This document shows, one piece after another, positions 1 to 44,140 of a DNA stretch of 44,140 nucleotides (position 1 is the stretch's first letter; every line of letters starts with the position of its first letter). The notes under the pieces are model-generated. The model was not told the DNA's origin. It searched no databases and saw only the letters and a list, made by a program, of their open reading frames with translations. Origin of the DNA: Pseudomonadota bacterium (lineage in GTDB: Bacteria > SZUA-182 > DTGQ01). The stretch is from positions 1 to 44,140 of the forward strand of contig DAOURK010000022.1 of the NCBI GenBank assembly GCA_030625085.1, written 5' to 3'. Position numbers and translations under genes: made by a program.

Positions 1-125
1 AAGGATATGAATATTTAACATTTTGATTTGATTATACCATTTTTAATCATCACTATTTTTAGATATTATTACAGAAAAAAAAAGAATAGAAAAATTATTG
101 AGTTTTGAAAAATTTTTCAAAGCAT

Positions 126-878
126 TCAAGGTTTCGGAACTGCATATATAAATCCAGTCCTAGAACCTGAAGAATATTTATCATAAAATTCTAAATGTTC
201 TGGTTGACGATCAAATAAGGTAAATTTCATTCCATCTAAACCTTTCTTTATTAATATTTTAGCTATTTCAATAACGTATGCCTTCCAATACTCGAACTTA
301 TAATCTTTTGTAGCTGTAAATCGCGTATTAATAATATTATTTCTATCTGGTTCATAAGAAAGAACTGCGCCAGAGGATACTAATTCATCATTTTTGTAAA
401 TAAGTATCGTTTCAAGTTCCTTAAGGATATTTTTAACAAAAATTTTCACTGCTTCTTCATTTGGAAAGGTATTATTGAAACCGGGTTCAGACTTGCATAA
501 TTCAAAAAGTGCTTCCTCGTCATCAGAAGTTCCGATTTTAAAGGTATAACCACTATTATCGAGTTTACTAAGGTTTGTAATATCCAAAAAGTAAGTTTTA
601 AACTCGGTTTCTACAGTACAATTGTATTTTTTTAAAAAATCCCGTATATCCGTCCAGGAATCTTGGATAACCCCGCAAGCTATTTTATATTCAGGATCAC
701 GCGTATATAGATAATTTACCATATTTTTGAACATCTCATCCTTAACTTCTTCAGGACAATCAATTGTTGACCAAGGATATCCGATATAAACCTGTTTTGA
801 TTCGACTACTTTCCTGTATGGCGGATTAGGCGGCATGATGGGCGGCCTCGGTGGTATGTATGGCGGATTAGGCGGCAT
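126..878 (-). CDS. GNAT-like acetyltransferase, start uncertain
   Basis: This 250-residue frame looks like a GNAT N-acetyltransferase. A mixed N-terminal half is followed by a beta-strand pattern around residues 155-200 (ILIYKNDELVSSGAVLSY), then a helix-rich stretch, and it ends with FYDKYSSGSRTGFIYAV, like the final GNAT strand. The substrate cannot be told. The first 21 residues (MPPNPPY and PPRPP repeats) are suspect. They are the antisense reading of a plus-strand Gly-rich coding repeat at 817-960, so they are probably not part of the original enzyme. Residues from about 22 (RKVVESKQ) onward look native. No good ribosome-binding site is seen before the ATG at 878, and no other ATG lies near the junction. 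The gene may be truncated at its 5' end by a rearrangement, or may be expressed from a start borrowed from the neighbouring DNA. The family call is moderate. Confidence 0.5.
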   Translation of the reverse strand: MPPNPPYIPPRPPIMPPNPPYRKVVESKQVYIGYPWSTIDCPEEVKDEMFKNMVNYLYTRDPEYKIACGVIQDSWTDIRDFLKKYNCTVETEFKTYFLDITNLSKLDNSGYTFKIGTSDDEEALFELCKSEPGFNNTFPNEEAVKIFVKNILKELETILIYKNDELVSSGAVLSYEPDRNNIINTRFTATKDYKFEYWKAYVIEIAKILIKKGLDGMKFTLFDRQPEHLEFYDKYSSGSRTGFIYAVPKP

Positions 879-960
879 GATGTTAGGCGGCCTCGGTCCT
901 ATGGGCTTATCCGGCGCTGGATTATCCAGTCTGTCGTTATTAGGAACGGGCCTAATCTAA
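817..960 (+). pseudogene. 3' remnant of a Gly-rich repeat protein
   Basis: The plus strand reads 47 residues of a Gly/Leu/Met repeat (GGLGGMMGGLGGMY, then a near copy) and ends in SLLGTGLI and a TAA stop. The 14-residue unit corresponds to a 42-bp direct DNA repeat (copies begin at 820 and 862). The frame has no start and is cut off at about 815, where the sequence changes to that of the GNAT-like gene on the other strand. Strong hairpins on the plus-strand side after 960 support this having been the transcribed strand. The ending resembles that of the exported protein at 4274-4879 (LLLLGLI), so the two may belong to a loose family of exported low-complexity proteins. That link is inference. 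Confidence 0.5.
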
Positions 961-978
961 ATGAAACCGGGGGGTATC

Positions 979-1114
979 CCAAGGATCTTAAAAATATATA
1001 GATCCTTTGGATAATGAAAGCGCACAAATCAGGGGAATTATCCCATCCCCCCTCATTCCCCTGATTTAAGCAAAGGGTTTTGCCCTCTTTTTGAGGGCAA
1101 AACCCTATTTTTAT
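979..1114 (+). terminator. Tandem hairpins ending in a rho-independent terminator
   Basis: Three hairpins follow the Gly-rich remnant: an 8-bp stem beginning at 979, a 12-bp stem 1027-1038/1055-1066, and a 14-bp perfect stem 1074-1087/1093-1106 with a five-T loop. The last stem is followed by ATTTTTATT. It is a textbook intrinsic terminator on the plus strand. Confidence 0.85.
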
Positions 1115-1212
1115 TAAACGACCAAACGAACTCTTGAAACCAAAAACTAATCTTTAGGCAGTTTAAGACTGCTCAAATCTATTGATAAAAAATTCTAAAA
1201 ATCAAAATTTAA

Positions 1213-1282
1213 TTAGACAGGATCAATAGGATTTATGAAATTTTTCTTTTTTATCCTATTCAATCCTGTTTAGCCTGTCTAA
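1213..1282. repeat. Short inverted-repeat element (TTAGACAGG ends)
   Basis: The ends TTAGACAGG and CCTGTCTAA are inverted copies, and an inner pair (ATAGGAT/ATCCTAT) extends the arms, so the 70 bp can fold into a long imperfect hairpin. Short ACAGGAT/ATCCTGT elements of this kind are common intergenic repeats in many bacterial genomes. It directly abuts the element at 1287-1366. Confidence 0.6.
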
Positions 1283-1286
1283 ACAC

Positions 1287-1366
1287 TCATTAATGAATTG
1301 TTCACCCCCGAGGATGAAAATTTTGACTTTTTCAGTAAAGTCTACTTTTCAAAATGCGTTTTCATG
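1287..1366. repeat. Family B intergenic repeat, copy 1
   Basis: This is one of four copies in the window of an element of about 80 bp. Its constant parts are TTCACCCCCGAGG, TTTTTCAGTAAAGTCTA and TTTTCAAAATGC, and it ends in TTTTCATG. The other copies are at 11456-11510 (partial), 15645-15728 and 20185-20266 (reverse orientation). With the element at 1213-1282 and the hairpins at 979-1114, it accounts for most of the 468-bp gap from 961 to 1428. Confidence 0.75.
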
Positions 1367-1428
1367 TTAAAAAATTCCCGGGAAGCCACGTAAATAAAAT
1401 GAAAATTCTATACTATAAATTTAATAAC

Positions 1429-4026
1429 TTAGGGTGAATTTAATAATAAGGAAAGATTTTGTCTGGCTCTTAGATGGTGGGGATTAATCTTTAGGGTCTT
1501 ACGATATTCATCAATTGCTTGTTCAATCCGTCCACTACTACGATAGGCATCTCCCAAAGAAAAATGCGCCTCAGGGCCCTGGGGATTAATTTTAGTCATA
1601 CATTGAAATTCGGCAATGGCTTTTTCATTCTGACCCATTTTCAAATACACCGACCCCAGATAATAATGGGCTTGAATATTATCAGGATCTAACCTGAGTA
1701 CTTTCTGAAGACTCTCCATCCCCTTGTTCTTCGCCTCACTCTGTAAATAAACTACTGCCAAATTCAAACGAGATTGAATATCTGTAGGATCTTCCATGAG
1801 GATTTTTTGAAACTCATCTATAGACTTTTTTAATAACCCTGCATTAAGATAGGTTATACCTAAATTTACTCTGGCTTCTTTATAATGGGCATCAAAGGTT
1901 AAGGCATCCTGAAAAGCCTTTTGTGCCAGATCAAAGGCTGTAGCCGGCTGCTTTTTTAATTTAGGAATTTGTTTATAAACCCTCTCCAATTCCTGTTTCA
2001 TAGCGGGAAATTGAGCAGTTTTTCCCCTTTGTTTCAATATAATACCCAATTCCAGATAAGCGCAACCTAAATTATTATATACTTCAGCCAGCCTGGGTTT
2101 TTCTTTTAACGCCTCTTGAAACTCTTTTAAGGCTGAAGCATACTGTTTCACCTTTCCATAGGCCAAACCAAGATTATTGTGAGCTAAAACAAAATTAGGC
2201 TTCAATGCAACGGCCTTCTTTAAATGCTGTATAGCTTCATCGTAACGCTCCATTTCAAGATAGATATTAGCCAAAAGATTATAATTTTCCGCACATCTGG
2301 GATACTTTTCAATAGCCAGCGTGTATTCTTCTATGGCCTGTTCAGGCAATCCCTTAATTTCATAGATAGAGGCTAAACGGCTGTGAATGTCCATATAAGC
2401 ATCATCTATTTCAATCACCTTTTTGAATTCCTGCAAAGCTAAATCATATAATTTTTTCTTGCAATAGGTTGAACCAAGAATAAGATGAGCAAATAAATTC
2501 CCCGGATCTTTCTCGATCAAGGTACGAAACTCAAAAATGGCTTGATTCGGGTCTTCATCCAACAGGAAACCAAAACCACGGTTTAAATAATCCAACAGCC
2601 ATATCTTATCCTTTGGATCAGACAAAGGCCCTTTTTGGGGTTTTGAGGAAGCAGTAACAATATATCCCAAACTCATTAATTTTTCCAATTGAGCCTGGCT
2701 TGGCAAAATTTTTTCTTCATCTTTCGATTCAGGGGACAATGATTCAGAGCATACTAGAGAAGAAACTAATTTTTTTAACTTCTCCTCCATTTGATTTTTT
2801 ATTCTCTTTTGTTTTTGAATTACATTTTGTTTTTCCAAGGGATCTTGCTTCAGATTATATAATTCCGGTTTTGGCGCTTGAATATATTTCCAGTTCCCGG
2901 CACGTAACCCTGTCAAGGGACTCCAGCCATGATTATAATAAGGTAGGTGAGATTCGCAATACAAATCCCTTTCTGCTTTTTCCGGTCTGTCCTGAATTAA
3001 GTTAAGAAAACTTTTCCCATGCATCGGACCGGTATAGGTAATCCCCTGCATTTTTAAAACTGATGGGGCAATATCAATGGTCCTCACTAATTGGGAAACA
3101 GTCCTTTTGGAGATTGGAAATGACCCATTTTTTATAATCAAAGGAACACGTAAGGTTACATCATAAATAAATACCCCATGGGTTAATTCTCCATGCTCGC
3201 CAAGGCTTTCCCCATGATCGGAGGTTAAAATAATCGTGGTTTTATCGTATATTCCCAATTCACGCAATTTATCAAAAAATTCTCCTACGCAATGATCAGT
3301 ATAAGCGATTTCCCCATCGTAAAGGTCCTGATGATATTGTTCTGAAAAGGGAGAGGGAGGAGCATAAGGAGCATGAGGATCGAAATAATGAAGCCAGATA
3401 AAAAAAGGCGGTTTATGATTTTTCTCCAACCACCTTACGGCAGAATTGGTGACCTGCTCGGCTCTCTTTTCTTGAATTAATTTCTCATTATTATCTTTGC
3501 CTTCTGAAAAATCACCATCATAATAATTGAATCCCTGATCTAACCCATAATAAGAATCAAGAACATAGGCCCCAATAAAAGCCGAAGTTTGATATCCATG
3601 ATCGGAAAAAATCTCAGCCAAGGTTACCACTTGATCATCGAGGGTAAAATTACCATTATTTCGAACCTTATGAAAAGGCGGATACATTCCTGTTAAAATA
3701 GAAACATGAGAGGGAAAAGTAACGGGTACAGGTGTATAAGCATGCTGAAATAAAACTCCTTCCCCAGCTAAAGCATCAATAACCGGAGTTTTAATTTTCC
3801 CATACCCATAGCAACCAAGGCGATCAGCTCGCAGTGTATCAATGGTGATCAAAACGACATGAGAATCCTCGGAATTGGAAGGTATGGATGGCTTGGATGG
3901 TGTGGAGGCCAAACAATAATTAGCCAAAAAGATATTCCCTAAAAGCATATATGCTATCCATGAGCGAAAAAGCCAACACCTAAAATGTAGATATTTTCTT
4001 CGAAAATGCTTAAACTGCCTGCTCAT
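1429..4026 (-). CDS. Alkaline-phosphatase-superfamily (sulfatase-like) enzyme with TPR tail
   Basis: This 865-residue protein has a hydrophobic N-terminal export or anchor segment (about 20-41). A sulfatase/alkaline-phosphatase-type catalytic domain follows (about 54-430), with the metal-site start LITIDTLRADR (Asp63) and later TSDHGESLGEHGE. The C-terminal half (about 490-860) is a row of tetratricopeptide repeats. The nucleophile motif reads VTFPSHVSILTG with Thr103 where sulfatases have the Cys or Ser that becomes formylglycine, and His107 replaces the usual Arg. It is therefore probably a Thr-nucleophile phosphoesterase or phosphotransferase-like member rather than a sulfatase. The start is supported by AAGGA just upstream. 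It probably acts at the outer face of the inner membrane or in the periplasm. The substrate is unknown. Confidence 0.85.
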   Translation of the reverse strand: MSRQFKHFRRKYLHFRCWLFRSWIAYMLLGNIFLANYCLASTPSKPSIPSNSEDSHVVLITIDTLRADRLGCYGYGKIKTPVIDALAGEGVLFQHAYTPVPVTFPSHVSILTGMYPPFHKVRNNGNFTLDDQVVTLAEIFSDHGYQTSAFIGAYVLDSYYGLDQGFNYYDGDFSEGKDNNEKLIQEKRAEQVTNSAVRWLEKNHKPPFFIWLHYFDPHAPYAPPSPFSEQYHQDLYDGEIAYTDHCVGEFFDKLRELGIYDKTTIILTSDHGESLGEHGELTHGVFIYDVTLRVPLIIKNGSFPISKRTVSQLVRTIDIAPSVLKMQGITYTGPMHGKSFLNLIQDRPEKAERDLYCESHLPYYNHGWSPLTGLRAGNWKYIQAPKPELYNLKQDPLEKQNVIQKQKRIKNQMEEKLKKLVSSLVCSESLSPESKDEEKILPSQAQLEKLMSLGYIVTASSKPQKGPLSDPKDKIWLLDYLNRGFGFLLDEDPNQAIFEFRTLIEKDPGNLFAHLILGSTYCKKKLYDLALQEFKKVIEIDDAYMDIHSRLASIYEIKGLPEQAIEEYTLAIEKYPRCAENYNLLANIYLEMERYDEAIQHLKKAVALKPNFVLAHNNLGLAYGKVKQYASALKEFQEALKEKPRLAEVYNNLGCAYLELGIILKQRGKTAQFPAMKQELERVYKQIPKLKKQPATAFDLAQKAFQDALTFDAHYKEARVNLGITYLNAGLLKKSIDEFQKILMEDPTDIQSRLNLAVVYLQSEAKNKGMESLQKVLRLDPDNIQAHYYLGSVYLKMGQNEKAIAEFQCMTKINPQGPEAHFSLGDAYRSSGRIEQAIDEYRKTLKINPHHLRARQNLSLLLNSP

Positions 4027-4053
4027 CTTATCCTTTATCCATAAATCATAACT

Positions 4054-4070
4054 GATGGTCTCGTAAAAAG
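4054..4070. repeat. Solo end of family A miniature element
   Basis: GATGGTCTCGTAAAAAG matches the terminal sequence of the 101-bp family A elements (see 30095-30195), but no matching inverted end lies within 200 bp. It is probably a decayed or partial copy. A second solo end lies at 5061-5080. Confidence 0.5.
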
Positions 4071-4206
4071 ATTTCTAAACCAATTTTAATATTATTCTTG
4101 GCAAGGCCATAAATTGTGATTGAGATTTACAAAGCGTAATTTATGCCCTCGATGAGTATACTATTTTTTTAATCGGACATCTAGCAATCTGAAAATAGTA
4201 AAAAAA

Positions 4207-4241
4207 ATCGCCTTTCCAGATTTTAAACCTGAAAAGGCGAT
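4207..4241 (-). terminator. Rho-independent terminator of the 4274-4879 gene
   Basis: The inverted arms ATCGCCTTT and AAAGGCGAT, with an extra inner CAG/CTG pairing, form a stem. On the minus strand the stem is followed by a run of eight T. It lies 33 bp beyond the stop codon of the exported-protein gene. Confidence 0.8.
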
Positions 4242-4273
4242 ATAAAAATCTTTTGCCTTAAATATCTTTAAAC

Positions 4274-4879
4274 TTAAATAAGGCCAAGCAATAACAGTGT
4301 TGTTGTAGAAACTCCGCCTCCAAGCAATAAAAGCGTCGAAGTACCGATAGTAGATGTTGTAGTAGGACTGGCTGTCAGCGCACCGGTAGCTAAAAGCAGG
4401 GAAGTAATTGAAGACCCCCCTCCTCCCAACAACAAAGTTGTAGTAAGCCCAATTGTAGGAGTTGTTGATACCACTGGCGTAAATGTGGGAACCGCCGGTA
4501 AAAGTCCCAAACTAGCATACAATGTGGGGGCTGTGGGGGCTATAGGTACTATAGGTACTACAGGGGCAACCGTGGGAATTGCCGGCAAGAGCCCTAAAGA
4601 AGCTAATAATAATGTTGAAGAAGATACTCCCGGGATTCCAGGGGTTGAGTAGGCAGTTAAAACGGCAGCAGTTCGGAAAGGGGCAGGGCCATAAGAGAAA
4701 GGAAGCGCTGTAGGGGCATAAGGGATAAAAGAAGTAAAGGGAACCGGAGGAAAAAAAGGAAAAAATCCAAAGGCTGTAAGGGGAGGCCCATATTGTGCAT
4801 TAGCTGTGGGGATCACTGCCACAGAAAATAAAAGTATTAAAGCAAGGGCGAATAAAAAAAAATTTTTCGTGGATTTCAT
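4274..4879 (-). CDS. Exported Leu/Pro/Thr-rich low-complexity protein
   Basis: I start this at the ATG at 4877-4879 rather than at an earlier in-frame ATG at 4987. AAGGAG lies eight bases upstream, and the protein then begins with a clear Sec signal peptide (MKSTKNFFLFALALILLFSV, cleavage near TANA-QYG). The mature part, about 175 residues, has no charged core. It consists of repeated ASLGLLPAxPT-type and TSTLLLLGGG-type blocks and ends LLLLGLI. No enzyme motif is visible. It could be a surface, matrix or self-assembling protein, but that is a guess from composition only. It has its own terminator and a separate upstream region, so it is probably a single-gene transcript. The ending resembles that of the Gly-rich remnant at 817-960. 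Confidence 0.7.
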   Translation of the reverse strand: MKSTKNFFLFALALILLFSVAVIPTANAQYGPPLTAFGFFPFFPPVPFTSFIPYAPTALPFSYGPAPFRTAAVLTAYSTPGIPGVSSSTLLLASLGLLPAIPTVAPVVPIVPIAPTAPTLYASLGLLPAVPTFTPVVSTTPTIGLTTTLLLGGGGSSITSLLLATGALTASPTTTSTIGTSTLLLLGGGVSTTTLLLLGLI

Positions 4880-4987
4880 TTTAGACTCCTTCAAAAACCT
4901 TAGATGTTGTTTATCCATGTAGGTAGGATAAAAGTTAATCGAGATAAATCTTACAAAAACCATGAGCCCCCCAACCTCAACTACCAA

Positions 4988-5536
4988 TTCTTCAGGGCAT
5001 TCACCTCCTTTAATTATATAGAATTTATTGCCGGGGCAGAAATTACTTTAAATTACCCTTGATGAAATCGTAAAAAGTGGTATTTGGCAAATCTCAACCT
5101 TTGTATATTATTCTCCCAACACAAGACGAAAAAATTTAGAATCGATTACTATTAATTTTTTTGATCTTAAGTGTAGGTTTCTCTAATTACCGGTTACAAA
5201 GACAGGATTACCAAAATTCTATACCATTTTCAGAAACTCAATTTCACAATCGATATTCAGGCAATAGTGTATGAAATTGTCCCTACTATGATGCATGTCA
5301 TTTCGACCAAAGGGAGAAATATTTAACTATTTGTTTTATAATAATATTTTTCGTCGTCTCGCTCCTTGAAATGACATCACAAATGGTAGGTTATTGGGTT
5401 ATGTAGCAAAAAAATCTAGGAATGATTTTTACTAAAGAATAAGCGGAATTTATATCGAAGCAATCTTAAATAGGAAAAAATTCAATAGCCTGACCCACCT
5501 TAACCTGCACTTTATTTTATAAGCAAATAATCATTA
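4988..5536. other. Intergenic region with element fragments
   Basis: No coding frame is convincing here. A solo family A end (GATGAAATCGTAAAAAGTGG) is at 5061-5080. At about 5293-5378 there is an imperfect inverted repeat with GTCATTTCGA and GAAATGAC ends, a diverged copy of the inner module also found at about 34434-34515 and 40829-40905. The rest is AT-rich and I see nothing else in it. Confidence 0.55.
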
Positions 5537-6949
5537 TTAGTCATTTGCTTCATCTTCACCTTCATCTTCACCTTCATCTTCATCTTCATCTTCATCTTCA
5601 TTTACGCCCCTGGACCCAGCTCGATTTCCTCCATAGGAATAGGCCATTCCTGTCAAATCATTGACCCCGTCTCCATCGGCGTCGGTAAAATTATCATTGA
5701 CCCCATCCCCGTCTTCATCCTGCCATCCATATCCATGAGTATAAGGGGTCCCCTGCCAAGGTTTCCCCAGGTCACAAATTCCATCACCATCAACATCTGA
5801 AAAATTATCATTAATCCCATCTTCATCTATATCTACAAACTTGAATTGATATCCATGATTCACCAATAGTCCGGTCAAATCGTTTACGCCGTCTCCATCA
5901 GCGTCGGTGAAATTATCATTGACTCCGTCCTCATCTTCATCCTGCCATCCATACCCGTGGATATATTCAAGGTTATTGCGATCATCAATCCCATCGCCAT
6001 CGCTGTCCTGGAAAAAATCATTTACCCCATCGTTATCCAGATCAATAAAACCGAAGAAAAATCCATAATAATGCTGAGGTGATAAATCATTTTTCCCATC
6101 TCCATCCGCATCAATAAAATTATCATTTATCCCATCTTCATCCTCATCCTGCCACCCATACCCATGGGCGTAAGGGAAAACGCTAAAATCACAAAATCCG
6201 TCCCCATTAATATCCAGGAAATGATCATTAATCCCATCATCATTTTCATCAATCCAATGGAAACGATATCCGTCATATCCATTACAAATACAAAATCCAT
6301 CTTCATCAATCTCGTTAATCTCTTTCAAATCAAGACCATAGCCATGACTAATGCGAATCGGCTTTTTGGCCGCAACCTCTCCATAACGAAATATAGCCAA
6401 AGTATGGTCCCCGGGGGGACAATGCTGAATTCGAAAATATCCATATATATCAGGGACCCCATACAATTCAGTATCTTCCAAAACCACTACCAGAGAATAC
6501 TGAGAAAAATCACCCAGGCCATTTCCTCCTCTGCCTGAACCTGTAGTGGATGCATCATCAGGGGCCCCATCAGTTCCATCCGGTGGACCTGTAGTCCCAT
6601 CCGGGGAACCGGAGGTGCCATCAGTAGGGCCTCCCCCCTCTTCAGCTATAGAATTATTAGGGTCAACATCTTCAGGGGCACCTTCTCCGGCATTATCAGG
6701 AGGACCCACAGTACCATCAGGCCCCGGATTTCCCGGACCTTTATACAAAGCAGGAACAAAAAATACATCCCCCAATACTCCGGACAAAGTAACACCTGAA
6801 AGATTGGTTGATCCTTCAGAAATATCTTCAGAAGCACTTATTGTATTTTGATTATTATCCTTAGATGAATTACTATCACATCCCGAAAATAAGAAAAAAG
6901 CAATAAGAATAATTTTTATTCCAGGCACAATCATTCGATGATAGTTCAT
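5537..6949 (-). CDS. Lipoprotein with Asp-rich calcium-binding-type repeats
   Basis: This 470-residue protein has a lipoprotein signal peptide, with the lipobox at FLFSGC and Cys24 as the predicted lipidated residue. A Gly/Pro/Asp-rich linker with PDGTTGPPDGTDG-like repeats follows (about 70-145). A carboxypeptidase-regulatory-like beta domain comes next (about 148-205), with a hallmark GYFRIQHCPPGDHTLAI. The C-terminal half holds at least seven repeats built on HGYGWQDEDEDGVNDNF and DADGDGVNDL, the DxDxDG pattern of EF-hand/dockerin/thrombospondin-3-like calcium sites. The last 20 residues are almost all Glu and Asp, encoded by a CTTCAT-type simple repeat prone to slippage. It is probably a calcium-stabilised surface or matrix protein. 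No catalytic motif is seen. GGGGAGAG before the ATG at 6949 fits this start. Confidence 0.75.
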   Translation of the reverse strand: MNYHRMIVPGIKIILIAFFLFSGCDSNSSKDNNQNTISASEDISEGSTNLSGVTLSGVLGDVFFVPALYKGPGNPGPDGTVGPPDNAGEGAPEDVDPNNSIAEEGGGPTDGTSGSPDGTTGPPDGTDGAPDDASTTGSGRGGNGLGDFSQYSLVVVLEDTELYGVPDIYGYFRIQHCPPGDHTLAIFRYGEVAAKKPIRISHGYGLDLKEINEIDEDGFCICNGYDGYRFHWIDENDDGINDHFLDINGDGFCDFSVFPYAHGYGWQDEDEDGINDNFIDADGDGKNDLSPQHYYGFFFGFIDLDNDGVNDFFQDSDGDGIDDRNNLEYIHGYGWQDEDEDGVNDNFTDADGDGVNDLTGLLVNHGYQFKFVDIDEDGINDNFSDVDGDGICDLGKPWQGTPYTHGYGWQDEDGDGVNDNFTDADGDGVNDLTGMAYSYGGNRAGSRGVNEDEDEDEDEGEDEGEDEAND

Positions 6950-7235
6950 CGCAAGTCTCTCCCCTCAGTATAATAAACCCAACAAAAAAATAGCCCATAA
7001 AGGGGCAAGGTAAATACCTTAGTTCACTGCTGGAATTTATTAATATTTTATAAAATAGGATGCAAAGATTAGACCGGAATTTATAAAGATATATAAAAGA
7101 ATATCTAAATGCTTAATTAATTTAATTTAGGGGAAATTTTTTTAAGAAAGGAATATCCGAAAAATGTAGTTGGGTTGTTAATTTTTTGGACTAAAAATAA
7201 AAAATTATTGTACAATTTCAAATCATGTACTGATT

Positions 7236-8240
7236 TTATTCTATACCTTTTCTATTTTTTGTCAATATTCTTAAATCCCAATTACGATGAAAGCGTTGAC
7301 CTCTTAATTGTCCATCAGGATAAAAGTCCACTATGTAAACAAACGGAAGTTTGCCTTTGTACCCTTCAAAGCGAAAATCATAAAAAGCAACTCTATGAAT
7401 ATTTTGTACCAAACCATGATATTTCGTCACCGGAAAACGAGCAAACCAAAGATAGGTTTTTACTTCCGGAAGCTCTAAAGCTTTTTGAATCCAAGCAGAA
7501 TTTTCATCAGAATCCTGATAATTGAATTTTGGCCAGCTTCGATAGTGACCATTGAAACCCTGCCGCTCTAAAATATTGACGCCTCCTTTATAGATATAAT
7601 CTTCGGTTTCAATTAAATTATTCCAACGAAAGGGAGAACGATGCGAGGGCAATGAGGCAAAATTTTCTGCTTCCAATTGATTGGCTTCAATATATTGCTT
7701 ATTGTGGCGATTAGCCTGAGCATGATTAATAAAACGAAAAAGAATATAGAGGCCTAAGGAAGCCAAAGAAATAAAACAAATACGTTGACTATACGTTGCC
7801 CAGACATAAGAAGCAATGAGAGGGAAAAGGAGTAATCCGCTAAAGACAAAATCCACAATATAAACAGCATCCCAAGAAAAACGATAATTGGAAAATGGAG
7901 CAAAAATCATGGTCCCGAAGGGATTAAGGGTATCAAAAAAGATATGGCTTAGGAGAACCAGAAAGGTCAACCCTACAAAATGAAAATAAAAATGGAGGCC
8001 GGAAATCCAATAAAAAAAATATCCCCAAAATAAAGAGAAAGGGATAAGAAAAAAAATTGAATTTGCAAAACCTCGATGGTATTTAATATACAATTTTTTA
8101 TTAATAAATTTTAATAAAAAATCAATATCCGGCAATAAGGACACGGTTACTCCGGTAATTACAGCCCACTTCCCGAGAGAAGGTTCAAATGTAGCTCCGG
8201 CGATAACCGCTCCGGCCAGCCCGTGGGTAAAAGCATCCAT
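7236..8240 (-). CDS. YdjM-type (DUF457) membrane-bound metal-dependent hydrolase
   Basis: The protein has 334 residues. Its N-terminal two thirds match the LexA-regulated inner-membrane hydrolase family typified by YdjM. The features are MDAFTHGLAG at the start, the acidic LLPDIDFLL pair, KYHRG, several membrane helices (about 58-190) and SHIFFDTLNPFG. The usual HRG..HS motif is changed to HRGFANSI, so one metal ligand may be missing. The C-terminal 130 residues are soluble and of unknown role. The start at 8240 lies inside the end of hflX (56-bp overlap in a different frame), so the two genes are translationally linked and almost certainly co-transcribed. A functional link to HflX is not established. 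Confidence 0.75.
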   Translation of the reverse strand: MDAFTHGLAGAVIAGATFEPSLGKWAVITGVTVSLLPDIDFLLKFINKKLYIKYHRGFANSIFFLIPFSLFWGYFFYWISGLHFYFHFVGLTFLVLLSHIFFDTLNPFGTMIFAPFSNYRFSWDAVYIVDFVFSGLLLFPLIASYVWATYSQRICFISLASLGLYILFRFINHAQANRHNKQYIEANQLEAENFASLPSHRSPFRWNNLIETEDYIYKGGVNILERQGFNGHYRSWPKFNYQDSDENSAWIQKALELPEVKTYLWFARFPVTKYHGLVQNIHRVAFYDFRFEGYKGKLPFVYIVDFYPDGQLRGQRFHRNWDLRILTKNRKGIE

Positions 8241-9864
8241 AATCTTCCAGCATTCCTTCTAATTGAATAATTAAGGGTTTGAGACTATCAAGGGATCCGG
8301 CAGAGATAAAAACTCCCTGATATCTTTTCTTATAAATGGAAAACATCTCCTGTGAAATTTTATCTATTTTATTAAATACTTGTAAAATAGGAATATGGCT
8401 AAGATCTAAATCATACAAAATCTTTTTTACTGCCTCAATCTGTTCAGGGAAACAAGGGTTAGCAACATCTATGACATGAAGAAGTAAGTCAGCATCATCT
8501 AATTCCTCAAAAGTTGAACGAAATGCTCCCAATAAATCCTGGGGCAAGGAACGAATAAAACCGACAGTATCAGTAATAATTGCTTCCCGTTCACGAGGGA
8601 AGCGAAGCCGGCGACTTGATGTATCAAGTGTAGCAAAATACATATTTTCAACCAGAATATGGCTATGGGTTAAGGCATTCAATAAAGTAGATTTGCCGGC
8701 ATTTGTGTAACCGACTATAGAAATTATCGGCAGGGAAGAACCTGCTCTTTTAGCCCTTCTTTGTCGACGACTCTTACTGATAGTACCAAGTTTTTTTTCA
8801 AGATATGAGATCCTGGCTCGAATATGTCTTCTGTCCGTTTCCAATTTTTGTTCCCCCGGGCCTCTGCCTCCAATCCCTCCCATCAGCCGGGAAAAAGCAG
8901 TGCTTTTGTCTTTAAGACGAGGAAGAATATATTTTAGTTGAGCCAATTCTACTTGAATTTTTCCATCGGGAGTATGAGCATGCTCGGCAAAAATATCTAA
9001 AATAAGCTGGGTGCGATCCAGCACTTTGATTTCCGCAATCTCACTAATAGAACGAGCCTGAGCCGCAGTCAACTCCTGATCAAAAATTAATAAACTGGCC
9101 CCCAACTGCAGGGCCTTGATAATCAACTCTTTCAACTTCCCTTTTCCTAATAAGTATTTAGGATTCAGTTGATGAACGTTTTGAATCACTGTATCCAAAA
9201 CCCGAACGGAACTGGTTCGGGCCAATTCCTTTAATTCCTCGATAGAATCCTCAGCCGAGATACCTTTCCGGCCATCTCTGACCCCAATTAAAATAGCACG
9301 CTCCCCGCTTATCACTTGTTGAGATTCTTTTTCTGTTCTGGTAATTTGCCTCTCTAATTCAATAATAAATTGGTCAAAATCAATATTGATATGATGAATG
9401 TCTCGAGGAGATAATAATTCATGAGTTTTCCCCTCTTGATTCGGTGGAAGTAAATGGGCCAGAAAAACAGACGATGGCAAACCTAATTTGTCCACACCAA
9501 TACACCCTATAAGGTCAAGGCGCAATAAGGCCAAATCCGTCAAATCATCTCCGGAAAGAGGCTCTCCTTTTAAGTGAGTGTGCAAAAACCTCAAACCGCG
9601 TAACCTCTTGCGACCAAGTCTATACTTATCTAATTGAGGGATAAGGATATCTTTGTTGTTTCCAACAATAACATAAACGATCTCCCCTTTTCTGGTAACC
9701 ATGATACCGATTTGACGTTTAAGATTAAAAGACAACTCGGTTAAATATCTACCTAATTCTGACGTAATGATTTCTTGACCGGAAATTCTGCGGTGATAAA
9801 TTTTCTCGAGTTGTTTTAGATGGTTGGGACGTAATCCTTGAGTAAATCCGAAAATATTCCTAAT
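8185..9864 (-). CDS. hflX: GTPase HflX (ribosome-associated), probable AUU start
   Basis: HflX is a translational GTPase family member that binds the large ribosomal subunit and helps split stalled ribosomes. The G motifs are clear: P-loop GYTNAGKST at about 385-393, DTVGF, and NKID. The N-terminal HflX domain precedes them. The usual start codons give only the TTG at 9735, which would cut off a conserved stretch. The frame continues upstream for 43 codons with HflX-like sequence (GFTQGLRPNHLKQLEKIYHR). It contains no ATG, GTG or TTG before a TGA at 9871-9873. AAGGTGAG lies five bases before an ATT codon at 9862-9864. I therefore place the start at that ATT, giving 559 residues. If this is wrong, the gene begins at the TTG at 9735 (516 residues). 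The family call is certain. Confidence 0.9.
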   Translation of the reverse strand: MRNIFGFTQGLRPNHLKQLEKIYHRRISGQEIITSELGRYLTELSFNLKRQIGIMVTRKGEIVYVIVGNNKDILIPQLDKYRLGRKRLRGLRFLHTHLKGEPLSGDDLTDLALLRLDLIGCIGVDKLGLPSSVFLAHLLPPNQEGKTHELLSPRDIHHINIDFDQFIIELERQITRTEKESQQVISGERAILIGVRDGRKGISAEDSIEELKELARTSSVRVLDTVIQNVHQLNPKYLLGKGKLKELIIKALQLGASLLIFDQELTAAQARSISEIAEIKVLDRTQLILDIFAEHAHTPDGKIQVELAQLKYILPRLKDKSTAFSRLMGGIGGRGPGEQKLETDRRHIRARISYLEKKLGTISKSRRQRRAKRAGSSLPIISIVGYTNAGKSTLLNALTHSHILVENMYFATLDTSSRRLRFPREREAIITDTVGFIRSLPQDLLGAFRSTFEELDDADLLLHVIDVANPCFPEQIEAVKKILYDLDLSHIPILQVFNKIDKISQEMFSIYKKRYQGVFISAGSLDSLKPLIIQLEGMLEDYGCFYPRAGRSGYRRSYI

Positions 9865-9960
9865 GGTTTCTCACCTTCTTATCTTATCCCCTATCCGGAC
9901 AAGGCGGAGTAAAATATAAATGACACTTGTAATACAATTTTTTCTCTCATTCGGGTTACT

Positions 9961-10767
9961 TCAATAACCTCGAATCTCTTTCAGTAAAATCTTAAATGAG
10001 CCGACAAACACTTCACTTTGTATTTTTACCGGGATTTTGCGTTTATCATTTGTTAACCAAATATAAATTTTAGCCTTATGCTTTTTATGAAATATCCCTT
10101 CTATATTCTGCATTTTGGGCTCAATTTTTAAACAATCAAAGTATCCGATCCACGTTTTTACCCTCTCTCGCTTTATAACATTAATTTGCAGCAAATAGGT
10201 AGCTTTTCCATCGGTAAGGTGAGCCTCAATCACATCTCCAACTTGTAGATTCATCCCCCTTACATAATATAGCACAGATAAAGGATCAAGTAAATCTTTA
10301 TCCCTCTGAATTTTAATAGTATTCTTTATCCTGCCATTACGTTTCAGGCTTACTTCTTCTTTATGATAATCAAAAATCAATTCGTCGTTTCTCCGAAATT
10401 TTCCTTCCTGCTGCTTTTTATTGTAATATCGTGATCGTTTCAAAGAAGTTTCCACCAATGATTCTATTGTATCTCTAACCTTATAAATTTTATCAAAAAA
10501 TGAATTGGTTCGTGTACGAGTCTCAACCTTATAACACTCTGTGTCTCCACACTTCACCAAAGAATCCACTTTTAGGGTTGCTGAACCAGCCCGTATAATT
10601 CCCCAATTTATAGTATAGATAAATTCTTCTCCAATTCTAAGGGGGAAAATTTCTTGCCCGGGTTTAACATTTTCTTCTACAGAAATATATTCTGCCTGTA
10701 TTTGGACGTGTGTGGGAATAAGAAAAAAAAGAATAATAAAAAAACCAGCAACCTTTTTATATTGCAT
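9961..10767 (-). CDS. Exported DUF3108 protein
   Basis: This is a DUF3108 family protein, 268 residues from the chosen start. I use the ATG at 10765-10767 because AAGAAGGA precedes it at a fair distance and the signal peptide then begins directly (MQYKKVAGFFIILFFLIP, cleavage near IQA). An ATG ten codons upstream has no ribosome-binding site. The mature part follows the family pattern: an early GEEFIYTINWGIIRAGSATL, a central VRDTIES region, and a late beta-rich FDCLKIEPK with a KIYIWLTND strand. Members are periplasmic beta-rich proteins of unknown function, thought to be envelope-associated. It ends with TGA. It is divergent from the response regulator at 10997. Confidence 0.75.
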   Translation of the reverse strand: MQYKKVAGFFIILFFLIPTHVQIQAEYISVEENVKPGQEIFPLRIGEEFIYTINWGIIRAGSATLKVDSLVKCGDTECYKVETRTRTNSFFDKIYKVRDTIESLVETSLKRSRYYNKKQQEGKFRRNDELIFDYHKEEVSLKRNGRIKNTIKIQRDKDLLDPLSVLYYVRGMNLQVGDVIEAHLTDGKATYLLQINVIKRERVKTWIGYFDCLKIEPKMQNIEGIFHKKHKAKIYIWLTNDKRKIPVKIQSEVFVGSFKILLKEIRGY

Positions 10768-10996
10768 ATTTCCGCATTCCTTCTTTATTAATTTCATTAT
10801 TCATAATCTATTCAGGATTCTCTCCGATAAATCTTAGACTCTTCTATCAGCAATCTTTTCTCAATATACTCTAAATTGTTTCATAAGGGAAGTCTTCTCT
10901 ATATCGTCTCTTATTCATCTCTCAAATGCTACTTCTAATTATTTAAATCTAATTATTTAAAAAAATAAATAATCGATAAAAATCTATCAAATAACC

Positions 10997-11353
10997 ATGA
11001 AGAAAAAAAAGCCGACAAATATTCTCATAGTTGATGATGAGGAGGGAGTACGACAAAGCCTGGCTGAAATTTTAGAGCTAGAGGGATTGCAAGTAACTCA
11101 AGCCTCAAATGGATACATCGCTATTGAGAAAGCCCAAAAAAATGTATACGACATTGCTTTAATTGATATAAGAATGCCTGGAATTAACGGAATAGAAACC
11201 TTACTCCAGGTAATGTCTCTGCAACCTCAGATTAAGGCTGTTATGATGACCGGACATCCTCTGGGAAAACAGCCAAATACCTTAGTTGAAAAGACGTGCG
11301 GGATTCTTTATAAACCTTTCTGTATTAAAGAACTTATGACCATGATCCGATAA
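10997..11353 (+). CDS. Single-domain response regulator
   Basis: This 118-residue protein is a stand-alone CheY-like receiver domain. Acidic pocket Asp13/Asp14, phosphoacceptor Asp57 (in LIDIRMPG), Thr85 (MMTG) and Lys106 (YKPF) are all present, so it should be phosphorylated by a histidine kinase. No output domain follows. No kinase lies in the window, so the partner is encoded elsewhere. Such proteins usually act by protein-protein contact, for example in phosphorelays or motility. It stands alone between the DUF3108 gene and the MurNAc-salvage operon. Confidence 0.85.
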   Translation: MKKKKPTNILIVDDEEGVRQSLAEILELEGLQVTQASNGYIAIEKAQKNVYDIALIDIRMPGINGIETLLQVMSLQPQIKAVMMTGHPLGKQPNTLVEKTCGILYKPFCIKELMTMIR

Positions 11354-11455
11354 CCTGACTACATACCAGGATCAAACACTCATGGCTCTCTGAGCCACCA
11401 CGAATCATGAAAACCTCATTTTTAAAAATGTTATATGGCTATTTTTGAAATAAAC

Positions 11456-11510
11456 ACTCATGAAAAACTTTTTTCACCCCCGAAGATAAAATTTTTGATT
11501 TTTCAGTAAA
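11456..11510. repeat. Family B intergenic repeat, partial copy 2
   Basis: CACTCATGAAAAAC and TTCACCCCCGAAGATAAAA, then TTTTTCAGTAAA, match the first two thirds of the family B element. The end is lost in an A-rich tract just after the stop of the sugar kinase gene. A short hairpin TGGCTC/GAGCCA lies just before it, at about 11383-11398. Confidence 0.6.
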
Positions 11511-11525
11511 AAAAATAGAAAAAGA

Positions 11526-12602
11526 TCAAATCAAGGGAAGATTCCTTATTTTTTTTTCTAAAACGGCAAGTGGTGAATAGTGAGGGAGATTTAATTTCAA
11601 ATACCGAATCCCAATAGGAATAAAGGGCTCGAATTGTTTTTTTTTCTTTACTAAAGTTAGAAAACTGAAAGCGCCAAGTGCCTGCATATTTCTTTGAAGG
11701 GCCGAACGAAGATATAAAGAGTCAAATTCTTCTCTTTTCTGATAAATTCCTAATCTCTGTTGCCTCTGATTCAAATAATACGAAATGAGCAATTCACGCA
11801 AATCATCTTCTAATACAATATAACAATCATGTAAAAGGGAAGCCAAATCATAGGCGGCAATTCCAAGCCTGGCCCCTTGAAAATCAACCAAATATGGCTT
11901 ATTAATTTTCCAGATAATGTTTTGGGATTGAAAATCACGATGCATTAAAAAAAAAGGCTCATGGGCAAAGCTTGCCGCCAGATGATGGAACCCTTCCTCT
12001 AATTCTTCCTCATCCTTTATCAAAATCTTACAATATTCTCTTAAAAAATATTGCCTAAAATAGGAAGTTTCCCATCTTCGTTGCTTATAGTCAAAACATC
12101 TTTTTTGGAGGGCTGCGCACCCGGATGTTTGTTCAGGAGAGATCCCCTGTAAAGCCACTAAAACATCTATAACCTTCTGATAACATTCCTGAAAAAGATC
12201 ACTATTATTACTGGTATTACTGGAGCGAATTTTTTGAAAAAGAGCCTCATCTCCTAAATCCTCCAATAAGGCTTTTTGATGAAAAAAATCATACCCATAA
12301 ATGCGTGGAACGGGAATAGAATTTTCATTTAAAAATTGTCCGATCTGAATAAATGATAAAAAATTTTCTTTGTTTTTATCACATAATAAAACAACGCTCC
12401 GATCCCCCTCCCGAATTCGATAAAAAATTCTGTCCGAACCACCGGCAGTAAGTGAAAACACATTGGTAGCAGCAGTTTTAAAACTACCCCCTGGGGCTTC
12501 TTTCAAAAGAGGTTCTTGTAATATTAAATCCTTATCCATATTATTATCATTTACATCTTTCATATCTTTTATTTTCTGTTTATTGCTTGATTTTTTTATC
12601 AT
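11526..12602 (-). CDS. AmgK-like sugar-1-kinase (aminoglycoside phosphotransferase fold)
   Basis: This 358-residue protein has the aminoglycoside-phosphotransferase kinase fold. It shows the Gly-rich SLTAGGSDRIFYRI loop near residue 50, LEDLGDEALF, the catalytic loop HRDFQSQN (His221, Asp223), and the metal-binding DFQG (Asp240). The pattern matches the AmgK group, which phosphorylates the anomeric position of MurNAc and GlcNAc, rather than drug-modifying enzymes. It overlaps the end of the upstream nucleotidyltransferase gene by 23 bp, the same pairing as amgK-murU in Pseudomonas. The gene before that is a NamZ-type muramidase. I infer that it makes MurNAc-1-phosphate in the cytoplasm. It ends with TGA. 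The family is sure, the substrate likely but unproven. Confidence 0.75.
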   Translation of the reverse strand: MIKKSSNKQKIKDMKDVNDNNMDKDLILQEPLLKEAPGGSFKTAATNVFSLTAGGSDRIFYRIREGDRSVVLLCDKNKENFLSFIQIGQFLNENSIPVPRIYGYDFFHQKALLEDLGDEALFQKIRSSNTSNNSDLFQECYQKVIDVLVALQGISPEQTSGCAALQKRCFDYKQRRWETSYFRQYFLREYCKILIKDEEELEEGFHHLAASFAHEPFFLMHRDFQSQNIIWKINKPYLVDFQGARLGIAAYDLASLLHDCYIVLEDDLRELLISYYLNQRQQRLGIYQKREEFDSLYLRSALQRNMQALGAFSFLTLVKKKKQFEPFIPIGIRYLKLNLPHYSPLAVLEKKIRNLPLI

Positions 12603-13560
12603 TTTCCTGAAATATAAAATCTTTGCTCAATACACTTCGCTGAAGTTTAGTACCGGATCGAACCTTGGTCCCAGGCCACAGTATACAATCTTTTAAAAAA
12701 ACATCTCCCTCAATAACACAATCATTTCCTATAGATACAAAACCATTAAGATTTGCGGACTTTGCAATAACAATGGACTCCCCTGCTTTATGAATAAAGC
12801 TCTCAGGAAATGCGCTGCCCGAGCAATTTGCACTTTTATTCGACAAAAGATACTGGTGAAGATCCAAATACTTTGCAAAGGTCCCAAAATCCGCCCAATA
12901 CAGCCCTCTCCCTTTAACGCCACAAATTTTTCCCGGACCATGAATTTTGATAATATTTTGATAGACTTCTGGCATTTCAGAACAGCCCTTGGGTATATAA
13001 TCTAAAATCTTTGGATCAAGAATAGCTATACCGGTATAGGTCATTAATCTGCCTTTTTCATATTTATCTTTTACCTCTGAGTGAAGATGCCTTTTTGATA
13101 AAAAATCTATTACATCTCCGGATTGATCCATAAGAACAGAATTAATAGGCGGATAATCCCATAAAATCAAGGTGGCCAGAGCCCCCTTTTTTTGGTGTAT
13201 GGACAAGGCAGAAATAAGATCGAGGTCGCAGATAATATCCCCATTATGAACCCAAAAAGGTTCCTTTCCTTGTAGAAACTCACGAAAATTATAAAGAGCT
13301 CCGCCGGTCCCAAGGATTTCCTCTTCTTGAGAAATACGAATGTTTCTATGTTTTCTGTGACGTGAATGAAGGGAGGAAATAATCTGCTCAGATCGATAAT
13401 GAACATTAACTCCCACATCTTGAATATCGTATTGAAACAAGTGATTCAAGACATGGTCTATAGCAGGAACACCTAAAATTGGAATTAACACCTTGGGGAG
13501 GTATTCTGTTAAAGGCCGAAGTCTTTTACCAAAGCCGGCAGCAAGGATAACAGCTTTCAT
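12580..13560 (-). CDS. MurU-like sugar-1-phosphate nucleotidyltransferase
   Basis: This 326-residue protein starts with the nucleotidyltransferase signature VILAAGFGKRLRPLT and the lysine of LPKVLIPI. It carries GTGGAL and the metal-binding HNGDIICD. The C-terminal quarter (about 255-315) has a left-handed beta-helix-like stretch (GFVSIGNDCVIEGDVFLKDC) that Pseudomonas MurU lacks. The enzyme joins a sugar-1-phosphate to a nucleotide. Its place between NamZ and AmgK homologues (15 bp after one, overlapping the other) points to UDP-MurNAc formation. A mannose-1-phosphate or glucose-1-phosphate nucleotidyltransferase would look similar, so the substrate call rests on context. It is co-transcribed with both neighbours. 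Confidence 0.75.
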   Translation of the reverse strand: MKAVILAAGFGKRLRPLTEYLPKVLIPILGVPAIDHVLNHLFQYDIQDVGVNVHYRSEQIISSLHSRHRKHRNIRISQEEEILGTGGALYNFREFLQGKEPFWVHNGDIICDLDLISALSIHQKKGALATLILWDYPPINSVLMDQSGDVIDFLSKRHLHSEVKDKYEKGRLMTYTGIAILDPKILDYIPKGCSEMPEVYQNIIKIHGPGKICGVKGRGLYWADFGTFAKYLDLHQYLLSNKSANCSGSAFPESFIHKAGESIVIAKSANLNGFVSIGNDCVIEGDVFLKDCILWPGTKVRSGTKLQRSVLSKDFIFQENDKKIKQ

Positions 13561-13575
13561 CCTCTTTCCTAAAAA

Positions 13576-14748
13576 TTAATGATAATGTAAATAATTCTGA
13601 CGTATTTTCAAAAACTCTTCAAAACCATCTCTCCACCCGGCTTCTATTTTCTTAAGAGAAATTTGTCGGTCTATTTGTTTCCGGATACTATCTGTACCAC
13701 AAAGAATATCAATAGGTAATTTCTCATATTCATATTCATAAGGAGGAGATTTCCACACTAAGTGATGGGGATATAACTTTCGGATGGCGCGCAAAATGGC
13801 AATTCCAGTCAGATATGGTTTAAACACATACCGATCTGTTACATGCAATTGAGCTCCTCCACATAATTCGCCCTGAAATTTATGAAAAGTGGGTTGAAAA
13901 TAACAGGGACGAAATGTCACCCCGGGAAGAGTATAAAGATTTAATTCTCTAACCAGTTCCCACGGCTGAATGAAAGGAGCCCCGAACATCTCAAAGGGTA
14001 AAGTTGTTCCCCTACCTTCTGAGATATTCGTAGCTTCTAAAAGACACATTCCAGGGTAAACCATAGTCGTCTCTATTCGGGGCATATTAGGAGAAGGAGC
14101 AATCCAGGGCAAACATGTATCCCCATAATTCATTTTACGCTTCCAGCCTTCCATCCAAACTACCGTCAGGGAAGCATTGATCTTAAATTCTGTGTTTAAA
14201 AAATGGGCTAATTCGCCTATAGTCAAGCCATATCGGGGAGGAAGCGGATAAAGTCCAACAAAAGAAAGAAAACCCTTAGATGAAATATTTCCTTCAACCT
14301 TATCACCACCCAAAGGATTCGGACGATCTAAAATCAATACCTCTCTATTATGTTCCGCACAAGCTTCTAAACACAAAGCTATGGTCCAGATGAAGGTATA
14401 ATACCTGGCCCCGACATCTTGTAAATCGATAATCAGGGTATCAATAGAATTTAAAATCCGCTTATCCGGTTTCCGTGTTTGGCTATATAAGCTAAATACC
14501 GGAAGTCCAAAACACGGCTCAATAAAATCCTCCCCCTCAATCATATTATCCTGGGTTTCTCCATATAAGCCATGTTGAGGAGAAAGAAGACAAACCAGCC
14601 CTTTCCCTAATTTTTCTTTAAAAATCTCTACAGCATGAACCAAATTCAAGGTAACTGAAGCAGGATGAACTAACAAACCAATTTTTTGCCCCAAGATAGG
14701 CGACTTTTTTTTCATAAACACATCTAAACCCGAACATACTCTTTTCAT
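13576..14748 (-). CDS. NamZ-like exo-beta-N-acetylmuramidase (DUF1343/GH171)
   Basis: This is a DUF1343 family protein, 390 residues. The family includes Bacillus NamZ, an exo-beta-N-acetylmuramidase that releases MurNAc from peptidoglycan fragments (GH171). Family landmarks include IGLLVHPASV, LSPQHGLYGE, DLQDVGARYYTFIWT, LDRPNPLGG, SPNMP, and NISEGRGTTLPFE. I start at the ATG at 14746-14748, preceded by AGGTGA, instead of 12 codons earlier. No signal peptide is visible, so it probably works in the cytoplasm on imported muropeptide sugars. That differs from secreted NamZ. It is the first gene of a three-gene minus-strand operon with a nucleotidyltransferase and a sugar kinase. Confidence 0.85.
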   Translation of the reverse strand: MKRVCSGLDVFMKKKSPILGQKIGLLVHPASVTLNLVHAVEIFKEKLGKGLVCLLSPQHGLYGETQDNMIEGEDFIEPCFGLPVFSLYSQTRKPDKRILNSIDTLIIDLQDVGARYYTFIWTIALCLEACAEHNREVLILDRPNPLGGDKVEGNISSKGFLSFVGLYPLPPRYGLTIGELAHFLNTEFKINASLTVVWMEGWKRKMNYGDTCLPWIAPSPNMPRIETTMVYPGMCLLEATNISEGRGTTLPFEMFGAPFIQPWELVRELNLYTLPGVTFRPCYFQPTFHKFQGELCGGAQLHVTDRYVFKPYLTGIAILRAIRKLYPHHLVWKSPPYEYEYEKLPIDILCGTDSIRKQIDRQISLKKIEAGWRDGFEEFLKIRQNYLHYH

Positions 14749-14793
14749 GATTTCACCTAAATAGCCACCACCATTGACGTACACTTAGTTTGC

Positions 14794-14836
14794 TTTATAA
14801 AAAATCTTCCTCTATCGCTTCAGCGAACATTTTACC
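14794..14836 (-). repeat. Short dispersed repeat (GTTCGCTGAAGCG), copy 1
   Basis: Read on the minus strand, TAAAATGTTCGCTGAAGCG followed by TAGAGGAAG and a T-rich end matches 17748-17790 on the plus strand with a few differences. The two copies lie in gaps flanking the DciA-like and selenoprotein genes in opposite orientation. GCTTCAGC/GCTGAAGC is itself self-complementary, so a small hairpin is possible. Confidence 0.5.
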
Positions 14837-15052
14837 AACCTTCATTCGAATAGAATCCATAATGAAAATTGCTGAAATTGATTTTGAGGGTTTGAAATTT
14901 TTTTCAAAGTACGCTAAAATGAAACTCGTTTCTTAATACAAACTACTCATATTTTAAGGCATCAACTCAAACCCTTGAATTTATAATTATCTTAACACAT
15001 TATTTATAAACAAATCATTATATAAACGAATAGGTAAATAAAAAAATATCCT

Positions 15053-15649
15053 ATGAATCAATATTACCCAAAATCTAATGTTTCTCATCCTTCCTTTCCT
15101 ACTGATATTCGAAATATTTTGAGGCATTTGCCTTGCTCCCAAAACAAACAATTGTCAAAAGCTATCAAAACTCGGCTTGAAAAAGATATTTTAGTCAAAA
15201 ATTGGGTAAATATCGTTGGACCAAAGCTTGCTGAACATACCAAGCCCTTGGACATACAGAATCAAAAAATTATAGTGGCAGTCGATGAAACCAAATGGAT
15301 GTCTGTAGTGCAGCAAAATGAAAAACAATTAAAGAAAAAAATTAATAAATTTATAAAATTAAGGAATAAGCGGTCAATAATCGGTAATCAGGAAAAAGTG
15401 AGAGCTTTGCACAAAGAAGAAGAAAATAGCTATGCACTAAAGCTTATTTTAGGGAAGATGCCATCTTCAGATTATCCTTCTCCCCACGCCTCAATAATTG
15501 AACCTGATCTTGATAGAGAAACAGTGATAAGAATTGAGGGGATTGTTAATCATATTAAAAACAATGAAGAATTAAAACAGGTTTTCTCTAATATTCTGAC
15601 AAAATATTACCAACATAACCAAAACTGCAAGGCAAATAAAGGCTCATGA
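15053..15649 (+). CDS. DciA-like (DUF721) protein
   Basis: This 198-residue protein has a DUF721 domain over about residues 15-110. The family pattern includes NWVNIVGPKLAEHTKPLDI, IIVAVDETKWMSVVQQNE and KKKINKFI. DciA proteins of this family help load the replicative helicase DnaB in bacteria without DnaC or DnaI. The C-terminal half is charged and unlike known domains. The stop codon TGA lies at the first bases of a family B repeat (15645-15728), so the repeat probably set the present C-terminus. The gene stands alone between a divergent NamZ operon and the selenoprotein gene. The role in helicase loading is from family knowledge. Note the DnaC-like ATPase at 30252, which would normally be an alternative to DciA. 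Confidence 0.7.
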   Translation: MNQYYPKSNVSHPSFPTDIRNILRHLPCSQNKQLSKAIKTRLEKDILVKNWVNIVGPKLAEHTKPLDIQNQKIIVAVDETKWMSVVQQNEKQLKKKINKFIKLRNKRSIIGNQEKVRALHKEEENSYALKLILGKMPSSDYPSPHASIIEPDLDRETVIRIEGIVNHIKNNEELKQVFSNILTKYYQHNQNCKANKGS

Positions 15650-15728
15650 ACGAGTTGTTCACCCCCGAGGATAAAAATAAAATATTGACTTTTTCAGTAA
15701 AGTCTATTTTTCAAAATGCGCTTTCATT
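15645..15728. repeat. Family B intergenic repeat, copy 3
   Basis: This full copy of about 84 bp begins CATGAACGAGTTGTTCACC and runs through GACTTTTTCAGTAAAGTC and TTTTTCAAAATGCG to CTTTCATTG. The TGA stop of the DciA-like gene is formed by its first bases. Confidence 0.75.
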
Positions 15729-15758
15729 GAAAAAAATAATTACAAAAATATTTTATAT

Positions 15759-15860
15759 GATGTAACCGTAAAAAGTCGAATTTCATAATAATAGGACGTA
15801 ATAAAATCAAATAGTTATAATACATAAGCCTGTTAATTTAGCACTTTTTACGAGACCATC
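15759..15860. repeat. Family A miniature inverted-repeat element, variant interior
   Basis: The ends GATGTAACCGTAAAAAGT and ACTTTTTACGAGACCATC are inverted copies of each other and match the ends of the 101-bp elements at 19943, 20428 and 30095. The roughly 65-bp interior is unrelated to theirs although the length is the same. Together with the family B copy it fills most of the 349-bp gap from 15650 to 15998. It is not long enough to encode a transposase. Confidence 0.7.
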
Positions 15861-15998
15861 TTATATAGACGAATTATATAGACGAAAAAAATTTTATAGA
15901 CAAATAATAGCAGAATGATTACAATCTATCTCCTATCAATTGTGTTTTTTTAACAAAATAATGATTAAATGATTCTCTAACAGAAATGGATACCAACT

Positions 15999-17516
15999 AT
16001 GAAAAAAAATATTTGTTTTTGTCTGCCTCTTGTATTTATTATGTCCTTAGGTTTATTTGTATTTCCTTATTCAGCCAAAGCCCAACCTAAAATTGAATTT
16101 ACTGAAACAGAATATGATCTGGGTAAAATATATCAAAATAAGAAAAAAAGCCATATTTTCACTTTTAAAAATGCGGGAACTGAAACTTTGACTATTGAAA
16201 AGGTAAAAGCCGGATGAGGCTGCACTGCTGTTAATCTCTCGGAGAGAGATATAGAACCGGGAAAAGTAGGCGAAATAAAAGTTACTTACCATTCCAAATC
16301 CTATAAGGGGAAACAGAGCAAAACTATTTATGTAAATTCTAATGATCCTAAAAACCCTGTAAGCAAATTAAAAGTTATAGCCTTTGTAAAAGTAGAAATT
16401 GATCTTAATCCCCGCCGAATAAACTTCAAAAAAATTTCTCCAACCGATAAAAAATCGCAATCTGTGGAAGTTACCAATCTCAGTGATAAAACTCTGCAAA
16501 TTTCTTCTATCACCTCAGCTCAAAATTTCATTACTATTAATTTATCTAACAGTAATTTACCTATAATATTAAAACCTCAGGAAAAAATGAGTTTTCAGGT
16601 AAATTTAGATGCCGCACTGATGAAGGGAAAAACCTGGGGCCAGGTAATTATTAATACAGACAATCAACATACTCCCAAAATAACTCTTTATGTGACTGGA
16701 AGGATCCAATCTCAAGACCAAATAAAAAAAAGTTCCCCAACCACCGGTCAAACACCCTTACCCCATCTGACATTTAGTGAACAGGCTCAAAAACTGTTTC
16801 CCAAATATAATTTTGTCTTCAATAACGTTACAAAAAATTTAGCTAAATGCGATTTTGGCAGATGTCTGCCTATGAAAGCATACATTCAATTGTTGATTGA
16901 TCAAAAAATCCCGGAAGAAAAAATTACCGAAGCTATACAGTATATCTATGGTCCAAAGGCAATCACTTCTATGGAAAAAAAGTCTCGTAAATCACCTATT
17001 AATACTTCAAGGTTAAAAGAATCGATTCAAAAGGCATTAAATGATAATTCAAAAGCCAAACTGGAATTGTATGTCATGAGTTATTGCCCTTTTGCCCTCA
17101 GGGCAGAGAAATCCTTGGAGAAGATAATCGCTGAATTTGGCTCAAAAATTGAGATACAGCTTTATTTTATCGCCGATCCTAAAACCTCAAATTCTGATAA
17201 GACAACTGATTTATTTACAAGCCTCCATGGGCTCCTGGAAGTAGAAGAAGATTTCCGTCAAGTCTTGATTCAAAAATATTTTCCAAAAAAATTATTCCCT
17301 TATTTACACCACCTCAATAAAAACATAAAAACAGCTAATTGGAAAGAATGTCTGAGTAAAGCAGGGATAGATCAGAAAAAAATAGAAAAACTTATGAATG
17401 ACAGCCAAAGCCGCCAATTATTTAGCGATAATATTGCCAAGGCAAAAAAAATAAAGATCCATGCTTCACCAACACTTCTCATCAATGGCATCAAATATAA
17501 AGGAGCCTTCAAGTAG
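15999..17516 (+). CDS. Selenocysteine-containing DUF1573/thioredoxin-like exported protein
   Basis: I read this as one 505-residue gene with TGA at 16215-16217 translated as selenocysteine 73. The frame is open and in register on both sides, and coding continues for 433 codons after TGA. Residues 1-28 are a Sec signal peptide (cleavage near AKA). Residues about 32-140 are a DUF1573 beta domain, where the usual Cys-Gly-Cys-Thr motif reads Sec-Gly-Cys-Thr (KAG-U-GCTAV). This suggests a Sec73/Cys75 redox pair. A second Ig-like segment spans about 140-235. Residues about 280-315 resemble CcmH (Cys284, Cys289, then a helix and YG). The C-terminal domain (about 355-505) is thioredoxin/DsbA-like with YVMSYCPFALRAE (Cys363, not CxxC). 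It probably acts as a periplasmic thiol-redox protein, perhaps in cytochrome or metal-centre maturation. Partners are unproven. Confidence 0.85.
16215..16250 (+). promoter_or_regulatory. Sec codon and bacterial SECIS-like hairpin
   Basis: The UGA at 16215-16217 is followed by a perfect 7-bp stem ATCTCTC (16234-16240)/GAGAGAT (16244-16250) with loop GGA. The loop begins 24 nt after UGA and starts with G, as bacterial SECIS elements generally require. A short lower stem (GTT/AAC, 16230-16232/16255-16257) may extend it. It lies wholly inside the coding sequence, as expected in bacteria. Confidence 0.75.
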
Positions 17517-18047
17517 CCTTCAGTCCCTCACCAATATAAAATTGCCATAACAACTATTCCATAATTCAAAATATTAATTAACAAAGAGATATCTGTTATC
17601 AGCACTTTTTCAGGTCTTCCACCTGCATTTTTTTGGTGTTATTAAATATAAATATCGCAATATCCCTAAAGAACAAAGGGTACAGTATAAATTAGTATGG
17701 TTTCAGCAATTCTCATTACGTTATGGGCACTATTCATATGAATAGCTGACAAAATGTTCGCTGAAGCGCTATAGGAAGGCTTTTTGTAAAACTTCCCCAA
17801 AAAGCATAATATTATACCAAGCTCAAGCTCTCTGAATAAGTTCATTATTTACTTAAGAGTTGCTAATGAGAAGTAATAAAAATTTTAACTTTACAAATTC
17901 GATTCTGATAAGCTATAATCTTATAAGAATAATACATTATCTTCTTAGATCACACCCCGGCAGTAAATATTAAAACAAAGGAAGCATCAAACATCTTAAG
18001 TCATACCATCTTTATCATTCACTTAAATTAAAGGAGGATAAAAACCT
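17517..18047. other. Intergenic region with one short repeat
   Basis: No coding frame is convincing in this 531-bp gap. It holds the 17748-17790 repeat and a 14-bp palindrome TATTCATATGAATA at about 17731. AAGGAGG at about 18031 is the ribosome-binding site of the cytochrome gene. I see no clear terminator after the selenoprotein gene. Confidence 0.6.
17748..17790 (+). repeat. Short dispersed repeat (GTTCGCTGAAGCG), copy 2
   Basis: ACAAAATGTTCGCTGAAGCG, then TATAGGAAGG and TTTTTGTAAA, match the minus-strand copy at 14794-14836. Confidence 0.5.
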
Positions 18048-18803
18048 GTGACCGAAAAGAAAAAAATGACCATGAAAATGAAGTTAATTTTGATTGGCAT
18101 AGGTGCGGTATTATTTGGAGTAATCGCCTTTGCAGGAATTGAACTTACCTGCACCTCATGGTTTTGTCTGAGTTGCCATGAAATGAAAGAGCTTGGTGCC
18201 AGTTGGAAGATATCAAAGCATGGGCCGGATAATCCTGAAATGCATAATTGTATGAAATGCCATGCCCAAGCCGGACTTTTAGGATTCATCAAGGCTAAAG
18301 TCAGCGGACTGTTTTCTCTGGTGTATCACATTTCCGGTAACTATCATCTCGAAGCAACACAACCGGTGGTTTGTTTGCGAAAGGGATGCCACCAAGAGGA
18401 GGATCTTGACCAGGCCCCAGGAGACCAAACAATTACTTTGAACCACGCTACACATATAAAGATAATGAAAGAAATTGGGACGAGATCAAAGTGCATGCCT
18501 TGTCACCGGGATATTGCCCACGGGGAAGAAACTTTTTTGCCGGACATGAAATCACTTTGTTTTCTCTGCCATACAGATCGAAGTATTGGCTCTGAAAATT
18601 GTTCTTTATGCCATCCGTCTCACCCAAAGGTTAACTTACAAGATTACGAAGAGACTGTTCTGGATTTACACCAGGAGGCCGAAATTTCTTGCGTTGAATG
18701 TCATACAGATGCCTGCAAAGCCTCGAAATCTAGTTGTGACGAATGCCATGAGGGTGATGATTATGGTGAGTTGATTATCTATAAAGGAAAAAAATTAAAA
18801 TAA
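18048..18803 (+). CDS. Membrane-anchored multiheme cytochrome c (NrfH/NapC-like), about eight hemes
   Basis: This 251-residue protein starts at GTG with AAGGAGG upstream. One N-terminal membrane helix (about 12-31) is followed by heme motifs. There are seven CXXCH sites starting at residues 40, 68, 149, 171, 185, 215 and 230, and one CX4CH (Cys109, Cys114, His115). The first site reads CLSCHEM, the CXXCHxM form seen in NrfH/NapC-type quinol dehydrogenases. It probably takes electrons from menaquinol at the inner membrane and passes them to a periplasmic partner. More hemes are predicted than in the classical four-heme NrfH. The next gene is convergent, so no reductase subunit is adjacent, and the partner is elsewhere. 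The selenoprotein gene upstream is on the same strand but more than 500 bp away. Confidence 0.85.
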   Translation: MTEKKKMTMKMKLILIGIGAVLFGVIAFAGIELTCTSWFCLSCHEMKELGASWKISKHGPDNPEMHNCMKCHAQAGLLGFIKAKVSGLFSLVYHISGNYHLEATQPVVCLRKGCHQEEDLDQAPGDQTITLNHATHIKIMKEIGTRSKCMPCHRDIAHGEETFLPDMKSLCFLCHTDRSIGSENCSLCHPSHPKVNLQDYEETVLDLHQEAEISCVECHTDACKASKSSCDECHEGDDYGELIIYKGKKLK

Positions 18804-18948
18804 TTTTCTCCTTTTAGCGTAATCATTTTTTTATTCCTCCGCCTTATGGAACAGATTTAATAAGAAAAAAATTCCATATGGCTGATCAATTAAAGTTTAA
18901 AAGGGTTTTAAAAATCCGCTAATGTAAAAAATTTTACCGCTTTAGTCA

Positions 18949-19010
18949 TATGTTAATTAATGAAAAAGGCAAAGAAAAATTTTTCTTTGCCTTTTTCATT
19001 AATTAACATA
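18949..19010. terminator. 62-bp perfect palindrome, bidirectional terminator
   Basis: The sequence is a perfect palindrome centred between 18979 and 18980, with 31 complementary bases per arm (core AAAGGCAAAGAAAAA and its inverse). It lies between the convergent cytochrome and cysteine synthase genes. It ends 14 bp from the stop of cysteine synthase. T-rich stretches on both strands make a two-way intrinsic terminator the simplest reading. Confidence 0.8.
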
Positions 19011-19024
19011 ATCTAGGCTTGGGC

Positions 19025-19918
19025 TTAGATTAAACTTGTACTAAAGTATCTTTCAGCCCTATCAGGCAAAACAGTAACAACATTACCGCCCTTCTTATTG
19101 GCAACAAGAATTGCAGCCCAAACATTGGCTCCCGATGATGTGCCGACCAAAAGCCCCTCTTCTTTCGCCAATCGCCGGGTAGTCTCAATAGCGTCTTCAT
19201 CGCTTACAGTCACTACATCATCAATTAACGATACGTCTAACACTTGGGGAATAAAACCATCGCCAATTCCCTGTATCTGATGTAAACCAGGCTCCTGTTC
19301 CAATAAAGCAGAACTATTTTTAGGCTCTACAGCAATAATTTTAATAAGAGGATTTTTTTCCTTTAAAAATTTTCCTACCCCCCCTAAAGTTCCTCCGCTT
19401 CCAACACCCGCCACAAAAATATTAATTTCCTCTGCCATTTGATTCCAAATTTCTTGAGCTGTTGTCTTATAATGGATTTCAGGATTTCGAGGGTTTTCAA
19501 ATTGCTGAGGAATATAAATGCGGGGATCATTCTTAGCCATTTCTGCGGCTTTATCCACACTTCCCTGAAGGCTTCCATCCGCCGAGGTTAGCATAAGTTC
19601 CCCGCCAAAGGCTTTAATAATTTTCTTCCTTTCTTCACTCATATTTTCCGGCATAACGATAATAACCCTGTATCCTTTTTGCACTCCTACAAATGCCATC
19701 CCAATTCCTGTATTCCCTGATGAAGGTTCAACGATAATAGAACCTTTTTTTAAATTTCCATCTTTTTCAGCTTCTTCAATAAGATATTTAGCCACCCTGT
19801 CTTTAATGCTCCCCCCGGGATTAAGAAACTCAGCCTTAACAAAAATAGAATAACGGCTAATTTTTTGTAACCGTATCAAAGGGGTAGATCCAATACATTC
19901 TAAAATACTGTAACCCAT
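19025..19918 (-). CDS. cysK: Cysteine synthase (O-acetylserine sulfhydrylase)
   Basis: This 297-residue PLP enzyme makes cysteine from O-acetylserine and sulfide in the cytoplasm. It shows the opening IGSTPLIRL, PLP lysine Lys39 in PGGSIKDR, the substrate loop EPSSGNTGIG, the phosphate-binding GVGSGGTLGG, and the late EGLLVGTSSGAN. The length is near the family norm of about 300. It could equally be the CysM isoform. Both act on O-acetylserine, and the sequence alone does not separate them. No serine acetyltransferase gene is adjacent. It is a single gene ending at the palindromic terminator and preceded by a family A element. Confidence 0.9.
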   Translation of the reverse strand: MGYSILECIGSTPLIRLQKISRYSIFVKAEFLNPGGSIKDRVAKYLIEEAEKDGNLKKGSIIVEPSSGNTGIGMAFVGVQKGYRVIIVMPENMSEERKKIIKAFGGELMLTSADGSLQGSVDKAAEMAKNDPRIYIPQQFENPRNPEIHYKTTAQEIWNQMAEEINIFVAGVGSGGTLGGVGKFLKEKNPLIKIIAVEPKNSSALLEQEPGLHQIQGIGDGFIPQVLDVSLIDDVVTVSDEDAIETTRRLAKEEGLLVGTSSGANVWAAILVANKKGGNVVTVLPDRAERYFSTSLI

Positions 19919-19942
19919 TTTTTATTTCCCATAATTTTATTT

Positions 19943-20043
19943 GATGCAATCGTAAAAAGTCCAAAATGGGGACATATGTACAACATAACTTCTTGAATTT
20001 ATGCAACCCAAATTTTCTAAAAACGGCTTTTTACGAATACATC
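19943..20043. repeat. Family A miniature inverted-repeat element
   Basis: This 101-bp copy is nearly identical to the one at 30095-30195. It has GATG..TCGTAAAAAGT and ACTTTTTACGA..ATC-type ends and an interior with CAAAATGGGGA and TTTTCTAAAAACG. It lies just upstream of cysteine synthase. Confidence 0.8.
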
Positions 20044-20184
20044 TTATTTAGTTTATAAATTTTATCAATTTTTCCCTTATCAAAAAACCTCCCATATCAA
20101 AGGATATTTTCAATAAATGAATAGTCAAATTCATAATAAATACATTATTCAAAATAGGACTGAACCTTTATTCAATGGTCTTAC

Positions 20185-20266
20185 CATGAAAAGGCATTTT
20201 GAAAAATAGACTTTACTGAAAAAATAAAAATTTTCACCCTCGGGGGTGAAAAAAACTTTCCATGAG
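20185..20266. repeat. Family B intergenic repeat, copy 4, reversed
   Basis: This 82-bp copy is in reverse orientation to copies 1-3. It runs from CATGAAAAGGCATTTTGAAA through GACTTTACTGAAAAAA and CACCCTCGGGGGTG to CATGAG. The CATGAAAA/TTTTCATG-type ends define the element limits. Confidence 0.75.
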
Positions 20267-20427
20267 TATTTATTATAGCAAATTGCTTCTTTTTGTCAAT
20301 CCAACGCACAGACAAAAAGGCTCTTGCTCTAAGCCCATCAGCTTTTTTAAAATCCTTTGAATTTTTCTTGGCAGCTAACTTACAAACAAAACTACGTAAT
20401 GTAAAAAATTTCCATATGTTGATGGTT

Positions 20428-20528
20428 GATGGTCTCGTAAAAGATCCAAAATGGGAATATATGTACAACATAACTTGTTGAATTTATATTATCTAAATTT
20501 TCTAAAAACGACTTTTCACGAATGCATC
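20428..20528. repeat. Family A miniature inverted-repeat element, diverged
   Basis: This 101-bp copy is of the same type as 19943-20043, with several differences in the interior and right end (CTTTTCACGAATGCATC). Confidence 0.75.
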
Positions 20529-20559
20529 AAGGTTAATTTATCAAAATTATAAAAAAAAA

Positions 20560-20588
20560 GGCGCAAGGATAATTGCTATCCTTGCGCC
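20560..20588 (-). terminator. Rho-independent terminator of the 20658-21941 gene
   Basis: A perfect 12-bp stem GGCGCAAGGATA/TATCCTTGCGCC with a five-base loop is followed on the minus strand by a run of nine T. It is a strong intrinsic terminator. Confidence 0.9.
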
Positions 20589-20657
20589 TTTAAAAAAGGC
20601 AGGAAAAACCTATAAAAAATCTAAATCCTAATAAATTGCCAAATAGCTAAGCTGAAG

Positions 20658-21941
20658 CTATTTGGGAAAAATTGAAGAGATAAAGCAACTACTGCTATCA
20701 TCAGAACTTAGCGGCGTCGGGATAGTAGTGATCGTACTCGCTAATGCAGGATCACCTACAGCCTCTTCCCCGTCTGAAGCTGTAAATAAAAACTTATAAT
20801 TGATATTGGTCAAACCATCTGTGGTAATCTCCGCAGTAGCCTGATAATCTTTCCCATCACTACAGTCAGGATCATTAGGATCAATCTCCTGCATTGTTAC
20901 CAACAAATCAGTAGCGTCACTTAGAGCTTTATTGTTATTAAGATCAATCAACACTTGAGGTGGGTTATTGGGATCAGGTGGAAGTCCCAGTCCTAAATCT
21001 CCTTCATCATAGATATAACGAACTTTAAAATTCAGGGTAGTTGTACCGGCATATATGGTATCAGAACTTACCCCTTTGTCCTTAAATAGAGTATCCCCCG
21101 ATAGCCAAGTCAGTACCGGTCTTATGTTTAGGGCACTTCCACTATATTCTGTCTCTAAACGAGGGCGTAAGGACTTATTAGTCGCATCAGCGGAATATAT
21201 TTCTACATATTCATCTCCTAATGGTATCACCTCTGCTGAAGTTTGAGAACTAACCAAGGCTATTTTGGTAATTCCTCCCGGCTTGACCAGGTAGTTAATA
21301 TGGTTTGCCGCAATAGTAATAATATTTTCACCAATATTATTGTTATCAATATAACATTCTAATTGACCAGTTGATAGGCTCCCCCTTGGGGTTTCTGATT
21401 CGAAGGCACCCCAATCAGGATTCCAAAGAGGATCTGTGTATACGGAAGACACTACCTGAATATCAAAATCGTTTCCGTCGATATATTTAGCCTTTCCATA
21501 AAAAATGAGTTTAACAGATGTAAAAGCTGCATCATAAGGGATAGCCGATGTATCAAAGGACAAAAAGCCCTTATAAACCTCTAAAGGAGAATCTTTTTGT
21601 CCTACTCTCATGAATTCTTCATTAACCGTAGTGGTAAAGGTATTTCCCTTGGAGCTTCCGGAATCGGCAACGCCGTCTACAGCACCTCTTGCTCCTCTTT
21701 TGCCCGGAGATTTACTACTAGTCACAAAATCGTATCCCCGGGTTCCTCCGCCTAGTACCCCTCTGTTAAAACTCTTACTCTCAAGGGGATCATATTCTCC
21801 ATAGTCGGCCCCTGCAGATTTCAACTCTCCATCAGCCTGGGTGCTCCTAGTTTTAAAAATTTCTGCCGAACAAATACCGGCTGAGAATGATAATAAAACG
21901 GCTAATACTAAACCTAAAAAAAATAGTTTGCTGGGTTTCAA
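20658..21941 (-). CDS. Exported beta-rich protein (DNRLRE-like domain)
   Basis: This 427-residue protein has a Sec signal peptide (MKPSKLFFLGLVLAVLLSFS, cleavage near CSA). Residues about 85-270 resemble the DNRLRE/CBM96-like beta-sandwich family of secreted proteins, with YKGFLSFDTSAIP and FTSVKLIFYGKA, then a late LRPRLETEYSG. The C-terminal third (about 285-410) is another beta-rich segment with FKVRYIYDEGDLGLGLPPDPN and ATAEITTDGLTNINYKF. The protein ends CFISSIFPK. No catalytic residues are obvious. It is probably a surface or matrix protein. It is transcribed alone and has a strong terminator. The family assignment is tentative. Confidence 0.6.
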   Translation of the reverse strand: MKPSKLFFLGLVLAVLLSFSAGICSAEIFKTRSTQADGELKSAGADYGEYDPLESKSFNRGVLGGGTRGYDFVTSSKSPGKRGARGAVDGVADSGSSKGNTFTTTVNEEFMRVGQKDSPLEVYKGFLSFDTSAIPYDAAFTSVKLIFYGKAKYIDGNDFDIQVVSSVYTDPLWNPDWGAFESETPRGSLSTGQLECYIDNNNIGENIITIAANHINYLVKPGGITKIALVSSQTSAEVIPLGDEYVEIYSADATNKSLRPRLETEYSGSALNIRPVLTWLSGDTLFKDKGVSSDTIYAGTTTLNFKVRYIYDEGDLGLGLPPDPNNPPQVLIDLNNNKALSDATDLLVTMQEIDPNDPDCSDGKDYQATAEITTDGLTNINYKFLFTASDGEEAVGDPALASTITTIPTPLSSDDSSSCFISSIFPK

Positions 21942-22671
21942 ATTTTTCCCCCTTTCATCCCTCTTTTACCAAAGGGCTTAAAAAAATTTAGATTAAAAAA
22001 CTAAACTCCAACCAATTATTAAAAAAAACTCGGAAGGATAACGGAATCAAATCGGGGAATATGCATAATTAATACCAGAAAAGGAATAAAAATGAATCCT
22101 TTGTAAGTAACTGTTAATTATAGGGGTAAGAATTCTTGATATTTATCAACAGATTCTATATAGAGTCTATACAGATTCTATTTGACTAATTTGCTTTTTT
22201 TTTGTGCATACAGACTTGGGATTTAAAAAAATGCGGGTATCTAAAGCTCTATTTTAGAAAAAATTTCATAGGGAGAATAAAAAGGTAGGAGAATAAAAAA
22301 TAAAAAGTGGCTTAAATAATAAATACAGCGATAATATATGCAATATTAAAGTAATTGGTTTTATTTATTGCTCATTTTTGAACCATCTGATAAAAATTTT
22401 CATTTATGCCCCCATAAAAAAGCATTAATAAAAAAATAAAAAACACGAGGAATGCATCATAATGAAGCTATAAAATATCCCCAATATAAACCATATACAT
22501 ACTATATAATTCGTATACATAACAAAAAATTATTCTCTAAACTCAGAATATGCTCCAGCCCATTTATTTTAAAAAAAAATGAACTGCCCCACCACAAACA
22601 ACAAGCTATCCAATAAAGGAAGTTCTCATTTTCTATCGCCGCAAGCGGCGATGAATAGAACCCTAAGTGAT
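21942..22671. other. Long AT-rich intergenic region
   Basis: No gene is supported in these 730 bp. A short hairpin ATCGCCGC-AA-GCGGCGAT lies at about 22633-22650, just beyond the accA stop. It lacks a T-run on the accA side, so it is at best a weak terminator or a transcript-end stabiliser. The rest is very AT-rich and probably includes the promoter of the 20658-21941 gene. Confidence 0.6.
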
Positions 22672-23631
22672 TTAATCCGTCGGCTCTTGATATTCCCCAT
22701 AATCTCGGTACCTCTGATATCTTTGGCTCAGTAATTTTTCAATTGGTATTAAAGATATTTTTTGAAGATGCCGTACAATAGCCCTTCGCATTTTATGAGC
22801 GATCATATCAAAATTGCGGTGTGCCCCACCAATAGGCTCTTTCACAATTTCATCGACAATCTTGTGCTTCGATAAATCTTGGGCAGTTAAACGAAGAGCA
22901 CCAGCTACCTCCGGGGCCTTGGTATGGTCTTTCCAAAGGATAGCAGCGCAGGCTTCCGGTGAGATAACAGAATAAATACTATGTTCTAATATAAGCAGAC
23001 GATCGGAAACTCCCAAAGCCAAAGCTCCACCACTTCCACCTTCTCCGACAATGATTGAAATAATGGGGACCCGAAGGACCATCATTTCATATATGTTACG
23101 AGCGATAGCCTCAGCCTGTCCCCGTTCTTCAGCACCAATGCCGGGATAGGCCCCTGGAGTGTCTATGAAAGTAATAACAGGTTTATGAAACCTTTCCGCC
23201 AATTTCATCAGACGCAACGCTTTGCGAAATCCTTCCGGATTTGCCATGCCGAAATTACGGCTAATGTTTTCCTTGGTTCCTCTGCCCTTTTGATGTCCAA
23301 TAAGCATTACTCCCCTACCATTCAATTTAGCCAGCCCTCCAATAATAGCGGCGTCGTCAGCGAATTTGCGGTCCCCGTGCAACTCAATGAAATCAGAAAA
23401 GATTTGACTAATATAGTCCAGGGTATAAGGCCTATCAGGATGTCTGGCCAGTTGCGTTCTCTGCCAAGGGGTCAATTTATTATACGTATCATTAAACATT
23501 TTCGTTCGTTTTTTCTTGAGTCTTCTATACTCCTGGCGAACATTATCACCCCATTCGTAAGCCAGATTTTGCATCTCTCGAATGGCTACGTCTAATTCAA
23601 TAAATTGTTTTTCAAAATCCAGGGTAGCCAC
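22672..23631 (-). CDS. accA: Acetyl-CoA carboxylase carboxyltransferase subunit alpha
   Basis: AccA is half of the carboxyltransferase that moves the carboxyl from biotin carrier protein to acetyl-CoA, giving malonyl-CoA for fatty acid synthesis. At 319 residues it has the normal length. An N-terminal helical part (about 1-80) precedes the crotonase-like core with GHQKGRGTKENISRNFG, FIDTPGAYPGIGAEERGQAE and the oxyanion region VGEGGSGGALAL. The start is GTG with AAGGAG upstream. It is downstream of dnaE in the same orientation with a 185-bp gap. AccD is not in the window. A biotin ligase gene (birA) lies about 9 kb upstream in the same block. Confidence 0.95.
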   Translation of the reverse strand: MATLDFEKQFIELDVAIREMQNLAYEWGDNVRQEYRRLKKKRTKMFNDTYNKLTPWQRTQLARHPDRPYTLDYISQIFSDFIELHGDRKFADDAAIIGGLAKLNGRGVMLIGHQKGRGTKENISRNFGMANPEGFRKALRLMKLAERFHKPVITFIDTPGAYPGIGAEERGQAEAIARNIYEMMVLRVPIISIIVGEGGSGGALALGVSDRLLILEHSIYSVISPEACAAILWKDHTKAPEVAGALRLTAQDLSKHKIVDEIVKEPIGGAHRNFDMIAHKMRRAIVRHLQKISLIPIEKLLSQRYQRYRDYGEYQEPTD

Positions 23632-23816
23632 TCTTCATTATCTCCTTCCTCATGTATTAATAATAAAATCTCACCTTGTTTAATAAATCTAAAATTCTCA
23701 ATTGTATTGGTAATTTTATTTCGGTTTTTATTTTAAATCAAACTGACAGCTACAGATTTTCAAAAATTAATTTCACTATTTTTGTGCACAAATAAATAAG
23801 GTGTTTCATCCCTCTA

Positions 23817-26800
23817 TTACCTTTCCAATAATACAGCACCCCTCCCCAGTTGATTCTCAATAGCCATGATCAAATCCTCCGATGGATTAACCTGAAGATG
23901 AGAATCTGCCATTAAAACAATCTCTTCCTCCTTTTCAAGCAAAAGATGTAAATATACATTACATTGTCCCGGCGAAGAATCAAAAAGGTGATGTAAGCTT
24001 TGTAAATTTTGAGAAGTGAGTTCCTCTAAAACTAATTTGACATGAAATTGTTTTATTGATCTTTTCCTTAATTCATCCAAAGCGATAACCTCTGTAGCTA
24101 CTATATTCGCTTTGTTATCTTTGAGATCCACCTGCCCTTTAACCAGAACAGGGATTTCCTGTTTTAATAATTCTATTGAGCTTTTATATATTTCAGGGAA
24201 CAAAACAACTTCCACAAAACCATAGGTATCTTCCAAAGTAGCAAAAGCCATCCGGTTTCCCTTTTTCGTCAAAATCTCACGATCCACTTTAAGAAGGCCG
24301 CCAATCTTTACTTCCTGGCCAGTCGTAAAAGAATCGCTGTCTTGTATGGAATATCTCGTATAAAGTTTCAAATCTTTCTCATATCGCTGCAAAGGATGGC
24401 CGGTGATAAAAAATCCCATCACTTCCTTTTCGTATTGCCATAGCTGATTCTCATGCCACTCATCTATTTGGGGTAAAGAATGAGTTTGGCTAGGTTTACT
24501 GTCTTTTTCTTCATCATAGTCAAATAAAGAAATCTGACGACTTTTTCTATGCTTTTGCATCATTTGACCAAATTCTACTGCCTCATCAAAAGCAGCCATT
24601 AATTGAGCCCGGTACCCACCTAAAGAATCAAAAGCCCCGGATTTAATAAGGCTTTCAAAAACTCTTTTATTTACCAGCCGCAGATTAACTCGCCTGCAAA
24701 AATCAAAAAGATCCGAAAACCTTCCACCTTTCTCCCGCGCCTTGATAATGGAATCTACAGCGCCCTCCCCAACATTCTTGATTGCCGCCAAGCCAAATCG
24801 GATACGGCCGCCTATCACACTAAAATGCATCTGACTTTCGTTTACCTCTGGTGGGAGAATAGGGATATCCATCTCCTTAGCCTCATTAATAAATTTAACT
24901 ACCTTATCAGTATCATCCTTTTCACTAGTCATCAAAGCGGCCATAAATTCAACTGGGTAATGGGCCTTTAAATAGGCAGTTCGGTAAGATATAAGGGCAT
25001 AAGCAGCGCTATGAGATTTATTAAATCCATACCCGGCAAAATGAAATATCAAATTAAACACTTTTTCGGCTATTTTGGCGTCAATCTCCTTGGCCAAAGC
25101 ACCGTTTATAAATTTATCTTTTTGCTTAGCCATAACTTTCGGGTCTTTCTTACCCATGGCCCGACGTAATAAATCCGCGTCACCCAAGGTAAAACCAGCT
25201 AATTCACTGGCTATTTTCATAACCTGTTCCTGATAGACGATAACACCATAGGTTTCTTTTAAAATATTTTCCAGGCAAGGGTGATCATAGCGAATTTCAA
25301 CCTTTCCGAACTTCCTATGGATAAAATCATCTACCATACCACTTCCCAAAGGACCTGGACGAAATAAGGCCACCAAGGCAATCAAGTCCTCAAACCGGTC
25401 AGGTTTCGTTCTTCGAAGTAAATCACGCATCCCGGAGCTTTCCACTTGAAATACACCGACTGTTTTGCCCTCTTTCAACAACTTGAAGGCAGCTTTATCA
25501 TCCATGGGAATGCGGGAAATGTCGACCTGCTCTTTTCCGGATTTCTGAATCAATTTCAGGGTATCCTGAATCACGGTCAGGGTCCTCAATCCCAAAAAGT
25601 CCATCTTTAAAAGACCAATCTTTTCAATATATTTCATCTGAAACTGGCAGACAACTTCATTATTCTGTCCCTTATATAAAGGGAGAAATTCCACTAAAGG
25701 CTTTGGGCTAATAACGATGCCTGCAGCATGAGTAGAAGCATGTCGACAAAGACCTTCTAAAACCTTAGCTGTTTCAAATAAATGGGCCACCTTTTGATCT
25801 TCCTTAATTAAACCTTTTAACCGCTCTTCCTTCTTAATGGCCTCTTTCAGGCTGATATTCAATACATTAGGAATGAGTTTAGCAATCCGATCTACCTCAG
25901 AGTAAGGCATATCCATCACCCGGCCTACATCACGGATGACTCCCTTGGCAGCCATAGTGCCAAAGGTAATAATCTGGGCTACGTTATCCTGCCCATATTT
26001 TCCCCCCACATAAGCAATCACCTCATCACGTCGACGCATACAAAAATCAATGTCAATGTCCGGCATACTTACCCGTTCCGGATTCAAAAATCGCTCAAAG
26101 AGCAAACCATAAGCCAAAGGATCTATATCAGTAATGCCCAACGCATAAGCCACCAGACTGCCGGCTGCAGAACCTCGACCAGGGCCGACAGCAATCCCTT
26201 TTTCTTGAGCAAAATGAACAAAATCCCAGACTACTAAAAAATAACCGGCAAAACCCATCTTTTCTATTATGTGCAACTCTTTCTCAATTCTTTTCAAAAT
26301 GGCCGCCTGCTCTTCTGTCCCTTGAAAAGAATAGGTTTTCCCTTTCTGCAGCTTTTTGTTTAAATAAGCCTCTATATCATATTCCCGAAGGCATTCATAC
26401 CTTTCTTTGACGCCTCGATAAGCCAACTGCTCCAGAAATTTTTCTAAAGTATACCCATCCGGTGTTTGATAATCAGGCAAATAATATTGGCCGAACTGAA
26501 ATTCAAAATTACAGCGCTCGGCAATGGACAAGGTGTTAGCAATTGCTTGCGGAAATTCCTTAAACAGATCTGTCATCTCCCGGGGAGAACGAAAATAAAA
26601 CTGATCAGTGGACATCCGCATTCGCTTAGAGTCACTTAAGGTTTTCCCGGTTTGCAAACACAGTAATGCTTCATGACTTTTGGCTTCATTACGTTCAATA
26701 TAATGACAATCATTAGTAGCTACCAGGGGCAATTCCAATTCATTGGCCAGGCTTAACAATTCGCGGTTTACTAAATCCTGCTCAGGAATTCCGTTGCTCT

Positions 26801-27335
26801 GGATTTCCAGAAAAAAATTATCCTTTCCCATGATCTCTTTATATTGAATGATAATTTTACGAGCCTCTTCCCGCATACCCCTGGACAATAAAAAAGGAGT
26901 TTCTCCCTTCAAGCACCCGCTCAGAGCAATCAATCCCTCATGGTGTTGGCTTAATAATTCTTTATCTATGCGGGGACGATAGTAAAATCCTTCCAAGTAG
27001 CCGGCAGATACCAATCGAATGAGATTTTGGTATCCTTGTTTATCTTTTACTAACAGAACAAGATGAAAAGAAGCGTCAGAAATACCTCGAGAACTTTTCT
27101 CAAACCTGCTCTTAGGTGCCACATAAACTTCGCAACCAATAATGGGTTTAAGGCCGGCACTTTTTACCGCCTCATAAAACTCTACTACTCCGAACATGTT
27201 TCCATGATCAGTAATGGTCAGGGCAGGCATCCCCCATTGGGTGGCCTTTTCAATTAATCGATTAATTCGGCAAGCCCCATCCAAAAGACTATATTGTGTA
27301 TGCACATGAAGATGAACAAAATTTGAATTATTCAT
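23817..27335 (-). CDS. dnaE: DNA polymerase III subunit alpha
   Basis: The replicative polymerase catalytic subunit, 1172 residues, shows all DnaE domains in order. The N-terminal PHP domain has HLHVHTQYSLLDGA and TDHGNMFG. The catalytic palm has PDIDIDF near residue 425 and GPGRGSAAGSLVAYALGITDIDPL before it. The helical part includes HAAGIVISPKPL, and GYGFNKSHSAAYALISY precedes the helix-hairpin-helix region. An OB-fold C-terminal domain (about 990-1080) has VKIGGLLKVDREILTKKGNRMAFATLED. It starts only 6 bp after guaA and is likely co-transcribed with guaB3 and guaA. The length is typical of the DnaE1 class. Confidence 0.97.
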   Translation of the reverse strand: MNNSNFVHLHVHTQYSLLDGACRINRLIEKATQWGMPALTITDHGNMFGVVEFYEAVKSAGLKPIIGCEVYVAPKSRFEKSSRGISDASFHLVLLVKDKQGYQNLIRLVSAGYLEGFYYRPRIDKELLSQHHEGLIALSGCLKGETPFLLSRGMREEARKIIIQYKEIMGKDNFFLEIQSNGIPEQDLVNRELLSLANELELPLVATNDCHYIERNEAKSHEALLCLQTGKTLSDSKRMRMSTDQFYFRSPREMTDLFKEFPQAIANTLSIAERCNFEFQFGQYYLPDYQTPDGYTLEKFLEQLAYRGVKERYECLREYDIEAYLNKKLQKGKTYSFQGTEEQAAILKRIEKELHIIEKMGFAGYFLVVWDFVHFAQEKGIAVGPGRGSAAGSLVAYALGITDIDPLAYGLLFERFLNPERVSMPDIDIDFCMRRRDEVIAYVGGKYGQDNVAQIITFGTMAAKGVIRDVGRVMDMPYSEVDRIAKLIPNVLNISLKEAIKKEERLKGLIKEDQKVAHLFETAKVLEGLCRHASTHAAGIVISPKPLVEFLPLYKGQNNEVVCQFQMKYIEKIGLLKMDFLGLRTLTVIQDTLKLIQKSGKEQVDISRIPMDDKAAFKLLKEGKTVGVFQVESSGMRDLLRRTKPDRFEDLIALVALFRPGPLGSGMVDDFIHRKFGKVEIRYDHPCLENILKETYGVIVYQEQVMKIASELAGFTLGDADLLRRAMGKKDPKVMAKQKDKFINGALAKEIDAKIAEKVFNLIFHFAGYGFNKSHSAAYALISYRTAYLKAHYPVEFMAALMTSEKDDTDKVVKFINEAKEMDIPILPPEVNESQMHFSVIGGRIRFGLAAIKNVGEGAVDSIIKAREKGGRFSDLFDFCRRVNLRLVNKRVFESLIKSGAFDSLGGYRAQLMAAFDEAVEFGQMMQKHRKSRQISLFDYDEEKDSKPSQTHSLPQIDEWHENQLWQYEKEVMGFFITGHPLQRYEKDLKLYTRYSIQDSDSFTTGQEVKIGGLLKVDREILTKKGNRMAFATLEDTYGFVEVVLFPEIYKSSIELLKQEIPVLVKGQVDLKDNKANIVATEVIALDELRKRSIKQFHVKLVLEELTSQNLQSLHHLFDSSPGQCNVYLHLLLEKEEEIVLMADSHLQVNPSEDLIMAIENQLGRGAVLLER

Positions 27336-27341
27336 TTGAAT

Positions 27342-28889
27342 TTATTCCCATTCTATAGTGCTCGGCGGTTTAGAGCTAATGTCATAAACCACCCTGTTTA
27401 CTCCCTCAACCTCATTAATGATCCGATTGGAGATTATCTCTAAAACCTTGTAAGGTAACCTCACCCAATCAGCCGTCATTCCATCCATGCTGTTAACGGC
27501 CCGCAAAGCGACAACATTATCGTAAGTCCTCTCATCTCCCATAACACCCACCGTTTTAACAGGTAGTAAAACAGCAAAAGATTGCCAAATTTGCCTGTAC
27601 AAACCAGCCCTCTTGATTTCCTCAAGCACAATCACATCTGATTTGCGCAAAATCTGTAATCTTTCTTCAGTTACCTCCCCTATTACTCGGATAGCTAAAC
27701 CAGGTCCGGGGAAGGGTTGTCGCCATATAATTTCTTCCGGCATTCCCAATTCCTTGCCCACCAATCGAACTTCATCTTTAAACAACTCTCGCAAGGGCTC
27801 TAAAATCTGTAAGTTAACTATATCAGGTAAACCGCCCACATTATGGTGACTTTTGATAGTGGCTGATGGTCCTTTCACTGAGACACTTTCAATTACATCG
27901 GGATACAATGTCCCCTGGATTAAAAACTCCGCATCCTGAATTTTTTTTGCTTCCTCTTCAAATATATAAATAAATTCATTCCCTATAATTTTCCTTTTCT
28001 TTTCCGGATCAGTGACCTTGGCTAATTTCTGTAAAAACCGACTCCCGGTACAACTCTTGACCAACTTAATATTAAAATACTTTTCAAATGTTTCGCCTAT
28101 TTTATCCGCTTCTCCTTCTCGCAAAAGACCATTATCTACAAAAATGCAGGTCAACTGATCCCCAATGGCTTCATGAGTTAACACGGCAGCTACTGACGAA
28201 TCAACTCCGCCACTGAGACCACAAATCACCCTTTTGTCCCCCACCTTTTTTTTAATGGCCCGAATAGATTCAGTAATAAAGGAGGCCATGGTCCAATTTG
28301 GACTACACCCACAAATCCGGTGTAAAAAATCCTGCAATATCTTTCTGCCCTGGACTGTATGGACTACTTCAGGATGAAATTGTACTCCATAGATAGGCAT
28401 CTGTTGATGTTTGATAGCAACATAAGGTGCATTAGCTGTATGGGCAAGGCTAGTAAATTTACAGGGTAATTCTGTGATCTGATCCCCATGACTCATCCAG
28501 ACCACATTCTCTTCGGCTTTAAATCCCTGAAAAAGATCACTATCATCATCTACGAGCAGCTCTGCCTTCCCATATTCTCTTTTGGGTGTTCGAACAACTT
28601 CTCCCTCAAATAGATGGGCAATCAATTGCATTCCATAGCAAATACCTAAAATGGGTATCCCTAAGGCAGTAATTTCCTTTGACAACCGTGGAGCATTGGG
28701 ATCGTAAACACTAAAAGGGCCTCCGGAAAAAATAATGCCCTGGGGATTGGCTTGCATCAATTTTTCCATCGGGAAATTATAGGGCACAATTTCGCAATAA
28801 ACCTTACTTTCTCGAACACAGCGAGCAATTAACTGAGTGTACTGTGACCCAAAATCATAGATTAAAATCTTCTGATGGTGTATATCCAT
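27342..28889 (-). CDS. guaA: GMP synthase (glutamine-hydrolysing)
   Basis: GuaA converts XMP to GMP using glutamine and ATP. The 515-residue protein has the class I glutamine amidotransferase domain first (Cys84 in GICYGMQ and the QFHPEV histidine near 172). The ATP-pyrophosphatase domain follows ([12 protein letters not shown] near 225). The dimerisation domain ends in the usual [11 protein letters not shown]. The start overlaps the stop of guaB3 by one base (TAATG), a tight translational coupling. Together the two genes give IMP to XMP to GMP. Confidence 0.97.
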
Positions 28890-30049
28890 TACTTCCCCAT
28901 CCCAACCCGCTGAACTTGCTGCAAGACCTTCCCTTCTGTCTTAATAGCCGGTGCAATGATCAACTCTGTCATTTGCATCTCTTGAATGTTTCGAGCACCA
29001 CAATTGCCCATGGATGTTTTTAAAGCACCCACCAGATTCTGGGACCCGTCATCAAGCTCAGCAGGGCCGAATAAAATCTGTTTCAACGATCCCGTAACCC
29101 GGGTTTGTATTTTTGTGCCACGGGGCAAGGCTGCATGGGGCATAGCCATTCCCCAATGATAGCCCCTGCCGGGTGCTTCCTCCGCCCGAGTAAAAGAAGA
29201 CCCTACCATAACGGCATCAGCACCGCTGGCAAAGGCTTTACAGATGTCTCCGCCAACTGACATTCCTCCATCAGTAATAACAGATACATATTTGCCTGTT
29301 TTCTTAAAATAAAAATCTCGAGCTGCAGCAGCGTCAGCCGTTGCTGTAACTTGGGGTACACCTATGCCAAGGACCCCCCTAGTCGTGCAGGCCGCACCAG
29401 GTCCAACTCCAATTAACAAAGCATCGGCACCGGTCTCCATAAGTTCCAGAGTAGTTTCATAGGTTACACAATTGCCGATAATAAGCGGAATTTCAATTTG
29501 TTTACGCAGTTTACAAAAATCAACCACTTCATATTCGGTGGAATAATGCTTTACTGTAGTAACTGTAGACTGAATCACAAAAACGTCTGCACCCGCCTCC
29601 TGGGCAATTTTCCCGAATTTCTCCGCTTTCATGGGGATACTAGAGACCGCCGCTTTAACTCCGGCAGCTTTTATTTCTTTGATTCTTTCAACGATTAACT
29701 CTTCTTGTACAGGTTTGCTATATACCTCTTGAATTACCCGGGTCGAGTCTTTCATCTCTGCATTAATAATCATATCAAATGCTTTTTGAGGATTCTGATA
29801 TCGAGTTTGTACTCCCTCCAAATTCAAGACTGCCAACCCTCCCAGTCTCCCCATTTCTATGGCAAATCTACCATCTACAGTTCCATCCATAGCAGCAGCC
29901 AGAAAAGGGATCTCAAATCCCAAATCACGTAATTTCCATTTCACATCCACATCATTAGGATTGATAGTAATTCTTCCAGGGACCAGGGCAATTTCATCAA
30001 AGCCATAACATCTTCTGGCTTTCCTCCCTTTGCCAACCCACATTCCCAT
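28889..30049 (-). CDS. GuaB3-type IMP dehydrogenase
   Basis: This 386-residue protein has an IMP dehydrogenase/GMP reductase TIM barrel without the paired CBS domains of classical GuaB. It belongs to the GuaB3 group, known best from actinobacteria and cyanobacteria. Landmarks are [15 protein letters not shown], the catalytic cysteine in GPGAACTTR, the phosphate-binding [13 protein letters not shown] and [12 protein letters not shown]. The operon position directly before guaA supports a role in XMP formation. It starts at ATG with GAGGAGG upstream. A family A element (30095-30195) lies just upstream, between the gene and whatever promoter it uses. Confidence 0.9.
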
Positions 30050-30094
30050 GCTTTATATCCTCCTCTTGGTTAAAAAAAATCTATCACTATAATT

Positions 30095-30195
30095 GATGGT
30101 CTCGTAAAAAGTCCAAAATGGGGATATATGTACAACATAACTTGTTGAATTTATGCAACCCAAATTTTCTAAAAACGATTTTTTACGAATGCATC
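30095..30195. repeat. Family A miniature inverted-repeat element (reference copy)
   Basis: This element is 101 bp. The ends are GATGGTCTCGTAAAAAGT and, inverted, GATGCATTCGTAAAAAAT. The interior is nearly identical to that of 19943-20043. No reading frame is present. It sits 45 bp upstream of the guaB3 start. Confidence 0.8.
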
Positions 30196-30251
30196 ATATA
30201 ATTAACTGTCAACAAAAAGCCAAATGTATAAAATATATTTTCACTAAACCT

Positions 30252-31037
30252 TTAAGAAAAAAACCCGGCGTTTTTCTTTCGAAAATCGGGGCCAAGAATT
30301 TCATAAACCTTACACATTTCATACAATCTTGAACGTAGACGAGTCCCAATCCTCTCCTCTAAGGTTTCCTCATCTCCCCTTTTGTCATCCATCCAATTGG
30401 AAGTAATAAGCGTAATTAAATTTTCATTATATCGGCTGTTGATAATATAGGTCAAAGTATCTCGCATCCAATCAGTTACTTTCGTGGCTCCCAATTCATC
30501 CAAAAGCAAAACCTCTGTTTTTAATACCGGTCCAAGGACTGAAATCTCGGACGTTTGAGACTGGGGATTATAACTTGCCTGTATTTCTTTAAGTAAATCC
30601 CTGAAATCATAAAAAAGGCAGGAAATACCTTTTTTTTTGATTAATTCCCGAATAATGGCAACTGCCAGATGGGTTTTCCCAACGCCACAAGGGCCCATAA
30701 ATAATAATCCCTTTGATTGATTTGGGTATTGCCTGACAAAAGATTGAGCCGCTTCTTTAGCCATAGAAATATTGACCTGGGGTTTAGAAGCATCGAGGGG
30801 CCATTTATCACGATCAATATAGTTGTCATCAAATTGATCAAGAGTACAATGAAGATACCGTCTGGGTATCCTGGCTGATGTTAACAATCGCTTCCGCCTG
30901 CCCTCATAATAACATTTACACCTTTTTACTTTCTCAAAACCCTCTTCTAAAATTCTCTCCCAACCTGTACCCCCGCACTGAGGACACAATCCTGAAGATT
31001 GAGGCTGAAATTTAGCATTTTTTTCTTTCATGGTCAA
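30252..31037 (-). CDS. DnaC/DnaI/IstB-like AAA+ ATPase with zinc ribbon
   Basis: This 261-residue ATPase has an N-terminal zinc-binding segment (Cys18, Cys21, Cys40, Cys42). The AAA+ core follows with Walker A GPCGVGKT (115-122), Walker B VLLLDELGA and the sensor stretch LITLITSNW. This is the helicase-loader type. The family covers DnaC, DnaI and IstB. No transposase gene is beside it, so a replication role is more likely than IstB. The annotated start is TTG at 31037 with AAGGG close before it. An ATG two codons later is possible. A 240-residue partner gene lies 34 bp upstream. The presence of a DciA-like protein in the same window makes its exact role uncertain. Confidence 0.8.
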   Translation of the reverse strand: MTMKEKNAKFQPQSSGLCPQCGGTGWERILEEGFEKVKRCKCYYEGRRKRLLTSARIPRRYLHCTLDQFDDNYIDRDKWPLDASKPQVNISMAKEAAQSFVRQYPNQSKGLLFMGPCGVGKTHLAVAIIRELIKKKGISCLFYDFRDLLKEIQASYNPQSQTSEISVLGPVLKTEVLLLDELGATKVTDWMRDTLTYIINSRYNENLITLITSNWMDDKRGDEETLEERIGTRLRSRLYEMCKVYEILGPDFRKKNAGFFS

Positions 31038-31071
31038 TGTACCCTTTACTCTATTACTCTATGAAATTTTT

Positions 31072-31794
31072 TCATTGATAAAGGCTTAGCCGGTGTATGC
31101 CAAATTCCTTTCGAAACAATTCAATAAAATGAGTTTGAACAGTCTCCTGATAAGCAACAGTCTCCATCTGATTTTTATAATTCCTGATTCCTTTTTCCGC
31201 AGCTAAACGAAGGACCTCCATCCGGTGAGGATGAACTACATGAAGCAAACTCTGCACTAATTGCTCGTCTAAATTATGCAATTGTTTCTCAATCAATTCA
31301 ATGTTTATTTGAGGACTTTTCCGAATATCTTGAAGCACATTAAGTAACTTTTTCTTCAGTTGAATATGAGCTATAGCCTCACAAAATTCCTGACTTTGGC
31401 TCTTTTTTTTTAAACTCTCCGCCAATTGAGTTATTAATTTTAAGATCTTACTGGTTACATATTCTGTAACTTTTTTTTGATTTTCTTTGCTTTTCTCAGA
31501 TTTGCTCGTCTTGGTATTTATACTCTCCCGCCCCTTTTTTTGGTCAACCTTCCATAAATTTAAAATTTCCGGTTCACAATAGGCAAGATAATGAATTTTT
31601 TTTCGCTGAGTATCGCAAGCAGAAAAATTTTTGAAGGTTTTATCTATCCCATGGATAACAATGTGTAGAGGAATACCTATTTTCTCCCACTTTTCAATTA
31701 TCATCCAATTTTTGGGTGAAAGTATTAAGCCCTCCCCTCTCTTATGTAAAAAATATTCGGTAATTCTATTCGTGTACTCCTGCATGTCGGTCAT
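31072..31794 (-). CDS. Unrecognised helical protein before DnaC-like ATPase
   Basis: I do not recognise this 240-residue protein. It is mostly helical and rich in Lys, Glu and Gln, with no signal peptide. Residues about 20-75 (LILSPKNWMIIEKWEKIGIPLHIVIHGIDKTF) look like a compact fold with a Trp-rich face that could be a winged-helix or DnaD-like protein contact module. The rest is coiled helix. Its position 34 bp before a helicase-loader-type ATPase suggests that the two work together, as primosomal DnaD/DnaB proteins do with DnaI. This is inference from order only. Upstream lies a TA-bounded miniature element (31861-31967). Confidence 0.55.
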   Translation of the reverse strand: MTDMQEYTNRITEYFLHKRGEGLILSPKNWMIIEKWEKIGIPLHIVIHGIDKTFKNFSACDTQRKKIHYLAYCEPEILNLWKVDQKKGRESINTKTSKSEKSKENQKKVTEYVTSKILKLITQLAESLKKKSQSQEFCEAIAHIQLKKKLLNVLQDIRKSPQINIELIEKQLHNLDEQLVQSLLHVVHPHRMEVLRLAAEKGIRNYKNQMETVAYQETVQTHFIELFRKEFGIHRLSLYQ

Positions 31795-31860
31795 GGTGCT
31801 CTCTAAAGATTTCTCTCTGTGCTCGAAACAACAATTTCAGATACTTTTCGGACAAGCATC

Positions 31861-31967
31861 TAGTGTCGTGTCATGCGTAAAATGTCGTACTGACTATTTT
31901 AAATCCGCTATCGGCTTATAAGACAAGGTATATGGACATTATTCGTTTCACGATTGACGCGACACTA
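31861..31967. repeat. TA-bounded miniature inverted-repeat element
   Basis: This 107-bp element has ends TAGTGTCGTGTCATGCGTAA and, inverted, TAGTGTCGCGTCAATCGTGA. There are about four mismatches in 20. It is too short to encode a transposase. Both ends begin with TA, as in elements mobilised by IS630/Tc1-type transposases. Its right end forms the stop codon of coaX. Confidence 0.75.
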
Positions 31968-32732
31968 GGTCACCTTATCTTTATAAATTATCTGTAACCC
32001 CTTTAAAGTTAATAACTCATCAAATATATGTATATTAGGACAACTATGCTTAAACAGATAAGCAAATCCTCCGGTAGCAATTACTTTGGGCGAACCGGAT
32101 AATTGTTCAGCAATCTTACTCACCATTCCTTCTACCATTGCTGAAAATCCCCAATAAAAACCTGACTGAATAGCCTCTTTAGTGCTTTGACCGATAATTG
32201 AGGCCGACTCTTCAATTTTTACAGGGACTAACTTTTCAGCAGCCTTAAACAGAGCAGATGCAGAAGTCTGTATTCCGGGAAAAATACATCCTCCCAGGTA
32301 TCGTCCGTCTGCTGATAGTACACAAAAGGTAATGGCCGTTCCAAAATCTATGATAATAGCGGGTGTACCGTACAAATAACGTGCAGCTACCGCATTTACG
32401 ATTCGATCGGCCCCTACTTCATCAGGTTTTTCATAAGTTATAGGAATATATTCTTCCAGCCCAGCTTGCACAAAATAGGGTTCTAGAGAAAAAAATTCTC
32501 TTGACATGCCTCGTAGGGTACAGTTCAATGAAGGTACTACTGAAGAAATGATGATACCGGTGACCTGCTCTTTTTGGATATCACCGGCACTCATCAATTG
32601 CATCATCAGAATTCCGATTTCATCAGAGGTTGAATCCTTTCGGGTAGAAAGGTGCCATTGCCCCTTTAACTCCTTATCATGAAAAACACCAAAAACTGTA
32701 GTGGTATTTCCTACATCAATAACCAAAAGCAC
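31965..32732 (-). CDS. coaX: Type III pantothenate kinase
   Basis: CoaX phosphorylates pantothenate, the first step of coenzyme A synthesis. The 255 residues have the family's normal length. Landmarks are DVGNTTTVFG at the N-terminus (ATP site, Asp6), KPDEVGADRIVNAVAA and the catalytic-region IIDFGTAITF with GGCIFPG. The start is GTG. It lies 15 bp after birA in the same operon. The TAG stop codon is made of the terminal TA-containing bases of the miniature element at 31861-31967, so the element's insertion fixed the present C-terminus. Confidence 0.95.
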   Translation of the reverse strand: MLLVIDVGNTTTVFGVFHDKELKGQWHLSTRKDSTSDEIGILMMQLMSAGDIQKEQVTGIIISSVVPSLNCTLRGMSREFFSLEPYFVQAGLEEYIPITYEKPDEVGADRIVNAVAARYLYGTPAIIIDFGTAITFCVLSADGRYLGGCIFPGIQTSASALFKAAEKLVPVKIEESASIIGQSTKEAIQSGFYWGFSAMVEGMVSKIAEQLSGSPKVIATGGFAYLFKHSCPNIHIFDELLTLKGLQIIYKDKVT

Positions 32733-32747
32733 TATTCGCCTACTCTC

Positions 32748-33350
32748 CTATCCTCCAAAAAAAGAAAGATAACAATCCTCCAAATTTTTAAGCAGCTTTT
32801 GTAAAAAGGTAACCTTAGTTGAATATTCCGGCCCTTCCAAACGAAGAATAGCCATTTGAGCCTGAAGCTTCTCAGAAATTTTATGCATCTGGAAATTTAT
32901 ATTGATGCCAATTCCCATAACCAAATAATGAATATGTTTAAAATCTCCTCGCATTTCGGTTAAAATGCCGGCTATTTTTCTTCCATCAACAAGCACATCA
33001 TTGGGAAATTTTAAAGAAATATTTCCCTTTATATAATCCCTGAGGGTCTCCATAACCGCTAATCCAGCCATCATATTCCAAGAATTGATGTCCGATGGAG
33101 AAACCCTTGGCCGCAAGATTATGGAAAGGTATATTCCTCCCTTAGGGGAATACCAGGTGTGATCTCCCTGCCCTCTTCCTTGATATTGGCAATCCGCCAA
33201 TACCAAGGTCCCCTCCGGGGCACCCTCTTTAGCCTTGTGCAAAGCAAAATTATTGGTGGAATCGACCTCCTTTAAATGGTAAATCTGTCTGCCGAAAATT
33301 CGGGTATTGAAAATAGATTGCAACTGTTGTGTAAAAGTGGACTTTTTCAT
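32748..33350 (-). CDS. birA: Biotin-protein ligase, minimal catalytic form
   Basis: BirA attaches biotin to the acetyl-CoA carboxylase carrier protein. This 200-residue form has the catalytic domain with EVDSTNNFA, QYQGRGQGDHTWYSPKGGIYLSIILRP, and KFPNDVLVDGRKIAGILTEM. It lacks the N-terminal DNA-binding domain, so it is not a repressor. It also ends soon after the last catalytic helix (LEDCYLSFFGG) without the usual C-terminal beta domain of about 50 residues. The biotinoyl-AMP loop reads GRGQGDHTW in place of the more usual GRGRRGRxW. coaX follows after 15 bp, leaving no room for missing coding sequence. Confidence 0.85.
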   Translation of the reverse strand: MKKSTFTQQLQSIFNTRIFGRQIYHLKEVDSTNNFALHKAKEGAPEGTLVLADCQYQGRGQGDHTWYSPKGGIYLSIILRPRVSPSDINSWNMMAGLAVMETLRDYIKGNISLKFPNDVLVDGRKIAGILTEMRGDFKHIHYLVMGIGININFQMHKISEKLQAQMAILRLEGPEYSTKVTFLQKLLKNLEDCYLSFFGG

Positions 33351-33562
33351 GATTTTGAAACAATGATCTTATCTTCATTTTTTAGTCATTAACATTACAT
33401 TGATTCTCATTTTGAAAAAATAAATCTCTGACATATTACCTACCCTCTAACCAATTCAGGCCAAAATGAGGTTAAAAGCAAGGTTCACCTACCATCATGC
33501 TTTCCTTTCTTCCATTGCATCGCTCGTATTCAACGCTTTATACGTTAAAATGAAAATTGCCG

Positions 33563-34387
33563 CTAACCTGAAATCTCCATATGTATATCAACGGATTGAA
33601 CTGTATGGGTCAAGGCACCTACAGAAATCAAATCCACGCCGGTCTCAGCAATTTTGCGAATATTCTCCAGGCGAATCCTCCCCGATGCCTCAGTTAAACA
33701 TCTATGATCGATCAATTTTACCGCCTCATGCAATTGTTTTACATTCATATTGTCAAGTAAGATGCAATCCACTCCCACAGCCAAACATTCATCGATTTGA
33801 TCCAAAGATTCAATCTCCACCTCAACCTTCAGTAAATGAGAAACGAATCGTCTGGCTGATTGCACTGCCTGCTTGATCCCGCCTGCTATTTGGAGATGAT
33901 TATCTTTGATCAAAATCCCATCACTTAAACCAAACCGATGATTTCGCCCTCCTCCGCATCGAACCGCATACTTTTCTAAATCACGAAGACCCGGAGTAGT
34001 TTTTCTGGTATCTATCACCTGTGCCGATGTCCCTCGGATCAACTCCACGTAATGAAACGTCTGAGTAGCAATACCCGAAAGGCGCTGCAAAAAATTTAAA
34101 GCAACACGCTCTGCAGTTAACAATTTGCCGGCTGATCCGGTAACCAGGGCTAATACCTTCTCAGCCTTCACTTTTTCTCCATCTGCAACTTCAGCATGAA
34201 ATTGGATGTCAGGATCAAGTAAGTGGAAGACCCTGCCCGCCACCTCAAGGCCACAAACTACCAACTCCTCTTGAGCCTGAATAATTCCTTCTGCCTCCAG
34301 GTTTTTATCCACTATACTTTCAGTGGTAACGTCACCATGGCCAATATCTTCCTGTAAAGCCAAAAGAATAATTTGATCGTGCAACAT
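33563..34387 (-). CDS. nadC: Nicotinate-nucleotide pyrophosphorylase (carboxylating)
   Basis: NadC joins quinolinate and PRPP to form nicotinate mononucleotide with loss of CO2, in NAD synthesis. The 274-residue length is normal. Landmarks are ALQEDIGHGDVTTES at the N-terminus, the substrate site DTRKTTPGLRDLEKYAVRCGGGRNHRFGLSDGILIKDNH, and late EIESLDQIDECLAVGVDCILLDN. NadA and NadB are not in the window. It lies 212 bp upstream of birA in the same direction. A nested miniature element separates it from valS. Confidence 0.95.
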   Translation of the reverse strand: MLHDQIILLALQEDIGHGDVTTESIVDKNLEAEGIIQAQEELVVCGLEVAGRVFHLLDPDIQFHAEVADGEKVKAEKVLALVTGSAGKLLTAERVALNFLQRLSGIATQTFHYVELIRGTSAQVIDTRKTTPGLRDLEKYAVRCGGGRNHRFGLSDGILIKDNHLQIAGGIKQAVQSARRFVSHLLKVEVEIESLDQIDECLAVGVDCILLDNMNVKQLHEAVKLIDHRCLTEASGRIRLENIRKIAETGVDLISVGALTHTVQSVDIHMEISG

Positions 34388-34400
34388 TCAAGCTATCCTT

Positions 34401-34543
34401 GATGGTGTCGTAAAAAGTCCTTTTTGGTAAATTCGTCATTTCGACCTCAGGGAGAAATCTTATGTTTTTCAGCATCTTGTGCGTTAAAGATTTCTCACAT
34501 CCGTTCGAAATGACAACTTAATGAGACTTTTTACGAATTCATC
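34401..34543. repeat. Nested miniature element: family A ends around a CATTTCGA module
   Basis: The 143-bp element has the family A ends GATGGTGTCGTAAAAAGTC (34401-34419) and inverted GACTTTTTACGAATTCATC (34525-34543). Inside is a different inverted-repeat module with GTCATTTCGA, GGGAGAAATCTT, AGATTTCTC and TCGAAATGAC. The same inner module occurs at 40829-40905 inside unrelated outer ends. Confidence 0.75.
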
Positions 34544-34547
34544 ATCC

Positions 34548-37238
34548 TTAATTTTCCTCAGAAATTAATTTAAGATTTTGCTGTAGCTTCAGTTTCTGGG
34601 TATTCAAAAGATCCACAGTCTGCCGTTCTTTTTCAACAATGTGAGGAGGTGCTTTTTTCATAAAATCTTCATTTCCCAGTTTCTTATTTAGAAAAACCAG
34701 TTTCTCATCGATTTTACTTATTTTACGCTGTAATTTCTTTTTTTCTTCCTGAGAATCAATTATAGCCCAGGAATCATTTGCCCCACGTACATAAATTTCT
34801 ATATCCCGAACAACCGCAGAAAGTGAGTTTTTCGGTTTTTCCAGATCAAGAGAAATCTCGATATTCTGGCAACTAGTCGAATCCTTAATATAATCTTGAT
34901 AAAAAGAGAACATCTCTATTTGCTCTTTTTTCAAAGGCTTGATTGAAAGATCCACCTTAATCTTGGGATGAAGATTTATATCAGCGCGGATATTTCGAAC
35001 CCCCCGACTCACATCCATAATCAAGGCCATTTCCTCTTCTACTTCTGCATCCTCGCGTGCGGGATCAAAAACCGGCCAAACGTCAGTCATAATAGAGGGT
35101 TTCTCGTTCTTTTCATCCTTTAGCTCCAGAGAAGGTAATTTTTGCCAAATCTCCTCAGTAATAAAAGGCATAATGGGATGTAAAAGCACCATAGTATCCC
35201 GAAGAACACGAATCAATACAAATTGAGCAGTTGCTTTGGATTGCGGATCAGTTTTAGAAAAAAGCCTTCCCTTAACCCGTTCGATGTACCAGTCACAAAA
35301 CTCGTGCCATAAAAATTGGTAGATAGCGTCGGCAGATTCGTTAAATTTATAATCCCCCAAGGATTGATCTACCTTTTTAACCAGATAATTAGCCCGACTG
35401 ATAATCCATCGATCAGCCGGGTCCAACTTTAAATCAATGCCCTCCGGTTCAAAATCGGCAATATTCATCAAAACAAACCGAGAAGCATTCCATATTTTAT
35501 TGCAGAAATGCCTATCCCCCTCAATGCGTTTTTCAGACAGACAAATATCTCTTCCCTGGGAAGCCAAGGCAGTAAGGGTAAATCGAAAGGGATCTGTGCC
35601 ATATTTATCAATCATAACCAATGGATCAATAACATTTCCACGTGATTTACTCATCTTATGGCCATGTTCATCTCTAATGAGCGCATGGATATAGACATCC
35701 GAGAAAGGAACTTTTCCGGTAAATTTTAAACCCATCATAATCATTCTTGCTACCCAGAAAAAAAGAATATCAAATCCGGTGACCATGGTTGAAGTGGGAT
35801 AAAAAAGCTCCATCTCCTTGGTTTGTTCAGGCCAGCCCATAGTAGAAAAGGGCCAGAGTGCGGAACTGAACCAGGTATCCAAAACGTCAGTTTCCTGCTC
35901 AATCTTGGTGCTCTGACAGTATTGACAAGTTGTAGGGTCTTCTTTCGCTACGGTAATTTTATGGCAATCAAGGCAATGCCAAGCAGGGATTCTGTGCCCC
36001 CACCAGATTTGACGAGATATACACCAATCCCGAATATTGTTCATCCATTCAAAATAGGTATTTTCCCAGTGGGAAGGAATAAAGCGAATCTTTCCAGTCT
36101 TCACCACTTCAATAGCAGGTTTGGCCAAAGACTTCATACTAAGAAACCATTGCCTGGAAACGAGCGGTTCAATAATGGTTTTACAACGATAGCAGTGACC
36201 GACAGCATGTTGGTATGGTTCCCTTTTGGCTAAAAAGCCCAAAGCATCTAAGTCCTTGAGCACTTTTTTTCGACAGGAGAACCGATCCATGCCCTGATAT
36301 TTTCCGGCTTCCTCGGTCATATTTCCCTGTTCATTGATTATTTTAATCATCTGCAACTTATGTTGATTTCCCATTTCAAAATCATTAGGGTCATGAGCAG
36401 GAGTCACTTTCACTGCACCGGTTCCAAATTGTGGGTCAACGAGCAAGTCGGCAATAATGGGGATTTCCCTACCCATTAATGGTAAAAGCACAGTTTTACC
36501 GATTAAATCCCGATAGCGTTCGTCCTCCGGATGAACTGCCACTGCTGTATCTCCAAGCATGGTTTCAGGGCGAGTGGTGGCTACTACAATAAATTGCTCT
36601 TTTTGGGGGAGAAGAGGATAGTTGAAGTAATAAAGTTGCCCTTTAAGCTCTTCGTAATTTACCTCTAGATCAGAAAGCGCAGTTTGGCACCTGGGGCACC
36701 AATTAATCATATAATCGCCTTTATAAATTAATCCCTCCTCATACAAGCGCACAAATACTTCCCGAACAGCCCGGGATAAGCCTTCGTCCATGGTAAACCG
36801 CTCTCGATGCCAGTCGCAAGATGCGCCCAACCTTTTTAACTGCTCAACAATTCTACCACCGGATTTTTTTTTCCATTGCCAAACCCTTTCTACAAAAGCC
36901 TCTAACCCCAAATCTTCCTTTCGTAATCCTTCAGCGGCAAGTTGGCGCTCAATTACATTCTGGGTAGCAATGCCGGCGTGATCAATACCGAATTGCCAGA
37001 GGGTATTTTTCCCCTGAAGACGATTCCATCTAATGAGTATATCCTGCAAGGTATTGTTTAAAGCATGTCCAACATGCAAAGATCCTGTAATATTGGGTGG
37101 AGGTATTACAATTGAGTAAGTATCTTTATTTGATCCATTTATATCAGCCTTGAAAAAACCATTCTTCTCCCAAAAAGAAAACCATTTCCCTTCGATTTCT
37201 TGAGGATTATATGCTTTTGATAACAAATCACTACCCAT
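34548..37238 (-). CDS. valS: Valyl-tRNA synthetase
   Basis: ValS is a class Ia aminoacyl-tRNA synthetase. The 896 residues include the HIGH-type motif HVGH (55-58) in PPPNITGSLHVGHAL and KMSKS at 528-532. An editing domain (GDTAVAVHPEDERY and GTGAVKVTPAHDPNDFE) and cysteine pairs that may bind zinc (CPRC near 185, CLDC and CQYC near 420-440) are also present. A helical anticodon-binding domain follows. The C-terminal coiled coil (about 835-896, DSQEEKKKLQRKISKIDEK) is the usual valyl-specific arm. It lies 24 bp after a response regulator gene and ends 5 bp from a nested miniature element. No T-box leader is seen in the short upstream gap. Confidence 0.97.
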   Translation of the reverse strand: MGSDLLSKAYNPQEIEGKWFSFWEKNGFFKADINGSNKDTYSIVIPPPNITGSLHVGHALNNTLQDILIRWNRLQGKNTLWQFGIDHAGIATQNVIERQLAAEGLRKEDLGLEAFVERVWQWKKKSGGRIVEQLKRLGASCDWHRERFTMDEGLSRAVREVFVRLYEEGLIYKGDYMINWCPRCQTALSDLEVNYEELKGQLYYFNYPLLPQKEQFIVVATTRPETMLGDTAVAVHPEDERYRDLIGKTVLLPLMGREIPIIADLLVDPQFGTGAVKVTPAHDPNDFEMGNQHKLQMIKIINEQGNMTEEAGKYQGMDRFSCRKKVLKDLDALGFLAKREPYQHAVGHCYRCKTIIEPLVSRQWFLSMKSLAKPAIEVVKTGKIRFIPSHWENTYFEWMNNIRDWCISRQIWWGHRIPAWHCLDCHKITVAKEDPTTCQYCQSTKIEQETDVLDTWFSSALWPFSTMGWPEQTKEMELFYPTSTMVTGFDILFFWVARMIMMGLKFTGKVPFSDVYIHALIRDEHGHKMSKSRGNVIDPLVMIDKYGTDPFRFTLTALASQGRDICLSEKRIEGDRHFCNKIWNASRFVLMNIADFEPEGIDLKLDPADRWIISRANYLVKKVDQSLGDYKFNESADAIYQFLWHEFCDWYIERVKGRLFSKTDPQSKATAQFVLIRVLRDTMVLLHPIMPFITEEIWQKLPSLELKDEKNEKPSIMTDVWPVFDPAREDAEVEEEMALIMDVSRGVRNIRADINLHPKIKVDLSIKPLKKEQIEMFSFYQDYIKDSTSCQNIEISLDLEKPKNSLSAVVRDIEIYVRGANDSWAIIDSQEEKKKLQRKISKIDEKLVFLNKKLGNEDFMKKAPPHIVEKERQTVDLLNTQKLKLQQNLKLISEEN

Positions 37239-37262
37239 AGAAATTTTATCTCCTTACCAGGG

Positions 37263-37973
37263 TTATTTCCCGTTCTTAATCCGATCAATTTCTCGCTGAA
37301 TCATTATTTTTGCTTGCTCAGGGACAACCTTCCTGACAGTATTCTGAATAACATCTTTTGAATTCGTTATAACATGTTGAACAATTTCATTCTCATTCCT
37401 CTTAAACACTTCCTCAAAATGACGGATAAAACCATCCCCTTGAAAAAATTTTTCTATTCGCTCAACAATAATTTTCTCCAGACGGCCTTGAAAAATTTCC
37501 TCTATTTTCCCTTCTGCGATTTGACGAAGCCAGTTTTCCATATCAGGGATCATACTCAGGCGACTTTTATTAACTCCTCCCAATTTTGCGGCAGGATTAA
37601 AGCACTCATCTACCAGTCTGACCAAATCATAAGCATCGAAGGGCTTACCAAGAATTCTGTCTGCTCCATACTCCTGTAATTTTTCAAAAGAGTATTTATC
37701 CAACTCCCGCACTAATAGAATCACCGGCAGATGAACTAAAGAGGGATCACCTTTTAGTTTTTTACAAATATTTTTGCCGCCAACACCAGGCAAATCAAAA
37801 TCCAGCAATACCATGTTTGGGGAAATATTACGAACCTTTTCTAAGGTATCTTCTACAGAGGGTAAGTCAATATTGAGCGAGATAATTTGATATTCCGTAT
37901 CAGAAAAGGCCAATTCAACCACTTTCTGGATGGTAGGATTGGCATCTAACAATAAAATAATTTTTTGCGCCAT
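37263..37973 (-). CDS. Response regulator with C-terminal helical region
   Basis: This 236-residue protein has an N-terminal receiver domain (about 1-125) with Asp10, phosphoacceptor Asp58 in MVLLDFDLPG, and the conserved GKPFDAYDL. The C-terminal half (about 140-236) is an amphipathic helical segment (LEKIIVERIEKFFQGDGFIRHFEEVF). It has no recognised DNA-binding or enzymatic output domain. It may work through protein contacts or oligomerisation. It sits between a family 9 glycosyltransferase and valS, 24 bp before valS, so it is probably co-transcribed. The family is certain but the output is unknown. Confidence 0.8.
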   Translation of the reverse strand: MAQKIILLLDANPTIQKVVELAFSDTEYQIISLNIDLPSVEDTLEKVRNISPNMVLLDFDLPGVGGKNICKKLKGDPSLVHLPVILLVRELDKYSFEKLQEYGADRILGKPFDAYDLVRLVDECFNPAAKLGGVNKSRLSMIPDMENWLRQIAEGKIEEIFQGRLEKIIVERIEKFFQGDGFIRHFEEVFKRNENEIVQHVITNSKDVIQNTVRKVVPEQAKIMIQREIDRIKNGK

Positions 37974-38060
37974 CTTATTCTCTCTCCACTTTATATGCTA
38001 CTCAGCCAATATGATCAAATTTATACCTTCCTCCTCTAAAAAAACAAAACTGATCTATGA

Positions 38061-39104
38061 TTACACTAAAAATCTATGCGCCGCTTCCAGCACCCCGGAT
38101 ACCTCTATTTTATCCATACAATCCGGTTTATCTTTGGGGCACTTTCGATAATTACATGGAGAACAGGGGACCTTTGGCCAAAGAACTTCGTGCCCGCTCC
38201 CCCATGGATGCCGTACCCTGGGATCGGAGGGCCCAAATAAACCCACCACATGCTTACCTAAGGCTGCAGCTATATGCATTGGACCATTATCATGTCCAAT
38301 AAAAACATCTATGTCCTTCATCAAGGAAATTAATTGTGGTAGGGTGGAATGATAAAAAACATGCCCTTTGCCGTTTATAAGCTTGTTAATGCGCCCAACT
38401 CTTTGCCGATCCGAATCTGTATCTGAACCAGCCAAAATAATCTCCACCTTGTATTGCCGAACAAGACTATCTGCTAATTTAGCAAATTTGTCAACTGACC
38501 AGGAATTAGCCAGTCTATTAACTCCCGGATGAATTAATAATTTTTTTTTATTCTCATCGCCAAAATCATGAATCCCCTGTTGGGGATCATCTGCTTTGGC
38601 CACAAACAGCTTTAAATCCAGTGGATTTTCGCCACAATCAAACAAATCCTTAACCAAATCCAGATATGATAAAACTAGATGCCTCTTAACCGGCAACTCT
38701 TCCACTCTAATAGTATAAACTTTCCCTTTCCAACCCGGCAGACGATAACCGATTCTGAACTCGGCCCGACTCAAAAAACTAAGAAAACTACTTTGCCCCT
38801 CTCCCTGCAAGTCTACAATGAGATCATATCGATATCTTTTTATTTTTCTATATATACAAAAAGTTTCTCTTATCCCCTGCTTCTGATCAGTATCATAACA
38901 AGTAATAACTTCGTCAACGAATGGGCATCCAGTTAACAAATGAGAAAATTTTTCTTTCAGTAAAAAATCAATCTTTGCCTCGGGAAAACAATTGCGAAGT
39001 ACTCGAACTAAGGGAGTGGCTGATAAAATCTCAGCAACAGACCAAAATCGTATTACTAAAATATTTTTTATTTCCGATTTTCGTAAATCTTCCCAACTTC
39101 GCAT
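38061..39104 (-). CDS. Glycosyltransferase family 9 (heptosyltransferase-like)
   Basis: This 347-residue protein belongs to GT-B family 9, which adds ADP-heptose or similar sugars to the LPS core at the inner membrane. The N-terminal pattern ILVIRFWSVAEILSATPLVRVL replaces the usual GD with AE. The C-terminal donor-binding half has LLIHPGVNRLANSWSVDKFAKLAD and FIGHDNGPMHIAAALGKHVVGLFGPSDPRVRHPWG, then a cysteine cluster CSPCNYRKCPKDKPDC, as common in RfaF/RfaQ-like proteins. The exact sugar is unknown. It supports an LPS-containing outer membrane. It is first in the run with the response regulator and valS (87-bp gap). Confidence 0.85.
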   Translation of the reverse strand: MRSWEDLRKSEIKNILVIRFWSVAEILSATPLVRVLRNCFPEAKIDFLLKEKFSHLLTGCPFVDEVITCYDTDQKQGIRETFCIYRKIKRYRYDLIVDLQGEGQSSFLSFLSRAEFRIGYRLPGWKGKVYTIRVEELPVKRHLVLSYLDLVKDLFDCGENPLDLKLFVAKADDPQQGIHDFGDENKKKLLIHPGVNRLANSWSVDKFAKLADSLVRQYKVEIILAGSDTDSDRQRVGRINKLINGKGHVFYHSTLPQLISLMKDIDVFIGHDNGPMHIAAALGKHVVGLFGPSDPRVRHPWGSGHEVLWPKVPCSPCNYRKCPKDKPDCMDKIEVSGVLEAAHRFLV

Positions 39105-39720
39105 ATATTCTACTATCCATAATTAGCAAACCTGAAAAAGTTTCACATCACAGCCCATTGGTTAAAATCAAGCAGAAATAGTCTCTACCCAACCATTTCA
39201 AATCGATCATTTTGTATATAAGGTTTATATTTTTTTATGTCAGGTAAATCTTATCAACAATCCGGAAAAAAATCAACAATCAACCAAACCCGGCAGCCCT
39301 GACGTACATCTTTATCTTTGAAATATTGAGGGTCAATGGCTTATGATTAAAAAGTTTGCGAAAAATTTTTTTCAGATTGCCTGCCAGCCTTTGATATGAC
39401 AGCAACTAAAATCCATGCGCCAGGGCTGCAAACCCGGACAAACCCAGTAAATCCGGATTTTATTATTGACATGTTTGGCTAACATAACTTAGAATTAATA
39501 ATCCCTTTAAATATGTTTTTAAATATGTTTATGATTACTCTAAAAAATACCCTATAACAAAAAAACAAATTTGCCTTTATCTAAAGAACAAAAAGATGAC
39601 CTTGTTCTAATTACAACTGTTAATCTCAATGTCCGATACCCGGATTATAAGCACGGATTTTTCAAAAAATGTACAAAAGAATATACTCAAAGCAATATTG
39701 AGAATATAAGGAAATAAACA
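39105..39720. other. Intergenic region between divergent genes
   Basis: No supported gene lies in these 616 bp. It should contain the promoters of the family 9 glycosyltransferase (minus) and of the hydrolase (plus). AAGGA just before 39721 is a ribosome-binding site. No repeat of the window's families is seen here. Confidence 0.6.
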
Positions 39721-40731
39721 TTGAAAAAAAAATCAAATAACACCTCTCCTAAGTATATTATTCTTTTTCTCCTGATCGCTTTTGGACTAGGTGTTTTGGT
39801 TCAAAGTAAATTTAATCTTCGGCAGATTATCCGCAACGGCTTTGTTTCCAAAGATACTATGCAACGCCAGAAGCTGAAAAAAATCTTTAACATTCATAAA
39901 ATTCCTGCCTGGTCCGGGGTACAAATTAAAAAAGAAACCGAGCACCCAACCTACAACGAACAACTCATTGAATTCTTTGACCAGGAAAATAATATTCGCC
40001 TGTCTTCCTATTTGCTTATTCCTAAGTCAGCCAAATCTCAAAAACTACCGGCCGTCCTTTGTATTCACGGTCATCACTCTACCAAAGAAAATGTGGCCGG
40101 AATAACATCTTCCCCTTACAATATTAATTACGGCCATACCTTAGTTAATAATAACTATATTACTCTTATCCCGGATATTCGATACTCCCAGGATATATGG
40201 CGTATTGAGGACCCGATGGGATTAAATCTTTTGCTCTATGGCAAGTCTTTAGCCGAAGTAAGGATTAAGGATTTACTGCGATGCATTACTTATTTAAAAC
40301 ATCATGACCAAGTTGATCACGAGCAAATCGGGCTAATCGGCTGGTCAATGGGAGGAGGACTAGCCCTTTATCTTTCGGCTATTGATGAAAGAGTTAAACT
40401 TTCTTATATTAGTTGCTATTTTGGGACATATGAAAAAACCATCTTGGCTATGCGCCAGAGTACTGATAACTATATACCGGGTATAAAAAATTTTGGGGAA
40501 TTATATGATGTTGCAGCCTTAATTGCCCCTCGTCCACTTCTCATCGAGCATGGCACACCGGACAGAGAATTCCCTGCTGAAATAGCTAAGATGGCCTTTG
40601 AACATGTAAAGCATGCTTATTCGCAAAGAGGAGTGAAAGATAAGACAAAATTTGTTATCAGAAAGGGTGGCCATCGATTTTATGGCGACCAATTGCTTCC
40701 CTGGTTCAATCAATTTTTTCAGAATCACTAA
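39721..40731 (+). CDS. Membrane-anchored alpha/beta hydrolase (dienelactone hydrolase-like)
   Basis: This 336-residue protein begins at TTG with AAGGA upstream. An N-terminal membrane helix (about 12-30, IILFLLIAFGLGVLV) anchors an alpha/beta hydrolase domain. The nucleophile elbow is GWSMGGG with Ser209. LLIEHGTPDREFP carries the likely Asp, and GGHRFYG near the end carries the likely His. The N-terminal part of the domain (LPAVLCIHGHH) holds the oxyanion-hole strand. The overall pattern resembles dienelactone hydrolase and acetyl xylan esterase type enzymes. The substrate is unknown. It opens a plus-strand accessory region with a glycosyltransferase, so a role on a surface polysaccharide is possible. 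Confidence 0.75.
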   Translation: MKKKSNNTSPKYIILFLLIAFGLGVLVQSKFNLRQIIRNGFVSKDTMQRQKLKKIFNIHKIPAWSGVQIKKETEHPTYNEQLIEFFDQENNIRLSSYLLIPKSAKSQKLPAVLCIHGHHSTKENVAGITSSPYNINYGHTLVNNNYITLIPDIRYSQDIWRIEDPMGLNLLLYGKSLAEVRIKDLLRCITYLKHHDQVDHEQIGLIGWSMGGGLALYLSAIDERVKLSYISCYFGTYEKTILAMRQSTDNYIPGIKNFGELYDVAALIAPRPLLIEHGTPDREFPAEIAKMAFEHVKHAYSQRGVKDKTKFVIRKGGHRFYGDQLLPWFNQFFQNH

Positions 40732-40754
40732 CCAAAGATGCTTTTGTGAAAAAG

Positions 40755-40776
40755 CCTGAAAATCAGGATTTTCAGG
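40755..40776 (+). terminator. Hairpin after hydrolase gene
   Basis: The perfect arms CCTGAAAATC and GATTTTCAGG lie 24 bp after the hydrolase stop. Only a weak T-run follows (CCTTTT), so termination is plausible but not strong. Confidence 0.45.
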
Positions 40777-40799
40777 GAACATAACCTTTTAAACTTATT

Positions 40800-40937
40800 T
40801 AGTGCCTGAACGAAAACCCCTCTTTTTGTCATTTCGACTGAAAGGAGAAATCTTTGAACGGCAGTATTTCCAATGGCATAAGATTTCTCGCTCCGCTCGA
40901 AATGACAATTTTGGATAGTTTTCGTTCAGACACTATT
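40800..40937. repeat. Nested miniature element: CTGAACGAAAAC ends around a CATTTCGA module
   Basis: The outer ends AGTGCCTGAACGAAAAC (40800-40816) and inverted GTTTTCGTTCAGACACT surround an inner module. The module has GTCATTTCGA, GGAGAAATCTT, AGATTTCTCGCTCCGCTCGA and GAAATGAC, the same as in 34401-34543. It is about 138 bp and contains no coding frame. Confidence 0.75.
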
Positions 40938-41013
40938 TAATCCCAATTTTATAAATATAACTGCTAAATCAGAAAATTCGGCCATATCCTGGATTAATAT
41001 TTTAATTAATTCT

Positions 41014-41058
41014 AAATTAGATTGACTTAAATTAGATTGACTCAAATTAGATTGACTC
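41014..41058. repeat. 15-bp tandem repeat, three units
   Basis: AAATTAGATTGACTT and then AAATTAGATTGACTC twice stand in direct tandem, followed by a partial AAGTTA. It lies in the gap before the flippase remnant. Confidence 0.7.
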
Positions 41059-41101
41059 AAGTTAATAATATCAGATCTTGGTCAACATGCGGGCCTGATC
41101 A

Positions 41102-41251
41102 GCATTCTTTTACGAGTAAAAGCGCTGACACCAGAAGAGATCGGATTTATAAGCATCTCAACCTCAATATCAGCTATATTTGTATATTTTGTCAGTGTTG
41201 GTTTTCCAAATGCAGTAATAAAATTTTATCCTACCTTTGAGAATGGGTTTT
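41102..41251 (+). pseudogene. N-terminal remnant of an oligosaccharide flippase (Wzx/MATE-like)
   Basis: In this frame the translation is ILLRVKALTPEEIGFISIST followed by a hydrophobic helix and VGFPNAVIKFYPTFENGF, then TAG. The pattern LTPEEIGFISIS resembles the first helices of polysaccharide flippases and polymer exporters of the MOP superfamily. About 90% of such a protein (normally over 400 residues) is absent. What follows (41280-41430) is an unassigned short frame ending NAWAKKLIF that I cannot link to the same family. It is best read as a decayed surface-polysaccharide gene just before an intact glycosyltransferase. Confidence 0.5.
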
Positions 41252-41506
41252 AGAAAAAAACATCAGCTATTACGCTCTCGCAGCTTAAGATTTTATTTGA
41301 AGTGGTTTTACCAATAAGAAACTATGATACTGAAGATGGTATAGATCTAGTGCAATGGAGACAAAAGAAAAATCATTTAGCTTATCTTTCTCATAAAAAA
41401 AATGCTTGGGCCAAAAAATTAATATTTTAACGTTAATTTAAATGTCGCTGTAAGGTTAATACTTTGCTCAGAAATATACTTTGAAATGAAACCTATAAAA
41501 TAAAAA

Positions 41507-42559
41507 ATGAAGAATTCTATTCTTTTTGTATATTTAACAAAATCCACTTTCATCGAAAAAGATATCCGTCTTCTTCAAGAGGATTATCAACTTAATGAAT
41601 ATTCATTTAATCCGGTTAAAAGAGCATATTTACCTCTTTTCTTATTTCATCAGTTTATCACGCTCTTATTCACACTTCACAAATATCAGGTTATCATCTG
41701 CCGATTCGCCGGATACCACTCATTGATACCTGCTTTTTTGGCAAAAATATTTAATAAGAAATTTATAGTAATTTCAGGAGGTACTGATTGTGTCGCCTTT
41801 CCATCAATAAAATACGGCAACTTTCAGAACAAACCCTATGCCTGGTTTACAAAACACAGTTTTCGACTTGCCAGCCATATTGCACCGGTCTATAAGTCTT
41901 TGATGATATCCGATTATACATATTATCAGGGAGATTTTCCAAAACAAGGGTGTCTATTCCACGATCCAAAGATTCATACACCTTTTACTGAAATCTATAA
42001 TGGATATGATCCTGATTTCTGGAAACTAAGTTGTTCAAAAGAACCTTTTAGTTTTATTACTGTAGCTTTAGGTCTTCATGAAAATCGAAGAAGAATTCTT
42101 AAAGGAATAGATTTGATATTGGTTATTGCTCCATATTTTCCGCAGTGTATATTTTACATCATTGGTAGCGAGCACGCAAATCCCCCCCCAACACCCCAGA
42201 ATGTAAAAGTTATTCCAGCAATTCCCAATAAAGACTTAAGATCTCTTTACTCTAAATCACAATATTATCTGCAACTTTCTATATCCGAAGGTTTCCCAAA
42301 TTCCCTGTGTGAAGCTATGTTGTGCCAATGTGTACCTATTGTTTCGAATGTGAGTTCAATGCCCTTTATTGTAAAGGATGTTGGATTCATCCTTTATAAA
42401 AAAGATGTTCATGAGTTAAAACTACTCATGAATAGGGTTTTACAAGCGGATACCCAGCAATTAGGCATAAAAGCCCGAAAGCGAATTGCAGAAAATTTTA
42501 CTGAAGGGATCCGCAAAAAAAAACTATTAAATATGATTAGATTATTAAGAATATTATAG
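41507..42559 (+). CDS. Glycosyltransferase family 4-like
   Basis: This 350-residue protein is a GT-B glycosyltransferase of the family 4 type. The N-terminal half has the Rossmann-like ILFVYLTKSTFIEKD start and the FIVISGGTDCVAFPS strand. The C-terminal half has the donor-sugar pattern LKGIDLILVIAPYFPQCIFYIIGSE, then LSISEGFPNSLCEAMLCQCVPIVSN with the conserved Glu-x7-Glu type site. A surface polysaccharide role is likely from the neighbouring flippase remnant and hydrolase. The sugar and acceptor are unknown. Its end is immediately followed by a decayed transposase fragment, so the locus appears disrupted. Confidence 0.8.
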   Translation: MKNSILFVYLTKSTFIEKDIRLLQEDYQLNEYSFNPVKRAYLPLFLFHQFITLLFTLHKYQVIICRFAGYHSLIPAFLAKIFNKKFIVISGGTDCVAFPSIKYGNFQNKPYAWFTKHSFRLASHIAPVYKSLMISDYTYYQGDFPKQGCLFHDPKIHTPFTEIYNGYDPDFWKLSCSKEPFSFITVALGLHENRRRILKGIDLILVIAPYFPQCIFYIIGSEHANPPPTPQNVKVIPAIPNKDLRSLYSKSQYYLQLSISEGFPNSLCEAMLCQCVPIVSNVSSMPFIVKDVGFILYKKDVHELKLLMNRVLQADTQQLGIKARKRIAENFTEGIRKKKLLNMIRLLRIL

Positions 42560-42561
42560 CT

Positions 42562-42948
42562 CAATGGATATCATCTTCTACTAAAGCACGCCATGTTGTG
42601 AAAAAGTATGCTCGCCGCTGGTTAGTTGAGCAGGAGATCGTCGAGCAAATCGCCTTCTTCAACCTTAACCATCCCTCATCCTACATGGTTGTAAAGGTAG
42701 ATTTTGATCTTGCTATTTCACTGCCGTCTCACAACCTCTACCGTTTGATAGCCAAAGGACTTTCCGTCTTTGAAAATTGTACAGTCTCAACTTTATCAAG
42801 AAAATTTCTTAAAAACGGTGCAACAATTAAAATCAAAGGAGATAAAATAGCTGTACATATCAAGAAAAAAAACACGCCTCCCGTTCGTATTCGAAGCCTC
42901 TTGGATGAGGAAAACTACTCAATTTTCTTGGATGTGGATGGGGCTTAA
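42562..42948 (+). pseudogene. C-terminal fragment of a DDE transposase
   Basis: The frame begins with no proper start (ARHVVKKYARRWLVEQEIVEQIAFF) and runs through MVVKVDFDLAISLPSHNLYRLIAKGLSVF, a typical transposase C-terminus, to TAA after DVDGA. The N-terminal and central catalytic parts are missing. Which IS family it came from is not certain. The fragment abuts the glycosyltransferase gene. Confidence 0.6.
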
Positions 42949-43027
42949 GATAAAATTTACTTCAGGTACGTCTTCCTGCGATCCCCTAATTATCGTTATA
43001 AAAATCCATGAAGAGGGAAAAAACTAA

Positions 43028-43365
43028 AAGTTGCCGTTGTGATCGAGGATATCAGGGGAAAAGTATTATTAATGGTGGCCATATTCTAATTCCGAAGCCG
43101 CCAGGGAAAAAAGCAACTGTGTCAAAAACAAAAAGCTCGCAAAAGATTTAGAAGACGAGCTGTAATTGAACCAATCATTGGTCAGTTGAAGGCAGATTAT
43201 CGATTGATTAGAAATTTTTTAAAAGGAAGCCTTGTGGATAGTATTAATTTAATGCTGGCTGCTTCTTCTTTTAACTTCAAGAAGCTCATGAGAGAGCTTC
43301 AATATTTTCTATTCCTTTTTCAAAATTTTTATCTAAGAGCTTTTAGGATAAACCTGCTGCTCTAA
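43028..43365 (+). pseudogene. Frameshifted C-terminal remnant of an IS5-type transposase
   Basis: The first part (CRCDRGYQGKSIINGGHILIPKP) and the second part (RKRFRRRAVIEPIIGQLKAD, then YRLIRNFLKGSLVDSINLML) match consecutive stretches of an IS5-type DDE transposase C-terminus. They are in different frames, joined by a frameshift at about 43120. It ends at TAA 43363-43365. No inverted-repeat ends are obvious. It is an inactive relic. Confidence 0.7.
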
Positions 43366-44140
43366 GGATAACCCAAAAGGCTTTTATCAGGATCGATTAA
43401 TCAAATATTAAGTTCCAATAATATACCTATAATAAATATATTATAAAGTACACAAAAAAAATCCTTCGGGATATTTTAAAATAGTTTCGATAATCACTTG
43501 TTTTCTTTTATCTAACATTTCAGGGTCCATATTAACAATGAAGATATGTGGTATCAATCACATGTCCTTATCTTTCCTATTAACGCTATAGTTTTGTCAT
43601 TTCAAAAATACCACATCCATAATAACAATCGAAGTTATTTTTTATTTCACTGCTTGCTAACCGAACATTTTCATAAAAATCTCCTTTATCATCAACAGGT
43701 TCTGTCAAAAATATTTCAGTAAAATTCTTTTAATGTTTTAAATATTAAGCAATTAAGGGAAAGCCTTTTCCCTCCCCCTTAAATCAATACAAAAAAAATA
43801 AATAATAGTCGCCGTGCTTGTGGATTTGTGGGTAAGTGGCCGTGTTTACGAAGTCTGTGGAAAAATTGCTTTTTATTTTTCCACAGACGCAGTGGCTACT
43901 TATCCACACATCCACAAGCAATTTTAATCTTTAACTAAATTCAATTTTTTCCAAAATAGTCTTTGTCTCCTACAATTTTTGGGATAACATATTGACCTTA
44001 AACACCGATTTTCACACCTTTGTTAATCGTCATAATTATACCCAATCGTCAAAAGCATGGACTGTATTATTATAAATAAACTGGAAAGCCCAGCTCAAAA
44101 CCTTCTAAAATAGGTAATCTTATATGCACGCTTATTTATT
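43366..44140. other. Non-coding end of window
   Basis: No gene is supported here. The main structure is the long inverted repeat with DnaA-box-like sequences at 43815-43920. The rest is AT-rich and I see nothing else. Confidence 0.6.
43815..43920. repeat. 106-bp inverted repeat carrying four DnaA-box-like sequences
   Basis: The arms TGCTTGTGGATTTGTGGGTA and, inverted from the other end, TGCTTGTGGATGTGTGGATA pair nearly fully. An inner pair GTCTGTGGAAAAA/TTTTTCCACAGAC continues the hairpin. It contains TTATCCACA (43900-43908), the consensus DnaA box, plus TGTGGGTAA (43827), TGTGGAAAA (43856) and TTTTCCACA (43877), arranged head to head. It could be a miniature mobile element, a DnaA-binding site or part of an origin. 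The sequence alone does not decide. Confidence 0.7.

Follow-up and report, generated by a model that had tools for sequence, protein, structure and literature searches.

The window analysed here (the whole stretch of 44,140 nucleotides) holds an open frame at 15999-17516 that is broken by a single in-frame TGA, at codon 73 (16215-16217), beyond which 432 codons remain open. The product is almost certainly a selenoprotein in which UGA73 is read as Sec, and the features that we assign to the gene and its product, all on the forward strand, are as follows.

15999-17516, forward strand: predicted selenoprotein gene, 505 codons, UGA as Sec73, TAG stop (reading frame and orthologues)
15999-16082, forward strand: probable signal peptide, residues 1-28 (ending YSAKA, followed by QPK), recognised by reading, with export presumed from it
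16092-16361, forward strand: DUF1573 (PF07610), an Ig-like domain of HYDIN/ASH type, residues 32-121 (Pfam E 1.8e-33; fold)
16215-16223, forward strand: Sec73 (TGA)-Gly74-Cys75, predicted U-G-C redox motif (frame, orthologues, CxC alignment)
16234-16250, forward strand: bacterial SECIS hairpin with a 7-bp stem and a GGA loop, the loop 23 nt past the UGA (model fit, conservation)
16377-16661, forward strand: second Ig-like, choice-of-anchor-D (ASH) domain, residues 127-221 (profile matches, fold)
16764-16991, forward strand: helical segment with a conserved CX4C (Cys284, Cys289), approximately residues 256-331, weakly CcmH-like (alignment, profile comparison)
17061-17504, forward strand: DsbA/GILT-like thioredoxin-fold domain, residues 355-502, with Cys363 (CPFA), Cys451 (WKEC) and Pro491 at the cis-Pro position (Pfam, AlphaFold, Foldseek)

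Recoding of codon 73

Five concordant lines of evidence identify codon 73 as Sec. Specifically, i) the family's three other species have orthologues, 54-60% identical, that keep the TGA at the same place, as does a shorter relative in a species of the same order (L031; the TGA is retained in L028, L029, L030 and L031); ii) the TGA takes the place of the leading Cys in the CGC motif of DUF1573 (surrounding residues AGUGCTA), within a DUF1573 alignment that crosses codon 73 and scores 114.9 bits against a gathering cut-off of 26.1, and relatives have Cys there; iii) the genome encodes tRNA-Sec (anticodon tca), selA, selB and selD; iv) a SECIS hairpin follows the codon; and v) dN is much lower than dS both before and after the TGA, indicating purifying selection on either side of codon 73; most pairs have a saturated dS, but the pair L028 and L029 does not and gives the same result. 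An earlier note made from the letters of this DNA had described the interrupted frame with its long open stretch, Sec in place of the first Cys of the CGC motif, and a 7-bp hairpin with a GGA loop after the TGA, and had proposed looking for the Sec genes; these observations hold up, and all four genes are present. The genome's own selD (L024, G000:C73:14627-15553) itself carries an in-frame TGA (AAGUAAK), encoding a Sec-containing selenophosphate synthetase.

The hairpin consists of ATCTCTC (16234-16240), GGA (16241-16243) and GAGAGAT (16244-16250). The published bSECIS model calls for a loop of 3-9 nt, a stem of 4-16 bp, a G among the first two loop bases, a distance of 16-37 nt from the UGA and an energy of -7.5 or lower (PMC13188914); with a loop of 3 nt, a stem of 7 bp, G as the first loop base, a distance of 23 nt and an energy of -9.1 kcal/mol, the hairpin lies within all four published criteria. 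Its codons, N79 to D84, are identical in four species at 6 of 6 consecutive positions, synonymous sites included, compared with 19% of comparable codons (permutation p = 0.00013); in L031 the stem persists, a U-A pair having become U-G, and one loop base differs. Across our DUF1573 family set, SECIS-like hairpins are commoner after Sec codons (14/23) than after Cys codons (8/35), with a p of 0.004 that is optimistic because related sequences were counted separately. The folding energy is no better than that of shuffled sequence (z = -0.07, not significant), so we set stability alone aside as evidence; support for the hairpin comes from its conservation and its fit to the SECIS model. An Rfam scan of the whole window gave no match.

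Were UGA73 a true stop, the gene would encode a 72-residue protein followed by a separate or decayed frame. TGA does serve as a stop in this genome, terminating 5 of the 28 likely genes within the window, and for that reason a general change of the code is unlikely; but homology runs across codon 73, selection is purifying on both sides, the TGA is conserved along with its position, and the Sec machinery is present, so that a true stop is exceedingly improbable and is refuted on the sequence evidence. Least probable of all, to the point of being negligible, is a sequencing or assembly error for TGC or TGT: the assembly is a draft, but TGA is read in the separate genomes G001, G002 and G003 and again in L056, a GenBank contig that carries the G002 gene, which refutes such an error.

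A published family in an apparently unreported architecture

The OS_HP2 family was reportedly founded in a 2007 Olavius paper. OS_HP2 appears with a UxC motif in the Global Ocean Sampling paper (PMC2398784), and a DUF1573 selenoprotein with the motif UGC is on the lists of two reviews (PMC9312934, PMC13188914); the protein had been called a new selenoprotein in the earlier note, and this we correct, since DUF1573 UGC is OS_HP2. The window protein has the family's UGC motif, Sec replacing the leading Cys of CxC (here the CGC of DUF1573), and like OS_HP2 (PF07610) has a bacterial SECIS downstream, but adds the second Ig-like domain, the CX4C segment and the DsbA/GILT-like domain. It scores 81.3 bits against NF041425, the NCBIfam entry for the family, below the curated cut-off of 100, and we therefore file it as a Sec-DUF1573 by its published UGC motif and not as a member of NF041425, whose cut-off is passed in only 1 of 386 genomes, and there by a Cys form; other UGC proteins also fall below it.

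The C-terminal domain matches the DSBA family in Pfam (PF01323, residues 359-501, 34.0 bits against a gathering cut-off of 25.6), and its AlphaFold model, compared by Foldseek, resembles Staphylococcus aureus DsbA and mouse GILT in fold. With the DsbA and GILT oxidoreductases (PF01323, PF03227) it shares the fold, a conserved active-site Cys and a Pro at the cis-Pro position; it differs from them in having CPFA instead of CxxC (CPFA or CPFG in three orthologues), in having its second conserved Cys 88 residues further on, and in sitting behind a Sec-DUF1573. Cys363, Cys451 and Pro491 are invariant across all aligned relatives, and with two invariant Cys the description of this thioredoxin-like domain as single-Cys was wrong. 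The structural models of the protein have a pTM of 0.41 and do not bear on contact between Sec73 and the C-terminal domain, and a PDB sequence search with the protein returned no significant match.

The CX4C segment, which had been called CcmH-like, keeps Cys284 and Cys289 in all four species of the family. With CcmH (PF03918) it has in common a Cys pair followed by two helices that end in YG, and a weak profile match (hhalign probability 77% against 13 CcmH sequences). In contrast to CcmH, recognised by CxxC and a three-helix bundle, it has CX4C and much shorter spacing, and neither the whole protein nor the segment matches the Pfam CcmH family; the segment searched alone has no Pfam match at all. 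The resemblance to CcmH is marginal, and identity with CcmH we reject.

The complete architecture is present in 3 of the 4 species of the protein's own family, the fourth (G002, L056) ending past the CX4C segment, and was found nowhere else, in a phylum sampled by nine genomes. In the loci examined outside the family, no DsbA-like domain is fused to DUF1573, and the domain occurs there only without DUF1573. The combination of signal peptide, Sec-DUF1573, Ig-like domain, CX4C segment and DsbA/GILT-like domain in one chain, which had looked undescribed from the outset, is apparently unreported in the literature that we searched.

Exchange of Sec and Cys at the DUF1573 site

We searched 386 genomes with the NF041425 profile. 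Among the matches listed, 22 have an in-frame TGA, and 21 of these have it precisely where CxC has its first Cys (20 UGC and 1 UAC, from 16 families); besides the species of the same family and order named above, genes from 14 further families have TGA at this site. Homologues with Cys at position 73, which the earlier note had suggested seeking, do exist, with CGC at the Sec site, among them paralogues in sister genomes (L051, L052) and one in the protein's own genome (L002). A tree of the DUF1573 domain, built from 57 rows and 103 columns and leaving many forks unresolved, intermingles Sec and Cys forms and implies about 10 changes (8-11 in bootstrap replicates); at least 2 are required when only branches with strong support are considered. 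Sec and Cys have thus probably been exchanged repeatedly at this site, which illustrates their patchy mutual replacement.

Several other DUF1573 loci deserve mention. L048 has Sec in a U-A-C motif, in the C-terminal DUF1573-like domain of a 695-residue protein. In L050 and L102 (both on the reverse strand), DUF1573-like domains have their in-frame TGA in Cys-Sec-Pro-Pro, shifted by one position relative to UGC; both genes have a strong SECIS-like hairpin (-12.6 kcal/mol in L050, -14.4 kcal/mol in L102), and they possibly represent a second type of Sec site in the DUF1573-like fold. A short DUF1573 frame of 93 codons (L005, G000:C176:6842-7027), ending soon past the CGC, is probably a broken or truncated paralogue.

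Possible function and gene neighbourhood

DUF1573 domains are common, and the literature searched yielded no established function for any protein that carries one. A redox role is likely in view of how selenoproteins generally behave and of the fused domain, and we consider the protein to be probably an exported Sec-containing thiol/selenol oxidoreductase whose DsbA-like domain would exchange electrons with Sec73/Cys75. UGA73 is almost certainly decoded as Sec by SelB-type recoding, as supported by the SECIS, the tRNA-Sec, selA, selB and selD genes and the conservation of the codon; Sec73-Gly-Cys75, carried on the first Ig-like domain, may form a selenenylsulfide that acts on a substrate; the tethered DsbA-like domain may pass electrons to or from Sec73/Cys75 as a built-in partner; and the CX4C pair is perhaps an intermediate between the two. 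A built-in relay between the DsbA-like domain and Sec73/Cys75 is a tentative proposal, and we regard as rather unlikely its fullest form, a single-chain extracytoplasmic selenenylsulfide relay in which a tethered DsbA/GILT-like domain serves Sec-Gly-Cys via CX4C; no description of a selenoprotein with such an arrangement was found in the literature searched. Against the involvement of the C-terminal parts, the G002 orthologue has the UGC and CX4C but not the DsbA-like domain, and L031 has neither C-terminal part, which shows that the Sec domain can do without them.

Alternatively, Sec73 and Cys75 might bind a metal or a substrate without redox cycling, the DsbA-like domain merely keeping them reduced. 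Ig-like domains may use CxC pairs to hold a metal, and L031 as well as other families have the UGC domain with no C-terminal domain behind it. However, Sec usually takes the place of a catalytic redox Cys, and fusion to thiol-disulfide domains, here and (by reading) in a Cys form, points to redox work, which leaves metal or substrate binding distinctly improbable. Cys-form DUF1573 domains (CGC) are found in L076 and L080; in L076, where Pfam confirms DUF1573 alone, the domain appears by reading to be followed in one chain by a thioredoxin-like CxxC and a DsbD-like membrane part, a fusion that supports a redox reading of DUF1573. The natural fusion of the Sec form to a thiol-disulfide domain likewise suggests that the UGC motif serves redox exchange outside the cytoplasm, and provides one molecule in which that role could be tested.

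Very unlikely is a role in cytochrome c maturation, as a Sec-containing analogue of CcmH or CcmG, which the earlier note had entertained. The weak CcmH-like match of the CX4C segment, the failure to find CcmH (PF03918) in the genomes of the protein's own family, and a NapC/NrfH-like multihaem cytochrome c gene downstream in the window (18048-18803, forward strand) would favour it; but the segment has no Pfam CcmH match and has CX4C, not CxxC, and the cytochrome gene is absent beside the orthologues L028 and L029. The sole neighbour conserved beside orthologues is the upstream DciA/DUF721 gene, and we therefore discount an operon link to the neighbouring cytochrome and histidine-kinase genes; no conserved neighbour supports a link to cytochrome maturation.

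Between the selenoprotein and cytochrome genes, at 17530-17690 on the reverse strand, lies what is left of a decayed C-terminal region, interrupted by stops and by a change of frame; by reading, it resembles the end of a UbiA/decaprenyl-phosphate phosphoribosyltransferase, and a longer open version of it adjoins the orthologue in L056.
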